This document shows positions 1 through 64,000 of a stretch of DNA of 64,000 nucleotides, piece after piece (positions within the stretch are counted from its first letter, which is position 1; each line of letters begins with the position of its first letter). The position numbers were made by a program, and so were the translations under genes. The DNA comes from Anaerolineaceae bacterium (lineage in GTDB: Bacteria; Chloroflexota; Anaerolineae; Anaerolineales; Anaerolineaceae), in contig JAENYZ010000003.1 in NCBI GenBank assembly GCA_016841525.1, positions 62,001-126,000 of the forward strand, read 5' to 3'. The notes beneath the pieces are model-generated. The model was not told the DNA's origin and did no database searches. It saw only the letters and a program-made list of their open reading frames with translations.

Positions 1-1
1 A

Positions 2-655
2 ACTTCAACCGGCATCATCGAAAAGATGACCCTTCATGTTAACGGCAGAGATTGGGATGTTTTTGCTGTCGATGGTTCCCCGGGCCAATCCGTCGACCAT
101 GGTGTATTTGATGTTATCAAGGAAAAACCAGACCTGGTTGTCTCAGGGATCAACTACGGTGAGAACGTGGGTTCAGCCCTGACCGTCTCAGGCACAATCG
201 GTGCCGCCCTCGAGGCAGCTTCTCTGGACATCCCTGCCCTTGCAGTTTCCATGCAAACAGGGAAAGAACACCATTTTACACATTCACCAGACATTGATTT
301 TAGCGTTGCCGGGCACTTTACCCAATTAATTGCAAAGAAAATGCTTGAAAAATCATTACCAGAAGACGTTGATGTGCTAAAAGTTGATGTTCCTATGGAC
401 GCCACACCGGAAACGCCGCTGGCAATCACCAGGCAGTCACGAATTCGCCATTATTTTCCTGTACCTGCATCACGAGCATCCCTTTCTAACCACGGTCCAA
501 TGGGCTATGACATTATTTTTCAACCAGACAAGCTTGAAAAAGACAGTGATATTTATGCCCTGCTGATCGAAAAGAAAGTCTCTGTCACGCCAATCACCAT
601 CGACCTGACCTCCAGGACAGATTTAGATGCCTTGGCTAATCTGCTTGATGATTAA
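2..655 (+). CDS. surE: 5'-nucleotidase SurE, 5' end missing
   Basis: SurE is a metal-dependent phosphatase that removes phosphate from nucleoside monophosphates and has some exopolyphosphatase activity in characterised members. The open frame runs in from the window edge (first codon at position 2), so roughly the first 40 residues, including the usual NDDG metal-binding start, lie outside. The visible part carries the family core PDLVVSGINYGENVG, whose Asn is a metal ligand, followed by the SGTIGAALEA segment, then the less conserved C-terminal dimerisation region. A hairpin terminator follows about 20 bases after the stop. Nothing looks broken; the truncation is only the window boundary. 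The family assignment is secure. Confidence 0.93.
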   Translation, partial: TSTGIIEKMTLHVNGRDWDVFAVDGSPGQSVDHGVFDVIKEKPDLVVSGINYGENVGSALTVSGTIGAALEAASLDIPALAVSMQTGKEHHFTHSPDIDFSVAGHFTQLIAKKMLEKSLPEDVDVLKVDVPMDATPETPLAITRQSRIRHYFPVPASRASLSNHGPMGYDIIFQPDKLEKDSDIYALLIEKKVSVTPITIDLTSRTDLDALANLLDD

Positions 656-675
656 TCAGAAGAAATAACAACTTC

Positions 676-707
676 GCCCCGGATAAACACCCGGGGCTTT
701 TCTTTTT
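676..707 (+). terminator. Rho-independent terminator after surE
   Basis: GCCCCGG and CCGGGGC pair across an 8-base loop and are followed by a T-rich run (TTTTCTTTTT). It ends the surE transcript and separates it from the MFS gene. Confidence 0.85.
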
Positions 708-772
708 AAGGATCAATCCACATCCATTTATCATGTATACTTGCTTTAGCATCGGAGAACACTGGAGGATAC

Positions 773-1975
773 ATGGCAAAAAATAAAACCCTGCGCTACC
801 TGACCTTTGGTTCCCTTTATTTCACACAGGGGACGATAATGGGCTTCTTTGCAGCCCTGAATGCCCTTTACTTGCTGGATAACGGGTTACAAATGACAGA
901 TGTTGGCATCTTTGGATTCATTGCATTGCTGCCTTTTGTCCTCAAAATTGGGCTGGGCATATTGAGCGATCGCATAAACCTGTTTGGACTTGGGCATCGC
1001 AAACCCTACATCTTCATTGGTTTAATTGTTCAATTTCTTTGCCTGGTCGCCGCACCTTTCATCAACCCGGGGACACACTTCTGGGGATATGTGGCGATTT
1101 CTTTCACCTTACAGCTTGGGATGGCACTCTATGACACCTGCACCGATGGATTGGCATTGGATACCACCCCAGTAGAAGAACAGGGCACCATCCAGGGATT
1201 CATGGTCGGCGGACGGGCTGTCGGATCAATCGCTGCGGCAACCATCGTTGGTTTCCTGGCTGAAAATGTCTCCTGGCTGTCTGTGTTTTGGGGGTTAGCC
1301 GCCCTCACCCTGATCCCCGTCCCATTTATGTTCTTTGTTCATGAGAAGCAAAAGGATGTTGAAAAACGTTTCGATTGGTCTGCTTTTAAAGCATTTGACA
1401 AACGGACCCTTTTAGCTGGCTTGATGGGTTTATTGATGTTTGTGATCATCCTGGGTGCAAATCAATTAATCAACCCCTACCTTGAAGCGCAATTTGGGAT
1501 CAGCCTATCAGAAGCCGGCATGATCACTTCCGTGTGGAGCCTGGGCATCGTCGGCGGCAGTTTCCTTGGCGGTTGGCTGATGAAAAAATACCCGCCCAAA
1601 AAAGCCCTGGTGATTGGTGTTATTCTACTCAGCCTGTCTTTATCCACATTGGCCTTTTTCTTGACACCGCAGTACGGTCTTGTACTTGGGATTTTTCTTG
1701 TTATTCTTTTTGGCGTGACTTATGGCACCTATCAAACCCAATATTTTGCCGCGGCGATGCAATTTGTCGACCCGCGCATCGCCGCTTCAATGTATGCGAT
1801 CCTGATGGCTTTCACCAATATCGGACAGGGCATTGGGATGTACCTCAGCGGCACCCTGGCAGACCTGACCGGTTTCAGCACCACCTTTATGATTTTGATC
1901 GGATTAAATCTGCTGATTCTCCCCTTAATATCAATGGTATTTAAAAATCAGGTGCCTGTAAAAGAAACTTTGTAG
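773..1975 (+). CDS. MFS transporter, AmpG/BT1-like
   Basis: A 400-residue protein of about 12 hydrophobic segments, the usual length of a single-domain major facilitator. The loop after the second segment holds a motif-A-like LSDRINLFGLGHRKPY, and the fifth-helix region YDTCTDGLALDTTP resembles the AmpG, BT1 (folate-biopterin) and PucC branch. It acts in the cytoplasmic membrane as a solute:proton symporter or exporter; the substrate cannot be read from sequence. ATG is preceded by GGAGG at proper spacing. It lies alone between the surE terminator and a convergent sensor kinase gene 14 bases away, with no clear terminator between them. Confidence 0.8.
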   Translation: MAKNKTLRYLTFGSLYFTQGTIMGFFAALNALYLLDNGLQMTDVGIFGFIALLPFVLKIGLGILSDRINLFGLGHRKPYIFIGLIVQFLCLVAAPFINPGTHFWGYVAISFTLQLGMALYDTCTDGLALDTTPVEEQGTIQGFMVGGRAVGSIAAATIVGFLAENVSWLSVFWGLAALTLIPVPFMFFVHEKQKDVEKRFDWSAFKAFDKRTLLAGLMGLLMFVIILGANQLINPYLEAQFGISLSEAGMITSVWSLGIVGGSFLGGWLMKKYPPKKALVIGVILLSLSLSTLAFFLTPQYGLVLGIFLVILFGVTYGTYQTQYFAAAMQFVDPRIAASMYAILMAFTNIGQGIGMYLSGTLADLTGFSTTFMILIGLNLLILPLISMVFKNQVPVKETL

Positions 1976-1989
1976 CCCCAGTAGGTCGA

Positions 1990-3357
1990 TTAGCCTGGTA
2001 TCAACGGCAATGTTAGTGTGAAAACGACGCCCCCCTCAGGGTGATTCGCCCCATCCAGGCTACCGCCGTGGGCTTCTGCTAATTGCCTGGCTATCGCCAA
2101 TCCCAAGCCTGTGCCGCCGCTGGCGCGATCGCGTGCTTTTTCAGCCCTGTAAAATCGCTCAAATAAGCGGTTTAAAGCCTGTTCTGATAATTGTGGTCCA
2201 TTATTGTGAATTTTGAACATACCAAAGCCAGTCTCACCCAGCAGACTTAACCTGATCCAACCCGCTTCTGGCGTATAACGAATGGCATTCTGCATCAGGT
2301 TATCCAGGATTTGCTGAAGCCTTTCTTTATCTGCCTCAACCAATAATCCTTCCAGCTGACAATCCGTAAATAATTTGATATTTTTACCAAGGGTTTGTGG
2401 TTCAAAACGTTTTACCGTATCAAGGCATACTTCAATGAGATCAATTTTGCGTTTATTCAGCTCCAATGAACCAGCATCTGCCAAAGCCAGGGTTCTCAAA
2501 TCCTCTACCAGGCGGGTCAACTGCTGGTTTTGTTCAGCAATCGGTTCAAGGCTTTCCGAATTTAGAGGATAAACACCATCCTGGAGCGCTTCAAGATGGG
2601 CGCGCTGAATCGCAAGGGGGTTGCGCAATTCATGGGCAATATCCGCCGTCATCGCCCTGCGGCGAACTTCGGCGTCCTGTAAGGATTCTGCCATCTTATT
2701 GAAGGTCTGCCCAAGGGCATGGATTTCACCCTTTCCCTGGGCCTCCACCCGCTGCGAGAGGTCGCCAGCAGACATCTTACTGGCAGCTGTCGTTAAATCA
2801 CGCACAGGCTTGAGGATGAGCGTGGCGAGGACCAGGGCTAAGAGGATGGCAATTCCCCCTGATACCAAAGCTGCCAATAATGTGGCACGGTTCACCCTCT
2901 CAATTAAGAGCCCTTCAAAGTTGTCCGGAAGCTCTGGAATCCCACCTTCCGGAAGAAGGTAACCCACGACATCACCAGAGACCTCTAAATTTATGGTCTG
3001 GCTGAGCTGTTGATCGGAAAGCTGCATTCCAATTTCGTCTTCCCTAGGGCTGTAAACCACAACACCACTGGCATCAACAAGGATGTGACTGCCAATACCA
3101 GCCATTCCTGAACCGCGCTGACCCTGGCCGCGGCCGGGCCTTGCTTCAGATGATGAAAAAATGCCAGACCACGCGCCGTTGTCAGCATAATAATTTTCTA
3201 AAGTTCTGGCCAAATTTTCCAGTCCGACCTGTCCCCCATAACCCAAAAAACGCTGTACCTCCTGTTCAGTCGTATACCGCGTCACCACTGCAATCGTACC
3301 AAGTGCGATAATGATCACAAGAGCAAACGCACCCAAAAGGCGCCAACGCATGCTCAT
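1990..3357 (-). CDS. Sensor histidine kinase, BaeS-like
   Basis: A 455-residue membrane kinase. A transmembrane helix spans about residues 7-27, an extracytoplasmic sensor region of about 130 residues follows (with a Gly/Arg-rich stretch near 74-88), then a second helix near 160-182 and a HAMP linker to about 232. The phosphoacceptor His242 sits in DIAHELRNPLA. The ATPase domain shows the N box (LDNLMQNAIRYTP) and G boxes (SGGTGLGLAIARQL). It partners the response regulator immediately upstream; the regulator stop overlaps this start by 4 bases, so translation is probably coupled. The ligand is unknown. The divergent DUF4405 gene is a likely target of the pair. Confidence 0.93.
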   Translation of the reverse strand: MSMRWRLLGAFALVIIIALGTIAVVTRYTTEQEVQRFLGYGGQVGLENLARTLENYYADNGAWSGIFSSSEARPGRGQGQRGSGMAGIGSHILVDASGVVVYSPREDEIGMQLSDQQLSQTINLEVSGDVVGYLLPEGGIPELPDNFEGLLIERVNRATLLAALVSGGIAILLALVLATLILKPVRDLTTAASKMSAGDLSQRVEAQGKGEIHALGQTFNKMAESLQDAEVRRRAMTADIAHELRNPLAIQRAHLEALQDGVYPLNSESLEPIAEQNQQLTRLVEDLRTLALADAGSLELNKRKIDLIEVCLDTVKRFEPQTLGKNIKLFTDCQLEGLLVEADKERLQQILDNLMQNAIRYTPEAGWIRLSLLGETGFGMFKIHNNGPQLSEQALNRLFERFYRAEKARDRASGGTGLGLAIARQLAEAHGGSLDGANHPEGGVVFTLTLPLIPG

Positions 3358-4043
3358 TTTTTACCCTTCTTGAAACGATAGCCAATGCCAAAAACGGTTT
3401 CAATATAGCGCGGTGACTTGCTGTCGTCTCCTAACTTGGCGCGCAAGTTCTTAATGTGCGCGTCAATACTTCGCTCATAACCCTCATAAGCCATCCCTTG
3501 AATCGCTTCTAGCAACTGCAGCCTTGAAAAAGCCCTGCCAGGTTGAATGACCATGGTTGAAAGTAAATCAAATTCTGTAGGGGTCAGATCAAGTGTTTCG
3601 CCCGTCTGGTTGACCGTATGGGATTCCTGGTCGATTTCCAGATCGTCAATTTTAATAATTTTCTGCGTATCTACCGGGGCTTTTTCTACCCGTCGCAAAA
3701 CAGCCTTAACCCTTGCCACAACCTCTCGCGGCGAGAAGGGTTTGGTAATGTAATCGTCCGCACCCAGTTCAAGCCCTAGCAATCGATCAACCTCTTCAAC
3801 TCGGGCTGTGACCATGATAATCGGCGTATCGCCTTCCTGCCGAATTTGGCGTGCAATATCAATGCCATCAATGCCCGGTAGGTTTAAATCCAGCAAAACC
3901 ATATCCGGCTTGTGGGTTTCCCACAGGGTCAGACCCTGATCTCCCCTGAAGGCCATCAAGACCTCGTAACCTGACCGCTCAAGATAGGCTTTCAGAACAT
4001 TCGCAAGTTCTTTTTCATCTTCAATAACCAGTACAGTTGACAT
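3354..4043 (-). CDS. OmpR-family response regulator
   Basis: The receiver domain (residues 1-120) has the acidic pocket (IEDE) and phospho-acceptor Asp52 in LLDLNLPG, the Thr of VTAR and the Lys of ITKPF. The C-terminal winged helix ends in the typical YIETVFGIGYRFK. I start at the ATG at 4043 (MSTVLVIED) because the receiver fold begins there; an in-frame GTG at 4061 would add six residues with no better ribosome site. A TATAAT hexamer lies only 6 bases before this ATG, so the message could be nearly leaderless. It forms an operon with the downstream kinase and faces a phased repeat array that is its probable binding site. Confidence 0.93.
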   Translation of the reverse strand: MSTVLVIEDEKELANVLKAYLERSGYEVLMAFRGDQGLTLWETHKPDMVLLDLNLPGIDGIDIARQIRQEGDTPIIMVTARVEEVDRLLGLELGADDYITKPFSPREVVARVKAVLRRVEKAPVDTQKIIKIDDLEIDQESHTVNQTGETLDLTPTEFDLLSTMVIQPGRAFSRLQLLEAIQGMAYEGYERSIDAHIKNLRAKLGDDSKSPRYIETVFGIGYRFKKGKK

Positions 4044-4080
4044 AAAATTATTATAGCCCACTCAAGAACAATCTGTATTA

Positions 4081-4136
4081 TCTTCACAAGTTCTTCACAG
4101 GATCTGCATTTATCCTTCAAGCCTGTTCCTTACAAT
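4081..4136. promoter_or_regulatory. Phased 11-bp half-site array and -10 box
   Basis: TCTTCACA occurs at 4081-4088 and again at 4092-4099, with weaker relatives in exact 11-bp phase at 4103 (TCTGCATT) and 4114 (CCTTCAAG). A TACAAT -10 box lies at 4131-4136, ten bases after the last half-site, with no good -35 hexamer. This is the geometry of a PhoB/OmpR-type activator site that replaces the -35 element. It lies between the regulator gene and the divergent DUF4405 gene. The role is inferred. Confidence 0.5.
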
Positions 4137-4175
4137 GGAAGTTGATACTTTGTGAAAAAATGGAGAAATTTTTAA

Positions 4176-4805
4176 ATGAAAAGAAAATCCAACCTAACCC
4201 CCAAGCTCAAGCAGAACTGGTGGATTGACGCTGTGCTGGGATTGAGCGCGGTCTTTGCAATCCTTTCCAGTTTGTATTTTTTAGCCTTCCCCGTTGGCGG
4301 CTACCAGGGTGGGCGTAACCCTTACTATAATATCCGCATGATATTTGATCGATACACCTGGGACATGCTGCATACATGGACGGGCGTTTTGATGATTATG
4401 ACAGCTTTATTACATATTATTATTCACTGGTCCTGGATTACTGGCACCGCAAATCGCACCTGGCAGGTCATTACCGGGAAGCAGAAATCCTTTGCACCTC
4501 GTCTGACTTATAACATCTTTTTGGACGTGTTGATAGGCATCAGCTTTGTGATTTGCGCTGTTTCAGGTATCTTTTTTTTGCTCTACCCTAATGGCGGGCA
4601 AAATGCACAAAGCATCATCATCTCCAGGTATGCCTGGGACATGCTGCACACATGGAGCGGGGTCGTCATGACCATTGCTGCCATTCTGCATTTTGCATTG
4701 CATTGGAAGTGGGTCGTCAATATCACCGGTAAATTGATCAACAAAAATAAAAAAGAAACCATAGAAAAAGAAACGCCTTATACAGGGGCACAAGAAGCAG
4801 TTTGA
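4176..4805 (+). CDS. DUF4405-type membrane protein, internally duplicated
   Basis: A 209-residue integral membrane protein made of two similar halves (about residues 14-95 and 106-190), each with two hydrophobic helices. Each half repeats WDMLHTW(T/S)GV followed by LHxxxHW, giving three well-placed His per half. Such His pairs in helices suggest b-type haem binding, as in small cytochrome b-like membrane proteins, but no CxxCH motif is present and haem binding is inferred. The C-terminus is a short Lys/Glu-rich cytoplasmic tail. It is divergent from the two-component operon, preceded by the phased array, and followed 44 bases later by a small secreted protein probably co-transcribed with it. 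Confidence 0.72.
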   Translation: MKRKSNLTPKLKQNWWIDAVLGLSAVFAILSSLYFLAFPVGGYQGGRNPYYNIRMIFDRYTWDMLHTWTGVLMIMTALLHIIIHWSWITGTANRTWQVITGKQKSFAPRLTYNIFLDVLIGISFVICAVSGIFFLLYPNGGQNAQSIIISRYAWDMLHTWSGVVMTIAAILHFALHWKWVVNITGKLINKNKKETIEKETPYTGAQEAV

Positions 4806-4849
4806 AATAAAAAAGACTTGATAAATTTATAATAAGAGAGGCATTAAAA

Positions 4850-5488
4850 ATGATAAAGAAAGTTTTCGCAGGTGTATTACTGGCAGGGGTGTTTGGCCTG
4901 TTGATATTGGGCGCAGTCCATCGAACTATTGCAAAGTCCAATAATAATGAGCCGCTCGCCCTCAGTGAAGGGGCTGGTCGGGGAAACGGAACTAAAAGCG
5001 GTTACCGCAGCGGTGAACAATTAGATGAATCCGGTAATTCTCCCCAACTGGGAAGAAATGACAAGAACAGTGAACTGCAATACAAAAATCAAACAGCTGA
5101 AAATTCTTCGAGGTCTGGCGGCGGCAGAAATAACGGCGTCACAGGTTTGGGCATGGGTGCTGAAACTCCCGTGGACGGAGGATTGGGAGTCGCTGCAACA
5201 GCGCTAAAGATCTGGGCAGATCCTATCACAGTCACGGTTGACACAACTTCAGATGACCAATGGCTTGTGTCTAACAATGAAGGGTTTGAATTGGAAATTG
5301 AAGGTCGCGCCTTAGGCTTCTTGCAGGACAATGATTTTGAGGTTGAAATTGGCGACGAGCTGGTCCTGGTGGGATTTTACGAAGGTGACAAGTTTGAAAT
5401 AGGTGAGATCACCAATAATGTCACCCAGCAAATAATAGCCCTTCGCGATGAAACTGGCCGCCCGTTTTGGTCTGGCAGGTATCGGTAA
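4850..5488 (+). CDS. Small secreted protein, unknown function
   Basis: A 212-residue protein with a hydrophobic N-terminal segment (about residues 6-24, signal peptide or anchor), a low-complexity polar stretch rich in Gly, Asn, Ser and Arg (30-100), then a folded C-terminal region (about 120-212) rich in beta-strand pattern and ending in GRPFWSGRYR. The acidic alternating pattern VEIGDELVLVGFYEGD suggests a small beta-barrel (OB-like) domain, but I do not recognise a named family. It follows the DUF4405 gene on the same strand and ends before a strong terminator, so the two likely form a unit controlled by the divergent two-component system. Confidence 0.6.
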   Translation: MIKKVFAGVLLAGVFGLLILGAVHRTIAKSNNNEPLALSEGAGRGNGTKSGYRSGEQLDESGNSPQLGRNDKNSELQYKNQTAENSSRSGGGRNNGVTGLGMGAETPVDGGLGVAATALKIWADPITVTVDTTSDDQWLVSNNEGFELEIEGRALGFLQDNDFEVEIGDELVLVGFYEGDKFEIGEITNNVTQQIIALRDETGRPFWSGRYR

Positions 5489-5532
5489 ACAATTTTGCCA
5501 TAATCCAGTCTTTCACATAAAAATAAGAGCAT

Positions 5533-5572
5533 TTATAAACGCTGCCCCTCAACAGAAGGGCAGCGTTTATAA
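5533..5572 (+). terminator. Strong hairpin terminator
   Basis: A 15-bp perfect stem (TTATAAACGCTGCCC against its complement) with a 10-base loop lies 45 bases after the secreted-protein gene. The symmetric A/T-rich base lets it work in both directions. Confidence 0.8.
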
Positions 5573-5677
5573 TTATTACTCAACTAAATTGCTTTTAACA
5601 AGTCGCCTTGCGAAATAAAATACTGAAAACATCTCTGACTTTATTAAGCGTTTATACCAAACGAAGGAGCAAAACAC

Positions 5678-6964
5678 ATGACAAAAATCACAAAGGAAGC
5701 TGCTCTTGAATATCATCATGCAAACGGCGTACCGGGTAAAACCGCTGTCATCTCAACAAAACCCTTGAATACGCAATACGAATTGGGCTTAGCCTATACA
5801 CCTGGTGTAGCATATCCCGTTTTGGAAATCGACCAGGATCAAGACCAGGCTTACCGCTACACCAACAAGGGCAATCTCGTTGCCGTGGTGTCAAATGGTA
5901 CCGCCATCCTGGGTTTGGGCAATCGCGGACCCTTGGCTTCCAAGCCAGTCATGGAGGGGAAAGCCGTGCTTTTTAAAGCCTTCGCGGATATCGATGTCTT
6001 TGATATAGAAATCGATTCTGAAGACCCTGATGATGTTGTGAAAGCTGTGGAGATGATTGCCCCAGGCTTCGGTGGAATCAATCTGGAAGACATCAAGGCG
6101 CCGGAATGTTTTTATATTGAAGCGCAGTTGAAGGAAAAATTAGATATCCCTGTGTTTCATGATGACCAGCATGGAACGGCGGTCATCCTTGGGGCAGCCT
6201 TCCTTAATGCATTGGAATTAACCAGGCGAAAGCTTGATGAAGTCAAAATTGTGTTCTCGGGTGCTGGGGCAGCAGGAATGTCTTGTGCCAAACACCTGGT
6301 TAAGCTTGGGGTGCCTTATGAAAACATCTGGATTTCAGATATTCATGGGCTGATTTTTCACGGACGTAAAGAAGAGATGACCCCAGACAAAGAACGCTTT
6401 GCAAAAGGAGAGCTGAAAGCTTCTTTGAGCGAAATTATCAAAGGCGCAGATGTTTTCATCGGTCTTTCAGCGGCAAATCTGGTCAGCCAGGAGATGCTCA
6501 AAAGCATGCGGGGGGATCCAATAATATTTGCAATGGCGAATCCCGACCCGGAAATTAAATATGAACTCGCAAAGGAAGCACGCCCGGATGCCATTATTGG
6601 CACAGGACGGTCAGACTTCCCAAACCAAATCAATAACGTGCTTGGGTTTCCTTTCATCTTCCGTGGTGCGCTGGATGTACGTGCCCGGGAAATTAATGAT
6701 GCCATGAAGATGGCAGCTTCTTTTGCGCTGGCAAACCTTGCCAAACAACCTGTGAGTAAAGATGTGCTTGAGGCTTATCAACTGGATCATCTCGAATTTG
6801 GCCCGGATTACATCGTGCCAAAACCTTTAGACCGGCGGGTATGCCTTTGGGAAGCACCTGCTGTTGCGAGGGCAGCAGTTGAAAGCGGTGTCGCAAAGTT
6901 AAAGATAGACATTGACCAGTATGTGAACCAGCTGGAAGAACGGTTGATCAATCGAGCAGAATAA
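5678..6964 (+). CDS. NAD(P)-dependent malic enzyme
   Basis: Oxidatively decarboxylates malate to pyruvate and CO2 with reduction of NAD(P). The 428-residue length is that of the short bacterial form without a phosphotransacetylase tail. Conserved blocks are visible in order: YTPGVAYP, SNGTAILGLGNRGPLASKPVMEGK in two parts, GGINLEDIKAPECF with the metal-binding acidic residues, PVFHDDQHGTA, and the nucleotide-binding VFSGAGAAGMSCAK. ATG follows GAAGGAG. It stands alone between a terminator and a repeat-rich gap. It would supply pyruvate and reduced cofactor in a fermentative or anaerobic metabolism; the cofactor preference cannot be decided by eye. Confidence 0.93.
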   Translation: MTKITKEAALEYHHANGVPGKTAVISTKPLNTQYELGLAYTPGVAYPVLEIDQDQDQAYRYTNKGNLVAVVSNGTAILGLGNRGPLASKPVMEGKAVLFKAFADIDVFDIEIDSEDPDDVVKAVEMIAPGFGGINLEDIKAPECFYIEAQLKEKLDIPVFHDDQHGTAVILGAAFLNALELTRRKLDEVKIVFSGAGAAGMSCAKHLVKLGVPYENIWISDIHGLIFHGRKEEMTPDKERFAKGELKASLSEIIKGADVFIGLSAANLVSQEMLKSMRGDPIIFAMANPDPEIKYELAKEARPDAIIGTGRSDFPNQINNVLGFPFIFRGALDVRAREINDAMKMAASFALANLAKQPVSKDVLEAYQLDHLEFGPDYIVPKPLDRRVCLWEAPAVARAAVESGVAKLKIDIDQYVNQLEERLINRAE

Positions 6965-7438
6965 TGAAGTGTTAGAGTAATGCAGGTAATCAGGTATCAG
7001 GCAATCGGGTATCAGGCAATTAGTTACCAGGAATAGCTCTCAAATTATAAGAATTCGTAGGTCACGTATGGTTGCATCGGTAACCTACGTGACATCTGTA
7101 AAACCTGAGATCGCCACGTTATTGCGCTATCGCCGAAGCGGAGAATGGTCACGCCTCCTCTTGATGACAAATCACTAAAACAAATTGATTCGAGTGCCTC
7201 CTGGAATTCCCAATTGGGGTTTACTCAATAATTGGCACCTTATCGCTTATGATGATACAATCATTGTGTTTTTATCCTTATGGGTCAATTGCACATTTTA
7301 CAAATTTATAAGAAAATAAACCCCTGGTTTTGGAAATCGAAATAATTCATTTATTGTTCTGTAGATCAAAACCTATCACAACTCAAACACCATTTTTGTG
7401 TTGTATTAATATCAACAAATTTAGAGAGGATTATTTGT
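6965..7438. other. Repeat-bearing intergenic region
   Basis: This 474-base gap has no convincing gene. It starts with a degenerate tandem of about 15 bp (GTATCAGGCAATCGG-like) at 6992-7020. A hairpin element with an extended homologous flank follows at 7012-7093. Unrelated sequence to about 7300 leads into an A/T-rich promoter region for the sugar symporter, with small inverted repeats around 7390-7420 (AACAC/GTGTT and GTTG/CAAC). Confidence 0.6.
7012..7093 (+). repeat. Dispersed repeat with 33-bp hairpin, copy A
   Basis: The last 33 bases (7061-7093) run from GTCACGTATGG to AACCTACGTGAC and fold into a hairpin with one bulged T. The preceding 48 bases, including CTCTCAAATTATAAGAATTC, are nearly the same as the flank of copy C at 56487-56570 in the opposite orientation, so copies A and C share about 80 bp of homology. 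Confidence 0.8.
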
Positions 7439-8848
7439 ATGGAAGAAAAAGATAAATTGCCACTTTGGAGAAAGATCATCTACGGCTCTGGTGATCTTGG
7501 CTTCAGCATGAATAATTCCATCATCACAGCCTTCTTTTCAGTATTCATGGTCACTGTTGTAGGAATGCCCCCAGGATTGGTGGCAATCATTTTTATCGTT
7601 GGACGCAGCTGGGATTTCATCAACGACCCAATTATTGGGCACTTGTCCGATCGAACGCGAACACGCTGGGGACGCCGCCGCCCGTTCTTATTGTTTGGCG
7701 CTATCCCTTTTGGACTTTCCTTCACACTCCTGTGGCTTGGCCCCGATTTTAGTCGAACCGGATTGATCATTTATTATTCCCTGGCTTATATCGTCTATGA
7801 AGCACTGGCAACCACGGTTTATATGCCCTACTTTGCCCTGACTCCAGAATTAACTGATGATTACGATGAACGTACCAAGTTAACCAGCTTCCGAATGATG
7901 TTCAACATCATCGGCAGCCTGACCGCATACATCCTGCCCTTGCTGATCATTGGTAATGATTGGACGCAAGCCACCAAACAAGATGTATTGACCATGGCAC
8001 TCATCGCTGGGGCAATTGCTGCCACACCGATACTTTTAGTATTTTTTGGGACAAAAGAAAAACAAGAATATCAAAGAGAGAACCTCCCCAAGTTTTTCCC
8101 CTCTCTAAAAGCTGCCTTTAAAAATCGTCCATTTGTGTTTGGCGCATTGATGTACTTATTCACCTGGATGACGATCATAGTGGTGGAATCAAATTTGCAA
8201 TTCTTCATCATTTACGTTGTTGAACGCCAATCACAAAGCATGATCATCATGGTCAGCATCTTCGTTACGGCTATTTTTGCGCTGCCGATCTGGAACTGGG
8301 TTTCAAAGCACTGGAATAAACGGTACGCCTATATCTCCGGTGTGGCTTTTTGGGCAGTGGTGATGATGGTCTTGATTTTCATGTCTCCTGAAACACCCTT
8401 CTGGCTCATCCTTCTTTTGTGCGTCATGGCAGGCATTGGCGTCAGCGCAGCGCAGGTTTTACCCTGGGCGATCATTCCGGATGCTATTGAATGGGAAGAG
8501 TGGCAAACCGGTCAAAGGAACGAAGGTATGTTCTACAGTCTGATCACATTGATGGGCAAGGTCGGCATGGCAATCGCTCAACCGCTGAGCTTGTTAATAC
8601 TGCAATTTATGGGTTTTAAAGAAGGACAGGGTGTTGTTCAATCAGCGAATGGTTTGCTGGGCGTCCGTCTTGTGATGGGCCCCTTGCCTGCAATATTGCT
8701 CTTGTCAGGCATTATTATGGCGATCTTTTACCCGCTCACCAGGGAGCAGCATCATGAGATTGTTGAAGCCTTGCGACAGCGACGCGCAGAGCGAAAGCTC
8801 AAACGAGCAGAAAAAAAGATCTTACCTGGCATTGAGGAAACGATATAA
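7439..8848 (+). CDS. GPH-family sugar:cation symporter
   Basis: A 469-residue polytopic membrane protein with about 12 helices, of the glycoside-pentoside-hexuronide:cation symporter family. The signature between helices 2 and 3 is clear: DFINDPIIGHLSDRT followed by RTRWGRRRPFLLFG. The C-terminal 35 residues form a basic, charged cytoplasmic tail (RQRRAERKLKRAEKK). It imports a sugar or glycoside with Na+ or H+; the substrate is not readable. AGAGAGG precedes the ATG and a good terminator lies about 85 bases after the stop, so it appears to be a single-gene transcript. No glycosidase gene is adjacent to hint at substrate. Confidence 0.88.
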   Translation: MEEKDKLPLWRKIIYGSGDLGFSMNNSIITAFFSVFMVTVVGMPPGLVAIIFIVGRSWDFINDPIIGHLSDRTRTRWGRRRPFLLFGAIPFGLSFTLLWLGPDFSRTGLIIYYSLAYIVYEALATTVYMPYFALTPELTDDYDERTKLTSFRMMFNIIGSLTAYILPLLIIGNDWTQATKQDVLTMALIAGAIAATPILLVFFGTKEKQEYQRENLPKFFPSLKAAFKNRPFVFGALMYLFTWMTIIVVESNLQFFIIYVVERQSQSMIIMVSIFVTAIFALPIWNWVSKHWNKRYAYISGVAFWAVVMMVLIFMSPETPFWLILLLCVMAGIGVSAAQVLPWAIIPDAIEWEEWQTGQRNEGMFYSLITLMGKVGMAIAQPLSLLILQFMGFKEGQGVVQSANGLLGVRLVMGPLPAILLLSGIIMAIFYPLTREQHHEIVEALRQRRAERKLKRAEKKILPGIEETI

Positions 8849-8931
8849 TCCCTTCAGGTAATATTTGCAGGACTGGCACAGAATGTCCATAATCGCAAAT
8901 ACCATCAATGCAAAGAATAGTTAATTAATAT

Positions 8932-8966
8932 TCCCCTGGTTCATAATCCCAAACCAGGGGATTTTT
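8932..8966 (+). terminator. Rho-independent terminator
   Basis: TCCCCTGGTT pairs with AACCAGGGGA across a 10-base loop and is followed by TTTTTAT. It ends the symporter transcript. Confidence 0.85.
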
Positions 8967-9011
8967 ATCAGTAAAATATCCTTTCTAGACTTCTAAAGCT
9001 CAGGAGTCATT

Positions 9012-10142
9012 GTGAGTCCAATCAGCATCGAAAAAGTTGGAACCCAGCACCAACGACGACGATATGCCACCTTTCCATGGCAAATCTATAAGAATGATCC
9101 TATGTGGGTGCCGCCTTTGCTCCCTGAACGTATGAAACAACTGAATCCGCAAAAAGGGACCTTTTATAATCATGGTGAAGCGGATTTCTTTTTAGCCTTG
9201 AAAGATGGAAAACTTTCAGGAACGATCATGGCTGCTGTTGATCATTCTTCCAACCAATCTCGGGAACTTAAGGACGGCATGTTTGGTTTTTTTGAATGTG
9301 TGGATGATCAGCAAGTGGCGGATAAACTCTTTGAAACTGCAAAAACTTGGGCTAAAAAACGGGAATTGAGCCGGCTGATTGGCCCCTTCCACCAGGATTA
9401 TGATTCGGCATATGGCATTCTTATCGAAGGACGCGACCGCCCCCCTGTAATCAACTGTGGGCATACACCGCCCTATTATGAAGAACTTGTCACCAATTAC
9501 GGCTTTACACCACTGCGACCGGATAACATCGCCTTTGCCGTGAATCTCACTCAGGATAACCGCGAGTTTCGCCTGCTGCATAAACTTGCCGAGAAAGCAG
9601 CCGAACGCGGCACTGCCGTGGTCCGCCAGGGAAGGATGGAGGAATGGGACAGGGAGGCAGATCGCATCCATTATTTGCTGAATAAGTCCCTGGCGCACCT
9701 GACGGACTTTGTTGGCTGGGATCGCCAGGCGCTGGACGACTCCCTTGAACCTTTCAGAAAATATGCGGACCCGTACCTGATTTTATTTGCCGATGTTGGG
9801 GACCAAACTGTGGGGTTCTTCCCGGGGATCCCCAACCTGAACGAGATCCTTCACAAGGTCAACGGACTGCGATACCCCTGGGATTATCTGAAAATGCTGC
9901 GCTACAGGAACCTCAAGCCGAAATGTCTGGCGATAAAAAGTGTTTTGGTGCTGCCGGAATACTGGGGGAGCGGAGTCAGCCTGATGCTTTTTTCGGAGAT
10001 GACCAAACGTGCAAAAGAGAAGGGCTACACCTGGGCGGACCTTTCATTGACTTCTGAGGACAACCCAAAAACACCGATGTTGGCAGAACGCGTGGGGGGA
10101 AAGTTGTATAAACGCTACCGGGTATATCAAATATCTTTATAA
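9012..10142 (+). CDS. GNAT-fold acetyltransferase-like protein
   Basis: A 376-residue protein. The last 70 residues show a GNAT acetyl-CoA-binding segment (VLVLPEYWGSGVSLMLFSEM) followed by the alpha/beta ending (NPKTPMLAERVGGKLYKRY). The N-terminal half (FPWQIYKNDPMWVPPL, then LIGPFHQDYDSAYGILIEG) matches a widespread family of unknown substrate, possibly a double GNAT fold. The start is GTG at 9012, supported by AGGAG five bases upstream. No operon partner is visible; it is flanked by a terminator and the spoVS promoter region. The acetyl acceptor is unknown. Confidence 0.75.
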   Translation: MSPISIEKVGTQHQRRRYATFPWQIYKNDPMWVPPLLPERMKQLNPQKGTFYNHGEADFFLALKDGKLSGTIMAAVDHSSNQSRELKDGMFGFFECVDDQQVADKLFETAKTWAKKRELSRLIGPFHQDYDSAYGILIEGRDRPPVINCGHTPPYYEELVTNYGFTPLRPDNIAFAVNLTQDNREFRLLHKLAEKAAERGTAVVRQGRMEEWDREADRIHYLLNKSLAHLTDFVGWDRQALDDSLEPFRKYADPYLILFADVGDQTVGFFPGIPNLNEILHKVNGLRYPWDYLKMLRYRNLKPKCLAIKSVLVLPEYWGSGVSLMLFSEMTKRAKEKGYTWADLSLTSEDNPKTPMLAERVGGKLYKRYRVYQISL

Positions 10143-10223
10143 GACTAAATTTAGAAATTATCTTATTTAATTCTTTATAGATAAAACCCTGATAATCTCT
10201 TACCAAGAAGTGTGTGGAATGTC

Positions 10224-10252
10224 TTGCTATAAATGCGAAAATCTTGTAAAAT
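10224..10252 (+). promoter_or_regulatory. Sigma-70-type promoter for spoVS
   Basis: TTGCTA at 10224-10229 and TAAAAT at 10247-10252 are separated by 17 bases. Transcription would start near 10259, leaving a leader of about 70 bases before the spoVS ATG. Confidence 0.5.
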
Positions 10253-10328
10253 TTAAGAAAATAAAGCCCCAGTACATTAAATATTTATTAGCAATAAGCC
10301 AAAATTATTTCAACACAGGGAGAGAATA

Positions 10329-10634
10329 ATGAACATCATAAAAGTTTCGGCAAACTCCCGCACCGCTGCTGTAGCAGGGGCAATCGCAGGTGTCATGCGT
10401 GAGCATCGTTTGGCTGAAGTCCAATCGATCGGTGCTGGTGCGGTAAATCAAGCAGTGAAAGCCGTGATCCTCGCCAAGGGTTATCTGGTCAATGACGGTA
10501 TCGATATCATTTGCGTACCAGAATTCGTTGATGTGGATATTGACGGCAAAGTTCGCACCGCGATCAAGCTGACAATCACACCGCGAGGTGAAGAGCCAGC
10601 ACAAGAAGCAGCAAAGGATATTTTATCGGAATAA
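10329..10634 (+). CDS. spoVS: Stage V sporulation protein S-like
   Basis: A 101-residue protein matching SpoVS across its full length (ISVSANSRTxAVAGAIAG-type start, here IIKVSANSRTAAVAGAIAG, then IGAGAVNQAVKAV and an alternating IDIICVPEFVDVDIDG strand pattern). SpoVS folds like the Alba nucleic-acid-binding proteins and in Bacillus affects late sporulation. Homologues are common in bacteria that do not form spores, where the role is likely regulatory nucleic-acid binding. The ribosome site GGGAGAG precedes ATG. A 10-base-loop terminator follows. No other sporulation gene occurs in this window. Confidence 0.93.
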   Translation: MNIIKVSANSRTAAVAGAIAGVMREHRLAEVQSIGAGAVNQAVKAVILAKGYLVNDGIDIICVPEFVDVDIDGKVRTAIKLTITPRGEEPAQEAAKDILSE

Positions 10635-10693
10635 GTAACCCAAATAAGCCTAGATCGGTAATCTTTACAAAATAATAAATTTAAGTCAAAGAT

Positions 10694-10722
10694 ATGGACG
10701 CACGCATACTCGTCCATTTTTT
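10694..10722 (+). terminator. Terminator after spoVS
   Basis: ATGGACG and CGTCCAT form a 7-bp stem with a 10-base loop, followed by TTTTTT. It lies between the converging spoVS and deoxynucleoside kinase genes. Confidence 0.75.
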
Positions 10723-10741
10723 GTATACCCATTTCAAATAA

Positions 10742-11380
10742 TCAAAAGTCAAATCGCACTTCATCTTTGCCTACAAGGATATCCCTCACTTTTTCCGCAA
10801 TTAAGGACAGATGCTGTGGCTTCGCCACATAATCCAGGTTGTCGCATGGGACAGTCAATACCGGGCAGAGGTCAAAGTGATCCACCCAATCCTCATAAAG
10901 CTGGTTGAGATCAGCGAGGTAGTCAGGGCTGATGGTGCGTTCATAATCCCGATTCCGCTTTGAAATACGGTTGACAAGGGTCGATACCGATGCCCTCAGG
11001 TAGATCACCAGGTCAGGTGGGGGTAGAAACTCAACCAGTACCTGGTACAATTCTTGATAGGTAGCATAATCTCGCTGATTGATCGCTTTCTGCAAAAAGA
11101 GATTATGAGCAAAGATCTCTGCATCCTCATAAACGCTGCGATCCTGGATAACAGAGCCCTTCATATCCATCAACTTTCGATGAATTCGCAAGCGCCTCAT
11201 CAGGAAATAAATTTGTGAATGAAAGCCCCAGGCTTGCATGTCTTCATAGAAATCAGCCAGGTAAGGGTTTTCGGTCACAGGTTCAAAGAAGGGAGTCCAT
11301 CCCAAATTTTCACTGAGCAATTTAACCAATGTTGATTTCCCAACGCCAATATTGCCTGCAACCGCGATAAATTTATCCAT
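10742..11380 (-). CDS. Deoxynucleoside kinase (dGK/dAK family)
   Basis: Phosphorylates deoxynucleosides in nucleotide salvage. The 212-residue protein begins with the P-loop GNIGVGKST (residues 8-16), has the family DRS motif (QDRSVYEDAEIFA) for substrate binding, and the Arg-rich LID (ISKRNRDYER). The length and motif order match bacterial deoxyadenosine/deoxyguanosine kinases rather than thymidine kinase. ATG is preceded by GGAGAAGGAGAAAA. It converges on spoVS and appears monocistronic. Nucleoside preference cannot be fixed by eye. Confidence 0.9.
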   Translation of the reverse strand: MDKFIAVAGNIGVGKSTLVKLLSENLGWTPFFEPVTENPYLADFYEDMQAWGFHSQIYFLMRRLRIHRKLMDMKGSVIQDRSVYEDAEIFAHNLFLQKAINQRDYATYQELYQVLVEFLPPPDLVIYLRASVSTLVNRISKRNRDYERTISPDYLADLNQLYEDWVDHFDLCPVLTVPCDNLDYVAKPQHLSLIAEKVRDILVGKDEVRFDF

Positions 11381-11494
11381 AAGATAATTTTCTCCTTCTC
11401 CTGACCTTATCTGGGCTGTGCTTGCCCCTTTCTTGTTTTGACTGTAATTTCAATATGTATTATACGCGTCAATAATAATTAACGATTAAATATT

Positions 11495-13810
11495 CTATGA
11501 AGCTACCTTTTCGTTCAAATAATCAATAAAGTATTGGATAATAACCAATCCCTGATTTTCAAATCCTCCCCTACCAGGACTCATTCTATCTCCAGTTAGA
11601 GGCATACTTTCTTTAACCATTTCTGTCATCATTGTCATTAACTCATCAACGCCAATAGCAGAAATAGCCTTAAGTTGTTCATCTGTTAAGATCAGTTTTA
11701 TTTGGTCAAGAATTTGATCCCTTTCCTCAATAGAACCCTGGTTTTCTGAGAGAATTACTTGATAGGCTTCACATAAGGATAAGAGTGCCTCCGCCTGCTC
11801 AGGGGAAACCGAGAGGTCTGTACCATCCAATGACAATATCCCAACAACCAATTGTGTGATTCCATCAATCTCAAAGTTCCCCAATGGCGGTACATTCATA
11901 CCATCCTCTCCCTGCCCTGGAGGAAATCCCATACGCCCTGCCATAAATTCACTTACAGCCACACCAGCAGTTGTAATGATATCTGTGACCTCAAAAGAAT
12001 CCACCTGATTTCCTGGTTCATAATTACCATTCGAATATAGCCCATCCATGATTTCTCCAGATGCAGATCCACCAGTGTATATCAAATAGGTTTCTTCATC
12101 CATAATTTCAGGTGAGGAGAATAAAACTGATTGAATCTCTTTAATCGATGCGTATGTAAGTATTTCATTCCCTGATGGTGATGCCAAATGTAAAATCTCA
12201 TTTGCCTGCAGAGAGGACTCAAAATTATACAATACAGAGTTCTGAGTAGAGGTTTGACTTGCCGCTTCAGCCATTTCAGCACTTCCAACACCAAGTATGA
12301 AACCACCATTAATATTAAAATTAACAAAATCAAAAGCCCCATCGGGCACGGTAGAAGGGCCGCCGTTGACCAGCAGAATGCCATCATTCACCGTTAAATC
12401 ACCATTGACATCAACCCCATCGCCGCCTGAATCAACAAATATATATCCACCGTTGATATCAAGCTGATTTTCGCCTGTATTCATCGGACGATTTGTACCA
12501 GGCTCCAATTCTTCAACATCCATATTACTCGCAGCACTTATTCCGTCATCCAGAGCTGCAATATGAATTGTTCCGTCGTTTATGGTAATCACAGTGCTCT
12601 CAATTCCTTCATAACATAGAGAAATATCTAAAGTTCCACCGTTGATCTCAAGCTGAGAATCCGCATGAAGGCCGTCATCTCCGGATGAAATCAGGAAGTA
12701 TCCTCCATTAATCTGAATAACGCCATTTGAATGAATCGAATCATCAAGTGTATCCAAATCAAAAATGCCGGCTAAAATCCTGAGATCAACCCCCGCCTTA
12801 AGACCTTTTGCGCTTATCAACAAATCATTACTATCATTATTTCGTTGATCAAACCTCTGACCACTGACAAGATCATCTAAATCAGCTTCAGCACTGCCGC
12901 CACTAGTTACAATCCTAAAGGTACCACCGCCAATAAGCAGGGTATTTTCAGCCTGAATCCCATCATTAACTGCTGAGATATCAAAACTTCCACCCTCAAT
13001 GATAATGTTACCTTCTCCCTCATCAACATCGTTATTGGCTTGCATACCATCACCACCGGCATCGATGATGATATCACCATCTTTCACAGTCAGCGAATCC
13101 CGCCCTCTCATCCCATCATTGACAGAAGTAACAGCGATGGAACCGCTGATAATGACAAGGTTATCATCGCTGTCGATGCCGTTATTATTATTTGCGAAGA
13201 CGGTGAGGGATCCGGAGCCGTTTATCGTCAGGTCATCATTGCTGAAAACGGCAGCATTAGGTTCTTCACCATCCTCAAGGATATAAGCTGTACCATCAGC
13301 GACCACATTATCAGTGTCGTTAGCCAGAGTAATGATTGTTTTTTCTGCGTTCTTAATATAGATCGGGGCGGTTGTTGTTGAAGTGATATCGACACCATCC
13401 AGGATTAATCTGACAATCTCTTCATCCTGGGTATCCACAAGAATTTGGCCATCATCTAACACACCTGAAATTAAGTAAGAACCACCGGAGTTTATCGTCA
13501 CCAAACTGTTATCAACAACAACGCCATTCCCTTCAAAAGAGACGGAGCTGCCATTTAATTGGATGGTCGTGGTTTCAAGCTCAGCGTAGCCGATATCCAA
13601 ATCCTCTTGATCATATTCTGGGGTGATGCTAATATCCGTAATTTGACTACTACCCCCATTTATCATTTCTCCAGATGTGTCAGAATCCTCTGTAATCACT
13701 TCAACAATAGACATCTGCCTGTCATCCAAGATTTCTGCGGTAGTTCCTGAACAGGCTGCCACAAAAATAATTAATAAAACAAGTGTTGAGATAATTTTTT
13801 TATTTTTCAT
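11495..13810 (-). CDS. Cthe_2159-like beta-helix surface lipoprotein
   Basis: A 771-residue predicted lipoprotein: hydrophobic signal followed by lipobox FVAAC with the acylated Cys near residue 20. Residues about 70-510 repeat a short pattern such as GGDGMQANNDV, NDGIQAENTLLIGGG and DDGLHADSQLEINGG, typical of the right-handed beta-helix 'carbohydrate-binding domain' family whose prototype is Cthe_2159, a cellulose/pectin-binding protein of Clostridium thermocellum. The C-terminal 100 residues are different: a helical stretch with LTDEQLKAI, reminiscent of Spy-type LTxxQ motifs. It is the last gene of the protease/VTC/DUF4956 operon; its ribosome site TAGGAGA overlaps the stop codon of the 38-residue peptide before it, suggesting translational coupling. 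Binding target unknown. Confidence 0.85.
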   Translation of the reverse strand: MKNKKIISTLVLLIIFVAACSGTTAEILDDRQMSIVEVITEDSDTSGEMINGGSSQITDISITPEYDQEDLDIGYAELETTTIQLNGSSVSFEGNGVVVDNSLVTINSGGSYLISGVLDDGQILVDTQDEEIVRLILDGVDITSTTTAPIYIKNAEKTIITLANDTDNVVADGTAYILEDGEEPNAAVFSNDDLTINGSGSLTVFANNNNGIDSDDNLVIISGSIAVTSVNDGMRGRDSLTVKDGDIIIDAGGDGMQANNDVDEGEGNIIIEGGSFDISAVNDGIQAENTLLIGGGTFRIVTSGGSAEADLDDLVSGQRFDQRNNDSNDLLISAKGLKAGVDLRILAGIFDLDTLDDSIHSNGVIQINGGYFLISSGDDGLHADSQLEINGGTLDISLCYEGIESTVITINDGTIHIAALDDGISAASNMDVEELEPGTNRPMNTGENQLDINGGYIFVDSGGDGVDVNGDLTVNDGILLVNGGPSTVPDGAFDFVNFNINGGFILGVGSAEMAEAASQTSTQNSVLYNFESSLQANEILHLASPSGNEILTYASIKEIQSVLFSSPEIMDEETYLIYTGGSASGEIMDGLYSNGNYEPGNQVDSFEVTDIITTAGVAVSEFMAGRMGFPPGQGEDGMNVPPLGNFEIDGITQLVVGILSLDGTDLSVSPEQAEALLSLCEAYQVILSENQGSIEERDQILDQIKLILTDEQLKAISAIGVDELMTMMTEMVKESMPLTGDRMSPGRGGFENQGLVIIQYFIDYLNEKVAS

Positions 13811-13822
13811 TTTATATTTCTC

Positions 13823-13939
13823 CTAATTGGAAATAAACGCTGTGATTGGCAAATCGCCAAACACAAAAGTCAGTATCCACAAAATTGTTATGGTCATGAA
13901 TAGTAAACGGCGATTTCTTTTGAATTTATTTATCATCAT
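13823..13939 (-). CDS. 38-residue single-helix membrane peptide
   Basis: A short frame in the gap between the DUF4956 and beta-helix genes. It begins with two Met codons, then a Lys/Arg-rich segment (NKFKRNRRLL) and one hydrophobic helix (FMTITILWILTFVFG), ending LPITAFISN: the layout of a small inner-membrane protein with a positive cytoplasmic N-terminus. AGAAGGG lies six bases before the first ATG, and its TAG stop is embedded in the ribosome site of the next gene. Both facts support real translation. No family is recognised; it may be a regulator or subunit of the neighbouring membrane system. Confidence 0.65.
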   Translation of the reverse strand: MMINKFKRNRRLLFMTITILWILTFVFGDLPITAFISN

Positions 13940-13968
13940 TGATCCCTTCTAAATTGAAACGGATATCC

Positions 13969-14649
13969 TTATAAATCTGTCCCGTTATATCCTGTAACCA
14001 GAGTTACTTTATTGTTGTTGTTCAATTTCTTAATTGCTGCTAAAAACTGGTCTACAGCAGATGGTTTTTTCAATCCGATGTTATAGGTTAACTCGGTCAG
14101 AGTACCGCTTTGGATCGAGTCCACAGCAATCAAATCTGCCGTGGATGTGTACTTCAGAAAGACCGATTCAAAGAGCTCCTCAAAAGACACATCGCCAGGG
14201 ACCTGAATTCTCAAAATTTGGTTTGCCACTTCTTGTGCAAACCAATTAAATCGGACCATTAATAAGATTAATAAACTGATCACCACAGCACCTATCACTG
14301 CAAGGGTAAAAAACTGGGTACCTACCGCCATACCGATCGCCATAGTGAAAAAGATAAATCCCACATCCCGAGTTTCCTTGACCGCATTCCGAAAGCGGAT
14401 AATTGATAAAGCACCCACCAATGAGAAAGCCCGGGCGATATTCGACCCAACGATCATCATCACCAAAGCGACAACCATCCCATTCAAAACGAGTGTAAAA
14501 ACAAAGCTCTGAGTGTAGGAAGATCCACGATGTGTGATCTTATAAATCCAACCGATAAATGCGCTCAAAACAAAACTGAGTAAAAATACCAGCACAACAT
14601 CGATTACCGTAAACTCATTGGTCATATCCTGAAAGTTAAAAATATCCAT
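13969..14649 (-). CDS. DUF4956 membrane protein
   Basis: A 226-residue protein with four to five transmembrane helices in the first 150 residues. The conserved core SLVGALSIIRFRNAVKETRD followed by a Gly-rich helix (FFTMAIGMAVG) identifies DUF4956, which resembles the membrane part of MgtC-type proteins. The C-terminal 70 residues form a soluble alpha/beta domain. Its ATG overlaps the end of the VTC gene by 14 bases, a sign of tight coupling. DUF4956 genes often sit beside VTC polyphosphate polymerases; a role in moving or handling polyphosphate or its product is inferred from context only. Confidence 0.87.
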   Translation of the reverse strand: MDIFNFQDMTNEFTVIDVVLVFLLSFVLSAFIGWIYKITHRGSSYTQSFVFTLVLNGMVVALVMMIVGSNIARAFSLVGALSIIRFRNAVKETRDVGFIFFTMAIGMAVGTQFFTLAVIGAVVISLLILLMVRFNWFAQEVANQILRIQVPGDVSFEELFESVFLKYTSTADLIAVDSIQSGTLTELTYNIGLKKPSAVDQFLAAIKKLNNNNKVTLVTGYNGTDL

Positions 14650-15511
14650 TTTCTTTTTCCTTTTTTATTGAATTTTCTTTTGATTTACATACATTTTCCC
14701 AAAATAATGGGAGGGAATAGGTCGAAGAAAGAACTTCATTAGCGCTTTCTGACATCAAATTTTGGCATTGAAATTCTGCCATTTCCCAGGCTGCCTTAAT
14801 GCCACTGCAATATTTGCTGATCCTGATTAAATTTAAGTTTTTTGCTGCGATTAACTCTGTGAGCCAAAAAGGCATTCGTTCATTGACTTTGATTTCCATG
14901 ATGACCTGATTGAGTGATGTCAACGGCAAACCGGAACGCTTTTCGTGTAAGTGCAAAGGATGCAGCTGTAAGGTGATATCAGTATCAAAGGTCACTCGCA
15001 GACCAGGATCATAAATTGTGCCTACAAGTGCCTGACGATCATAGCGGATAATGGAAGAGGGGATAAGGTTGTACTGCCACAGAAACACATAGGCTTCCTC
15101 AATTAAAGGACGATCTTCCGGGTCAGATTCCAGCATCTGACGGTCATTACATAATCGCAAAGCATCAATATAAGGGAGCATTGCTCGACGCTTCTGGGTT
15201 ACTCGATCGACACGTTGTTTAATCTCCACAAAAACCGGTGTGCGTTCAGTGATGACTGAACCCGAATCATAATATCGAACCCTGAGTTTGCGCCGAGTCT
15301 TTATGCCATTTTCTTTTTCCCAATAGCAGCGAAGATCTGGCGAATCATAATAAAGACTTGTAACTTGATATCGGTTATCTCGATGTCCATACACATCCGG
15401 GAGCAGGTATTTTTTCAATATTTTCTTTAATTCCCCTGCCTGACGAAGAGAAATTAAATATTTAAGTTCAAAACGGTTAAAAGTTCTGATCTGTTGGCTG
15501 TAGTTACTCAT
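14636..15511 (-). CDS. VTC-domain polyphosphate polymerase
   Basis: A 291-residue VTC-like protein, the tunnel-fold catalytic domain that in yeast Vtc4 makes polyphosphate from ATP. Expected basic and acidic tunnel residues are visible: RFELKYLIS near the N-terminus, the RRKLRVRYYDSG strand, VFVEIKQR, and late MEIKVNERMP plus ISKYCSGIKAA. No transmembrane helix is present, so the enzyme is cytosolic or peripheral and would act with the membrane protein DUF4956 encoded next. It starts 14 bases after the protease frame with AAGGA upstream. Polymerase activity is inferred from family; bacterial members are little studied. Confidence 0.87.
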   Translation of the reverse strand: MSNYSQQIRTFNRFELKYLISLRQAGELKKILKKYLLPDVYGHRDNRYQVTSLYYDSPDLRCYWEKENGIKTRRKLRVRYYDSGSVITERTPVFVEIKQRVDRVTQKRRAMLPYIDALRLCNDRQMLESDPEDRPLIEEAYVFLWQYNLIPSSIIRYDRQALVGTIYDPGLRVTFDTDITLQLHPLHLHEKRSGLPLTSLNQVIMEIKVNERMPFWLTELIAAKNLNLIRISKYCSGIKAAWEMAEFQCQNLMSESANEVLSSTYSLPLFWENVCKSKENSIKKEKENGYF

Positions 15512-15525
15512 GGAATAATCCTTCT

Positions 15526-16804
15526 TTAACGAGATGAGGATGGTTGTGAAGATAATGTGATCTCAACCTCCTGGGTTCTCCCATCTCTAATGATTGTGAG
15601 ATTAATTTTGTCGCCAATACTGGTTTCGGTCTCTAAATAAACCATCAAATCTTGTTTGGATGTCACCTGGACATTATTAATGGCTGTGATAAGATCACCA
15701 CCTAAAGGGATAATGTAGGGACCGAATTGTAAACGCTGATTACCTGAAGTGATGCCTGCCTCCTGTGCAGGAGAGCCCGATTCTATTCCAATGACCAGGA
15801 CACCGCTATCCATAGAAACATCCATACCAGCCTCTTCCAAAATTGCAATGGAGTAATCTGTCAGATCTAAGGTTTCAATACCCAACCAGGCATGAAGATA
15901 GTAGCCATTCTCAATTATTTCAGGCACAATCCGTTCTATAGTGTTTGAGGATATTGCAAATCCAAGCCCTGAAGAGGAGCCGCTCTCGCTGATAATCTGC
16001 GACGTGATCCCAATCACCTGACCATCCATATTTAGCAAAGGCCCTCCAGAGTTGCCAGGATTAATAGCCGTATCAGTTTGGATTGCTTCTGCGATGTATT
16101 TCCCATCCTGTGTGCTCTCAATCACTCGACCCAGTGCACTCACCACACCTGTTGTCAGGGTCCAGTCAAGCCCATAAGGATTACCCATCGCCAGCACTGT
16201 CTCCCCAACAACCACCTGGCTGGAATCAGCCAATGGTAAAGGTGAAGGGAAATCATCCCGCGACATCAACCTGCAGTACAGCAATATCATTGGTTTCATC
16301 AATTCCAACAACCGTCGCATTCGGTTCTTCGCCAGAGGCTAAGGTCACAATCAGTTCATCTGCATCTTCAATCACATGATAATTGGTGATAATGTGTCCT
16401 TCTGTATCATAAACGAAGCCAGAACCAACACCTTTTTCTGGTAATTGCCCCAACATTCTATTAAAAACATAAGCCACACTGGTGATGTTGACAACCGAGG
16501 GACTTGCTGTCTTATACAAAGAAATGATTTGGTCTTCATAATCATTGGTGTAAAGATTAGTTATCTGTGAACCATCAGTATCTTTCGTTTTAAAGACATA
16601 TAGTGCATCGGATGATGTTGTGGATTCAGCCATTTCTGTTCCAGATACATTGCTAGAGAAAACTGTATCTATGACACCAGATGAAGCAAATGTCCGGCTT
16701 ATGCCCACACAACTGATGAGTATTACCGGAATTATCGAAATCAGAACAATTGCTATTTTCTTTGGCATTCTTATATTCTTCCTAACAAATTCCTCAAGGT
16801 TCAT
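15526..16804 (-). pseudogene. HtrA/DegP-type serine protease with PDZ, frameshifted as read
   Basis: Two overlapping frames together make one HtrA-like protease. Frame one (16804 to 16253) has a membrane anchor (about residues 15-36), the catalytic His in ITNYHVIED and Asp in ETNDIAVLQ, then stops at a TGA. Frame two, continuing to 15526, has VVVGETVLAMGNPYG, the catalytic Ser in NPGNSGGPLL and a C-terminal PDZ domain (GVLVIGIESGSPAQEAGI). Removing one G from the GGG at 16257-16259 joins them as VDVADDFPSPLPL, giving 425 residues, the normal size. The rest of the reading frame is intact, so this is either a recent mutation, a phase-variable run or a sequencing error. It heads the VTC/DUF4956 operon and would work at the outer face of the membrane. 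Confidence 0.85.
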
Positions 16805-17377
16805 AAATTTTCTCTCTTACAGAATAGAAATCAAAAGATTATTTTGTTTTTTGATGTGTGTCTATCTTATTACTTCAACCTGTGAAATTACTAAGAATAA
16901 TCTGTGGTTTAACTTAGGAAATCTGACATGAGAGTACATACTGAATAGCGAATATAAAATAACCCTTTGATTACATATGCGATATTTGATATTCAACCAA
17001 AATAGGGCGCTGACACAGCACCCTATTTTGAGCCCGCATTTTTCTTAGAGCCCCTGCTTTCCAAGTTAGAAGGAGAAATTTTTCGAGGAGAAGCTTTTAA
17101 CAAACAAGTCAGTCCACTTTAACTCACTTATTTATTAAACAAATTCTAGACGGCAAACCTGAGAAAACGGCAAGAAAAACCTGAGATTTTAATAAGAACC
17201 TGCTTATGATCATAAAGGTATAAAATTTACAAATTTATATCAGTCATTGAAACATTAAATGAATTATTTTTCTTAGACCTTACTTTGAAAAATTCAGTTT
17301 CTCCAATAAAACAGCCGCATTCTCAGGATTTTAACAGGAAAATCATTTATAGTTAAAGTCTCAAGAAAGAGGACTTT
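16805..17377. other. Divergent promoter region
   Basis: This 573-base A/T-rich gap separates the minus-strand protease operon from the plus-strand two-component genes and must hold both promoters. I find no gene. The one clear structure is the inverted repeat at 16999-17029. Several AAGGAGA/GAGGAGAAG-like purine runs around 17070-17095 are not followed by a start codon. Confidence 0.5.
16999..17029. promoter_or_regulatory. Inverted repeat in divergent region
   Basis: AAAATAGGG and CCCTATTTT are perfectly complementary across 13 bases that include CTGACACAG. It looks like a terminator, but both flanking genes point away from it, so an operator or the end of an unseen small transcript are alternatives. 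Confidence 0.5.
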
Positions 17378-18058
17378 ATGGATAAAGTTTTAATTATCGA
17401 TGATGATCTAAAATTATTGAAAATGCTTAAGCGGACCCTAACCTATGAGGGGTTGACGGTTATAACGGCATCCAATGGATTGGAAGCGCTGCCACTGGTG
17501 TCTTCCGAATCGCCAGATTTAATTGTTTTAGATTGGCTCATGCCAAAGATGGACGGCTTAACATTTTTAGAAAAAATACGCTGCCTTGGTAATACAACAA
17601 TGATCTTGATGCTCACAGCGCGGGACACTATTGAAAATCGGGTGTTAGGGCTGGAAAGCGGTGCCGATGATTACCTTGTGAAACCTTTTGCCCCATCCGA
17701 ACTGGTTGCCCGTGTTCATGCCATGCTGCGCCGGGTGGAAAATGAACCTGAGAATCAGAAGGTTGCATATGGCGGCATCTCACTTAATCCCATAACAAGG
17801 GAAGTTCTGATAAATGAAAAGTTGGTTGACCTGACTGTGACAGAATTCGACTTACTCCATATGCTGTTGCGACATCCTCGGCACGTCCTTGAACGTCAAC
17901 AAATCCTGAATAAGGTGTGGGGGTACGACTTTTATGGGAATGATAATGTTTTGGAAGTTTATATCGGCTATCTACGAAAAAAACTAAAACAAGGTAATCT
18001 AGATCATCTCATCCAAACAATTCGCGGTGTTGGTTATGTTTTAAAGGAGGATAAGTGA
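17378..18058 (+). CDS. OmpR-family response regulator
   Basis: A 226-residue regulator. The receiver has IIDDD, phospho-acceptor Asp52 in VLDWLMPKMDG, the Thr of LTARD and Lys of LVKPF. The winged-helix output domain ends with the conserved LIQTIRGVGYVLK. GAGGACTTT precedes the ATG. Its stop overlaps the GTG start of the downstream kinase by 4 bases, so the pair is co-translated. It is divergent from the protease/VTC operon across a 570-base gap and is a candidate regulator of that operon, by position only. Confidence 0.93.
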   Translation: MDKVLIIDDDLKLLKMLKRTLTYEGLTVITASNGLEALPLVSSESPDLIVLDWLMPKMDGLTFLEKIRCLGNTTMILMLTARDTIENRVLGLESGADDYLVKPFAPSELVARVHAMLRRVENEPENQKVAYGGISLNPITREVLINEKLVDLTVTEFDLLHMLLRHPRHVLERQQILNKVWGYDFYGNDNVLEVYIGYLRKKLKQGNLDHLIQTIRGVGYVLKEDK

Positions 18059-19506
18059 CAATTCGCTTTCGCTTATCCTTAATCTACAGTGCAATCCTCG
18101 CGCTGACATTGTTTGTTTTTGGAGTCACGCTTTATTCCATCCAGGCACAGGACACATTAAACTCACTTGAAGAAGATTTGATTGCCAGCAGTAAGAGAAT
18201 TACCGATGCACTCCTGAGGACAAATATCCTTGCAATCCTTAATGAAGGTAGTCAACAAAATCCACCGCCCCCCAGACCTTTTAATGAATTTTCGGGTGAG
18301 GCGCCTTTTGAAGGTCTGCAAGAACGAGAGGTTGTTAGGATTTTGGACCCCTATGGAAATTTAATCGTCAGTCCCTTTGGGCGCAACGAAGATGCTCTCC
18401 CCATGAGCGAGGAAAGCCTTAATGCTTTGATTGAGAACAAAACACAATTTGAAATCGCAGATGTTTCTGGCGAAAATATGCTGATTTACAATCGAACCAT
18501 TGAATTAAGAGGTGAATTAGCCTATATTGTCCAAGTTGCCCGTTCATTGACAGAACGCAACCGATCTTTAAACTCTTTAGGAACAACATTAATGGTTGCT
18601 GGCGCTGTTACAACATTTATTGCCTTTGGTGTGGGTTGGTTGTATTCAGGTTTCGCTCTTAAACCGATAGAGCGTATCACCCAGACAGCACATGAGATTG
18701 GCAAAGCTCACGATTTCAATCGCCGAGTTGAACATCCCGGTAAAGAGGATGAGATTGGTCAGCTTGCAAACACCTTCAACCAAATGTTGGCAAGTTTGGA
18801 AGAGGCTTATTTAAAAGTCGAATATTCACTCGAACAACAACAAAATTTTGTTTCTGATGTCTCTCATGAACTGCGTACACCTCTCACAACCCTTCGCGGA
18901 AATTTGGGATTATTAAAGCATGAGCCGCCAATCCCAATTGAAGAAAAAGAGGATATTTTATCCGACATGGTTGATGAAAGCGATCGACTCATCCGATTGG
19001 TAAATGAGTTGCTCCTGCTTGCTCATGCAGATGCAGGACGGAGCCTGGCAAAAGAGGAAATTTCATTACTATCCATCATCAAAAAAGCAGTTCGCCAGGC
19101 TAAATATTTAGATCCGAGCAGAAAAATTATTATATCTATCGAATCAAGTCTTTCAATCATTGGAGACCAGGATGGGCTCAACCAGGTAATGATGATCATA
19201 TTAGATAATGCACTCAAATATTCAAGAGGCGACATAAAAATATCTGCTCAGGAAAAAGATGACAAGGTTGAGATCCAATTTGAAGATCAGGGGCCGGGAA
19301 TCCCATCTGATGAGTTAAGCCATATCTTCGAGCGATTCTACCGTCCTGAAGATAATCGAACCATCCCCGGATTTGGTTTGGGTTTACCCATAGCTAAATC
19401 ATTAGTGGAGGGGATGGGTGGAAGCATAAGTGTCCAAAGCCAAGTTGGCAATGGTACAAATATCACGATTTTTTTAAAACAAATTAAAACAGCCAATTAC
19501 AATTAA
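18055..19506 (+). CDS. Sensor histidine kinase
   Basis: A 483-residue membrane kinase starting at GTG within the regulator's stop (GTGA). Transmembrane helices lie near residues 7-28 and 176-200; between them is an extracytoplasmic sensor region of about 145 residues with a Pro-rich patch (PPPPRPF). HAMP follows, then phosphoacceptor His271 in DVSHELRTPLTT. The ATPase domain has the N box (MIILDNALKYS), DQGPGIP and a G2-type GFGLGLPIAKSL. It is the partner of the preceding regulator. The signal is unknown. An imperfect terminator separates it from the converging FG-GAP gene. Confidence 0.93.
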   Translation: MTIRFRLSLIYSAILALTLFVFGVTLYSIQAQDTLNSLEEDLIASSKRITDALLRTNILAILNEGSQQNPPPPRPFNEFSGEAPFEGLQEREVVRILDPYGNLIVSPFGRNEDALPMSEESLNALIENKTQFEIADVSGENMLIYNRTIELRGELAYIVQVARSLTERNRSLNSLGTTLMVAGAVTTFIAFGVGWLYSGFALKPIERITQTAHEIGKAHDFNRRVEHPGKEDEIGQLANTFNQMLASLEEAYLKVEYSLEQQQNFVSDVSHELRTPLTTLRGNLGLLKHEPPIPIEEKEDILSDMVDESDRLIRLVNELLLLAHADAGRSLAKEEISLLSIIKKAVRQAKYLDPSRKIIISIESSLSIIGDQDGLNQVMMIILDNALKYSRGDIKISAQEKDDKVEIQFEDQGPGIPSDELSHIFERFYRPEDNRTIPGFGLGLPIAKSLVEGMGGSISVQSQVGNGTNITIFLKQIKTANYN

Positions 19507-19508
19507 CC

Positions 19509-19548
19509 CTGAAATAATTCTTTGCTGGATTCCCAGCGCCTATTTCAG
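19509..19548. terminator. Convergent terminator-like cruciform
   Basis: CTGAAATA/TATTTCAG form an outer stem enclosing an inner GCTGG/CCAGC hairpin. It lies between the converging kinase and FG-GAP genes; the T-run is weak. Confidence 0.5.
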
Positions 19549-19597
19549 CTAATTATGTCAAAATTCCATATTAGAACTGACACACTGTATTCTGTTT

Positions 19598-22500
19598 CTA
19601 CCTCAATATCACTGGTAGAAATATTTGACTTCCATATGTCCTGAAGTCCTGTTCATTCCAACCGTTCCAGGGATTTGTCACCCAGCGACTGCAAGGCATC
19701 CATGGGGTTGTTGCAGGGTCATAACACAGACGAACCCGCCAGTGGTATGGTACACCTGCAGAAAGGGCGCCAGTTACCGCATAAGTATCAATCCCGATTG
19801 TGAGATTTTCATAGTAGCCCCACCAAAAGGTATTAGTCCCATCAAAGGATCCACCCAATGGTTTAACTTCAAAAATCTGCTGGAGCCCTCCTCTTCCAAA
19901 AGGTGTTCCCACAAGAGTATATATTCTGAAACTGACGCTTTCGTCTGTCATACCCAGATGTGCCAAAGGCGTACCATCAATCTGGGTTTGTCTCGGTCTA
20001 AGGCTCACACCCGGACCATCATTACCATAATAAACTAGTGCTCTCCCTTCATCGACGTACTCCAGATCACTTTGCCATTCGGGAGCACCAACCACCACAT
20101 CAGCGTAGCCGTCGCCGTTGACATCCCCAGCAGAACTCACCGATTGACCATACCAGGAAAGGATTTGTCCACCCTCTCCTAACCATCCATAGGTGGTTCT
20201 CAGTCCAACAGCAGAACCCAAATAAATTCGTGCTGTCCCTTCATCAGCCAGGGTACTGTTCATGAGAGGGGCACCGATGATCACGTCAGCATAACCATCG
20301 CCGTTAACATCTCCAGCTGTTCCAACAGAATATCCATAAAGGGCACTATTTTGTCCCCCCTCCCTGTACCAATAAGAAGACGTTAACCCTGATGAAGTTC
20401 CATTAAACACATAAACCTTGCCCTCGCTGCTAAGGCCATCATCCCCATAATAGGGTGCGCCAATGATCACATCTGCATAGCCATCACCATCCACATCGCC
20501 TGCAGTGTCTAACGAAAATCCCATTTGGGCGTTAAAGTTGTTAGCCTCAGCATGCCAGGATGAATCATAATGTAATCCTCTTTTGGAACCGAGATGGAGC
20601 CAGACCCTACCTTCAGAGACAACATCATCCTCCCAATATGGGGCACCAATGATCACATCACTGTACCCATCGCGGTTGACATCCCCGGCTGTGCTTACTG
20701 CAAAACCATATTGAGCATCCTCCTGATCACCAACCTTGTACCAATCTGGTGCACTATGTGGACCCGAATCCGAACCATAATAAAGCCAAACGCTGCCAAG
20801 TGTTTGGCTGCCAGACTCCCAAGAAGGTGCACCAATGATTATGTCCCCATACCCATCCCCGTTAACGTCACCCGCAGTGCCCACTGAAGTACCAAAATCA
20901 GCACCAGCCTGATCACTTGCCTTACTCCATAGCGGTGGTGCACTTTGATTCAGACCTGAAGGAGAACCGGGATAAACAAATGCTGCACCCTCATTAATCT
21001 GAGGATTGCTCCAGGAGGGTGCACCAATAATCACATCACTGTAACCATCACCATTAACATCACCGGCAGTTCCCACAGAAAATCCAAATTCCGCGTATGC
21101 CAGGCCGCTCTTCCTGTAGAAGTGCGGTGCTGAGTTCAACCCCTCTGCGTTACCTAAATAAACCCAGGCTGAACCTTCTGCCACAAATCCGCCATCCCAG
21201 CGGGGCGCACCAACAATCACATCAGCATAACCATCCCCATTAACATCACCTGCACTTCCTACAGAAGTACCAAACATTGCATTTGCTTGATTGCTCCGTT
21301 TCGCCCATCCAGCTGTCTCACCAGGGGAATCAGCCCCACCGCAGAATACATAAGCTGCCCCTGAGTTCGAGTCTGCTCCTGGGGCGCCAATAATCACATC
21401 AGAATAACCATCACCATTTACATCGCCTGCTGTAAAGACAGATGCACCAAAATTATCATTCGCTGATTGTCCCGCCGCATCCCAATCCCTGGTTGTACTG
21501 ATACCGTTTGGTGTATCCTGACCATACCAAACCCATGCTCTACCTTGCTCTTCAAAGCTGACCTGGTAGTTTGGAGCACCAACTATCACATCCGCACGAC
21601 CATCACCATTTACATCACCAGCGGTACCCACAGAATAGCCAAAATTCGCGTTAGCCTGGTTCCCCTCGTCTTTATTGGATTCCGAAATATTAAGTCCGCT
21701 TGACCCACCAAGATACAACCATGCCCCCCCCTCGTTCGCCTGACCATTTGAATAGTAAGGTGCACCTACAATCACATCAGCAAATCCATCCCCATTCACA
21801 TCACCAGCAGTACTTACGGACCAACCAAACCGCGCCCAGCTAGAGTCAATCTGAAGATGTCGATGAGCATTCGAAGGATCGCCATCGATACCGTGATTTA
21901 ATCCGTCAGCCGCACCAAGCCAGATAAAAGCTGCCCCCTCCCATTCTTGGCCCGCTGTATAACGGCTGGCGCCGATAATGATATCCGCGTAACCATCGCC
22001 ATTGATATCCCCCGCTGTACTCACATCACACCCCAATGATCCATCAACCTGGTTACTCTGTGCAAGCCAATCAACACTGTTGCTTAATCCGCCTTCAGAA
22101 CCATAATATACTGAGGCGATCCCCTCTTCCGATTCTGGAAGTGCCCGCAAAGGGGCACCGACAATAATATCACCATAGCCATCCCCGTTAACATCACCAG
22201 CATAAGAGACAGCGCTCCCGAAGCCAGCGCCGACCTGGTTACCTTGGTAGTACTCACCTGGTGCTGAATTTAGCCCGCTTCCAGATCCATAATAGACCCA
22301 GGCTGCTCCTTCATTACTCTGGCCATCGTGCCAGTAAGGTGCACCAACAATTACTTCGGCATCCCCATCACCATCCACATCACCAGCAGTAGATACCGAC
22401 CAGCCGAATCTCGCACCTGCTTGATTGCTGAGCTTCAACCAGTCTGGTGCTGGATAAAGCCCTTCAGGATATCCATGATAAACAAATGCAGCACCCTCGT

Positions 22501-23422
22501 CTTCAAAGCCACCATCATAATAAGGCGCACCAACAATAACATCCGAATAGCCATCCGCGTCCACATCACCCGCTGCTGCCAGGGAATATCCAAACTGGGC
22601 CGTGTCTTGCCCAAAGTTGATGTTCCAAACCCAGCTTGTGGTGAGGCTTCTCAAAGAGGAGCTTATCAAAATTGGGTATACTGCCTCCCGATCATCAACC
22701 CAAAAGAAAAGCTTCGATCCTTCCAATGACATCCAAGCAGATAAAGTTTTTCCTTCTGCATCGGACGCAAGCAGTGATCCAAAGTTAAGTACATCCTCAT
22801 CCTTTGTGGAGGAAAGGATAATTTGTGACTCACCACTACCAATCCTGGGGACCAGGTCTCCACCTAAATCCAAAACCAATTGTATGGGCTGGCCAGGTTG
22901 GCTTTGTTCAGGTGCTTTGTCCAGGATTATTTCCTGTTTCAGTTCCTCCTCTGTATTAGAATATATTTCAAGAGGAAATTTGGGACGATGATAATAAATA
23001 TGGTTATCCTTAGTTTCTAAGACGGCATCCGGAGCTGGGGTCATCTCCCCATCTCTTCCCCAGGTAGCCAGGCTCATCTCCCATCGCCAGGGTGGAAGCT
23101 CGCCCAGTTCGATCCCTTCACGTGGGATCATTACAATCCCTGAAGGCAGGAAGTAAGTACGCAAATTATTTCCCCGATTGGGTGCCTGATACACCATAGA
23201 GATATCTTGCAGATAAGTCTTCTCCTGCCAGGTGACAGCATACTCAGACTTGATGATATCTTCCTGGACTGTATCCCACCAATTTCCAGTAAAGTCTGCA
23301 TCTTCCTCTTGTGGCTCGATTTCATCAAAATAAATACCTTCATCTTTTTCAAACATAGAAAAAGACAGGCTGGAAACCAATATCAACATAGAAAACAGCA
23401 TTGATACACGTCTCGTATTCAT
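19598..23422 (-). CDS. Secreted FG-GAP (integrin-alpha-type) repeat protein
   Basis: A 1274-residue exported protein. A hydrophobic N-terminal signal (about 5-22) precedes a unique region to about residue 270. Then come 14 repeats of about 65 residues, each with the calcium-binding loop AGDVNGDGYADVIVGAP or close variants (repeat 2 GDVDGDGDAEV, repeat 11 GDVNRDGYSD). Fourteen blades would make two seven-bladed propellers like the integrin alpha head. The C-terminal 110 residues look like a fibronectin-like or adhesive module and end in IFLPVILR. It probably acts on the cell surface in attachment or substrate binding; no catalytic motif is visible. It is monocistronic, in a locus rich in envelope genes. 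Confidence 0.88.
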   Translation of the reverse strand: MNTRRVSMLFSMLILVSSLSFSMFEKDEGIYFDEIEPQEEDADFTGNWWDTVQEDIIKSEYAVTWQEKTYLQDISMVYQAPNRGNNLRTYFLPSGIVMIPREGIELGELPPWRWEMSLATWGRDGEMTPAPDAVLETKDNHIYYHRPKFPLEIYSNTEEELKQEIILDKAPEQSQPGQPIQLVLDLGGDLVPRIGSGESQIILSSTKDEDVLNFGSLLASDAEGKTLSAWMSLEGSKLFFWVDDREAVYPILISSSLRSLTTSWVWNINFGQDTAQFGYSLAAAGDVDADGYSDVIVGAPYYDGGFEDEGAAFVYHGYPEGLYPAPDWLKLSNQAGARFGWSVSTAGDVDGDGDAEVIVGAPYWHDGQSNEGAAWVYYGSGSGLNSAPGEYYQGNQVGAGFGSAVSYAGDVNGDGYGDIIVGAPLRALPESEEGIASVYYGSEGGLSNSVDWLAQSNQVDGSLGCDVSTAGDINGDGYADIIIGASRYTAGQEWEGAAFIWLGAADGLNHGIDGDPSNAHRHLQIDSSWARFGWSVSTAGDVNGDGFADVIVGAPYYSNGQANEGGAWLYLGGSSGLNISESNKDEGNQANANFGYSVGTAGDVNGDGRADVIVGAPNYQVSFEEQGRAWVWYGQDTPNGISTTRDWDAAGQSANDNFGASVFTAGDVNGDGYSDVIIGAPGADSNSGAAYVFCGGADSPGETAGWAKRSNQANAMFGTSVGSAGDVNGDGYADVIVGAPRWDGGFVAEGSAWVYLGNAEGLNSAPHFYRKSGLAYAEFGFSVGTAGDVNGDGYSDVIIGAPSWSNPQINEGAAFVYPGSPSGLNQSAPPLWSKASDQAGADFGTSVGTAGDVNGDGYGDIIIGAPSWESGSQTLGSVWLYYGSDSGPHSAPDWYKVGDQEDAQYGFAVSTAGDVNRDGYSDVIIGAPYWEDDVVSEGRVWLHLGSKRGLHYDSSWHAEANNFNAQMGFSLDTAGDVDGDGYADVIIGAPYYGDDGLSSEGKVYVFNGTSSGLTSSYWYREGGQNSALYGYSVGTAGDVNGDGYADVIIGAPLMNSTLADEGTARIYLGSAVGLRTTYGWLGEGGQILSWYGQSVSSAGDVNGDGYADVVVGAPEWQSDLEYVDEGRALVYYGNDGPGVSLRPRQTQIDGTPLAHLGMTDESVSFRIYTLVGTPFGRGGLQQIFEVKPLGGSFDGTNTFWWGYYENLTIGIDTYAVTGALSAGVPYHWRVRLCYDPATTPWMPCSRWVTNPWNGWNEQDFRTYGSQIFLPVILR

Positions 23423-23757
23423 TATTTTCCTCCTCAGACTAACTTAGTAATTTCAAATGCAATAATTGTGCTTATGCTATTCTTTGCTGGAGGTGGGATG
23501 TGAAATGATATTGGGAACTATGAAGCAGAATTGGGGCTCATTTTGTATTTTATTACCTTCTTTTTTATTATAAATTATTATTTTTAATAAATCAATAAAT
23601 TTTTCATTAAACCCACATATTTGTAAGGTCAATCCAATACTTTTTCAAACAAAAAATTCTCTCTTTAGATTTCTCACCGATGAACTTATGACATAAATTC
23701 CACTTAACTGATACAATCCATGATTATGTGATTTGTGAATAATGAGGAAAATTTAAT
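23423..23757. other. A/T-rich divergent promoter region
   Basis: A 335-base gap between the divergent FG-GAP and membrane-protein genes. It is strongly A/T-rich (long A/T runs at 23555-23625) and contains no gene or hairpin I can support; promoters for both directions are expected here. Confidence 0.5.
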
Positions 23758-24399
23758 ATGAATGACCTTCTTCTCAATTTCATTGTCATTGCTGGAAGTT
23801 TAATTCTCGCATCAGCTATTTTTTTATTTTCCAATCAGAAACAAAAAAGAGAGATGAAAGACCTAACACAAATTGCTAATCAAAATGGGTGGAAGATTGC
23901 ATACATTCGAAAACCTTTAGAAAAAGGTTTTAAGATCACTGCCAGGGAATGGATCATTGAATCGATTATGCGATCCGGCGGGAGAGAATCAGGACCAGGA
24001 TCGACAGATTGGGAGCAGATAACAACATGGTTTGCCAACAAGCCAGGAACGACCATCCTGATTGGCCCGAGGACAACACAGGAGGACATGTCCCCGCTTG
24101 CGGAAAAACTTGCTCACCGAATATTTGAAACCGCCCTGGGAGCAGATGCATATGGGCTCAAAGAAGTGGCGGTTGGCAGTTCGGCTTTCCAAGAAAAATT
24201 CATGGTCTGGGCACAGGATCCTGAAAGAATTGACTCATTCCTGACGCCTGAACTGCAATATACTTTATTAGGTTGGGACAGAAAACCTCCCTTGATAAAA
24301 CGTACATCCAAGGGCACCAGCATTGAATTGGACGGCATCCAGCTCAAAAATATTAAGGGTTTGAACGCGCTGATAAGCCTGGGAGAACAATTATTATGA
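23758..24399 (+). CDS. Membrane-anchored protein, unknown
   Basis: A 213-residue protein with one N-terminal transmembrane helix (about residues 6-24) and a soluble remainder predicted to face the cytoplasm because of the basic KQKREMKD that follows the helix. Recognisable segments include GPGSTDWEQITTWFANKPG and a late AQDPERIDSFLTPELQYTLLGW. I do not know the family. GAGGA lies before the ATG. Its stop overlaps the start of the following lipoprotein by four bases (ATGA), so the two are translationally coupled and probably work together at the membrane. Confidence 0.6.
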   Translation: MNDLLLNFIVIAGSLILASAIFLFSNQKQKREMKDLTQIANQNGWKIAYIRKPLEKGFKITAREWIIESIMRSGGRESGPGSTDWEQITTWFANKPGTTILIGPRTTQEDMSPLAEKLAHRIFETALGADAYGLKEVAVGSSAFQEKFMVWAQDPERIDSFLTPELQYTLLGWDRKPPLIKRTSKGTSIELDGIQLKNIKGLNALISLGEQLL

Positions 24400-25970
24400 G
24401 TACTCCCTCCACATCAAAACAACATTTGCATACTTCAACATGCAAATATATGCTCATTCTGCTGACCATAATGATATTGTTACAGTCCTGTACAACAAAT
24501 GCTTTAAAGCCATCTCCCCGAATGGATAAGGGATCAACAGAGAACAGCACTACAACGCTCACCCCAGAACCAACGACTTCACCTTTACAGGCAACTACAG
24601 CGAGACAAATCCATCCCACTCAAGCATTTTCAACACCTACCATTGAGCCACCTGCAGCAACCGACGAAAGCCCCCAATCAGACGACTCTTCGCTTATACG
24701 CCAGGGTGCTGCTTCCGGTGTTCTTGATCCCTATCAAGTAGAAGATGTGGCAGCAGGCCAATACCAGCCAGACCAGGCAGACTGCGGCAGCATCTGGTTG
24801 AATGGCATGTTTAAGGAAAGCGGCGAAACAATTCTGACACTTCAGTACGCCACACCCCTGGTGCCTGAGCGACTTGAAATTTATGCAACTGGTATGCCAA
24901 TTAACATTAATCGAATCGAGCTATTAAATGGGTTTTCTGGTATCGGCGTTGTGTTGGATGCGCCTGCTGCGGATTCATGGGCAACATTAACAGGCGAAGA
25001 AGCTTGCGCAAGAAGACTCACTGTCCCTGTGGACATCGATTTTGAGGTGGACACGGTTCTGATTGAATTTAAAGACCTGGCTTCTGCCATTCAAATTGAT
25101 TCCGTGGAAATGATCGGAAAGCTTACCACCTTTGCGGAACCCCCTGTCTACTGGCGCGTGCCGCTGCCTTCAACACCAGTCGATATTACAATGGGTAAGG
25201 ACGGATTGGTGTATGTAATAACCCAACCAAACAAGCTTTATACCTATGACGTAGAAGGCAACCAATTAAGTCAATTTTCTGTTCCACAGGAATCGAACTT
25301 AACAAGTGTTACAACAGACCAGGATGGAAATTTATTGGTAACAGATTCAACATATCAATGGTTCATCAGTCTTTCATCAAAAGGGGAGCAATTATCTACA
25401 GGTGTAATCGATTTCTCGTTTCCACAAACGGCTATCCATCCACAGGATGGAAGCCTGCACATGTTAAGCAACAACAGGCTGAGAACTTATGACATCCAAA
25501 CAGGAGAGCTAATGGGCGAGATTACACTTGACGACATTCACACCTATACATCCCTTGCATTTAATGCTGAAGGCCGGCTTTATTCGATACGAGATTTTAA
25601 CTGGGATGCCACCCTGGTGAGAATTGACCCATATACAGGTGAAGAGCTGGATGCATTTCTACTGTTGAATTCCAATCTGAACGAGGTTGTCGCAAGAGAT
25701 ATTGATATTGACCAATCCGGAAATATTTACATTCTTTTTGGTATGAACACCGGACAAGTTGCCATACATAAACTCAATCCCCAGGGGATTCTAATCCAGC
25801 GGTTTGGATTGATTTCAAGTGACCTATTTGATAAGCCGGAAGGTTCTTTTTTGGATCCGACTGCCATTACAGTCAGCCCTGATGGGCGGTTTATCCTCGT
25901 GGCTGATGGTTTTGATGATAAATCATACCTATCTGCATTCCTGATCGAAATTGATGAAAATCCAGACTAA
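24396..25970 (+). CDS. Lipoprotein with NHL/WD-type beta-propeller
   Basis: A 524-residue predicted lipoprotein with lipobox MILLQSC (Cys near residue 29), then a Thr/Pro/Ser-rich linker (about 35-100). Next comes a beta-sandwich-like region (about 110-240) with LQYATPLVPERLEIYATG, and a C-terminal six-bladed-type propeller (about 250-520) with repeats such as ITMGKDGLVYVITQP, VTTDQDGNLLVTDS, IDIDQSGNIYILFG and ITVSPDGRFILVADG. This layout suggests extracellular binding; no catalytic residues stand out. It is coupled to the preceding membrane protein and lies 56 bases before the Na/Pi cotransporter. Confidence 0.75.
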   Translation: MSTPSTSKQHLHTSTCKYMLILLTIMILLQSCTTNALKPSPRMDKGSTENSTTTLTPEPTTSPLQATTARQIHPTQAFSTPTIEPPAATDESPQSDDSSLIRQGAASGVLDPYQVEDVAAGQYQPDQADCGSIWLNGMFKESGETILTLQYATPLVPERLEIYATGMPININRIELLNGFSGIGVVLDAPAADSWATLTGEEACARRLTVPVDIDFEVDTVLIEFKDLASAIQIDSVEMIGKLTTFAEPPVYWRVPLPSTPVDITMGKDGLVYVITQPNKLYTYDVEGNQLSQFSVPQESNLTSVTTDQDGNLLVTDSTYQWFISLSSKGEQLSTGVIDFSFPQTAIHPQDGSLHMLSNNRLRTYDIQTGELMGEITLDDIHTYTSLAFNAEGRLYSIRDFNWDATLVRIDPYTGEELDAFLLLNSNLNEVVARDIDIDQSGNIYILFGMNTGQVAIHKLNPQGILIQRFGLISSDLFDKPEGSFLDPTAITVSPDGRFILVADGFDDKSYLSAFLIEIDENPD

Positions 25971-26026
25971 CTCATGATATGATTGATGCGTAAATAAACA
26001 TCTATTTGTTCCTTCCAGGAGGGTTC

Positions 26027-27628
26027 ATGGTAGGTCTCGTTCAAATATTTGGTGGGCTAGCATTATTTTTATTCGGCATCAATATGCTGAGCTCTGGCAT
26101 CGAAAAATTAGCAGGCGATCAAATCCAACAATGGCTCGACAAAGTCACCAATAACCGACTGAAAAGCGCTGTTTTTGGCTCTGTGGCAACCGCACTGGTT
26201 CAGAGCAGCAGTTTGATAATGGTGACCATGATCGGCCTGATCAATGCGAACCTGATGACCGTTGAGCAAGCTATCAGCGTGATGCTTGGGCAGGAAATTG
26301 GCACTACCATGACCGCCCAAATTGTATCCTTTCATGTTGGTGACTTCCGCTTGATTTTCATTATTGCAGGTTTAATTTTTCTTGAATTTTTTCCAAAACG
26401 TGACTGGAAGAAATTTGGTGAAATCCTGATGGGATTGGGAATCATCTTTGTTGGGATGGGGTATATGTCTTCAGCCCTCGATTCGCTTATTGAAATCAAC
26501 TGGATAGCAAATGCTCTCCTCCTCCTGGGAAAACGTACCTGGCTCGGGGTTCTGGCGGGCACTGTGCTCACAGCATTCACACAAAGCAGTTCAGCAGTTT
26601 CCAGCCTGGTAGTTGCTATGGGACTCAGCCAGGCGATAACCTTACGAGGTGCCATCGGGATCATCCTGGGTGCGAACATTGGCACCTGTATTACAGGATT
26701 AATTGCTTCTTTAAAGTTATCTCCAACAGCCCGACAAGCTTCAATCGCACAAATAATCATCAATATCTCCGGTGTACTGATCTTTCTCCCATTTATCACA
26801 CCATTTGCCAATCTTATTCAGGGCACTTCAGGGATATTAGCCCGGCAAATCGCAAATGCACATTCTATTTTCAATGTGGCAGTTAGCGTGATCCTGTTTC
26901 CATTTACAAAACAAATCGCTTCAATTGCAAAAGGCCTTGCCCCGGTTGATCTGCAGAAGCAAAAACAAAAAGCCACAAAATATATTGACGAAAAACAATA
27001 TGCTGTGCCGTCGGTGGCTATTAATGAGGCAAGCCGAGAACTGCTGCGCCTGGGAGAAGTCACCAGTGAAATGATCACATTAAGCTGCCAGGCGCTATTG
27101 GAAAAAGACATGTCAAAGGCTGAACGTGTCTTGCGCTTGGAGGATGACATCGTTGACCCGGTCTCAAGAGAGCTTGAAAAATTTATTAACACCCTGATGC
27201 GCTCTGCCTTAAGCAATGCACAGCAAAACCGCAGCTTTCAAATTAAGAATCTATTGATCGATATTGAACGCGTGGGTGACATGGCTGAGGATATCGCACA
27301 GTTCGCCCAGGATAGGGCAATGACCGACATCCCATTTTCAGATGAAGCCGTGACAGAGTTTAACCAGTTATGGCAGGAAGCACTAAGAACATATTCTTTA
27401 TCGCTGCAAGCATTCCAAAATAAAGACCATGATCTTGCCAAAGAGGTTTGTCAGATTGAAAGTGAATTTGATAATACTTACTTAATCGCCCGCCAGAACC
27501 ATATCCAAAGGCTAGAAACTGGCTGCTGTAAACCAAAAGCAGATGTGATTTATACAGAAACCCTGCGCCTGCTTGAGCGAATCAGTGACCATGCAGATAA
27601 TATCGGTATCAGTGTGCTGCAAAACTAA
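26027..27628 (+). CDS. Na+/phosphate cotransporter with PhoU domain
   Basis: Imports phosphate with sodium, or exports it. About nine helices form two inverted Na_Pi_cotrans repeats, marked by GGLALFLFGINMLSSGI, then the paired QSSS motifs ALVQSSSLIMV and AFTQSSSAVSSLV. The C-terminal 190 residues are a PhoU-like helical domain (acidic ERVLRLEDDIVDPVS, later LLIDIERVGDMAEDIAQF and RISDHADNIG). I choose ATG 26027 over an upstream TTG at 26006 because AGGAGGG lies four bases before it and the first repeat begins there. Length (533 residues) is normal. Phosphate handling near a polyphosphate polymerase gene is suggestive only. Confidence 0.92.
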   Translation: MVGLVQIFGGLALFLFGINMLSSGIEKLAGDQIQQWLDKVTNNRLKSAVFGSVATALVQSSSLIMVTMIGLINANLMTVEQAISVMLGQEIGTTMTAQIVSFHVGDFRLIFIIAGLIFLEFFPKRDWKKFGEILMGLGIIFVGMGYMSSALDSLIEINWIANALLLLGKRTWLGVLAGTVLTAFTQSSSAVSSLVVAMGLSQAITLRGAIGIILGANIGTCITGLIASLKLSPTARQASIAQIIINISGVLIFLPFITPFANLIQGTSGILARQIANAHSIFNVAVSVILFPFTKQIASIAKGLAPVDLQKQKQKATKYIDEKQYAVPSVAINEASRELLRLGEVTSEMITLSCQALLEKDMSKAERVLRLEDDIVDPVSRELEKFINTLMRSALSNAQQNRSFQIKNLLIDIERVGDMAEDIAQFAQDRAMTDIPFSDEAVTEFNQLWQEALRTYSLSLQAFQNKDHDLAKEVCQIESEFDNTYLIARQNHIQRLETGCCKPKADVIYTETLRLLERISDHADNIGISVLQN

Positions 27629-27971
27629 CTAAATCACAACTTTACGATAAAAGTTTAGAGATTTTATCAAGATATCCACATACTTATCCACATTCTATAC
27701 CCATTATGGATTTTTAATTGTGGATATCTTGTTGAAAACTCGTGGTTTTCTGTGGAGAAAAAATTAAACCGAAAAATGAAAGTATTTCTTCAAGAATATG
27801 CAATTTGGTAATGAAGAAAACTTGAAGTTCAAGTAAAATAGATTCTATCTCCAACACACAAATTTTTTAAATTTTAGGGTCATCCTTATCAAAAAGACTT
27901 TTAAACTTTAGCCAACAAAGCTCAAACTTCTTGACGTGCAGTCTCAACTAAATGTTTCGCATGGAGCGAAT
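27629..27971. other. Intergenic region with DnaA-box-like cluster
   Basis: A 343-base gap with four DnaA-box-like 9-mers near its start and an A/T-rich stretch to the start of the universal stress gene. I see no terminator after the cotransporter and no gene. Confidence 0.5.
27671..27759. promoter_or_regulatory. Cluster of four DnaA-box-like 9-mers
   Basis: TTATCCACA, the exact consensus, lies at 27684-27692. ATATCCACA lies at 27672-27680, its complement TGTGGATAT at 27719-27727, and TGTGGAGAA (complement of TTCTCCACA) at 27751-27759. GATATCCACA and TGTGGATATC form a perfect 10-bp inverted repeat with a 38-base spacer. An A/T-rich stretch follows to about 27900. It could be a DnaA titration or regulatory site; an origin is possible but no dnaA or dnaN is adjacent. 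Confidence 0.45.
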
Positions 27972-28700
27972 ATGTCGAAATTTACGAAAAGCCCACATCT
28001 GTTGAAAAATCTAATATTAATCGTCATCTTTAGTGCTGGTGTTCTGATAGGGATTCTTATCGAGCTGTTCATTCCGCTCATCAATATGGCAAACCTATCC
28101 CAAGAATGGGGTTTTTGGGGCGTTATTGGGAGGTTTATCCTTATCCTGTTTATTTCATCAATACCTCTTGGATATTTACTCTGGTTGGTTATGGGCTTAT
28201 TCCAAATTTCTCGGGTAAAAGAGCCGCAAGAAAAATTTCGTAAAAGACATCTTCCCCTGGATATCAAACAAATTAACAGGATCCTGATACCAATTGGAGA
28301 TGGACCCAATGCCTTATTAGGTCTTCAGCTCATCTCCCAACTAACAACACTCGAAAAAAACGGGAAAATCACCTTACTCCGGATAATTCTCCCCTCAATG
28401 GAATCTGAAATTGACGCACAAAGGGAAATTGTCATGAAGATTGCACATCAAACCCTGCTCGATAATCAGGTAAACTTCGAGATTGAGGTTAAAATCAGGT
28501 TATCAAAAGATGTGATCAAACCCACCATCGATTTAGCAAAAGATGGGCAGTATGACCTGCTAGTTGTCGGTGCTTCAGAACGGTCGCAAGTCGGGAAACT
28601 TTTATTCGGATCCATTGCTCATACCCTTGCTGAGCAGTCCCCGTGCCCGGTTGTCATTGTACGGCGCAATGTGAAATGGGAACAAGAGCTCCAAATTTAA
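27972..28700 (+). CDS. Membrane-anchored universal stress protein
   Basis: A 242-residue protein with two N-terminal transmembrane helices (about residues 12-34 and 47-70) and a cytosolic UspA domain (about 84-240). The domain begins INRILIPIGDG and ends YDLLVVGASERSQVGKLLFGSIAHTLAEQSPCPVVIV. In ATP-binding Usp proteins the loop is G-x2-G-x9-G-S/T; here the second Gly is replaced by Glu (GASE) while the final GS is kept, so ATP binding is uncertain. I start at ATG 27972, preceded by GGAG, rather than an upstream in-frame GTG at 27936. It stands alone downstream of the DnaA-box-like cluster. Confidence 0.83.
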   Translation: MSKFTKSPHLLKNLILIVIFSAGVLIGILIELFIPLINMANLSQEWGFWGVIGRFILILFISSIPLGYLLWLVMGLFQISRVKEPQEKFRKRHLPLDIKQINRILIPIGDGPNALLGLQLISQLTTLEKNGKITLLRIILPSMESEIDAQREIVMKIAHQTLLDNQVNFEIEVKIRLSKDVIKPTIDLAKDGQYDLLVVGASERSQVGKLLFGSIAHTLAEQSPCPVVIVRRNVKWEQELQI

Positions 28701-28840
28701 AAACACAAACTTATTCTCATTAATCCCTTTTAGAAATATACATAACGCGAAAATCACTCTTTAAATTCCGATAATTTGCAAAATTATCAATTATTTCCAT
28801 TTTGATTGACCAAGCTCTCCCATAGAATCAAAATTAAATA

Positions 28841-28880
28841 AAAAAACATATGGCTTGCTATGTTTTCACAAGCCATATGT
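28841..28880 (-). terminator. Terminator of the first P-type ATPase gene
   Basis: ACATATGGCTTG and CAAGCCATATGT form a perfect 12-bp stem with an 11-base loop. On the minus strand it is followed by TTTTTTT, so it mainly ends the ATPase transcript; it could also work for the plus-strand stress gene. Confidence 0.8.
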
Positions 28881-28980
28881 CTATTTTATAACAACTGTAA
28901 ATTAGTGAGATACCAAAAATTTTCAAATCCTCTCCTCAGGAAAATAAATCATCCTAATGAGATTTCTGCTGCTGCCTCTA

Positions 28981-31746
28981 CTATTTGTTCCGATCCATGA
29001 TCTGCTTGATCCATTTTGATAACTCAACAACAACGAATACAATAGTGCTTAAACCAATGCTAAGCATTAATTGTCCAAAAGACAAGGCTGTCGTGTCGAA
29101 GATGTTTTGAAGAAATGGCACATAAATAACGGCCATTTGCAGTGCAAATGTCAGAACAACGGCACCGATCAAGGCTGGATTGGTGAAAATGCCTAATTGG
29201 GCGATTGTTAATCGATCCGACCGAACGGCTAAGGCATTGCCCATTTGGGCTAATGCTAAAGTGGAAAATACCATTGTACGCCATGTGGCACCGCTGTATG
29301 TCACGGCTGTGTAATTATTCAGTAATTCTGGCATCAAAGCAATAAGACCCATCAATGGGCCAACAAGGATCATATATTTTCCCAAACCTCGTGACAACAC
29401 ACTTTCAGTGGGTGGGTGCGGCGGGCGCTTCATCGTGTCCGGAGCCGTGGGTTCAATCCCTAATGCCAGGCCTGGCAAGCCGTCGGTTACAAGGTTGATC
29501 CACAAAATCTGGATTGCATTCAAGGGGATCGGCAAACCTAACAGCGGTGCAACCAGCATCACAAAAATCTCACCGATGTTGGAAGACATGGTGTACTTAA
29601 TAAATTTACGAATATTATCATAAATCGTTCGACCTTCCTCAATGGCATGAACGATGGTTGCAAAATTATCATCCAACAATATCATGTCTGATGCCTCTTT
29701 GCTGACATCTGTTCCGGTAATGCCCATCGCAACGCCAATATCAGAACGCTTCAGAGCAGGTGCGTCATTGACACCATCCCCGGTCATAGCGATAATTTGA
29801 CCGCGATTCTTCAGGGCTTCAACAATCTTTACCTTATGTTCCGGGCTAACACGGGCATAAGCTGAAATATCGGTCACCACATCATCCAGGTCATCAACGC
29901 TCATGTCCGCAAGCTGCTTGCCTGTAATGACCAGTTCATTATCATCTTTGCCTTCTTCTGAGATCACAATCCCCAAATCTCGGGCAATGTGTAAGGCCGT
30001 ATAAGGATGGTCCCCCGTGATCATCACAGGGCGAATACCTGCTGTTCGACATTCTGCAACAGCATCACGCACTTCAAGCCGCGGCGGGTCAATCATACCC
30101 GTCAGACCAATAAAGATCAGCTTGTCTTCTAATGCTTCCTGACCTGTTCCAGGTACTTCATCTATACACTTCATGGCAACACCCAGAACCCGCATGCCTT
30201 CCTTCGCAAGATTATTGTTTGCCTCTTCAATACGGGATTGCCAATCGTCATTTATTTCTTCGATGTTTCCCTCTGTCCAAACACGGTCACAAATATTAAG
30301 CAAGCTGTCTACAGCACCTTTTGTGAATACAATGTATTTGTTTTCAGGAAGAGATTCCAACAAGTATTTATAAGGATCCTCTTCAAGTTCCATCTCTCGG
30401 TTAATTTCATGAACCGTAGACATTCGTTTTCGTTCAGACGTGAAAGGCACTTCCCCTACCCGGGGAATAAGCAGGTCTAATTTTTCTTTCCAAAGCCCTA
30501 ACCTAGCAGAGGCAACAACCAGGGCACCTTCCGTTGGATCGCCAATAGTATGATACCCATCGTCATCTTCATTTTTCTGTAATGTAGCATCATTTGCCAG
30601 AGCGCCGCCAGCCAATAAAAGACTGAGATCACGATCAGGTTCAACAATAGGCGCTTCCTTTTTCTTCAGGGTAGCGCCCGTCTTTTCCATCTTTGTTGTC
30701 AAATCTATCCTTGTTCCAGCAACGTCCAAAACCGTCACCGTCATGCGGTTTTCTGTGAGGGTGCCGGTCTTATCGGAACAAATGGTTGTAATGGATCCAA
30801 GGGTCTCTACAGCAGGGAGCTTGCGGATGAGTGCATTGCGCTTGACCATCCGCTGCGCGCCCAGGGCTAATGCAATTGTGACAACAGCAACAAGCCCTTC
30901 TGGAACAGCAGCAACGGCTAATCCAACAGCGGTAAGGAACATTTCATCGAGTTCGCCCCCACGCCATACGCCCACGGCAAAAACAATCGCCACAAGGAAA
31001 AAAGCTGCAATCGCCAGCCATTTCCCCAATTCATCCATCTTCCTTTGGAGAGGCGTTTTTTCATCGGTGACCTGCTGGAGCATATCAGCAATATTTCCTA
31101 ACTCAGTGTTCATCCCCGTTTCAACCACAACCACTGATCCCCGACCATAGGTGATCGCCGTCCCCGCAAAAACCATGTTTTTCTGATCGCCAATGGGCAA
31201 TTTTTCATCATCAAACTTTTTATCAGTTTTATCAACGGGAACGGATTCACCGGTTAAGGCAGCTTCTTCAGCGCGAAGGTTGACAGACTCAACCACCCGA
31301 CCATCAGCAGGGACCCGGTCCCCTGCTTCGAACAAGACGATATCACCAGGAACAAGGCTGATTGCCTCAACTTCTTTGATCTGACCGTCGCGTCGAACAC
31401 GCACTGTCGGTACTGACATCTTCTTCAGAGCAGCAATCGCCTTCTCTGCGCGGTATTCCTGGGTAAACCCCAAAATGGCATTCAGAACCACAATGATCAA
31501 TATCATAATGGCATCGGTTGTTTCGCCAAGGAAGAAGGAAATAACAGCCGCAACAATCAGGATGATAACCATCGTATCGGTGAATTGGCCTAACAATACG
31601 GACCAGGGGCTGCGCATACCGCGTTCCTCTAATTCATTGGGGCCATATTGCTCCAACCGTTTTTCAGCCTGTTCGCTGCTCAAGCCATCTTTCGAGGAAT
31701 CCAGCTCCTCAAAAACTGAATCGGTTTCTTTTCTATACCAGGACAT
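28981..31746 (-). CDS. P-type Ca2+-transporting ATPase-like pump (1)
   Basis: A 921-residue P-type ATPase of the IIA (SERCA/PMR1-like) group. The actuator TGES is near residue 167, the phosphorylated Asp in DKTGTLT near 325 and the hinge TGDGVNDAP near 658; ten helices are expected. Cation ligands by family are present in M5 (SSNIGE) and M6 (NLVTDGLP). The M4 motif reads PEGLVAVV, where most members, including its neighbour, have PEGLPAVV. A cation_ATPase_N segment ([20 protein letters not shown]) starts the protein. It has its own terminator and lies 240 bases from a second, related pump gene on the same strand. Confidence 0.9.
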
Positions 31747-31928
31747 AATAGAAATCTCCTTTATCGAACCATTTGTTCAGCAAAATAGAAATAAATTCTA
31801 AAAAAAATATTTTTTCTAAAGCTTATAATAAACAGACATCTACTTATTTCTATTCAAATTTTTGCCCTAAGTCAAGACTATCCGCATAACAGCGGTTTTT
31901 GATTGGGATTTTTCGTCTCCAAGGAATT

Positions 31929-31963
31929 AAAAAAGCTGCACCACTGATTGCGCGGTGCAGCTT
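31929..31963 (-). terminator. Terminator of the second P-type ATPase gene
   Basis: AAGCTGCACC and GGTGCAGCTT pair across 11 bases and are followed on the minus strand by a T-run. It separates the two pump genes, so they are independent transcripts. Confidence 0.88.
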
Positions 31964-31985
31964 ATCCTACAACAATTAATTAATT

Positions 31986-34868
31986 TTAAACTGGTTCTGT
32001 TTCCAAACGATTATCTTTTGCCATCATTTTACGAATGACATTCTTGGTCAATTCAGCTGCAACAGAAGGTATTAATACCAGGGGCAATATCTCCAGCCAT
32101 TGTTCCAATCCCAAAGGTGCAGTATTGAAGATGGGCTGCAAGAAGGGGACATAAATCACAAGCATGATCAAAACCAGTGAGCCTAAAACTGCCCAATTCA
32201 TCAATTTATTCTTAAAGAAACCAATTTTGAGCAAGGGGTAGAATTCCGAGCGAGCTGTATAAGCCCGGAACAACTCAGATATACTTAGTGTGACAAAAGC
32301 CATCGTTTCGGCAAATTCAATATGTTCTGGATCAATAAAACGACCGATGGCAAACGCGCCCAGGGTAACAGCAGTGATTGCAATTGTTTGAATCACAATA
32401 CCAATCAGCATATATTTATTGATGATGGGTTCCTTTGGTGGTCTCGGGGGTCGATCCATGATATCCGGATCTCCCGGTTCTGTACCCAGGGCTAAAGCAG
32501 GGGCGCCATCCGTGACCAGGTTCAACCACAGTAGCTGGATTGCTGTCAACGGTATCGGCCAGCCAAACAAGGTCGCCAGGAAGATGATCATTATTTCAGC
32601 CGCGTTACAGGACAGCAGATAATAGACAAATTTCCGAATATTGCTGTAAATAACACGACCCTGTTCAACAGCAGAAACAATACTGGCATAGTTGTCATCA
32701 GTCAGGACCATATCTGCAGTGCCTTTTGCGACATCCGTCCCTGTGATCCCCATGGCAACACCAATGTCAGCACGTTTGATTGCAGGAGCATCGTTAACGC
32801 CATCCCCTGTCATGGCAACCACTTCCTGGTTAGCACGTAATGCATCGACGATGCGCATCTTATGTTCTGGACTGACCCGGGCATATACGTCCGTTTCCAA
32901 AACATTTGTGATCATTTCATCATCCGAAAGGTGATTAAGTTCTGATCCTGTCATAACTTTTCGACCGGATCGCAATAAGCCAATTTCTTCGGCAATCGCA
33001 CGAGCTGTGTTGGGATAATCACCTGTAATCATAATCGTCCTGATGCCGGCATCCCGGGCTGTATTGAGAGCATCACTCACCTCTGTTCTGGCCGGGTCGA
33101 TCATCCCAATCAAGCCAACAAAAGTCAGGTCTTTTTCCAATTCATCACTGTTAATTTCATCAGGTAAAACTGGCACCATTCGGTAAGCAACGCCCAATAC
33201 CCGTAATGCATCTCCTGTCATTTCGTCATTGGCAGCCAGAATTTGATTGCGGCGATCTTCAGTTAATTCAACATTGCCATTCTTAATCGTCTGCATATCA
33301 GAGCAAAGATCAAGCACAACATCCGGTGCACCCTTAATTGTGACAATGTACCACTCTCTTTTTTCATCATCCGCCTGATCCAGGGGCGAAAGACATTCAC
33401 CTTCCGATTCTTGGACTGAGTGAATCGTGACCATGCGCTTGCGAACGGAGTCAAAAGGAATTTCTTGTTCTCGTGGGAAACCTGTATTGATTGCCCGAGC
33501 AGAACAGCCGGCTTTATGCGCCGCAACCAGGATTGACCCTTCAGTAGGGTCACCAATCATCCGGTAAGTTTCCTGTCCAGCTTGTTCTCCTGAGGGCTCA
33601 AGCTGAGCGTCATTATTTAAAGACCCAATCCATAAGGCTGTTTTAACTGCCGGAAAATCGTTAAGCGATATTACCTTCCCATCATTTATAAAATCGCCTT
33701 TGGGGGTATATCCACTGCCGGTGACACCCACAAAATTTCCGTCCGCCCAAATGCGCGTAACAGTCATCTCGTTCTGGGTCAGCGTACCGGTCTTATCAGA
33801 GCAAATAACCGTGGCAGAACCGAGGGTTTCAACGGAAGAAAGCTTCCGGATCAGTGCATGTCGCCTGACCATTTCACGCATACCCAATGCCAGACTGATC
33901 GTAACAACTGCCGGTAAACCTTCCGGCACTGCAGCAATGGCTAATGAAACTGCAATCATAAACAATTCGGTATAAGTCTCTAAAGCCTCAGCGCTGAAGA
34001 AGTTTGCCGCGCCAGGCTGCAAAGCATAACGAATAACGCCAATCACAAAGACCAGACCACAAACAATCAGAGAACCCCATCCAAGCACTTTTCCTAATTG
34101 ATCTAATCTTTGCTGTAAAGGCGTTTGCTCATCTTCCACCTGCTGCAGCATCGTTGCAATCATGCCGAGTTGTGTGTTCATGCCAGTGCTGACCACCACA
34201 CCTTTACCGCGCCCATAATTGACAAGGGTGCCGCTAAATGCTGTGTTTTTCCGGTCGCCAAGTGGGATATCCTTTTCTAAACGGGATTGTGCATTCTTCT
34301 CAACCGGAACCGATTCACCTGTCAGGGATGCCTCATCAATTCGTAGATTTACAGCTTCTAATAAACGGATATCCGCTGGAATGTAATTACCCGCTTCTAA
34401 AAAGACAATATCGCCCGGAACCAGTTCTGCGGTGGGCACTGAAACACGGTGACCATCACGCAAGACGGACGCTTCTGGTGCTGCCAGCTTTTTAAGCGCA
34501 GCCAGGGCAGCCTCAGCCCGACTTTCCTGGATGATACCCATAACTGCATTAAGCACGACGATTGCCATAATCGCGATGGCTTCAGTATAGTCACCAAGCA
34601 AAGCAGATATGATCGCAGCACCCAGCAGCATATAAATCACAAAGCTGTTGATTTGTGCCCAGAGAAGTTCCAAGAAAGTTGTCGGCGGTGCTTCCTGCAA
34701 TTCGTTGAAGCCATATTTGTCTCGCCGCTTTTTGACCTCTTCGCTGGTCAATCCATTTTCAGGACGTGTTCCAAGTTCCTCAACGACATCCGTGCTTGAC
34801 ATGGCATGCCATGAGACAGAAACTTCTTCGGCTCCTTGTTCTTTAATGCCCGTATTTTTATCACTCAT
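31986..34868 (-). CDS. P-type Ca2+-transporting ATPase-like pump (2)
   Basis: A 960-residue type IIA P-type ATPase. TGES lies near residue 183, DKTGTLT near 359 and [10 protein letters not shown] near 689. The M4 motif is the canonical PEGLPAVV, M5 has CNAAE and M6 NLVTDGAP, consistent with divalent cation (Ca2+ or Mn2+) export. It is clearly a paralogue of the neighbouring pump but has diverged well beyond a recent duplication and has extra inserts in the nucleotide-binding domain. The gene is bounded by its own terminator and a 150-base upstream gap. Confidence 0.92.
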
Positions 34869-35017
34869 TAATTAATCTCCCGTTTCAAATGATTCAACTT
34901 AGTATCATACCTCTCAATACAAAAAAGAACCTTAGATAATCTAAGGGGGTGTGGTTTTTTCCTTTCAATTACAAAAATCTCGCTAATTATATCTGATTTT
35001 TACTAATAATCTAAGCC

Positions 35018-35872
35018 TCAGACCTTCAAACCGATCCCCTTCTTCACCACCGTACTTCCTATCGATGCACCAATATCCCGGGCAATAACCGGGCATTTCA
35101 CCTGCAGCAAGAAAATTATTGGCGCATCGACTTCCGACAATGTTTCATAATTACCCATCCCTTTTGCCAGTATCAAATCAGCCTTTTTAAATTTCTCGCG
35201 AAAATCTGGCGAGCTTAAAGAGCGTATTGTGCCGGGTGCCTGGACGCCAGAATCCATCACTTCTGCAACTTTATTAATCCCCGCAGCATAAGCATCTTCC
35301 TTGGTAGCATCATTAAGTACTGGACCGCCACGTGTAACATATGTTACTGGTACCAGTAATCTCTCGATCAACAAAACATCGAATACAGTCTCACCCGCAT
35401 TATCCCCAAGAAAAAGCACTGATCTTGCACTTTGCAATTCTTTCCTAAGCAGCTCTATATCATTGATTGCAACGTCCTGGGTGAGTACTCTTTCCACCTC
35501 TTGCCATAAATCATAATCTCTATTCAATCCAAAATCGATGATGTTGCCGGCAATGCATAAACGGATGGCTGTTTCGAGTTTGTTTTCAGACTCATCCATA
35601 ATTGAACGCAACCTGGGCAATAAACCCAATGCCCTTTCAGTTGCTTCCTTTTTTACTTGAGAATAAGGATCGGGATTGCCGGTCATCTCCCGCACCAATC
35701 GATGGATTTCAAGTCCGATCTCCGGCGGCGTTGCACCAGGAGAGATCGTCTTCAAAAGCTCCAGAACCCGCAATACCACATCATATTGTTGAGACTGGTC
35801 AGCACCAGCCATTCGTGAGGCTTCGATGGATTGACGTAAAAAACATGGGTAACAATCAAGATAAGTGCGCAT
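35018..35872 (-). CDS. DUF89/ARMT1-like damage-control phosphatase
   Basis: A 284-residue protein of the DUF89 family, metal-dependent phosphatases thought to remove harmful sugar or cofactor phosphates. Family marks: the N-terminal LDCYPCFLRQ with its CxxC pair, the metal site FLGDNAGETVFD (Asp and Asn), and late LILAKGMGNYETL. Length matches the prokaryotic CxxC-type subgroup. It lies downstream of glgC on the same strand but a strong terminator falls in between, so it is probably transcribed separately. The physiological substrate is unknown. Confidence 0.87.
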   Translation of the reverse strand: MRTYLDCYPCFLRQSIEASRMAGADQSQQYDVVLRVLELLKTISPGATPPEIGLEIHRLVREMTGNPDPYSQVKKEATERALGLLPRLRSIMDESENKLETAIRLCIAGNIIDFGLNRDYDLWQEVERVLTQDVAINDIELLRKELQSARSVLFLGDNAGETVFDVLLIERLLVPVTYVTRGGPVLNDATKEDAYAAGINKVAEVMDSGVQAPGTIRSLSSPDFREKFKKADLILAKGMGNYETLSEVDAPIIFLLQVKCPVIARDIGASIGSTVVKKGIGLKV

Positions 35873-35901
35873 AAATCACATTATAGCAGAGGAAAAGAAG
35901 A

Positions 35902-35938
35902 TAAAAAATTTGAGGTTGCCGTAAAGAGCAACCTCAAA
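35902..35938 (-). terminator. Terminator of glgC
   Basis: TTTGAGGTTGC and GCAACCTCAAA form an 11-bp stem with an 8-base loop; on the minus strand a TTTTTT run follows. Confidence 0.85.
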
Positions 35939-35995
35939 AAATTATAAACGATAACCACAGCATCGAAACCTGTCTACAGGTTTTACTTGCAAGTT

Positions 35996-37258
35996 TTAGG
36001 CATCAGGACCAATATAAGTCCCGGACGGCAGAATGGTCTTCTTGGGAATAACAACGATCCCTTCCTTTACTGTGTAAGCATCCTTTTCAATCTCCGTTCC
36101 GGGGGGGAAGGGCTTGATTGTCACATCCTGCCCCATGCGAACATTTTTATCAACAATCGCACCCTCAATATGACAATTTTCACCAATCTGGATCGGAATG
36201 CTCCCAGAGGAGTCATAATAATCCGCGCCCATTAATACAGAATCTTTAATCACACATCCACTCTTAATGATAGATCGCAGACCAACCACAGAGTGTTCAA
36301 TGGTGGCATTATTGATCTGGCATCCCTCTGCAATTAACACATTATCTAACTTGCAATCCGACAAACGGGAACCGGGCAAAAACCGAGCGTGTGTATAGAT
36401 CCGCTGATCCGGATCATAAATATCAAATTGGGGTTTTTGGGTTGTTAATTCCAGGTTTGCCTCATAAAAGGAACGGATGGTTCCGATATCACGCCAATAG
36501 CCGCTGAATTCATAACCGAAAACTTTAGTCGTATCCTGGACACAATGCGGAATAATGTTGTATCCAAAATCATCAAAACTTTTCCCCTGCGTTTTCAGGG
36601 TCAACACATCTACCAAAGTATCCAAATTAAACAAGTAAATACCCATGGATGCCAAAAATGGCTTTTCAGGATCGTCCCTGGAAACAAAGTTATCCAATAT
36701 TGCCGAATCCTTTGGCTTTTCAGCAAAATCGACGATTTCACCGGTTGAATTTTGCTTTAGCAAACCAAAACGTGATGCATCGGAGCGATTGATGGGTTGG
36801 ACAGCAACAGTGACATCCGCGTTATTCTCCCAGTGATATTGTGCCATTTTGGAGTAATCCATCTTGTAAAGATGGTCACCGGCAAGGATCAGAACATGTT
36901 TTGAACGTGCGGATTGAATTTCCACCAATTGTTTACGGACAGCATCTGCTGTACCCTGGTACCATTCCATCCGCTCCATGGTTTGTTCTGCCGCCCAAAT
37001 TTGAACCCAACCGGTATGGAAGGAATCAAAATTATAAGTGCCGGTGATATGTTTATGTAAAGACACGGAGTTGAACTGTGTCAGCACAGCGATGCGATAA
37101 ATATTTGAATTAATACAATTGCTGATAGGGATATCAATCAACCTGTATTTTCCTGCAATGGGGACAGCTGGTTTTGAGCGCATCATCGTCAGCGGATAAA
37201 GACGCTTCCCAGCCCCACCACCTAAGATCACTGCTAAAACATCATTCAAACTGGGCAT
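35996..37258 (-). CDS. glgC: Glucose-1-phosphate adenylyltransferase
   Basis: Makes ADP-glucose from glucose-1-phosphate and ATP, the committed step of glycogen synthesis. The 420-residue protein starts with the nucleotidyl-transfer loop VILGGGAGKRLYPLT, followed by SKPAVPIAGKYRLIDIPISNC. The C-terminal third (about 300-420) is a left-handed beta-helix with hexapeptide pattern (CHIEGAIVDKNVRMGQDV), the usual allosteric region. GGAAGGAG lies before the ATG. No glgA or glgB is nearby, so the pathway is dispersed. Confidence 0.95.
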   Translation of the reverse strand: MPSLNDVLAVILGGGAGKRLYPLTMMRSKPAVPIAGKYRLIDIPISNCINSNIYRIAVLTQFNSVSLHKHITGTYNFDSFHTGWVQIWAAEQTMERMEWYQGTADAVRKQLVEIQSARSKHVLILAGDHLYKMDYSKMAQYHWENNADVTVAVQPINRSDASRFGLLKQNSTGEIVDFAEKPKDSAILDNFVSRDDPEKPFLASMGIYLFNLDTLVDVLTLKTQGKSFDDFGYNIIPHCVQDTTKVFGYEFSGYWRDIGTIRSFYEANLELTTQKPQFDIYDPDQRIYTHARFLPGSRLSDCKLDNVLIAEGCQINNATIEHSVVGLRSIIKSGCVIKDSVLMGADYYDSSGSIPIQIGENCHIEGAIVDKNVRMGQDVTIKPFPPGTEIEKDAYTVKEGIVVIPKKTILPSGTYIGPDA

Positions 37259-37354
37259 GACAACTCCTTCCCTTTTCTAAGGATATTGATTAACGAAAGG
37301 TTTACTCTATTTTAGTCGATATTTCACCGAATAATATCCCATAGTTGTGATAAT

Positions 37355-39091
37355 TTAATCAGTATCATGATTTTTTTGATTTTCCACCATCGCCAAGATT
37401 TCGCTTGCAGACTGCAAAGTCCCCTCGCTGACCGGGCCTAACATTTGCGCCAGTTCATTCTGCCGCTCAACCCCTTCTAAGAGAAGCGCCCGGGTAAGAG
37501 TGCGCCCATCCACCATTTCTTTGGTTATTTTATAATGCTGATCTCCAAAAGCAGCTAACTGCGGGAGGTGGGTGATGCACATCACCTGGTGCTGTCGTGA
37601 GAGATTCCAGAGCTTCTCGCCGACGACCATCCCCACCCTGCCGCCAATCCCCTGGTCAATTTCGTCAAAGATCAGTGTTGGCACTTTGTCAGCCTTTGCA
37701 AGCACGTTCTTTAACGCCAGCATCAAGCGTGAGGTTTCACCGCCGGAAGCAACTTTCACCAGTGATTTCAATCCTTCCCCCGGGTTGGTTTCTACCAGGA
37801 ACGCCACACGGTCAAAACCACTCACATCAAATGCCACCCGTTGTCCATCCTCAAGGGGCAAGCCAGAATCGTCCAACCGGGTTTCCATGGAGACTTCAAA
37901 GCGTGCATTCGCCATCCGCAAATCTTCAAGTTCGGCTTCGATCAATCGGCTTAATGCCTTTGCCGCTTCCTGGCGTTTATCACTCAAAACGATTGCCTTG
38001 CCAGCAAGCGTTTTCAACAATTCAGTTTCTTCCTCGGCTAAGCGCTCTATTCGTTCTTCGGCGTGGGTAATTGAGTCCAATTCTTCGCGGGCGTTTTGAC
38101 CAAAGGTGAGTATTTCCTCAATGGAGTTTCCGTATTTACGCTTGAGGCTGTTTAAAAGGTCAATTCGCTCTTCCACCCGGTTAAGCAGCCTCGGGTTGAA
38201 CTCAATATTCTCACCGTAGTTTTGGAGGTCCAGAGCTAATTCTTGCAGTCCCGCCAGGCTGTTCTCGCTTCGCTCATAATACCCTTCTGCTGAGGGGTCA
38301 ATTTTTGATAAGCTTCGAAGGGCTTCAACAACCTCACCGAGTAATTCGCTGATGCCAGGCACCTCAGGTGTGCCTTCTTCAATCATCATCGACGCATTCT
38401 GAGAATGCTGTGCCAGGCTTTCAGCATTGGCAAGCCGGGTGCGTTCCAGGCGCAATTCCTCTTCATCCCCTGGTTTCAGTTTTGCAGCATCAATTTCTTG
38501 AATTTGGAATGTGAGCATATCCACACGGCGGGCAGCATCCTGCTCGCTTTGTCTTAACTTCGTGAGTTCCTTGCGCACATGGCGTAATTTTTCATAGGAA
38601 CCACGATAATCCAGGAGTAAATCCTGGTTATTAGCGAAATTATCCAGTAATTCCATATGATTTCGCACCTGTAATAAAGAAAGGTGCTCCGACTGACCGT
38701 GAATATCAACCAGGTAAGCACCGACTTCACGCTGGAATGATGCTGTAACAATCCGCCCGTTAATTCGCGCTGTATTGCGTCCCTCATGTTGGATTTCCCG
38801 GGAAAGGGTAACGTAATCGGGATCGTCCAGCAAAGCTTCTCTTTCAAGTAAGTCATTCACCGCCGATTTAACCCCCTGCACTAATCTGAAGCTTGCTTCG
38901 ATCTGTGCCCGTGCTGCGCCAGTTCGAATAGCCGCTGTCTCAGCTCTGCCGCCCAAAACCGCTTCTAAGGCATCAAGAATAATGGACTTTCCAGCGCCTG
39001 TTTCACCGGTGAAAACCACAAGCCCATCCGTGAAATTCAAGTGTAATTCATGGATGATGGCAAAATTCTCAATACGCAGCTCAGTCAGCAT
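37355..39091 (-). CDS. recN: DNA repair protein RecN
   Basis: An SMC-like ATPase that acts early in double-strand break repair. Walker A (GETGAGKSIILDALEAVLGG) is near residue 31, the signature motif VASGGETSRLMLAL and Walker B (TLIFDEIDQGIGG) lie near 460-500, and coiled-coil arms occupy the middle. The 578-residue length is normal. It is 21 bases downstream of a zinc-ribbon membrane protein gene that overlaps nadK; nadK-recN neighbourhoods are common in bacteria. Confidence 0.95.
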   Translation of the reverse strand: MLTELRIENFAIIHELHLNFTDGLVVFTGETGAGKSIILDALEAVLGGRAETAAIRTGAARAQIEASFRLVQGVKSAVNDLLEREALLDDPDYVTLSREIQHEGRNTARINGRIVTASFQREVGAYLVDIHGQSEHLSLLQVRNHMELLDNFANNQDLLLDYRGSYEKLRHVRKELTKLRQSEQDAARRVDMLTFQIQEIDAAKLKPGDEEELRLERTRLANAESLAQHSQNASMMIEEGTPEVPGISELLGEVVEALRSLSKIDPSAEGYYERSENSLAGLQELALDLQNYGENIEFNPRLLNRVEERIDLLNSLKRKYGNSIEEILTFGQNAREELDSITHAEERIERLAEEETELLKTLAGKAIVLSDKRQEAAKALSRLIEAELEDLRMANARFEVSMETRLDDSGLPLEDGQRVAFDVSGFDRVAFLVETNPGEGLKSLVKVASGGETSRLMLALKNVLAKADKVPTLIFDEIDQGIGGRVGMVVGEKLWNLSRQHQVMCITHLPQLAAFGDQHYKITKEMVDGRTLTRALLLEGVERQNELAQMLGPVSEGTLQSASEILAMVENQKNHDTD

Positions 39092-39112
39092 GGATGATTT
39101 TTTAAGAACTCC

Positions 39113-39646
39113 TTAAAGACGTCGACTTCCAGAGAGACGATAATAGGCAGAGGGAACTGCCAGGAACAAGTATAAAACTTTGTAGGCAAGCGGCAGTAAA
39201 CCAAACAGATTAAAGGATCCCATGCTCAAAGCCGCAATAAAATTGACCAAGCTGACTAAAATCAATGGGAGTCCGCCAAGGATCACCCCGGCAGCAACAA
39301 TTCTAAATAATTTCTTACCACGCCGTTTCTTCGTCACAGCTCGTACGACTTCAGCCACTGCAACACCAGCGGCAGGAGCTAATAAGAATGTAAAAAATCC
39401 AATGGCAGAAGTCAGTAAGCTGCCTAAAAATGAAATGACAGCAGCGATCAGGAAACCCCAAAGGTAATCGAGCGGTTTGCTTGTATCAAAAACCTTTTGC
39501 TGCTGCCTGACGCAATCCATGCAGCGGTAGCCGACTGGTGTTTGAACAGCCTCTGCAGGGGTGATCGGCTTCCCACATTTACTGCAGCGCAGGGTAATTT
39601 GTTCGTCTTTGTTTTCGTCTTGTTGTGAATTAGTCTGAGTGTCCAT
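39113..39646 (-). CDS. Zinc-ribbon membrane protein
   Basis: A 177-residue protein with an N-terminal zinc ribbon (CSKCGKPITPAEAVQ, then YRCMDCVRQQ: two CxxC pairs) and about four hydrophobic helices from residue 45 to the end, the middle loop being basic (TKKRRGKK). I place the start at the ATG at 39646; the open frame extends 25 residues further upstream but that part lies inside nadK and looks unlike a protein start. It overlaps the end of nadK by 17 bases and precedes recN, so it is part of that operon. Function unknown. Confidence 0.75.
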   Translation of the reverse strand: MDTQTNSQQDENKDEQITLRCSKCGKPITPAEAVQTPVGYRCMDCVRQQQKVFDTSKPLDYLWGFLIAAVISFLGSLLTSAIGFFTFLLAPAAGVAVAEVVRAVTKKRRGKKLFRIVAAGVILGGLPLILVSLVNFIAALSMGSFNLFGLLPLAYKVLYLFLAVPSAYYRLSGSRRL

Positions 39647-40517
39647 TGATTCTTTTACCAAATAAAGGATTCTGTTCCATGTGCATGGTGAGATGTCGAT
39701 AAAAATAGCCAGGATCTTCAAAGCGAACCATTTTCAGTGATTTTTCATGGGCAATGATCCTGACACCATCGCCGCTGGATAGATGAACCGGTTCCTTACC
39801 ATCCACACTGACCACGGCTTCATGCTTGGTCTTAACCCGAATGAAAACAGATGCCCCTTCCGAGAGCACAACTGCCCTATCGATGGAAAGATGCGGCGCG
39901 ACTGGCATGAGCAGTATGTTGCGAATCTCAGGCGGTAAAATGGGACCGCCTGCTGCAAGGGCATAAGCTGTTGAGCCGGTTGGTGTGGCGGCAATTAAAC
40001 CGTCAGCAACATAACCAGTAATGAATGACCCATCCAAAAAGGCTTCGACTTCAATCGGGCGCACATACTGCCCCCGTGCCACAACAACATCATTGATCAC
40101 ATCCGAGATCGTTTCTTCTTCACCATCGCGAACACAGTGCGCTTTGAGCATCATCCGTTCTTCATAGCGAAAGTCCCCGGTCAGCAATCTCGGTAATATA
40201 TTCCGCCATTCTTTTCGATTCAATTCGACAAGGAAGCCAAAATGCCCAACATTGATGCCCAACAAAGGGACATCTACCGGCGCACATAAATGCCCGGCTC
40301 GCAGCATGGTGCCGTCACCACCAAGGGCAATTAGCAGGTCAAATTCATTTTTCTGAATGGTGTCTCGAAAACCTTCATCATAAAGAGATCCCGCCTGGGC
40401 TTCAACCCCGCGCGTTTCGAGAAATTGGCGGACGTTTTTCGCCACCTTGAGTGCTTCAGGGATATCTGGATGTCCCATGATGGCAATTTTTTTTGGCGGT
40501 GTTAATGGCTTAGTCAT
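39630..40517 (-). CDS. nadK: NAD+ kinase
   Basis: Phosphorylates NAD to NADP. The 295-residue protein has the hallmark GGDGT at residues 66-70, with the catalytic Asp, and the second signature ATPTGSTAYALAAGGPIL near 185, followed by the typical MPVAPHLS segment. It overlaps the downstream zinc-ribbon gene by 17 bases and heads the short nadK/zinc-ribbon/recN group. The upstream lipoprotein gene is 48 bases away. Confidence 0.95.
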   Translation of the reverse strand: MTKPLTPPKKIAIMGHPDIPEALKVAKNVRQFLETRGVEAQAGSLYDEGFRDTIQKNEFDLLIALGGDGTMLRAGHLCAPVDVPLLGINVGHFGFLVELNRKEWRNILPRLLTGDFRYEERMMLKAHCVRDGEEETISDVINDVVVARGQYVRPIEVEAFLDGSFITGYVADGLIAATPTGSTAYALAAGGPILPPEIRNILLMPVAPHLSIDRAVVLSEGASVFIRVKTKHEAVVSVDGKEPVHLSSGDGVRIIAHEKSLKMVRFEDPGYFYRHLTMHMEQNPLFGKRINGHSD

Positions 40518-40565
40518 AACGACCTAATTATAGCTGTTTTTAATAAGCATCTCAAATAAGGAAGA

Positions 40566-42077
40566 TTAATCCAATCCGTTCTCAGGGACCCAGGCGATGA
40601 TCAAAGGCTGCTCCGCCGTTAAGCCAGCATCAACTTGCTGAAAATTTAAGCTAGGAAATGACAGGTGATACAGGTCACCTTCTGTATGGAGGAAAAATGC
40701 TTTTGAATCCGGCTGCCAGAAGACCGCATCAACCTGGTCTTCTGTTAAAGTTTGCAAGGGATATTCGCCCGGAGGTTGATACAAACGTGCGCCATCTCCC
40801 CATGCGATCATCCAGTTGCCTGCAGGGGATAAATCGCCATAAGATTCTCCAGGCAATATCATATTTTGCCCATCCGGACTGATTACAAATAAGCCTTGTG
40901 AGCCCTTTGCCATAAAGATGCCGCCCGAATCCCAATTTAATTCATCCCAAAGCCCGCCTCTCTGAAGTTGAAAATCAATATCTTCCGGCCGCAGCAGGTA
41001 AACACCCTCCACCTTCCCCTGGGGTGGTGCGCTCTGGTTCCCCATGATCATCGCTATGATGTGTGAAATGGGGTCGATCGCAACGGCATCAAAAGCGCCC
41101 TGTTGTATGACTGAGTAGTCATAATTTTCAACATTAACCCTTCTTAATGTGCTGGGTCCATCCGTGGTTAATGAATAACTGACAAATGTCTGGGCGTTCA
41201 ACCAGCCAACAAAGACTTCCTCTTGGCTTGCCGCAATTGGCAGATAAAAGGTGTTTTGGCTGTCAAATTCCGGCACCCGCACCCCGGTTACATTCTCAGC
41301 ACGCCATGATTCCCCACTGCTGGTCCTGCCAAGCTCTTGAGAGATCAACCAGCTGCTGTCAAGCCCCCAAATTGGGGTGGCATTATGTGTGGGTAAACCA
41401 TTCATCCGACTGACGCGATCATTCATTCCATCATAGATATACAGATCACTCGACTGGTTATCCAGCGCGGCTGAAAACGCCAGATAACGACTGTCCGGGG
41501 ACCATGCAATGCCATCCTGCCGTGTTATCACCTCCAGGATATCAAAGGCCAATGTCCCCTCCTGGTTAACAATTCTCCGCTGCAACAGCAAGGACAGTAA
41601 TGGGCTTATTTTGGTCACTTCGCCGGTCATCACATCAACTTGATAGAGCGCAAGCTCATCCGTTTCTGTAGGCGAACCCGCGCGGATAATTAATTGCCTG
41701 CCATCAGGTGATAAGCCGTTGTGTAAATCTTCATAATAGACTGGTTCTGGTAAGTTAATCGTACGTGTTGTTTTTGCTTCAATGTCGTAAGCATGTAAAC
41801 CAGCACCGCCCGGAGCCGGATAAACCAGCCAGGGTCCATCGGCTGTCACCGTCGGTTGTGGCGTGGGCGTGAATACAACCTCTTGTAAAGTCGCTGTTGG
41901 TGATACAAGAATGTCCGGTTCCGGGATTGTCAGGGCAATGGCTGTGCTGGTCAATGCGCGTGCCCTGGCGGTCGGCGTACCGGACCAGGAAGCAGGCGTG
42001 GGTGAAGTCAATTGACAGGCAAGACCGACCCCAATTACAAATATCATGAAAATCCCGATGATGATCTTCGGTTTCAT
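40566..42077 (-). CDS. TolB/WD40-like beta-propeller lipoprotein
   Basis: A 503-residue predicted lipoprotein: signal helix then lipobox VGLAC (Cys near residue 21), a Thr/Pro/Ala-rich linker with PTPTAR-type and FTPTPQPT stretches, and a beta-propeller of TolB/WD40 style (NGLSPDGRQLIIRAGS, IAWSPDSRYLAFSAA, FVISPDGQNMILPG, LSPAGNWMIAWGD, VFWQPDSKAFFLHT). It is likely displayed outside the cell; no catalytic role is evident. It lies between pcrA and nadK with short gaps (17 and 48 bases) on the same strand, though its job seems unrelated to theirs. Confidence 0.8.
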   Translation of the reverse strand: MKPKIIIGIFMIFVIGVGLACQLTSPTPASWSGTPTARARALTSTAIALTIPEPDILVSPTATLQEVVFTPTPQPTVTADGPWLVYPAPGGAGLHAYDIEAKTTRTINLPEPVYYEDLHNGLSPDGRQLIIRAGSPTETDELALYQVDVMTGEVTKISPLLSLLLQRRIVNQEGTLAFDILEVITRQDGIAWSPDSRYLAFSAALDNQSSDLYIYDGMNDRVSRMNGLPTHNATPIWGLDSSWLISQELGRTSSGESWRAENVTGVRVPEFDSQNTFYLPIAASQEEVFVGWLNAQTFVSYSLTTDGPSTLRRVNVENYDYSVIQQGAFDAVAIDPISHIIAMIMGNQSAPPQGKVEGVYLLRPEDIDFQLQRGGLWDELNWDSGGIFMAKGSQGLFVISPDGQNMILPGESYGDLSPAGNWMIAWGDGARLYQPPGEYPLQTLTEDQVDAVFWQPDSKAFFLHTEGDLYHLSFPSLNFQQVDAGLTAEQPLIIAWVPENGLD

Positions 42078-42094
42078 AAGCCTACAACCTTACT

Positions 42095-44299
42095 TCAATC
42101 CTCAAGGACCTCCAGGCTGGACATCGATGCCACCAGTGCTTTAAGCCCAAGTCCATCGAAATAAACTTCGACCGTTTCGTCGCCGTATTCCATGCGGCTG
42201 TTTCGAACAACACCTTCGCCATAAACGGGATGTTCAACCCGCATTTTTGGGAAAAACCGCTGCGTTAGCGTCTTTGGCGCTGGTTTTGCGCGCTGACGAT
42301 TATTGGGCGGACCATAGGTGTTGTCCCACTGGTAGGTGCGATAATCATAGGTATCTCGCCGGCTGATACTTGATGTGATTTTTCCGCGCGTCAATGAATT
42401 CGGTATGGCTTCCAAAAAGCGTGATGGCTGCGTTGTTTCATAACTGCCATAGGGACTGCGTCTGCGCATTGCCCGTAACAAATACAGCTGGTCTTTTGCG
42501 CGGGTCAAGCCAACGTAAAACAACCTGCGTTCCTCAGCCATCTCCTCCGGGTCATCCCGTGAGCGGCTGTGAGGCAAATAAAGTTCATCCAATCCAATGA
42601 TGAACACCTGCGGGAACTCCAAGCCCTTTGCAGTGTGCAGCGTCATCATTGTTGGCGCGTCAAGTTCCTCAGGAAGGGTGTCCTGGTCTGCAACCAGTGC
42701 CATCGTCTCAAGAAATGCTGCCAGGCCCTGGTCTTCGTATTCCAGCAAAACACCTCGCAATTCTATTACGTTTGCCCAACGATCCAGTTCGTCTTCGCCG
42801 TCATCTTTTATGTAGCTCTCGTACTCTGTGTCCAGCAAAACCTGGTCAAATAATGTGGTCAAAGAGACAATATCCAAATTTTCTCGCCATGAACGCAGCA
42901 TCTTTGCGAAAGGAATCAATCGGACTGCAGCCCGACCCAAGAAATCTTCATCATCTCGACCTGCTTCCGTACCCAATCTTAACAAAACCTCTCCGCTGCT
43001 TTTCCCCGCCCGAGAAGCAAGGGTTTGGAGTCTTTCAAAAGTCACAGCACCTATTCCCCGCGGTGGCAGGTTGATGACCCGCGCCAGGCTGACCTCATCT
43101 TTTGGATTGTAGATCACTTTAAGAAAGGCGATCATATCTTTAACTTCGCGCCTTCCATAGAAACGCTGTGCCCCTATGAGGCGATAATTCATATTGGCAC
43201 GCCGGAAAGCTTCTTCCAGCAAACGGGATTGCGCGTTGGTGCGATACATGATCGCAAAGTCAGATTCCTTTGCCTCCCCCAGTCTGACCTTTCTCGCGAT
43301 GGTATCCACCACATATTCGGCTTCCTCGTGGTCATCCCCGGCTTCATGAACCACAATCGCTTGCCCGTTTCCCCGGTCAGAGAAAAGATCCTTTTTAGTG
43401 CGATTGACGTTCTCATCAATCACCGCGACTGCGGCATCCAGAATGGTCTGTGTTGACCGATAGTTTTGTTCCAGCAGGATCTTTTTTGCACCTTTAAAAT
43501 CCTTTGTGAAACGCAGAATGTTATGATAATCCGCGCCGCGCCAGCGATAAATCGATTGATCTTCATCGCCAACCACAAAGATATTCTGATGTTCTGAAGC
43601 CAGGTGATGCAAGAGGTAATATTGCGCCAGGTTCGTATCTTGAAATTCATCCACCAAAATGTGCCGGAATCGCTGGCTGTATTTTTTTCGCAGGTCCGGG
43701 TTCAATTCAAGCAAATTTGCCGTGTACAAGAGCATATCATCAAAATCGAGAGCATTGCTTGCAACAAGATATTCCTGATAGGCTTGATAGATCGATTTGA
43801 TCGTCTCATCCCGATAACTTTCAACAGGGAATTCATCCGGACCAATCAATTGATTTTTGGCATTGCTGATAACAGCATGCACAACCCCTGGACGGTAATC
43901 CTTGTCATTTATATTTTTTTCTTTAATCACCCGCTTAATTAATGATTGCTGATCATCCGCATCAAAGATGACATAATTATGGTCAATGGGCAAGTGTGCA
44001 GCCTCACGACGCAGAATTCGCCCACAGATTGAATGAAAAGTCCCCAACCACATACCCTGTGACTTGCCTCCGATTAAATCGGATACTCGCGCTTCCATCT
44101 CACGCGCTGCCTTATTTGTGAATGTGACAGCCATAATATGATAAGGAGGGATTCCAAGGGCAGCAATCAAATAAGCGATTCGATAGGTCAAAACCCGTGT
44201 TTTACCAGAGCCTGGTCCCGCCAATACAATTACCGGTCCTGGTGGTGCAGAAACTGCCTTTTGTTGTTGTGAATTAAGCGTCTGTAAAAGATCTACCAT
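42095..44299 (-). CDS. pcrA: UvrD/PcrA-type DNA helicase
   Basis: A 3'-5' superfamily 1 helicase for repair and replication restart. Motif I (GPGSGKTRVLTYRIA) is near residue 28, motif Ia TFTNKAAREM, motif II VDEFQDTN, motif III GDEDQSIYRWRGAD, motif IV EQNYRST, motif V MTLHTAKGLEFPQVF and motif VI EERRLFYVGLTRAKDQLYL. The 734-residue length and a C-terminal Tudor-like segment (HPVYGEGVVRNSRMEYGDETVEV) match PcrA. It starts 62 bases after ychF ends. The choice between the names pcrA and uvrD is by resemblance. Confidence 0.93.
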   Translation of the reverse strand: MVDLLQTLNSQQQKAVSAPPGPVIVLAGPGSGKTRVLTYRIAYLIAALGIPPYHIMAVTFTNKAAREMEARVSDLIGGKSQGMWLGTFHSICGRILRREAAHLPIDHNYVIFDADDQQSLIKRVIKEKNINDKDYRPGVVHAVISNAKNQLIGPDEFPVESYRDETIKSIYQAYQEYLVASNALDFDDMLLYTANLLELNPDLRKKYSQRFRHILVDEFQDTNLAQYYLLHHLASEHQNIFVVGDEDQSIYRWRGADYHNILRFTKDFKGAKKILLEQNYRSTQTILDAAVAVIDENVNRTKKDLFSDRGNGQAIVVHEAGDDHEEAEYVVDTIARKVRLGEAKESDFAIMYRTNAQSRLLEEAFRRANMNYRLIGAQRFYGRREVKDMIAFLKVIYNPKDEVSLARVINLPPRGIGAVTFERLQTLASRAGKSSGEVLLRLGTEAGRDDEDFLGRAAVRLIPFAKMLRSWRENLDIVSLTTLFDQVLLDTEYESYIKDDGEDELDRWANVIELRGVLLEYEDQGLAAFLETMALVADQDTLPEELDAPTMMTLHTAKGLEFPQVFIIGLDELYLPHSRSRDDPEEMAEERRLFYVGLTRAKDQLYLLRAMRRRSPYGSYETTQPSRFLEAIPNSLTRGKITSSISRRDTYDYRTYQWDNTYGPPNNRQRAKPAPKTLTQRFFPKMRVEHPVYGEGVVRNSRMEYGDETVEVYFDGLGLKALVASMSSLEVLED

Positions 44300-44361
44300 G
44301 GTATAAAAATTCTATCCTTGTGGTCATTAATCAACCAAAAATACGATAAGACAGTGTTGAA

Positions 44362-45435
44362 TTAAATGTTGAAGCGAATGGTCAGCACATCGCCGTTCTG
44401 CACGATATACTTTTTACCTTCCAGGCGAAGTTTGCCGTGCTGCCGCGCTTCCGCAAAGCCCCCCAAACTCACCAGATCCTCATAGCTGACCACTTCCGCC
44501 CGAATAAAACCTTTTTCCATATCCGAGTGGATGGTGCCAGCCGCCCCCTGTGCTGTTGCACCTTGCGAAACCGTCCATGCATGGACTTCTTTTTCGCCTG
44601 CAGTAAAAAAGGAAATTAAGCCCAATAAATCATAGGAAAGTCGGACAAATCGGTCCAGGCTTGGTTCTTCGATGCCGTACTCTTGCAGGAAAATTTTTGC
44701 CTCATTGGCTGGTAATTGTGCAATATCCATTTCAAGCTTGGCAGGTATGCAAATGACCTGCGTGTTTGCAAAGGGCATCTCCACGTCAATAGGATTTTGT
44801 TCTTCAGATTGGTTGATCACGATCAACTGCGGTTTGCGGCTCAACAAGCCGTAACTGGACAGCATTTTTTCTTCTTCCTCGTTAAAGGACTCGTTTCGCA
44901 GCGGGATTTCATCAGAGAGCAATGCACGTAATTTTTCAAACAATTCCGTTTCACGCTGAACCACGGCTTTATCTCGCCCTATGCCGCCCCGCTGTCGTTC
45001 CTCTTCCAACCGCTGTAATTTTCTCTCAACCAGGATCAAATCGTTGAGAATCAAATCCGTTTCCATGGTTGAGAGGTCACGGTGTGGATCAACCCCGCCG
45101 GCAGAATGGGGCACACTCGGGTTGGTAAACGCTCGCACGACATGGATAAAACCATCCATTTGAGAAAGGGTGTTTAGCAAGGGACCTGAAATGCCTTTTT
45201 CAGAAGATTTACCCTCAAGCCCGGCAATATCAGCGTACGTCACCTTGGCATGGACAACCTTTTTGGGTTGAAAAATCTCAGTTAACCTGTCAATTCGCTT
45301 ATCAGGAACATCAATAACAGCTGTATGAACTTCAACTTTACCGCCGCTGATACCGGTTGGGATATCGCCGCGGGTCAGGGCGTTGAACAAGGTGGTTTTT
45401 CCTGATTGGGGTAAGCCAATGATTCCTAATTGCAT
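44362..45435 (-). CDS. ychF: YchF-type P-loop NTPase
   Basis: A ribosome-associated ATPase of the Obg-related YchF group (DUF933 C-terminal domain). The P-loop is GLPQSGKTTLFNAL, the switch region TYADIAGLEGKSSEKGISGPLL, and the C-terminal TGS-like domain includes AWTVSQGATAQGAAGTIHSDMEKGFIRAEV. I choose ATG 45435 (MQLGIIGLP): the ATG four codons earlier overlaps GGAGAAG, which is the ribosome site for the second ATG. P-loop wording QSGKTT differs from the usual NVGKST but still fits Walker A. It is probably the first gene of the ychF-pcrA-lipoprotein-nadK run. Confidence 0.92.
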   Translation of the reverse strand: MQLGIIGLPQSGKTTLFNALTRGDIPTGISGGKVEVHTAVIDVPDKRIDRLTEIFQPKKVVHAKVTYADIAGLEGKSSEKGISGPLLNTLSQMDGFIHVVRAFTNPSVPHSAGGVDPHRDLSTMETDLILNDLILVERKLQRLEEERQRGGIGRDKAVVQRETELFEKLRALLSDEIPLRNESFNEEEEKMLSSYGLLSRKPQLIVINQSEEQNPIDVEMPFANTQVICIPAKLEMDIAQLPANEAKIFLQEYGIEEPSLDRFVRLSYDLLGLISFFTAGEKEVHAWTVSQGATAQGAAGTIHSDMEKGFIRAEVVSYEDLVSLGGFAEARQHGKLRLEGKKYIVQNGDVLTIRFNI

Positions 45436-45559
45436 GGTCTTCTCCATCTAAAACAGCTTTACGAACGCTTGCCGCTGGGCTGTACCTTCAAAATTTGATC
45501 TCAAACAATCATACCCGAGAACACCCCAAAGATGGTAAATCGATTGAAATCAAATGTGC

Positions 45560-45588
45560 TTGACCTTACCCGAACTAAAGGTTAAAAT
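45560..45588 (+). promoter_or_regulatory. Sigma-70-type promoter of tRNA-Leu
   Basis: TTGACC (45560-45565) and TAAAAT (45583-45588) with a 17-base spacer. Transcription would begin about eight bases before the mature tRNA end. Confidence 0.7.
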
Positions 45589-45602
45589 ACAATTTACATT
45601 TA

Positions 45603-45684
45603 GCCGAAGTGGCGGAACTGGCAGACGCGCACGACTCAAACTCGTGTGCCTTCGGGCATGTGGGTTCGATTCCCACCTTCGGCA
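45603..45684 (+). tRNA. tRNA-Leu (anticodon CAA)
   Basis: An 82-base class II tRNA. The acceptor stem GCCGAAG pairs with CTTCGGC; the anticodon stem CACGA/TCGTG encloses loop CTCAAAC, giving anticodon CAA for codon UUG. The variable arm TGCCTTCGGGCA is long, the T loop is TTCGATT, and the discriminator base is A, as expected for leucine. The 3' CCA is not encoded (CCT follows). A hairpin terminator lies 10 bases downstream. Confidence 0.95.
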
Positions 45685-45693
45685 CCTTTTATA

Positions 45694-45724
45694 AAAGCCC
45701 ACCCAAAGTTCGGTGGGCTTTATA
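45694..45724 (+). terminator. Terminator after tRNA-Leu
   Basis: AAAGCCCACC pairs with GGTGGGCTTT across an 8-base loop, giving a 10-bp stem. The T-run is part of the stem base. Confidence 0.8.
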
Positions 45725-45783
45725 AGCCTAAAATTTAAATGTTCTCATATCAAAAAATCTACCAGGCTATGTGAATTCTCACT

Positions 45784-48700
45784 ATGGAACAAATGCCTTT
45801 CAAGATCCATTTATTGGGTCCCGTTGAAATCAAATTCGATGATAAGCCATTGAAAATTCGTCGACGGATTGAGCGTGCTATTCTTTACTTCCTGGCTGCC
45901 GAACACAAACCTGTCAGCCGCACCAAAATAATTGATTTTCTGTGGCCTGACGGTGAACAGACTGACCCGCGGGCCTCCTTACGCACAGCCTTATCCCGAT
46001 TACGCAGAGAGCTTCCAGATCCTGACCTGATCGTCACCGAGCTTGACCTGGTGGGATTGGACATCGATCGCTGCGAAATTGATATTAAAACCTTCGAAAA
46101 TCACTATTATCACTTAAAAAATATTCTGACCGCCTATCAAAGCGATGCGACCTTGCCTGCCACAGTTGTGGACCAAATTGAACAAGCCCTGGATATATGG
46201 CGTGGTAACACCTTCATATCTGGGGACAACTTACTAAATTATCCAGCAGTTGAAAATTGGCGACAGCAGATTAACCGCAAACTAAATCATGATCGAAAAT
46301 TTCTGATAAGCCGCCTGGCTGAGCATTATCTACATGGGGGTAAACCTGAAAGAGCCTTAACCCTGTACATGCTTCTAGGACGTATGGACACCTCGGATAT
46401 TTCCAGCCAATGCGCCGCTCTTGATCTGCTGATCAATTTAGGGCGTCACCAGGATGCTAACAATTATTGTGATACGCTTGAAAATATTTATGAACGCGAA
46501 TACAGCGTTCCCCTCCCTGATGAGATCTTATTTCGCTGCCAGCAAGCCCATTACCGATTAACTCAAAATCATGATGAAGAGAAAAATCAATGGCCAATTC
46601 CCCTCACCATGCAATTACAATTAATCGGACGCCATGAGGAATTGCAGCAGCTTCAGCAAGCCTTTTTCAAAGGGGGCATTGTATCGCTCCAGGGTGAATT
46701 GGGAAGTGGAAAAACGCGGCTTGTTCAAGAATTATTTCAGATCCTCTCTCCAAAGCCCTTCCTAATGCTTGCACCATCGAGAGAAATGGAAAAAAGTCTG
46801 CCATTCTCACCCATCATCCACTGCATGCGGCACAGCCTGCCAGATCATATTTGGGAAGAAATCGATCCTGTTTGGATAAATCACCTCTCTCTGCTTTTGC
46901 CAGAGCTTAGCAGGCTTATAAAAAAAGAAACACAGCCCCCACTATCGCAATTAACCGAAGAGAAACAACATTTATATGAGGGTCTGCAGCATATCTGCCA
47001 GTTCATCACAAAGAAATACGGAAGAATTTTATTCTTTCTGGATGATGCACATTGGGCGGATTCACAAACTTTGCAAGCGCTTTCATATATGATGTCAGAC
47101 AGCTCTTTTGCAAAAAACTGTTTACTGGTGATGGCATCCCGCCCTGAAGAAACCAATCGCGACCTTGAGTCCATGATCAGTCAGTCTTTCCGATCAAAAG
47201 CAATTCAGATCATAAGATTACATGGGTTAAATGAAGGCGAACTGGAAAACCTGGAAAAACAAGTGACAAACAAACTGCCCCCTGAAACATTCACCAGCAA
47301 GTTGTTGCAAGAAACAAACGGGAACCCCTTTTTAGCCATAGAAATCATCCGGGAAATCCTTGAAAGCCAGGGTAATTTCGAGTTGATAGCGGAATCTGGA
47401 ACCCTGCCCCTACCAACAAGCGTTCACAAACTGATCCAAAAACGGCTGTTGCATTTAGACGAATCAGCGCGTCATATCCTCTTATGTGCAGCTGTCTTAG
47501 GGAACGAACTTTCCCTGGGTTTTCTGCAGGCTTTAGCTGAAATCCCACCTTCAAGCCTATCGCAAATTCTTGATCGCCTTTTAAAATCCGGTCTCATCCA
47601 AAGCATGAAAAACAAAACCTCGGGTAAGACGCAAATGCATTTCAGTCATGAAAAATTACGTGAAGTGATCCTGAAAGAAGCATCTGATTTCCAACTACAG
47701 ATCCTTCACCACCAGGCTGCTCAGCACATGGCAGGTGATCCTCAATATTGGGATAAAGCCAGTGTAATAGCCAGGCATTTTCTCTCAGGTGGCGATGAGA
47801 AACAGGCGTTTAAATGGTTCTTAAAGGCTGCAGATCATGCCTGGAATATGGGTTCCGCAAAAGAAGCCCAAAGCGCTTATCTTCAAGCTGAAAAGCTGGT
47901 GGTAAATAATCCAGAAACCCTCATCAATCCAGAAATATTTGTTCAACTTTATAAAAAATGGAGTGATTTTGGCTATCAATCTAACCAGATAGAGCTGGTT
48001 GAACAACTGGGCGCAAAATTACAGCATATTGGTGGCATGGTTAACCACCCCTTATTACTTGGCATGTCACAAATTATCCTGTCCAATGCATGCTTTTTGC
48101 GTCAGAACTTCCACACGGGGTTGGACCTGATCAATTCGGCGATCGAATACATTACATTCGCTGATGACAATGAAGCTCTGATCAAAGCCATCAAAAGGAA
48201 AGGCGTCATCAGTTGGTGGGCGATGGACTTTGACGTTGTTGAAGCCTCTGCCAGGCAGGTGCTTGAAATGTGCCATGATGATTCCTTAAATGAAAACCTG
48301 CGAGTTTCAATGGAATTCAACGCAAAGCACCTGATAAACATGATGCAGTACACCCACGGTCATGCAAACACAGCCTTTCAAACCGCACAAGCACTCTACA
48401 ATCAATATTTCCACAAACTCAAACCTTTTGATAGGCTTCGATCCCTATATCTCCTTGGCTATTCAAGTTTGATCTCAGCAGAATTCGAAAAAACCGAACA
48501 CTTCACCAGAAAAGCCTTGGAAATTGCACGCCCTTCTGGCGCCGGGATTATCGTAGAAATCAACCTGGTTATCTTGAGTAAAGCCGAATTGGTTCAGGGA
48601 AAGCTTGACCAGGCATATCAACATGGGCTTCAAGCGCTGCACTCGGCAGAAAAAGCAAACCATACATCCATTATCGTCGCTGCAAATTGCATTTTAGGTG

Positions 48701-49344
48701 ATATTCTGTACGCCGTTAGAAACGTCACTGCTGCTGCCCAGTATTACCGGATTGGTCAAATTCGTGAAGGCTTATCCAATCTCTCCTTCTATGGCATCGA
48801 GAACCAAATCCATTTAGCACATTTGCTGGCATGGACAGGGCAAATTTCAGAGGCAAGAAACATTCTGCATAACTGCATGGACTATTCTAAAAAATTTAAA
48901 TTAGAACAATTTTATGTAGATGAATTGCTGGTATTCGGATATTGCGATTTTCATGAAAACAAGCTTGAGACTGCTGAAGAAAAATTCAATAAAGCCATTC
49001 AGGCGGCTGGAACGATTGGCCTACAGCTGGAATTAAGTTTGGGTAAACTTTCACTGGCAAGGCTGAAGATGTCAAAGAAAGAATATGCAGCAGCCCGGAA
49101 ACTATTAAACGAAAGTCTAGAGATTTCACAACAAAGAAATATGGCATGGCAGATTGGCTATGGTTTGGAACTTTCTATGCGGCTGGATAAAATCAATCAT
49201 CAGGCTGAATTATTAAATCAGCATCAAACTGCCTATCTGGACCATATCAAAAAAATTAAAGAAAATATGCAATCTGAAGCCCTCAGGAAAGAATTTTCCG
49301 AAGCAAGAAAAGTATGGGACCAAGAGCACCATTTCCCCTCATAA
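45784..49344 (+). CDS. SARP-type transcriptional activator with AAA and TPR regions
   Basis: A 1186-residue regulator. Residues about 5-100 form the winged-helix DNA-binding head of SARP proteins (FKIHLLGPVEIKFDD, then FLWPDGEQTDPRASLRTAL). A bacterial transcriptional activation domain follows to about 265. The AAA-type ATPase has Walker A GELGSGKTRL near 303 and Walker B ILFFLDDAHWAD near 418. From about 600 to 1150 there are helical tetratricopeptide-like repeats (QAYQHGLQALHSAEKANH, KLETAEEKFNKAIQAAG). This is the layout of large MalT/SARP regulators that sense a ligand with the repeats. The target genes are unknown; nothing adjacent shows a binding site. Confidence 0.88.
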   Translation: MEQMPFKIHLLGPVEIKFDDKPLKIRRRIERAILYFLAAEHKPVSRTKIIDFLWPDGEQTDPRASLRTALSRLRRELPDPDLIVTELDLVGLDIDRCEIDIKTFENHYYHLKNILTAYQSDATLPATVVDQIEQALDIWRGNTFISGDNLLNYPAVENWRQQINRKLNHDRKFLISRLAEHYLHGGKPERALTLYMLLGRMDTSDISSQCAALDLLINLGRHQDANNYCDTLENIYEREYSVPLPDEILFRCQQAHYRLTQNHDEEKNQWPIPLTMQLQLIGRHEELQQLQQAFFKGGIVSLQGELGSGKTRLVQELFQILSPKPFLMLAPSREMEKSLPFSPIIHCMRHSLPDHIWEEIDPVWINHLSLLLPELSRLIKKETQPPLSQLTEEKQHLYEGLQHICQFITKKYGRILFFLDDAHWADSQTLQALSYMMSDSSFAKNCLLVMASRPEETNRDLESMISQSFRSKAIQIIRLHGLNEGELENLEKQVTNKLPPETFTSKLLQETNGNPFLAIEIIREILESQGNFELIAESGTLPLPTSVHKLIQKRLLHLDESARHILLCAAVLGNELSLGFLQALAEIPPSSLSQILDRLLKSGLIQSMKNKTSGKTQMHFSHEKLREVILKEASDFQLQILHHQAAQHMAGDPQYWDKASVIARHFLSGGDEKQAFKWFLKAADHAWNMGSAKEAQSAYLQAEKLVVNNPETLINPEIFVQLYKKWSDFGYQSNQIELVEQLGAKLQHIGGMVNHPLLLGMSQIILSNACFLRQNFHTGLDLINSAIEYITFADDNEALIKAIKRKGVISWWAMDFDVVEASARQVLEMCHDDSLNENLRVSMEFNAKHLINMMQYTHGHANTAFQTAQALYNQYFHKLKPFDRLRSLYLLGYSSLISAEFEKTEHFTRKALEIARPSGAGIIVEINLVILSKAELVQGKLDQAYQHGLQALHSAEKANHTSIIVAANCILGDILYAVRNVTAAAQYYRIGQIREGLSNLSFYGIENQIHLAHLLAWTGQISEARNILHNCMDYSKKFKLEQFYVDELLVFGYCDFHENKLETAEEKFNKAIQAAGTIGLQLELSLGKLSLARLKMSKKEYAAARKLLNESLEISQQRNMAWQIGYGLELSMRLDKINHQAELLNQHQTAYLDHIKKIKENMQSEALRKEFSEARKVWDQEHHFPS

Positions 49345-49408
49345 ATGTCTACGTTTTGGTAACGCTTAAGTGATATGCTTATTTAGGTCAAAAGAAACTA
49401 GAGAACGG

Positions 49409-49485
49409 GCGCATGGCCGAGGGGTCCATGTGCAAAAGAACCGGCAATGCCAAGGGAGACAGATTTGCAATGTCGGTTCTTTTTT
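49409..49485 (+). ncRNA. Candidate structured RNA ending in a terminator
   Basis: Two hairpins abut. GCGCATGG/CCATGTGC (49409-49433, one G-U pair, 9-base loop) is followed at once by AAAAGAACCGGCA/TGTCGGTTCTTTT (49434-49483, 13 bp with one G-U, 24-base loop) and a T-run. The second is a good plus-strand terminator and may also end mutS2 on the other strand. The first hairpin suggests more than a terminator, perhaps a structured 3' end of the SARP message or a small RNA. No known RNA family is recognised. Confidence 0.4.
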
Positions 49486-49487
49486 AT

Positions 49488-51881
49488 TTAATTTCCCTTT
49501 AGATGCCCAATGGTCACACCATCGCCGCCTTCCGCCTGGCTGCCGCTTTCATAACGCGCCACATGCGGATTGCTTCCCAATGCCTCACGCACAGACTCTC
49601 GCAAACGCCCCGTACCTTTGCCGTGAATAATGCGCACATAAGGCAAGCCTGCCAGGTAAGCTTTTTCCAAGTACCTGTCCATCATCTCCAGACCTTCATC
49701 GACCCTGTTTCCACGAATATCCAGCTCAACGCCCGGCGATTCATGCGCATGTGGTAAGGTGATTTTGCCCTTTTTAACCTTTGGCGGTTCTTTCTCAGTT
49801 GGAACTTCAGGCTCTCCCTTCCGCATCACATCAGAAATTCGAGCTCGTATCCTGAGCATCCCAATCTGAACTTCAACCTCTTCCTCGCCAATCGAAGTAA
49901 CAACGCCGTCCTGGTCAATGGAACGCAAATGCACCTTCTCGCCTAAGCGCAGCGGCCCTTTTGGTTTGCGGATTGGCTTTTCAGGTTCTTTCCTCAAAAC
50001 AGGTTCGGAAACCTTTTCTTCCAGAATTTCAACAACTTCTTCAACCTCATCAACCACCTCTAATGGTTGTCTGGCTTTCGCAAGCTGCCGCCTGAGCATT
50101 TCCATCTCTTCCCGCAATCCCCCCAATTCTGTTTCTGCTTCCTGGCGGGTTTTTTCCATTAATTCAAATCGTTCATCTTCGATCTTGTCCAAACGCGCTG
50201 CCAGTTCATTTCTGATCGATTCGGTGTCCTGACGCGCTTTGTCCGCTTCTTCCCGGGCTTTACGTGCCAAATCTCGCTGGTGATGAATCTCATCCAATAA
50301 GTCTTCCGCTCGCAGATCTGCAGGATTGATCTCTGCCCGGGCAGCATTGATGATTGATCCTGGCAAGCCCAACCTCTCAGCAATCGCCAGGGCATTAGAC
50401 CGGCCAGGCAAGCCAATGGTCAGATGGTAGGTTGGTTTCAATGTTTTCAAGTTGAACTCAACACTGGCGTTTAACACCCCATCCGTTGTGTGTGCATAGG
50501 CTTTTAGCTCCGGGTAATGTGTGGCGATCATGCTGGTGATGCTTCGATCCAGCAGGTGCGTCATCACCGCTCTCGCCAATGCGGACCCTTCTTGCGGGTC
50601 TGTCCCAGCGCCAAGTTCATCCAGCAGCACCAGGGATTGTGCATCTGCCTTTTTCAAGATTTCAACGATATTGGTCACATGCCCTGAAAAAGTAGATAGG
50701 GATTGTTCGATGGATTGTTCATCGCCTATATCCGCAAAGACATCTTTGAAGACGCTCAATTTAGAGCCGGATCCCGCCGGGATCTGCAAGCCGGATTGCG
50801 CCATCAATATCAGCAGTCCGACTGTCTTAAGGGTAACCGTCTTTCCACCGGTATTCGGTCCGGTTATCACCAGGGCGTAGGTCTCAGGGTCCAAATCTAC
50901 ATCAATCGGGACGACGTTTTCAGGGTCCAGCAGGGGGTGACGCGCTTTGTAAAGACGAATGGTACTTCCAGGGTGTTTTCCTTGGCGTTCAGCGAAAGGC
51001 ACCAATTCAGGCTCGCTTGCATCCTGGTCTTCTGCATAACGAGCACACATCAATGCCACATCAAGCTCTGCCATCACTTCAACCATGACGATCAAAGCAT
51101 CCGCATGAAGCGCCACTGCACTGCTCAGTTCTGCAAGGATCCTTCGAACCTCATCCCGTTCAGCCAGTTCCAATTCCTTATAGCGGTTGTTCCATTCGAC
51201 CACAGCCAGGGGCTCAATGAACAGCGTAGCGCCTGAGGCAGATTGATCATGTATCACCGCTTTTATCCGCCCTTTGAACTCCGCCCGAAGGGGGATGACA
51301 TTACGGCCGTTACGCTGCGTGATGATCGGTTCCTGAAGCATGCGGGCTGTGCTCTGGTCTGAGATAAAGCGCTGCATGCGAGCCATCATGCGCTCATAGG
51401 TGATCTTCATTTCATTGCGAATCTCAGAAAGCTTCTGCGAAGCGGAATCTAACACATCGCCGCGATCGGAGATCGTTTTGCTGATACGGTCGACCAGTCC
51501 CAAACCTATGGGCAGGGCATCTGCCAGGCTGGAAAGGTTGGGAACCTCCTCTGCCATATTTTCAAGAACCCTGCGTACTCTTCTGGAAACAATCAAGGTA
51601 TGTTTGATCGCCAGCAAGTCCTCTGGTTCTAATACGCCATCACGCCTTGCCAGCCCTACCTGCGGTCGAATATCACTGGCATTCTGAAAAGAAAAATCCG
51701 TGTCCAGTGATAACAAGTACTTTGCTTCACGCGTTGCTGCTTGTCGCATGTGCGCTTTTTCGATATTCGGTGTAGGTTTGAGCTTGCGCGCTAAGTCAGC
51801 CGACGCGGTGAAATCCGCATAGGTCACCAACCTGGCGATGATTTTATTGTATTCAAGGGTGGACAGGGCTTTTTGGTTCAT
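49488..51881 (-). CDS. mutS2: Endonuclease MutS2
   Basis: A 797-residue MutS2, which lacks the mismatch-recognition domain of MutS and acts in recombination control and in rescue of collided ribosomes in some bacteria. Walker A GPNTGGKTVTLKT lies near residue 340, the Q-loop and signature SLSTFSGHVTNI near 395, and Walker B LVLLDELGAGTDP near 420. A long coiled coil (about 520-610) is followed by the C-terminal Smr domain with LDIRGNRVDE and IIHGKGTGRLRESV, the nuclease loop. It lies downstream of the epimerase gene on the same strand, 52 bases apart. Confidence 0.95.
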   Translation of the reverse strand: MNQKALSTLEYNKIIARLVTYADFTASADLARKLKPTPNIEKAHMRQAATREAKYLLSLDTDFSFQNASDIRPQVGLARRDGVLEPEDLLAIKHTLIVSRRVRRVLENMAEEVPNLSSLADALPIGLGLVDRISKTISDRGDVLDSASQKLSEIRNEMKITYERMMARMQRFISDQSTARMLQEPIITQRNGRNVIPLRAEFKGRIKAVIHDQSASGATLFIEPLAVVEWNNRYKELELAERDEVRRILAELSSAVALHADALIVMVEVMAELDVALMCARYAEDQDASEPELVPFAERQGKHPGSTIRLYKARHPLLDPENVVPIDVDLDPETYALVITGPNTGGKTVTLKTVGLLILMAQSGLQIPAGSGSKLSVFKDVFADIGDEQSIEQSLSTFSGHVTNIVEILKKADAQSLVLLDELGAGTDPQEGSALARAVMTHLLDRSITSMIATHYPELKAYAHTTDGVLNASVEFNLKTLKPTYHLTIGLPGRSNALAIAERLGLPGSIINAARAEINPADLRAEDLLDEIHHQRDLARKAREEADKARQDTESIRNELAARLDKIEDERFELMEKTRQEAETELGGLREEMEMLRRQLAKARQPLEVVDEVEEVVEILEEKVSEPVLRKEPEKPIRKPKGPLRLGEKVHLRSIDQDGVVTSIGEEEVEVQIGMLRIRARISDVMRKGEPEVPTEKEPPKVKKGKITLPHAHESPGVELDIRGNRVDEGLEMMDRYLEKAYLAGLPYVRIIHGKGTGRLRESVREALGSNPHVARYESGSQAEGGDGVTIGHLKGN

Positions 51882-51933
51882 GGATAAATAGTAATTAGTG
51901 ATTGGCGAATGGCAATTAGGAATCAGGGATCAG

Positions 51934-52962
51934 TTATCGGCGTTTGTGATAATTGGATAACTCGGCAATCAATTCACCTGTTTGCTGCTTGTAACTTTCA
52001 ATGATCTGGTCATAGAAAGAGAATTTATTCCAGCTTTGAATGCGGTCATTTTCCAAAAGCCAATCGTAAGTTCGTTTTGCGCCGGTCTTCCAATCGACGG
52101 TAACTTTAAAATCCAGGTCAGCTTTGGCAGCGCTGTTATCAAAGATATTGGTATATTGGAAATTGAGATAGGTTGTCATTGCCTGATCCGGAGAGATGCG
52201 CACCAGCAGGTCAGCGGGGATGTGAACAATCGAGGGTTTCGGCGCGCCAATTGCCTCAGCCAGGCGTTCATAGTATTGATTCCAGGTCTGCCATTCTTCA
52301 CCGGTCATATGGTACGCCTTGCCATAAGCCTTTTCATTTCCAAGCGCATTGACAAAAGCCCTGGCAACATCATCAACATGGCAGGAGACCCACAAAGCCT
52401 CGCCATCACCATGGACGATGATCGGCTTTCCTTCTGTAAGGCGATCCAGGAAGTAAGTCTCCCAACCAAAGGTATGAATAATATTCCCGCCTTCACCATA
52501 GGTCGACGCTGGTCGAATGATTGTGACATTAAAATCTTTCGCTTCATGTGCGGCCATAAATAAATCTTCAGCCTTGGCTTTGTTTCGCCCATAATCCGAA
52601 AGAGCATGACGTTCATGGCTTTCAACAACCGGGAAAGTCGCCGGGGGTTTTGTGTAAACATCCACGGTGCTGCAGAAAATTAAATGATTAACACGCCCGG
52701 AAAAGGCGCGAATATCGCTTTCGGCTTGTTTAGGGTTAAAGCAAATCATATCGACGACGGCATCAAACCCTTCAAGCTCAGCCATTTGTGCTTCAAAGGT
52801 CTCGGTGTCATCCCGGTCGCCCTTGATGACCTGGTAGCCTTGGGGAAGGCGCGGTTCAGTCTCCCCACGATTATAAAGAGTCAGTTCATGCCCGGCTTCT
52901 AAGAGCTGCCGGCTGATAGCCGTACTGATCAGTCCTGTACCACCAATGATCAGGATTTTCAT
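51934..52962 (-). CDS. NAD-dependent epimerase/dehydratase
   Basis: A 342-residue extended short-chain dehydrogenase. The nucleotide-binding GGTGLISTAISRQL is at residues 8-21. An active-site-like segment DYGRNKAKAEDLF supplies the YxxxK lysine in the form YGRNK. The fold and the text (VSCHVDDVARAFVNAL) match NAD(P)-dependent sugar-nucleotide-type epimerases, closest by eye to the CSP41/UDP-glucose-4-epimerase-like group. Substrate unknown. The upstream region contains a good GGAGAAAG ribosome site. It precedes mutS2 with only a short A/T-rich spacer that carries a scrap of the dispersed tandem-like repeat. Confidence 0.85.
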   Translation of the reverse strand: MKILIIGGTGLISTAISRQLLEAGHELTLYNRGETEPRLPQGYQVIKGDRDDTETFEAQMAELEGFDAVVDMICFNPKQAESDIRAFSGRVNHLIFCSTVDVYTKPPATFPVVESHERHALSDYGRNKAKAEDLFMAAHEAKDFNVTIIRPASTYGEGGNIIHTFGWETYFLDRLTEGKPIIVHGDGEALWVSCHVDDVARAFVNALGNEKAYGKAYHMTGEEWQTWNQYYERLAEAIGAPKPSIVHIPADLLVRISPDQAMTTYLNFQYTNIFDNSAAKADLDFKVTVDWKTGAKRTYDWLLENDRIQSWNKFSFYDQIIESYKQQTGELIAELSNYHKRR

Positions 52963-53050
52963 AGTCTTTCTCCTCTGAATAAATCATTAGATAATGATAA
53001 AACGAGACTTATTGTACTCAAATGCCTCAATACTGTAAACAAAGGGACCC

Positions 53051-53746
53051 TCATGCTGTAAGCACGACCGGCAGTTCCTTAAGGATCTTGATGCGCTCGG
53101 TGCTTACCTGGCAGCCATAAGCATGAACTTCAACACGCTTTGCATTCACCTCTCGTAATACCTGCGCGAATGCCGGGTCAACCGCCTCAAATGGTGCAAA
53201 TTTTTGGGCATCCTCTCTTTGGGCAATAAACACCACACTGGCGCGATCGCCTGATGCTGCTAAATTAGCCAGTTCACCCAGGTGCTTGCGCCCCCGCGAT
53301 GTCGGCGCATCCGGGAACCGACCAATGCCATCTTCTACATAAGTCACGGATTTGACCTCCACCCAGCAAGCCTCGTTTCCCTCCGATAGACGAAAATCCA
53401 GGCGGCTTTTGCCAAAAGACACTTCACTTTCGATAATGGGGTATTTGAATGCCTTCAACGAGCGATTCTCAACTGCTTCGCTAAACAATTGATTTGCCAA
53501 ATAAGCATTGGTCGAACACAAGCCCCCGTTTTCCAGTTCTGCCAATGCCATGGTGTAGGGTGTCTTCCGATTGGTATCTTCCGACGGTATCAACCAGACA
53601 CGGCACCCCGGACACAGCACGCCTGTCAAACGCCCCGTGGTCGGCACATAGGCAGATGCCAGCCCGCCGCTATCCAGGCGAATCCCGGCTGAAAAGCGAT
53701 TATTGCGTTTAATGAATGTGGCTGGGGTCAGGTCGGGCAATTTCAT
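53051..53746 (-). CDS. sfsA: SfsA-type sugar fermentation protein
   Basis: A 231-residue SfsA homologue, a family with an OB-like N-terminal part and a nuclease-like C-terminal part; in E. coli it affects maltose metabolism gene expression. Visible marks are RFSAGIRL, HTN-like region YVPTTGRLTGVLCPGC, the block SRLDFRLSEG, VEVKSVTYVEDGIGRFPDAPT and RGRKHLGEL. I start at ATG 53746, where its ATG overlaps the stop of the upstream kinase (ATGA); a longer frame would begin inside the kinase gene. Coupling suggests a sugar-related operon (MFS, kinase, SfsA). Confidence 0.9.
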   Translation of the reverse strand: MKLPDLTPATFIKRNNRFSAGIRLDSGGLASAYVPTTGRLTGVLCPGCRVWLIPSEDTNRKTPYTMALAELENGGLCSTNAYLANQLFSEAVENRSLKAFKYPIIESEVSFGKSRLDFRLSEGNEACWVEVKSVTYVEDGIGRFPDAPTSRGRKHLGELANLAASGDRASVVFIAQREDAQKFAPFEAVDPAFAQVLREVNAKRVEVHAYGCQVSTERIKILKELPVVLTA

Positions 53747-54819
53747 GATGCAGTCTCCAATTCCCGAAGAATCTCGGGGTTTGCATCCCAAAAACTGCGC
53801 AGTGCTTCCTGGTCTTTTGACGTACCTGCCGCAGCGGCAAGCTGTAAAGCGGTTTCGGGATCACTGTCCGCTAATAAGCCGGCAAGAAAGCCAGCCAATC
53901 CGTAAACGTAATTATTGAGTATTTTCTGATCTCCAGACGCGAAGACCGGTTCCCGGATTTCACGGTCAAACCAGGCTTCTCCCAGCCCGTACAGACCGCG
54001 ACCCGGTCTCTTCCAGGCGTGTTCGCCATTCGTGCGCAGGTAAAAGCCCTTCTCGCCCAAATTAACCATCAAAATATTCACCCCAAATTTCAAGACGCGT
54101 TCGGACAGCGCATGCAGCAAACCAGGCGAAAGACCTTCAACCCCATCCGCATGCCTGTACTCTGAGTATTGCTGAACGCCTTCGGACTCCAGAAAAAAGA
54201 GGAGCTGCGGGATGTCTGCAATTAAAATATCGACCAGGGGCAATGTGTTTTCAAGGAGGACTGACCAATCCACCGCACCTGCAGCTTCGCCCATGTCAGG
54301 CAAGCCAAAATCCAGGCTCGTGCTCAACCCTTCTCGCCGCACACGCTGCAAAATTGAAACCAGTTCACCGCCGTCTCCCCGGTAGATAGACCGCATCAAT
54401 GCGGGGAAACCAAAGTGAAATAAATCCGCTTCTCGGAGGATATCACGATGAAGATCCGACGCATAAAAGGATTTGTTTGCACCAGGGAAAGAATAACGGG
54501 AGTCACCTATGTTGAGCTGATAAGCCGTTGGCACTGAGGGATCCAGGATCAAACCGTCCACCAGGTTCGGCGCTTTATCTTTGATGACTCTGACGAGGGC
54601 ATCCCCAAAAGGGTCATCCCCCACCTTGCCAATCAACATTGTCGGCACGCCCAGGTGATGCAAAGCCATGGCAAGGTTTGCAAGCCCGCCAATGCTTATT
54701 GCCGCCTGACCAATTTGAACTGCGCCTCTTCCCCCGGGTTCAGACAGTGAAGATTCTTGCAGGGATGAAGAGATATCCAGGCTGAGATACCCGGCAATCA
54801 CTGCTTTCTTAAAAACCAT
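53743..54819 (-). CDS. PfkB-family carbohydrate kinase-like
   Basis: A 358-residue ribokinase-fold protein. It has the N-terminal strand-turn (VIAGYLSLDI), the GG signature (SIGGLANLAMALHHLGVPTMLIGKVGDDPFG) in two parts, and the late ILMVNLGEKGFYLRT. The usual catalytic DTTGAGD box is not recognisable; FASGDQKILNNYVYG occupies that place, keeping only the final GD. The enzyme may therefore have an unusual substrate or reduced activity. GGAGG precedes the ATG. It lies between an MFS transporter (52 bases upstream) and sfsA (4-base overlap), suggesting a sugar or nucleoside uptake and phosphorylation unit. Confidence 0.78.
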   Translation of the reverse strand: MVFKKAVIAGYLSLDISSSLQESSLSEPGGRGAVQIGQAAISIGGLANLAMALHHLGVPTMLIGKVGDDPFGDALVRVIKDKAPNLVDGLILDPSVPTAYQLNIGDSRYSFPGANKSFYASDLHRDILREADLFHFGFPALMRSIYRGDGGELVSILQRVRREGLSTSLDFGLPDMGEAAGAVDWSVLLENTLPLVDILIADIPQLLFFLESEGVQQYSEYRHADGVEGLSPGLLHALSERVLKFGVNILMVNLGEKGFYLRTNGEHAWKRPGRGLYGLGEAWFDREIREPVFASGDQKILNNYVYGLAGFLAGLLADSDPETALQLAAAAGTSKDQEALRSFWDANPEILRELETAS

Positions 54820-54871
54820 ACGATTTTCCTCCAGGATTGAATACCGGGGTTAATCCTACCACCATCGCTGC

Positions 54872-56122
54872 TTATTCTGTACCGGCAGAAGACTCCCGTA
54901 TAAATTTCCTGGGATCCCAGATTAAAAACATCAATGCAGCTAAAAATGCCAGGCTGCTTCCAAAGAAGAATGGTGCTGATGGGCCAAAACCAGCCCAGGC
55001 ACCTGCCCCCTGCCACAATAAGCCAGCCAACAATGAAGCCGGGAAGTCAATGATTCCCAGCACGGCATTATAGGTACCGTAAGCTGTGCCGCGTAATTCC
55101 GGGGAAACAAGGTCAGCCACCATGGCTTTTGCAGTGCCGTATGCCAAGCCATAATACACGCCGTAAGCGATGTACAGTACCCAAATGTGCCAGGGACGCT
55201 GTGCCAGGGCAAAACCCAGGTAAATAACAGCGTAAACCAGCCAACCCCCAACGATCACCTTGCGCCGTCCAATGCGGTCTGAAAGTGACCCGGCTGGGGC
55301 GGAGACCAGGGTGTAAACCAGGTTAAATGCCGCCAGCATCAGTAAAATTCCCAGGACGCTCAGTCCCCGCTCCTGCGCCCGCAGGACGAGAAAAGCATCC
55401 GATGAATTGCCCAGGTCAAACACACCTACGATCAACAAGAAAACTAAAAAGGGCTTGCCCAAACCTTTGAAGGTGATCTTAGGAGCGGCTTGATCGCTTC
55501 GTTTTACCGTTTCCTGGGCAATAACTGCCAGGCTGATCACCGCCAGAACAGCCGGTACTAGGCTGATTAATACAATAGTGCGGAAGGTATTTTCACCCAG
55601 CTGCAGGTTATTGGACTGCGCCAACCAGACCGCCAGGGCTGCGATCAAAATCCCCAGAACAGCACCACCAGTATCCGCTGCACGGTGAAAGCCAAAGGCA
55701 ATCCCGCGCTGTTCGGGTTCGATCGAATCTGCCACCAGGGCATCACGAGGTGCTGTCCGGATACCTTTACCGATCCGATCCGCCCAGCGTACCCCTGCGA
55801 TCATCTCCCAAGAGTTTGCAATGTAGAAGAAGGGCTTGGCTAATGTTGAGATGCCGTAACCAGCCACCGCCAGCCATTTTCGCCCGCCCAGTTTATCCGA
55901 AAGCCATCCAGAAAAGACTTTTAAAATGCTGGCTGTGGCTTCTGCAATGCCCTCGATGATCCCGATGATGTTGGTTTTTACACCCAGCACATTGGACAGG
56001 AACAGCGGCAGGATGTTGATGACCATCTCGCTGGATATATCCATGAAAAAACTGGTCAGACTGACCGCCCATACATTGCGCGGCAATTTTCGGATTTTGG
56101 AGAGAAAGGTTTTCTGTGTCAT
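54872..56122 (-). CDS. MFS transporter
   Basis: A 416-residue, 12-helix major facilitator. Motif A appears after helix 2 as GWLSDKLGGRKWLAVAGY and again in the second half as GSLSDRIGRRKVIVGGW. The central RIGKGIRTAPRDALVADS is a recurring pattern in a bacterial MFS group of unknown substrate. A ribosome site GGAGAC precedes the ATG. It is the first gene of the group with the PfkB-like kinase and sfsA. Its upstream region is a 730-base repeat cluster, the densest in the window. Confidence 0.87.
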   Translation of the reverse strand: MTQKTFLSKIRKLPRNVWAVSLTSFFMDISSEMVINILPLFLSNVLGVKTNIIGIIEGIAEATASILKVFSGWLSDKLGGRKWLAVAGYGISTLAKPFFYIANSWEMIAGVRWADRIGKGIRTAPRDALVADSIEPEQRGIAFGFHRAADTGGAVLGILIAALAVWLAQSNNLQLGENTFRTIVLISLVPAVLAVISLAVIAQETVKRSDQAAPKITFKGLGKPFLVFLLIVGVFDLGNSSDAFLVLRAQERGLSVLGILLMLAAFNLVYTLVSAPAGSLSDRIGRRKVIVGGWLVYAVIYLGFALAQRPWHIWVLYIAYGVYYGLAYGTAKAMVADLVSPELRGTAYGTYNAVLGIIDFPASLLAGLLWQGAGAWAGFGPSAPFFFGSSLAFLAALMFLIWDPRKFIRESSAGTE

Positions 56123-56251
56123 GGCAGTCTCCTTTGAGTTTTTAGAATTTAATTTATTCTATCAGCTGCGGGACGCGTTTGGGAAATTATTTTGTTGAAA
56201 AGTTTCAGGGGTAACAATTGAATCTCAACACACCGCTTTTGTTTAATGTAG

Positions 56252-56284
56252 GTCATGTATGGCGTCGCCAGACGCCTACATGAC
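56252..56284 (+). repeat. 33-bp hairpin element, copy B
   Basis: The arms are GTCATGTA(T)GGCGTC and GACGCCTACATGAC with loop GCCA. The A-T pair that replaces G-C in both arms (CATG in place of CACG/CGTG) is a compensatory change relative to the other copies. Confidence 0.85.
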
Positions 56285-56298
56285 AATAACGTAATCAA

Positions 56299-56331
56299 AT
56301 CACGTAAATAGCATGCGCAACAATACGTGAG
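56299..56331 (-). repeat. 33-bp hairpin element, degenerate copy F
   Basis: ATCACGTA and TACGTGAG at the two ends, 33 bases apart, with the inner stem lost. It lies 14 bases from copy B and continues into the 90-bp repeat, as copy E does. Confidence 0.55.
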
Positions 56332-56413
56332 CTACGACGTTCTGTCATTATAAGCGAAGCGAGTGCGCAGCCTCCTGTCTACGAAGTGTCCTGTAAGGAA
56401 AGGAAGTAATCTT
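56316..56413 (-). repeat. 90-bp dispersed repeat, copy 1
   Basis: On the minus strand it reads TTTCCTTACAGGACACTTCG, then a GC-rich middle with GCTGCGCACTCGCTTCGCT, then AATGACAGA. Nearly the same sequence is found in the opposite orientation at 61829-61920. Confidence 0.8.
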
Positions 56414-56486
56414 CAGCAATCTTGCAGGGAGGTATATTTACGTTTTGTTCCAGCCCATGATTTTAGAGATACCAGTTCTAAAGTGT

Positions 56487-56570
56487 GTCACGTAGGTTGC
56501 TGACGTAGCCATACGTGACCTACGAATTCTTATAATTTGAGAGCATTTCCTGGTAACTGTTTGCCTGATA
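56487..56570 (-). repeat. Dispersed repeat with 33-bp hairpin, copy C
   Basis: The hairpin (56487-56519) has ends GTCACGTA and TACGTGAC. The flank to 56570 (minus strand: CAGTTACCAGGAA, then CTCTCAAATTATAAGAATTC) matches copy A at 7012-7060. Confidence 0.8.
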
Positions 56571-56618
56571 CCTGATAGCTGATATCTCAATTCCCCATGC
56601 TTGCGAGGGGTAGTCGGG

Positions 56619-56712
56619 ATGACTCTAATTACCCTCATCCGCCACGCCTACGGCGTGCCACCTTCCCCTGGAGCGCAGCGGAACACCTATCAGGTGCTGA
56701 GGGAAGGCTGTT
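56619..56712 (+). repeat. GC-rich module with inverted arms, copy 1
   Basis: An outer part (GACTCTAAT, CCCTCATCCG, then the palindromic CACGCC..GGCGTG) leads to CCACCTTCCCC. Between this arm and GAGGGAAGG lies TGGAGCGCAGCGGAACACC. The other copy (61712-61810) has the same parts, but its interior is turned around relative to the outer flank. Confidence 0.8.
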
Positions 56713-56856
56713 AATACATCAAGCTTTAGGCATCGGCGCAACCATTCGGAACCCACGAATGTTCATAGTTCAAGAGCTGTTCCTGCTACCTGATTGCCTA
56801 ATACCTGATTCCTCATCTGTAACCTACAAATTGTTCACTTACAAGGTTTTTAAGAA

Positions 56857-57876
56857 TCAATATCCTTTATCCGCGTCAATGCGGTTATATAAAGGCAGCT
56901 CTGAAAGATACCGGTTTAAATTCTCAATGAACAAAGCCAGGGTTTCTTCCTCAAGGTGACGGCTGATCCCGGCAACATGAGGACTGATGATCACATTTTC
57001 CATCGCCCACAGGGGGCTGTCCTCCGGTAAAGGTTCCTCTTCAAAAACATCCAGGGCTGCACCAGCAATGCCCTTTATCTTTAATGCGGTGATCAAGGCA
57101 TCCTGGTCAATCAATTCCCCACGTCCCACATTAACCAGGTAAGCCGATGGCTTCATAACCTCTAACGCTTCTTCATCAATGATCCCTCGGGTTTTTTCTG
57201 TCAGCGGCAGGGTCAGCACCACAAAATCACATTCGGATAACATACTGTGCAAAGCTTCCATCGGATACAGTCGGTCAAAAAAGTCCCCATGGGGGTCGCC
57301 CATGCCATCACGGATATAACCGTCATCCTCAGGATGCATCACGTCTTTCTTGGCTGCCAGCACAGTCGGCCCAAAGGGCACCAGCAATCGCGCCACCTGC
57401 CGACCAAGGCTGCCGTAGCCAAGAATCCCCACGGTGCTGTCACGCAGTTCAAGCGGCATCAAATCCTGCCGTTTTTCCTTACGTTTCGGCCAGTGTTTGT
57501 TCCGCTGGTGGATCATCAATTTCGGTAATCTCTGCCCAAATGCCAGTAATGCCATCAATACATATTCCCCAATTTGCCAGGCAATGGCACCGCTCATACT
57601 TGTTGCCACCACCTGACTGAACAGCGCATGGTCAACATAGGAGTCAATTCCGGCGCTGTGAAACTGCACCCAACGCAAATTTTGCGCTATTTCAGGCTCA
57701 GGCAGCACGCTCTGGGTCAGCAGGACTTCCGGCTCCTGCCAGCTTTCTTCAGAGATATCCCCGGGGTTATTTGCTGGGATAACCGTCAATTTCACGTGTT
57801 CAGCAACGCCCTTGATTCGGGCACGTGCGTCTTCAGAGAGGTCAATTGTGGACAGTATATTTATTTTTTCTTTCAT
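56857..57876 (-). CDS. D-2-hydroxyacid dehydrogenase
   Basis: A 339-residue NAD-dependent enzyme that reduces 2-oxoacids (or oxidises D-2-hydroxyacids). The Rossmann motif GILGYGSLGRQVARLL is near residue 150. The catalytic Arg is in NVGRGELIDQDAL, the Glu in LDVFEEEPLPEDSPLW and the His in VIISPHVAG. The length is typical. It follows the CoA-transferase genes on the same strand after 47 bases and could work on the same 2-oxo or 2-hydroxy acid, which would fit amino acid fermentation; the substrate is not readable. Confidence 0.92.
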   Translation of the reverse strand: MKEKINILSTIDLSEDARARIKGVAEHVKLTVIPANNPGDISEESWQEPEVLLTQSVLPEPEIAQNLRWVQFHSAGIDSYVDHALFSQVVATSMSGAIAWQIGEYVLMALLAFGQRLPKLMIHQRNKHWPKRKEKRQDLMPLELRDSTVGILGYGSLGRQVARLLVPFGPTVLAAKKDVMHPEDDGYIRDGMGDPHGDFFDRLYPMEALHSMLSECDFVVLTLPLTEKTRGIIDEEALEVMKPSAYLVNVGRGELIDQDALITALKIKGIAGAALDVFEEEPLPEDSPLWAMENVIISPHVAGISRHLEEETLALFIENLNRYLSELPLYNRIDADKGY

Positions 57877-57923
57877 TTCTTAATCCATTTTGATTTTTTT
57901 AAATTCTAATCCACTGACCTGCA

Positions 57924-58691
57924 TCAAATATAGATTCGCCCCGGGTCAAGCTCCTCGCGCAAGATCCGCAGTTCCTCCTGCTTGGGTGGTTCCGTCACAA
58001 TGCAAGTTTCGGACTGCTTAAGATCCCATCCCGTATTTTCCCGAACCTGGTCAAAGGATACACCCGGGTGCAGCGCTGTCAGGATCAGCTCACCATCTTG
58101 GTTTGGCTGCATCAATCCCAGGTTGGTGACAACCGCCTCAGGCCCTGCCCCGCGCACACCGGTCTCTTTGCGGGCGTCTCCACCCGACAAAAACCCGATC
58201 GAGGTGCGAAAATCCACCCTGGCAGGGAAACGGCGTTTCTGATGCGGGGTGATGATGTAACAGCGGTTCGCCCAGGCAGCAATTTCCATCGAGCCGCCGG
58301 AACCGGGCAAACGCACTTTAGGGTTTTTATAATCGCCAATGACCGTCGCATTGATGTTCCCGAACTGGTCAATTTGTGCCCCGCCTAAAAAGCCCACATC
58401 CACGTTGCCCCGCTGTAGGTAGAGGGTGAAGATATCGTACATGCTGCACACGGATAAGGCACCCGATACCAGGGTCGGGTCACCAATAGAGAGGGGCAAG
58501 CGTGACGGCTGTGCACCGATCACACCCGCTTCGTAGATCATCTGCAAATTGGGCGCGTGTGTCCGCATGGCTAAATTACACGCCAGGTTCGGGATTCCCA
58601 CACCCACAAAGACCACATCGCCGTCGCGCAGCAAACGGGCAGCGTTGACCACCATCAATTCGCTCGGTTTGTAGTTAAGTTCATCCACCAT
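57924..58691 (-). CDS. CoA-transferase subunit B (GctB/IpdB-like)
   Basis: The beta subunit of a family I CoA-transferase. The 255-residue protein shows VFVGVGIPNLACNLAM, the active-site region MIYEAGVIGAQPSRLPLSIGD, and GFLGGAQIDQFGNINATVIG. The start at ATG 58691 is preceded by GAGGATGG; the frame stays open for 89 codons upstream, but that part lies inside subunit A and is a shadow. It starts 13 bases after subunit A ends. The pair resembles glutaconate-type or IpdAB-type transferases more than acetate transferases; the acyl substrate is unknown. Confidence 0.9.
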   Translation of the reverse strand: MVDELNYKPSELMVVNAARLLRDGDVVFVGVGIPNLACNLAMRTHAPNLQMIYEAGVIGAQPSRLPLSIGDPTLVSGALSVCSMYDIFTLYLQRGNVDVGFLGGAQIDQFGNINATVIGDYKNPKVRLPGSGGSMEIAAWANRCYIITPHQKRRFPARVDFRTSIGFLSGGDARKETGVRGAGPEAVVTNLGLMQPNQDGELILTALHPGVSFDQVRENTGWDLKQSETCIVTEPPKQEELRILREELDPGRIYI

Positions 58692-58704
58692 TATGCATCC
58701 ATCC

Positions 58705-59607
58705 TCAATAATCACCATAATTAACAGGCTCAGAAAGCCGGGCACCCGCCGCCAGGCGTTCATGCACATCGGGCCCCAGTTTTTCCCAATAAGCAGCACG
58801 ATCAGGGACGTCGTAAACCCACTCGCACAGGTATTCCCCCACGCGCTCTTCCGTCTTCGAGATCTGATCCCATTCAAGATAAAACTTGTTATCTCGGTCG
58901 TGGTAACCCTGGGTATAGGAAGGATGCGCACAGAAAGGCACGTGGCAGACTGCATCAACGATCAAACCGGGGATCAAGGTGCGGTTCGGGTCAGACCGGA
59001 TCACGCTTTGATCAACAATCTCTTCCGCAGTGAGGATCACTCGTGTGCTGGCAAAAGCTGCCAGGCGCTGCTCACCCAAAATGCCCCAAACGTGGGCGTT
59101 GCCCTCGGCGTCGGCGCGCTGGACGTGCACAACAGCCACATCGGGCTTGAGCGGCGGCACAACCACCACTGCTTCACCGGTGTAGGGATCGTTTACTTTC
59201 TGATAATTGGGGTTCTGATCTGCCAGGTCTGTAGCACCGGTGGCTTTCATCGGCATAAAAGGCAGCCCGTTTGCCCCAGCCTGCAATCGGCTGATCATGC
59301 TGAAATGGGAATACTCCTCCCATTCAAGGGTGCCTACCTCGATGGCTGCGCGAACCCGGCGCAAAGAACCCACGCCCGGGTTGCCCATATATGAAAAAAC
59401 AACTTTGCGCGCACACCCCGCAGCCACCATTTGATCATAAATTAAATCGGGGGTTGCTCGCGCCAGTACCAGGTCTTTAATTCCCTGGCGAATAATTTCA
59501 TGGCCCGCGGCAAAAGGAATTAGGTGTGTAAAGCCGCTGGCGTACAGTGTGTCGCCATCATGGACGTATTCCCTGATGGCATCCTTCAAAGACATTTGTT
59601 TAGTCAT
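58705..59607 (-). CDS. CoA-transferase subunit A
   Basis: The alpha subunit of the same CoA-transferase, 300 residues. Features include the N-terminal YVHDGDTLYASGFTHL, the GNPGVGSLRRVR loop and HVQRADAEGNAHVWG, with late GLIVDAVCHVPFCAHPS. I start at ATG 59607 (MTKQMSLKDAI), supported by GGGAGGA about 10 bases upstream; a longer frame would add nine residues. It overlaps the end of the upstream 96-residue gene by 8 bases. Together with subunit B it moves CoA between carboxylic acids. Confidence 0.9.
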   Translation of the reverse strand: MTKQMSLKDAIREYVHDGDTLYASGFTHLIPFAAGHEIIRQGIKDLVLARATPDLIYDQMVAAGCARKVVFSYMGNPGVGSLRRVRAAIEVGTLEWEEYSHFSMISRLQAGANGLPFMPMKATGATDLADQNPNYQKVNDPYTGEAVVVVPPLKPDVAVVHVQRADAEGNAHVWGILGEQRLAAFASTRVILTAEEIVDQSVIRSDPNRTLIPGLIVDAVCHVPFCAHPSYTQGYHDRDNKFYLEWDQISKTEERVGEYLCEWVYDVPDRAAYWEKLGPDVHERLAAGARLSEPVNYGDY

Positions 59608-59890
59608 CAAATCGATCCTCCCAACCGCGACCATCTTCCTCTATATGCTGTTCATCCTTCTCAGGTTTCTTCCTGAACTTCGAAAATCGCCTGCGGCGTT
59701 CCTCTTTTTTCCTGAAGCGACGCCACAATAAATAGCCCACTAAGAACAGTGCTGAACCAATCAACAGCGCATCGAAATTTGGCTCAGCGGATCCGACCAA
59801 AGCAAAGCCAACAACCAGGAAGATACTGCCGACCAGAAGTGAAAAACACCCAATACGCGAGAGAAGATAACGGATCATCGGTGTGGACAT
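59600..59890 (-). CDS. Small two-helix membrane protein
   Basis: A 96-residue protein with two hydrophobic helices (about residues 14-33 and 39-56) and a highly charged C-terminal half (RRFRKKEERRRRFSKFRKKP, then acidic EDGRGWEDRFDD). No family is recognised. The start used is ATG 59890; ATG 59878 is an alternative. Neither has a clear ribosome site, because a strong 12-bp hairpin ends just one base before the first ATG. It overlaps the CoA-transferase A gene, so it belongs to that transcript. Confidence 0.6.
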   Translation of the reverse strand: MSTPMIRYLLSRIGCFSLLVGSIFLVVGFALVGSAEPNFDALLIGSALFLVGYLLWRRFRKKEERRRRFSKFRKKPEKDEQHIEEDGRGWEDRFDD

Positions 59891-59891
59891 A

Positions 59892-59923
59892 AGACCGGAT
59901 GGCTGTGATATGCCATCCGGTCT
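59892..59923. promoter_or_regulatory. 12-bp hairpin between pruA-like gene and small ORF
   Basis: AGACCGGATGGC and GCCATCCGGTCT pair perfectly with an 8-base loop. There is no good T-run on the minus strand. It could terminate the dehydrogenase message, stabilise its 3' end, or block the start of the next gene. Confidence 0.7.
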
Positions 59924-59949
59924 GTTCTATCCTTTATCCATAGCCAGCG

Positions 59950-61536
59950 CTATGCCCTGCGGACATGCGTCTGGCTTTGTTCGTGCATGTACAGCGGCAG
60001 GTAATACAAACCGCCTGCATTTTTACCGCTTGCACCAGAGCCCTTCCAGCCGCCAAAGGGCTGGAATCCAGGCCATGCACCGGTGGTGGCACCTTGCGGA
60101 CGGTTGGCATAGACCACGCCAGCCTCGATATTATCGAAGAACCAGCCGAGCTCAGCTTCTGTGCCGTAGAACCCTGCGGTCAAACCGTAATTGACATCGT
60201 TTGCCAGTTCCATCGCCTCAGAAAGGCTCTTCACCGGGTGGATCATGGTGATCGGTACAAACATCTCATGCTTCCACAAACGGTGTTCGATGGGCACATC
60301 AACGGCAATTGTTGGCGGGCAGAAATAACCCTTGCCAAAATCGCCCTCGGTCAGCACATCGCCGCCCGTCAAAATCGTGCCGGCTTCTTTGAGCTCACCG
60401 CAGAATTCCTGGAAGTCCCGGTAGGAACTCTTTGTCACCACGGGACCCATGTAGACATTGCGATCCGCAGGGTCGCCGATGTTCAGCTTTTTGGTCAATT
60501 CAACCACGCGTTCGACCAGCTGATCATAAACTTCTTCCTGAACAAAGACACGTGAGCAGGCTGAGCATTTCTGACCTTGCAGACCAAAAGCAGAGCGCAC
60601 AATGCCGACAGCCGCATCTTCAATATCTGCATTCTTTGAAACAATCGCGGGGTTCTTGCCGCCCAATTCCAGGATGGTCGGGCGCACATAATCACCCTGT
60701 GCGAATAAGCGATAAATGCCCATGCCGACATCGAAGGAGCCGGTGAAGGTCAAACCATCGACATCCTTGCTCTCCGTCAGGGCTTTGCCGACCTTTGAGC
60801 CAGGACCCGAAACGTAATTGACCACGCCATCCGGGATGCCAGCCTGGCGCATACAATCGACCAGCAGAGCGGTCGTCCAGGTTGTAGCAGACGCGGGCTT
60901 GATCACCAGGGTATTGCCAGCGACCAGGGCTGCGCCGGAAGGGCCGCCCGTCAATGCTGCGGGGAAGTTGAAGGGGCTGATCACCACCCATACACCGTAG
61001 GGTTTGAGCACAGAATAGTTGGTGACATTATAGCCGACCAGGGGGTCCACACCCATTTTAGCCTTGTAGCCATGGTTGGCTTCCATCTGGCTGCAGGCGT
61101 AGCGGATCAGGTCAGCAGTTTCAGCAATATCACCCAGGGCTTCCATGCGGTTCTTGCCCACTTCAAGGGTGATCACTGCGCCGATTTCAAACAAGCGCTG
61201 ATCGATGATGGAGGCTGCTTTCCTGAGCAGGTACACCCGCTCATCCCAGTTCATTCGGCTCCACTTGGGGAAAGCTTCACGGGCTGCTGCAATTGCATCT
61301 TCAGCATCCTTTTCGGTGCCTTTTTGGAAAGTTGCCAGGTGAATATCGGTATTGATGGGTGAGTATTCTTTAACTTTTCCTTCTACAAAGCGTTCTTCCC
61401 CACCAATGATCATGGGATATTCCTGACCCAAATTTGCCTTCAAGCTTGCCATTGCTTCGTCAAACCGGGTGTGCAGTTCTTCGGGTGGGTTGAACATGGT
61501 CGCGTAAGTTAACTTAAACGACGATTCTTGTGCCAT
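59950..61536 (-). CDS. Aldehyde dehydrogenase, probable P5C dehydrogenase
   Basis: A 528-residue NAD(P)-dependent aldehyde dehydrogenase. The active-site Glu is in ILELGGKNPAIV (near 291) and the catalytic Cys in LQGQKCSACSRVFV (near 323). The coenzyme region SPFNFPAALTGGPSGAALVAGN and SFDVGMGI are clear. The GQKCSACSR wording is typical of L-glutamate gamma-semialdehyde (1-pyrroline-5-carboxylate) dehydrogenases of the RocA/PruA type, the second step of proline breakdown. No proline dehydrogenase is nearby. AGGAGGA precedes the ATG. It heads a catabolic run with the CoA-transferase and 2-hydroxyacid dehydrogenase. Confidence 0.88.
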   Translation of the reverse strand: MAQESSFKLTYATMFNPPEELHTRFDEAMASLKANLGQEYPMIIGGEERFVEGKVKEYSPINTDIHLATFQKGTEKDAEDAIAAAREAFPKWSRMNWDERVYLLRKAASIIDQRLFEIGAVITLEVGKNRMEALGDIAETADLIRYACSQMEANHGYKAKMGVDPLVGYNVTNYSVLKPYGVWVVISPFNFPAALTGGPSGAALVAGNTLVIKPASATTWTTALLVDCMRQAGIPDGVVNYVSGPGSKVGKALTESKDVDGLTFTGSFDVGMGIYRLFAQGDYVRPTILELGGKNPAIVSKNADIEDAAVGIVRSAFGLQGQKCSACSRVFVQEEVYDQLVERVVELTKKLNIGDPADRNVYMGPVVTKSSYRDFQEFCGELKEAGTILTGGDVLTEGDFGKGYFCPPTIAVDVPIEHRLWKHEMFVPITMIHPVKSLSEAMELANDVNYGLTAGFYGTEAELGWFFDNIEAGVVYANRPQGATTGAWPGFQPFGGWKGSGASGKNAGGLYYLPLYMHEQSQTHVRRA

Positions 61537-61661
61537 AGGACTTGATTCCTCCTGTTAAATATTGGACAGATTAAGGTTCGGTTACGCTCAGATTGTATCA
61601 CAAATTGGTTTTTCTGATGCTGTGGGGAAGGCTTTCAGGTATCAGGTATTAGGATTCGTAG

Positions 61662-61694
61662 GTCACGTATGGCGTCGCTAGACGCCTGCGTGAC
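61662..61694 (+). repeat. 33-bp hairpin element, copy D
   Basis: GTCACGTA(T)GGCGTC and GACGCCTGCGTGAC with loop GCTA; one G-U type pair in the outer stem. It lies just left of the GC-rich module. Confidence 0.85.
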
Positions 61695-61711
61695 ATCCCA
61701 TAGAATTGATA

Positions 61712-61810
61712 TCTCCAAAAAGCCTTCCCCTGGAGCGCAGCGGAACACCTTTAGGTGTAGGGGGAAGGTGGCACGCCGCAGGCGTGACGGATGAGGGACA
61801 TTAGAGTCAT
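61712..61810 (-). repeat. GC-rich module with inverted arms, copy 2
   Basis: On the plus strand: AGCCTTCCCC, TGGAGCGCAGCGGAACACC, AGGTGTAGGGGGAAGG, then GGCACGCC..GGCGTGACGG, ATGAGGG and ATTAGAGTCAT. The outer flank is inverted relative to copy 1, but the TGGAGCGCAGCGG interior is not. Confidence 0.8.
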
Positions 61811-61828
61811 ACCCCGGCAAGATCATTA

Positions 61829-61920
61829 CGAGATTACTTTCTTTCCTTACAGGACACTTCGTAGACAGCAGGCTGCGCACTCGCTTCGCTCGTAATGACA
61901 GAGCGTCGTAGGTCACGTAT
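61829..61920 (+). repeat. 90-bp dispersed repeat, copy 2
   Basis: Contains CTTTCCTTACAGGACACTTC, GTAGACAGCAGGCTGCGCAC and TCGCTTCGCTCGTAATGACA. It runs directly into hairpin copy E, as copy 1 runs into degenerate copy F. Confidence 0.8.
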
Positions 61921-61944
61921 GGTTACATTAGCAACCCACGTGAC
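61912..61944 (+). repeat. 33-bp hairpin element, copy E
   Basis: GTCACGTATGGTT and AACCCACGTGAC at the ends; inner pairs are GGTT/AACC as in copy A, with one mismatch in the outer stem. Confidence 0.8.
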
Positions 61945-62124
61945 ACCATCAAAGCTTGAAAAACCAATCTCCTACACTCATTACCCTAATATCAATTAAC
62001 CCTTATTTCTCTTCATAAAGCAATTTCCATTCAAACCTTATACAAAAACTTTGAAATCATCAACCCATCCCATATCATAAGACTATCGAAAACAAAATAA
62101 AAAATAAAAAACAAGGAGTTTTAA

Positions 62125-63075
62125 ATGTTCAAAAATAAATGGTTTTATGCAGTATCACTTTTCGTTGCACTCGCTTTAGTTGGTGCAAGCTTTGCCCCCG
62201 TACAGGCACAGGAAGCCGGCGACACAATCGTTGACATCGCCGTTGCTGACGGCCGCTTCGACACCCTCGTTGCAGCCCTGGGCGCCGCCGGTTTAGCCGA
62301 GACATTGGCTGGCGAAGGTCCATTCACCGTCTTCGCACCCACCGACGCCGCATTCTCACGACTGCCCGAAGGCACCGTGGAAGCCCTGCTGAATGACATC
62401 CCCGCCCTGACCGACATCCTCCTCTACCACGTCGTCTCCGGCGAGGTCATGGCAGAGCAAGCTCTCGAATTGGGCCAGGCTGAGACCCTTCAGGGCCAGT
62501 CCCTGAGCATTATGTTCGATGAAGGCAACATCCTCATCCCCGGCGGCCTGGTTTACGTCAATGACGCATGGGTACGTATCACCGACATCCAGGCATCCAA
62601 CGGCGTGATCCATGTTATTGATCGTGTCCTTCTGCCCGGCGAAGAAACCGCTGAAGAAGAATCCATGGGCACCATCGTTGACATTGCCGTCGCCGACGGA
62701 CGTTTCACAACCCTCGTCGCCGCCCTCCAGGCAGCCGAATTAGTTGAGACACTCTCTGGCGAAGGCCCCTTCACAGTATTTGCCCCCACGGACGATGCAT
62801 TTGGCAAACTCCCCGAGGGAACTGTAGAAGGATTATTGAATGATATTCCTGCCCTGACCGACATCCTCCTGTACCATGTCGTTTCCGGTGAAGTATTAGC
62901 AGCAGATGTTGTAGAACTGGAATCAGCCGAGACAGTACTGGGTGAGCCCGTCAGCATCCGTGTGGAAGATGGCAATGTGTACATCAACGACTCAATGGTC
63001 ATCATCACCGACATTATGGCAGACAACGGCGTGATCCACGTGATTGACAGCGTCTTACTGCCCCCAGCAAACTAA
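62125..63075 (+). CDS. Secreted protein with two FAS1 domains
   Basis: A 316-residue exported protein with a signal peptide ending near VQAQE (residue 29) and two fasciclin domains (about 33-172 and 183-314). Each has the H1 motif [13 protein letters not shown] or [13 protein letters not shown] and the H2-like [10 protein letters not shown]; the domains are roughly three-quarters identical, implying internal duplication. FAS1 domains mediate adhesion or matrix binding. No anchor motif or helix follows the second domain, so it is probably released or bound to the wall by other means. The gene has a GC- and C-ending-codon-rich first half unlike its A/T-rich surroundings, compatible with high expression. 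AAGGAG precedes ATG and a strong terminator follows. Confidence 0.93.
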
Positions 63076-63103
63076 ACAATAATTTTTTCTCTCTCCTAAA
63101 TGA

Positions 63104-63139
63104 AAACGGCGGAGCCCAAATTGGGCTCCGCCAGTTTTT
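63104..63139 (+). terminator. Terminator after the FAS1 gene
   Basis: GGCGGAGCCC and GGGCTCCGCC form a 10-bp stem with a 5-base loop, preceded by AAAAC and followed by TTTTTT. Confidence 0.92.
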
Positions 63140-63146
63140 TATACCT

Positions 63147-63222
63147 AAATCTAAATCCCTTCCCTAAAAGGAAGGAACTTTAAATTCCCCTTCCCTTTAG
63201 GGAGGGGGCAGGGGGTAGGTTC
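63147..63222. repeat. Double-hairpin repeat R1
   Basis: Two small palindromes: CCTTCCCTAAAAGGAAGG and CCTTCCCTTTAGGGAGGG, then GGCAGGGGGTAGG. The second half recurs at 63412-63455 (R2) and the first half at 63957-64000 (R3, cut by the window end). Confidence 0.85.
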
Positions 63223-63287
63223 TAATTGGACCTTTGAATAAATGGATTTCAAGGTTGTAAATTTATTTAATGCTTATTAAACACCAC

Positions 63288-63408
63288 TCACATTTTATTC
63301 ATTTGACAGTGTTCCAGGATAACCTCCAGAACTGTGTCAATATCTTCAATAACATCAAAATTATAAAAACAAAGCACTTTCAAACCAAGTCCAGCCAGAA
63401 ATTCATCT
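63288..63408 (-). pseudogene. Duplicated 3' fragment of the DUF559 gene
   Basis: These 121 bases match the last 40 codons of the DUF559 gene, with the same stop, at an offset of 233 bases and only about two differences. The first codons of the gene are absent and the match ends abruptly at ATTCATCT. One change turns VLRF into VLCF. The fragment cannot make a functional protein. Confidence 0.88.
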
Positions 63409-63411
63409 ACA

Positions 63412-63455
63412 ACTAAAATTCCCCTTCCCTTTAGGGAGGGGGCAGGGGGTAGGTT
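63412..63455. repeat. Hairpin repeat R2
   Basis: CCTTCCCTTTAGGGAGGG followed by GGCAGGGGGTAGG, the second half of R1, located between the gene fragment and the complete DUF559 gene. Confidence 0.85.
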
Positions 63456-63520
63456 CGACTTGGACTTTTTAACAAACGGATTTCATGAGTGAATATTATT
63501 TTTGGCTTATCAAACACCAC

Positions 63521-63901
63521 TCACATTTTATTCATTTGACAGTGTTCCAGGATAACCTCCAGAACTGTGTCAATATCTTCAATAACATCAAAATTATAAA
63601 AACGAAGCACTTTCAAACCAAGTCCAGTCAGAAATTCATCTCGCTTCTGATCGTATTCTGTTTGATCTAAGTGTCCACTGCCATCAACTTCCACAACCAA
63701 TTTTGCTAAATGGCAATAAAAATCCAAGATATAAGACTCAATGATTTGTTGACGTCTAAAATGAAAGTTTGATAAATTATTTCTGCGCAAATGATACCAG
63801 AGTTTACTTTCTGCAGGTGTCATATTCCGACGCATTTCTTTTGCGCGCGCTTTGAGTTCTGGCGAGATATGCTGATTGGTTAGGATATGATCATTGGACA
63901 T
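63521..63901 (-). CDS. DUF559 endonuclease-like protein
   Basis: A 126-residue protein of the DUF559 family, related in fold to the Vsr/PD-(D/E)XK nucleases. Motifs: MTPAESKLWYHLR, FRRQQIIESYILDFYC, the acidic pair in LVVEVDGSGH and late LKVLRFYNFDV. The conserved Asp and Glu-x-Asp are candidates for metal binding; nuclease activity has not been shown for most members. The length is normal. No ribosome site is seen. It is flanked by R2 and R3 repeats, and its own 3' end is duplicated just beyond R2, suggesting that the gene and its repeats move or duplicate together. Confidence 0.87.
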   Translation of the reverse strand: MSNDHILTNQHISPELKARAKEMRRNMTPAESKLWYHLRRNNLSNFHFRRQQIIESYILDFYCHLAKLVVEVDGSGHLDQTEYDQKRDEFLTGLGLKVLRFYNFDVIEDIDTVLEVILEHCQMNKM

Positions 63902-63956
63902 TGAAGGTATCCAAAATAAACTGGTTCTTCAAAATATTTTATTAACAAAAATAACC

Positions 63957-64000
63957 TAACCCTAAATCCCTTCCCTAAAAGGAAGGGACTTTAAATTCCC
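63957..64000. repeat. Hairpin repeat R3, cut by window end
   Basis: AAATCCCTTCCCTAAAAGG and AAGGGACTTTAAATTCCC match the first half of R1 at 63147-63190. It lies upstream of the DUF559 gene, so the gene is bracketed by repeats in direct orientation. Confidence 0.8.

Follow-up and report, generated by a model that had tools for sequence, protein, structure and literature searches.

Probable GTAG-type REP elements in an Anaerolineaceae genome, with linked RAYT genes in sister species

What are the short hairpins that recur between genes in this stretch of Anaerolineaceae DNA, and which process could have placed them there? The window, meaning the whole stretch of 64,000 nucleotides that was analyzed, had been described in an earlier note as carrying six 33-bp hairpins with covarying arms, which were thought to resemble either REP/MITE-like elements or protein-binding palindromes and were not assigned to any named family. 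All six were found again at exactly the positions claimed. The evidence points to GTAG-type REP elements, a reading to which we give a probability of roughly 0.93. The features expected of such elements are present: a tag at the 5′ foot, a stem-loop of 20–40 nt with paired changes, interspersed and mostly intergenic copies, and inverted dimers. The REP-like guess can thus be made more precise, as a GTAG-type REP with an associated RAYT. No name was found for this sequence family either, though its kind is well known.

The 33-bp span is correct as far as it goes, and the true element is larger and directional, consisting of GTAG followed by 33 nt. The tag adjoins the span on one side only, and the copies in the window therefore have an orientation. 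Two of the four plus-strand copies lie at 7057–7093 (tag 7057–7060), reading GTAG plus GTCACGTA-T-GGTTGC / GTAACC-TACGTGAC, and at 56248–56284 (tag 56248–56251), with an inner stem of GGCGTC/GACGCC and CATG in both outer arms. The other four are a degenerate copy on the minus strand at 56299–56335 (tag 56332–56335); a second minus-strand copy at 56487–56523 (tag 56520–56523), in which one arm of the inner stem has decayed; a plus-strand copy of the GGCGTC/GACGCC type at 61658–61694 (tag 61658–61661); and a weakened plus-strand copy of the GGTTAC/GCAACC type at 61908–61944 (tag 61908–61911). Folded as single-stranded DNA, the spans at 7061, 56252 and 61662 form the full stem, with an 8-bp outer part, a bulged T and a 6-bp inner part (z −5.2 to −7.1), and the inner stem is weakened at 61912 (z −4.1) and 56487 (z −2.9). 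The span at 56299–56331 folds poorly (z −1.3, with 23 of 200 shuffles folding equally well), in agreement with its earlier description as degenerate. Over the window, the covariance model scores the six copies at 50–62 bits (E 9e-12 to 4e-15), values that are partly set by construction, since the model was trained on 23 copies that include these six.

The genome from which the window comes (G000; 3.2 Mb in nine contigs, 97.3% complete) contains the family well beyond these six copies. A 1186-aa protein encoded in the window shares 84–85% identity with proteins of an Anaerolineaceae MAG and of 'Brevefilum sp. isolate C14-21', and the host is accordingly taken as a Brevefilum-like member of Anaerolineaceae. 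The genome-wide search with a covariance model that had been proposed returned 32 rows for 30 distinct sites, 29 of the long type and one of a short type, two of the rows being reverse-strand readings of the same hairpin. A two-arm pattern without the tag, allowing up to three mismatches, was found at 17 places compared with 6 for a reversed control. GTAG stands directly before one arm in 15 of the 17, the other two having GCAG and GTAT; at one of the 17, the second arm was matched by chance inside a long-loop copy. When the tag was included, the pattern occurred 30 times, compared with 3 and 5 per strand for the control; L035, which has no hairpin, was dropped, leaving 29 copies. The consensus element is GTAG | GTCACGTA | T | GGTYGC | loop | GCRACC | TACGTGAC, or 37 nt with the tag. 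The base 5′ of the tag is a pyrimidine in all 29 copies (19 C, 10 T), and the loop is about 28–29 nt longer in 6 of them. The alignment and the model were built from 23 of the 30 places, leaving out L035 and the long-loop copies L007, L014, L018, L019, L029 and L030.

Covariation of the arms was a central part of the original description. Across the 14-pair structure in the 23 copies, 94.7% of cells are paired compared with 86.5% in shuffles, and 28 cells are changed on both sides compared with 7.9, a value reached by none of 500 shuffles. This excess of double changes stands, and two other measures are weaker: pairs with a double change number 5 of 14 (3.2 in shuffles; reached by 38 of 500), and extra pair types number 16 (13.5 in shuffles; reached by 26 of 500). 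Of five measures in all, three exceed the shuffles, and covariation is far above slid controls. The paired changes fall on two outer pairs and on three inner ones, where the variants include GGTTGC, GGTCGC and GGCGTC. Covariation is real but uneven, and the copying of a small number of inner-stem sub-types accounts for much of it. Because copies derive from each other, it reflects the copying of paired variants. The claim that the paired structure is what is kept holds in that sense and does not imply selection on each copy, as illustrated by 56487–56519, where part of the inner stem has been lost that is still present in the sister copy.

A second tagged hairpin, short and perfect (GTAGGTCACGTTTCCAACGTGAC type), occurs at nine distinct places in the same genome (ten rows, one site having been read on both strands). 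Five of the nine face a long hairpin with the GTAG ends outward and 88–173 bp from GTAG to GTAG; random placement within 200 bp, in 2000 trials on the five contigs concerned, gave a mean of 0.03 facing pairs and a maximum of 2. One facing pair of two long hairpins is present in the window, an 88-bp REPIN-like dimer at 56248–56335 (C9:118248 + and C9:118335 − in genome coordinates) that has GTAG at each outer end, the same layout as in the long-short pairs. Facing pairs with their tags outward have the BIME/REPIN layout. In a REPIN, two REPs face each other with tags outward and form one unit, and the window pair is arranged in this way; unlike in REPINs, no facing partner was found for most copies here, and five of the six counted facing pairs join two different hairpins. 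The GTAG tag, the bulged stem and the inverted pairs are the anatomy of REPs and BIMEs, and on these grounds the family is assigned to REP.

Linkage to a transposase of the RAYT type, which had been put forward as a check, was found in two genomes of the same genus (G005 and G004) and not in the own genome, whose two clear RAYTs fall in a different clade. Matches to Y1_Tnp are present in 15 of 16 genomes of the genus. G005 contains three RAYTs of one clade, at C1:6014–6517, C145:1304–1807 and C90:2268–2771, and model matches lie on both sides of each. The nearest tags are 38–122 bp from the C1 and C145 genes, the latter of which has an inner stop near the gene end, and the hairpins flanking the C90 gene are 53 and 8 bp away. 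At L063 the bracketing hairpins are of the long and short types; at the other two loci, L056 and L203, they are a long sub-type that differs in its inner part and scores low (24–29 bits and 19 bits). In G004, where linkage is seen as far as contig ends allow, a C-terminal RAYT piece at a contig start (C22:3–359) precedes an array in which long and short hairpins alternate; two further pieces, both N-terminal and at contig ends (C27, C50), have a long hairpin 47 bp off. The two hairpin-linked RAYTs that were tested match REP_Tyr_transpos in NCBIfam at 147–148 bits (cut-off 80). Furthermore, L056 matches E. coli TnpAREP (4er8) at 1.3e-26, in an alignment that pairs up the HUH, WQ and Tyr115 positions. 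In G012, tagged GTCACRTG hairpins occur close to a Y1 protein (L041) that contains an inner stop and was unmatched by the RAYT queries.

The three RAYTs with the GTCACGTA hairpin type that were put in a tree (L049, L056 and L063) form one clade (99/98), apart from both resident RAYTs of the own genome; L203, 81% identical to L056, stands outside the tree. Five of 43 rows were left out, namely the doubles L107, L110 and L121 and the distant L050 and L062. Repeat labels were set by eye, with L116 and L133, which have one odd hairpin each, labelled 'none'. Closely related RAYTs in the tree have similar repeats, a correspondence that becomes loose at deeper forks: the next relatives have GGCGGGCA, GTCAGGCA and GCCGGGT, and one GTCAGGTTC occurs in another clade.

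The situation in the own genome is different. Pfam Y1_Tnp identifies two proteins, both REP_Tyr_transpos in NCBIfam (166.8 and 184.4 bits). The RAYT on C9 (about C9:545398/545503) lies among GTAGGGCGGGATG repeats and that on C1 (about C1:237432/237471) between long GTAGGGTGGGTTGG repeats, so that each of the two loci (L005 at C9:545 kb and L006 at C1:237 kb) has a GTAG repeat family on both sides, with GTAG and CTAC ends facing outward around the gene. No tagged hairpin was found in the scan at the C1 RAYT because the GTAGGGTGGGTTGG repeats are long. One GTCACGTA copy lies about 340 bp upstream of this gene, beyond those repeats; it was rejected as a cognate link, the direct neighbours being the long GTAGGGTGGGTTGG repeats. 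A RAYT flanked directly by the GTCACGTA family was not found in this genome. Among its five RAYT-like places (E <= 1, weak to clear), only the one on C1 has a model match within 1.5 kb. More widely, 11 of 27 RAYT-like places were given a neighbourhood check of about 1.5 kb, and at these 11 loci (own genome and G011–G014) no model match was found except at the own C1.

Searching the own genome, G001 and G011–G014 with L056 gave no close relative, the best matches reaching 41% identity over most of the length, or 46% in fragments of 39 and 56 residues; the own genome's best two RAYTs are 38–41% identical to L056. Model rows are nonetheless present in all six: 32 in G000, 5 in G001, 10 in G011, 28 in G012, 6 in G013 and 15 in G014. 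A RAYT of the cognate clade is likely to be absent from the genomes without a match, and likely only, since the assemblies are 71 to 98% complete. Given that the resident RAYTs fall in a different clade and are surrounded by different repeats, the hairpin family looks orphaned in the own genome, its cognate RAYT seemingly lost, and the pairing of hairpin and RAYT consequently rests on the sister species.

The family has a narrow distribution. Model matches occur in 11 of 16 genomes of the genus (150 candidates scored per genome). At E <= 1e-5, a scan of the taxonomic family (42 candidates scored per genome) matched 9 of 147 genomes, all of the genus, with no match in the 131 genomes of other genera; a scan of the class (15 candidates scored per genome, so that weaker matches were lost) matched 2 of 396, both again of the genus. 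Judged by these sequence searches, the hairpins are confined to the genus at a sensitivity of E <= 1e-5.

Comparison with G014, which has 88–91% DNA identity to the own genome over long aligned stretches, shows what happens to individual copies. For the sites near 56 kb the comparison used contig L038 (G014:C66), the G014 stretch L163 giving the same alignment pattern. The ortholog of 7061 has the same arms and flanks and a loop that is 29 bases longer. The copy at 56487 is conserved with its inner stem intact, and at 56252 the sister contig has a GGCGTC-GCCA-type copy in the opposite orientation. The comparison covers the window up to 61662, where the alignment ends just before the copy and G014 continues with other repeats to its contig end about 400 bp on; 61912 lies past this point. 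Sites shared with the sister species thus include a conserved copy, a flipped one and one whose loop is 29 bases longer there. Outside the window, C8:74954/75224 is a 270-bp tandem doubling in the own genome compared with one copy in G014. The orthologous gap in G011 is shorter, without a copy of the family and with another GTAG hairpin, and is so highly diverged that an insertion target cannot be defined there.

By analogy with E. coli and Stenotrophomonas, a RAYT, as a Y1/HUH single-strand nuclease, would bind the tagged hairpin in single-stranded DNA, cut next to it with GTAG as a guide, and allow the cut hairpin to be rejoined elsewhere, so that hairpins and hairpin dimers would spread as non-autonomous elements. 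This single-strand cutting and rejoining is carried over from those other species. In the own genome the cognate RAYT would have been lost, with the copies persisting as a decaying, still rearranging population. It is a tentative and rather doubtful suggestion that in at least five species (the own and G011–G014) the REP population has outlived its own transposase yet keeps rearranging, either through a RAYT of another clade acting in trans or through use by the host.

A refinement compatible with the REP identity is that a resident RAYT, at C1:237432 or C9:545398, moves the family in trans. The copy that precedes the C1 RAYT by about 340 bp, the intact arms of several copies, and the flip, tandem doubling and loop change that separate orthologous sites in the own genome and G014 would all agree with such movement, but recombination can also yield differences of these three kinds, GTAGGG repeats stand directly beside both resident RAYTs, and RAYTs that group closely in the tree have similar repeats (by-eye labels, loose at deeper forks). 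We regard this refinement as doubtful.

The positions of the copies relative to genes are relevant to another explanation, in which they serve as transcription terminators or RNA 3′-end hairpins and are kept for folding in mRNA. All six in the window lie between longer ORFs, in line with the earlier claim of gene-free gaps as judged from an ORF list in place of gene calls; in the same list, co-directional ORFs flank 7061 and the three copies at 56.2–56.5 kb, and divergent ORFs flank 61662 and 61912. Crude ORF calls put 12 of the 29 genomic copies in convergent gaps, 10 in co-directional and 4 in divergent ones; the other 3 lie inside or across an ORF call, 3 more touch an ORF edge and 23 are free. 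The copy at 61912 counts among the four in divergent gaps, and the row for 61662 is clouded by a 94-aa ORF call. The convergent and co-directional positions, along with the strong folding of most window copies, are what terminators would show, but a bias toward such gaps is also reported for REPs (PMC3733652), and the context of the own-genome copies fits it. A terminator would need neither a tag on one side nor conservation of the arm sequence, some copies (4 of 29, including 61912, and also 61662) lie in divergent gaps, and RAYT linkage is seen in sister species, all of which makes this explanation very improbable. An Rfam search of 56000–62200 gave two matches far below the gathering score, neither at a copy. 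Effects of the hairpins on the mRNA ends of neighbouring genes are possible. An operator-like palindrome for a transcription factor or nucleoid protein, as in the alternative guess of the earlier note, might account for the conserved, near-perfectly palindromic outer arms GTCACGTA/TACGTGAC and for two copies in one divergent gap, but a duplex operator has no need of a one-sided GTAG, a bulge or paired inner-stem changes, and direction, tag, dimers with GTAG outward and RAYT linkage favour REP and leave it unneeded, with hardly any chance of being correct.

Several known systems resemble these GTAG-type REPs. As described in PMC3733652, the GTAG REP superfamily has GTAG at one end of a small stem-loop, mostly intergenic copies, inverted dimers, varied loop length, RAYT linkage and sub-families whose stems differ by alternative, mutually complementary residues; families of 20–100 units or fewer are common there, a size that matches the one here. 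The comparison with that paper is by description, apart from its 24 family consensuses in Figure 1, with one of which this family may be identical. The paper already names Chloroflexi as hosts of GTAG repeats and notes that REPtrons can be missing from REP-bearing genomes, for example many E. coli strains; the own genome, in which a cognate RAYT was not found, differs from the linked arrangement in this way. The y and z REPs and BIMEs of E. coli (PMC8266576) share GTAG, an imperfect stem interrupted by a bulge and the combination of two hairpin types, and the sister genome G005 has a RAYT of the TnpAREP family. In E. coli the interruption is an AA-GC mismatch, whereas here it is a single T, and the partner here is a short perfect hairpin. 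E. coli TnpAREP is reported in PMC8266576 to cut at CT 5′ or 3′ of the hairpin and to require both GTAG and the bulge. Among the literature matches listed, a scope that leaves out most subscription papers, no description of REPs in Chloroflexi, Anaerolineaceae or Brevefilum appeared. The present analysis adds a clear REP/RAYT system in Anaerolineaceae that comprises RAYT genes, dimers and hairpins of two types. REPtron loss as such is already in print (PMC3733652), and sister species that have the same hairpins with or without the matching RAYT offer a natural comparison for a REP population after RAYT loss.

Other repeats occur beside and within the REPs. One intergenic repeat with CCTTCCCCTGGAGCGCAGCGGAACACCT adjoins them as inverted copies at 56600–56780 and 61720–61800, and is absent from the place in L038 orthologous to 56.6 kb. 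A further repeat, around CTACGAAGTGTCCTGTAAGGAAAGGAAG, is found in inverted copies beside REPs at 56340–56420 and 61840–61900, and the C9 RAYT has a similar stretch at a distance of about 1.4 kb. Short tandem units like CAGGTATCAGGTAATCAGG stand beside several REPs (6982–7035, 56545–56590 and 61636–61655) and are longer in G014 at the 7.0-kb and 61.6-kb places. The loops of some REPs contain a module of 28–30 bp like CATCCCACTNCGCTTCGCTTCGGGGACA, namely at L165 in G014 and at the six long-loop loci of the own genome. A pattern for this insert gave no match in G011; it matched five times in G000, each within a REP loop, and three times in G014, two of them in a REP or half-REP context. In G012 (10 matches) and G013 (7), it lies within other intergenic repeats, one match being beside a short REP. 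The loop may therefore have been swapped or invaded by a module like CATCCCACTNCGCTTCGCTTCGGGGACA.
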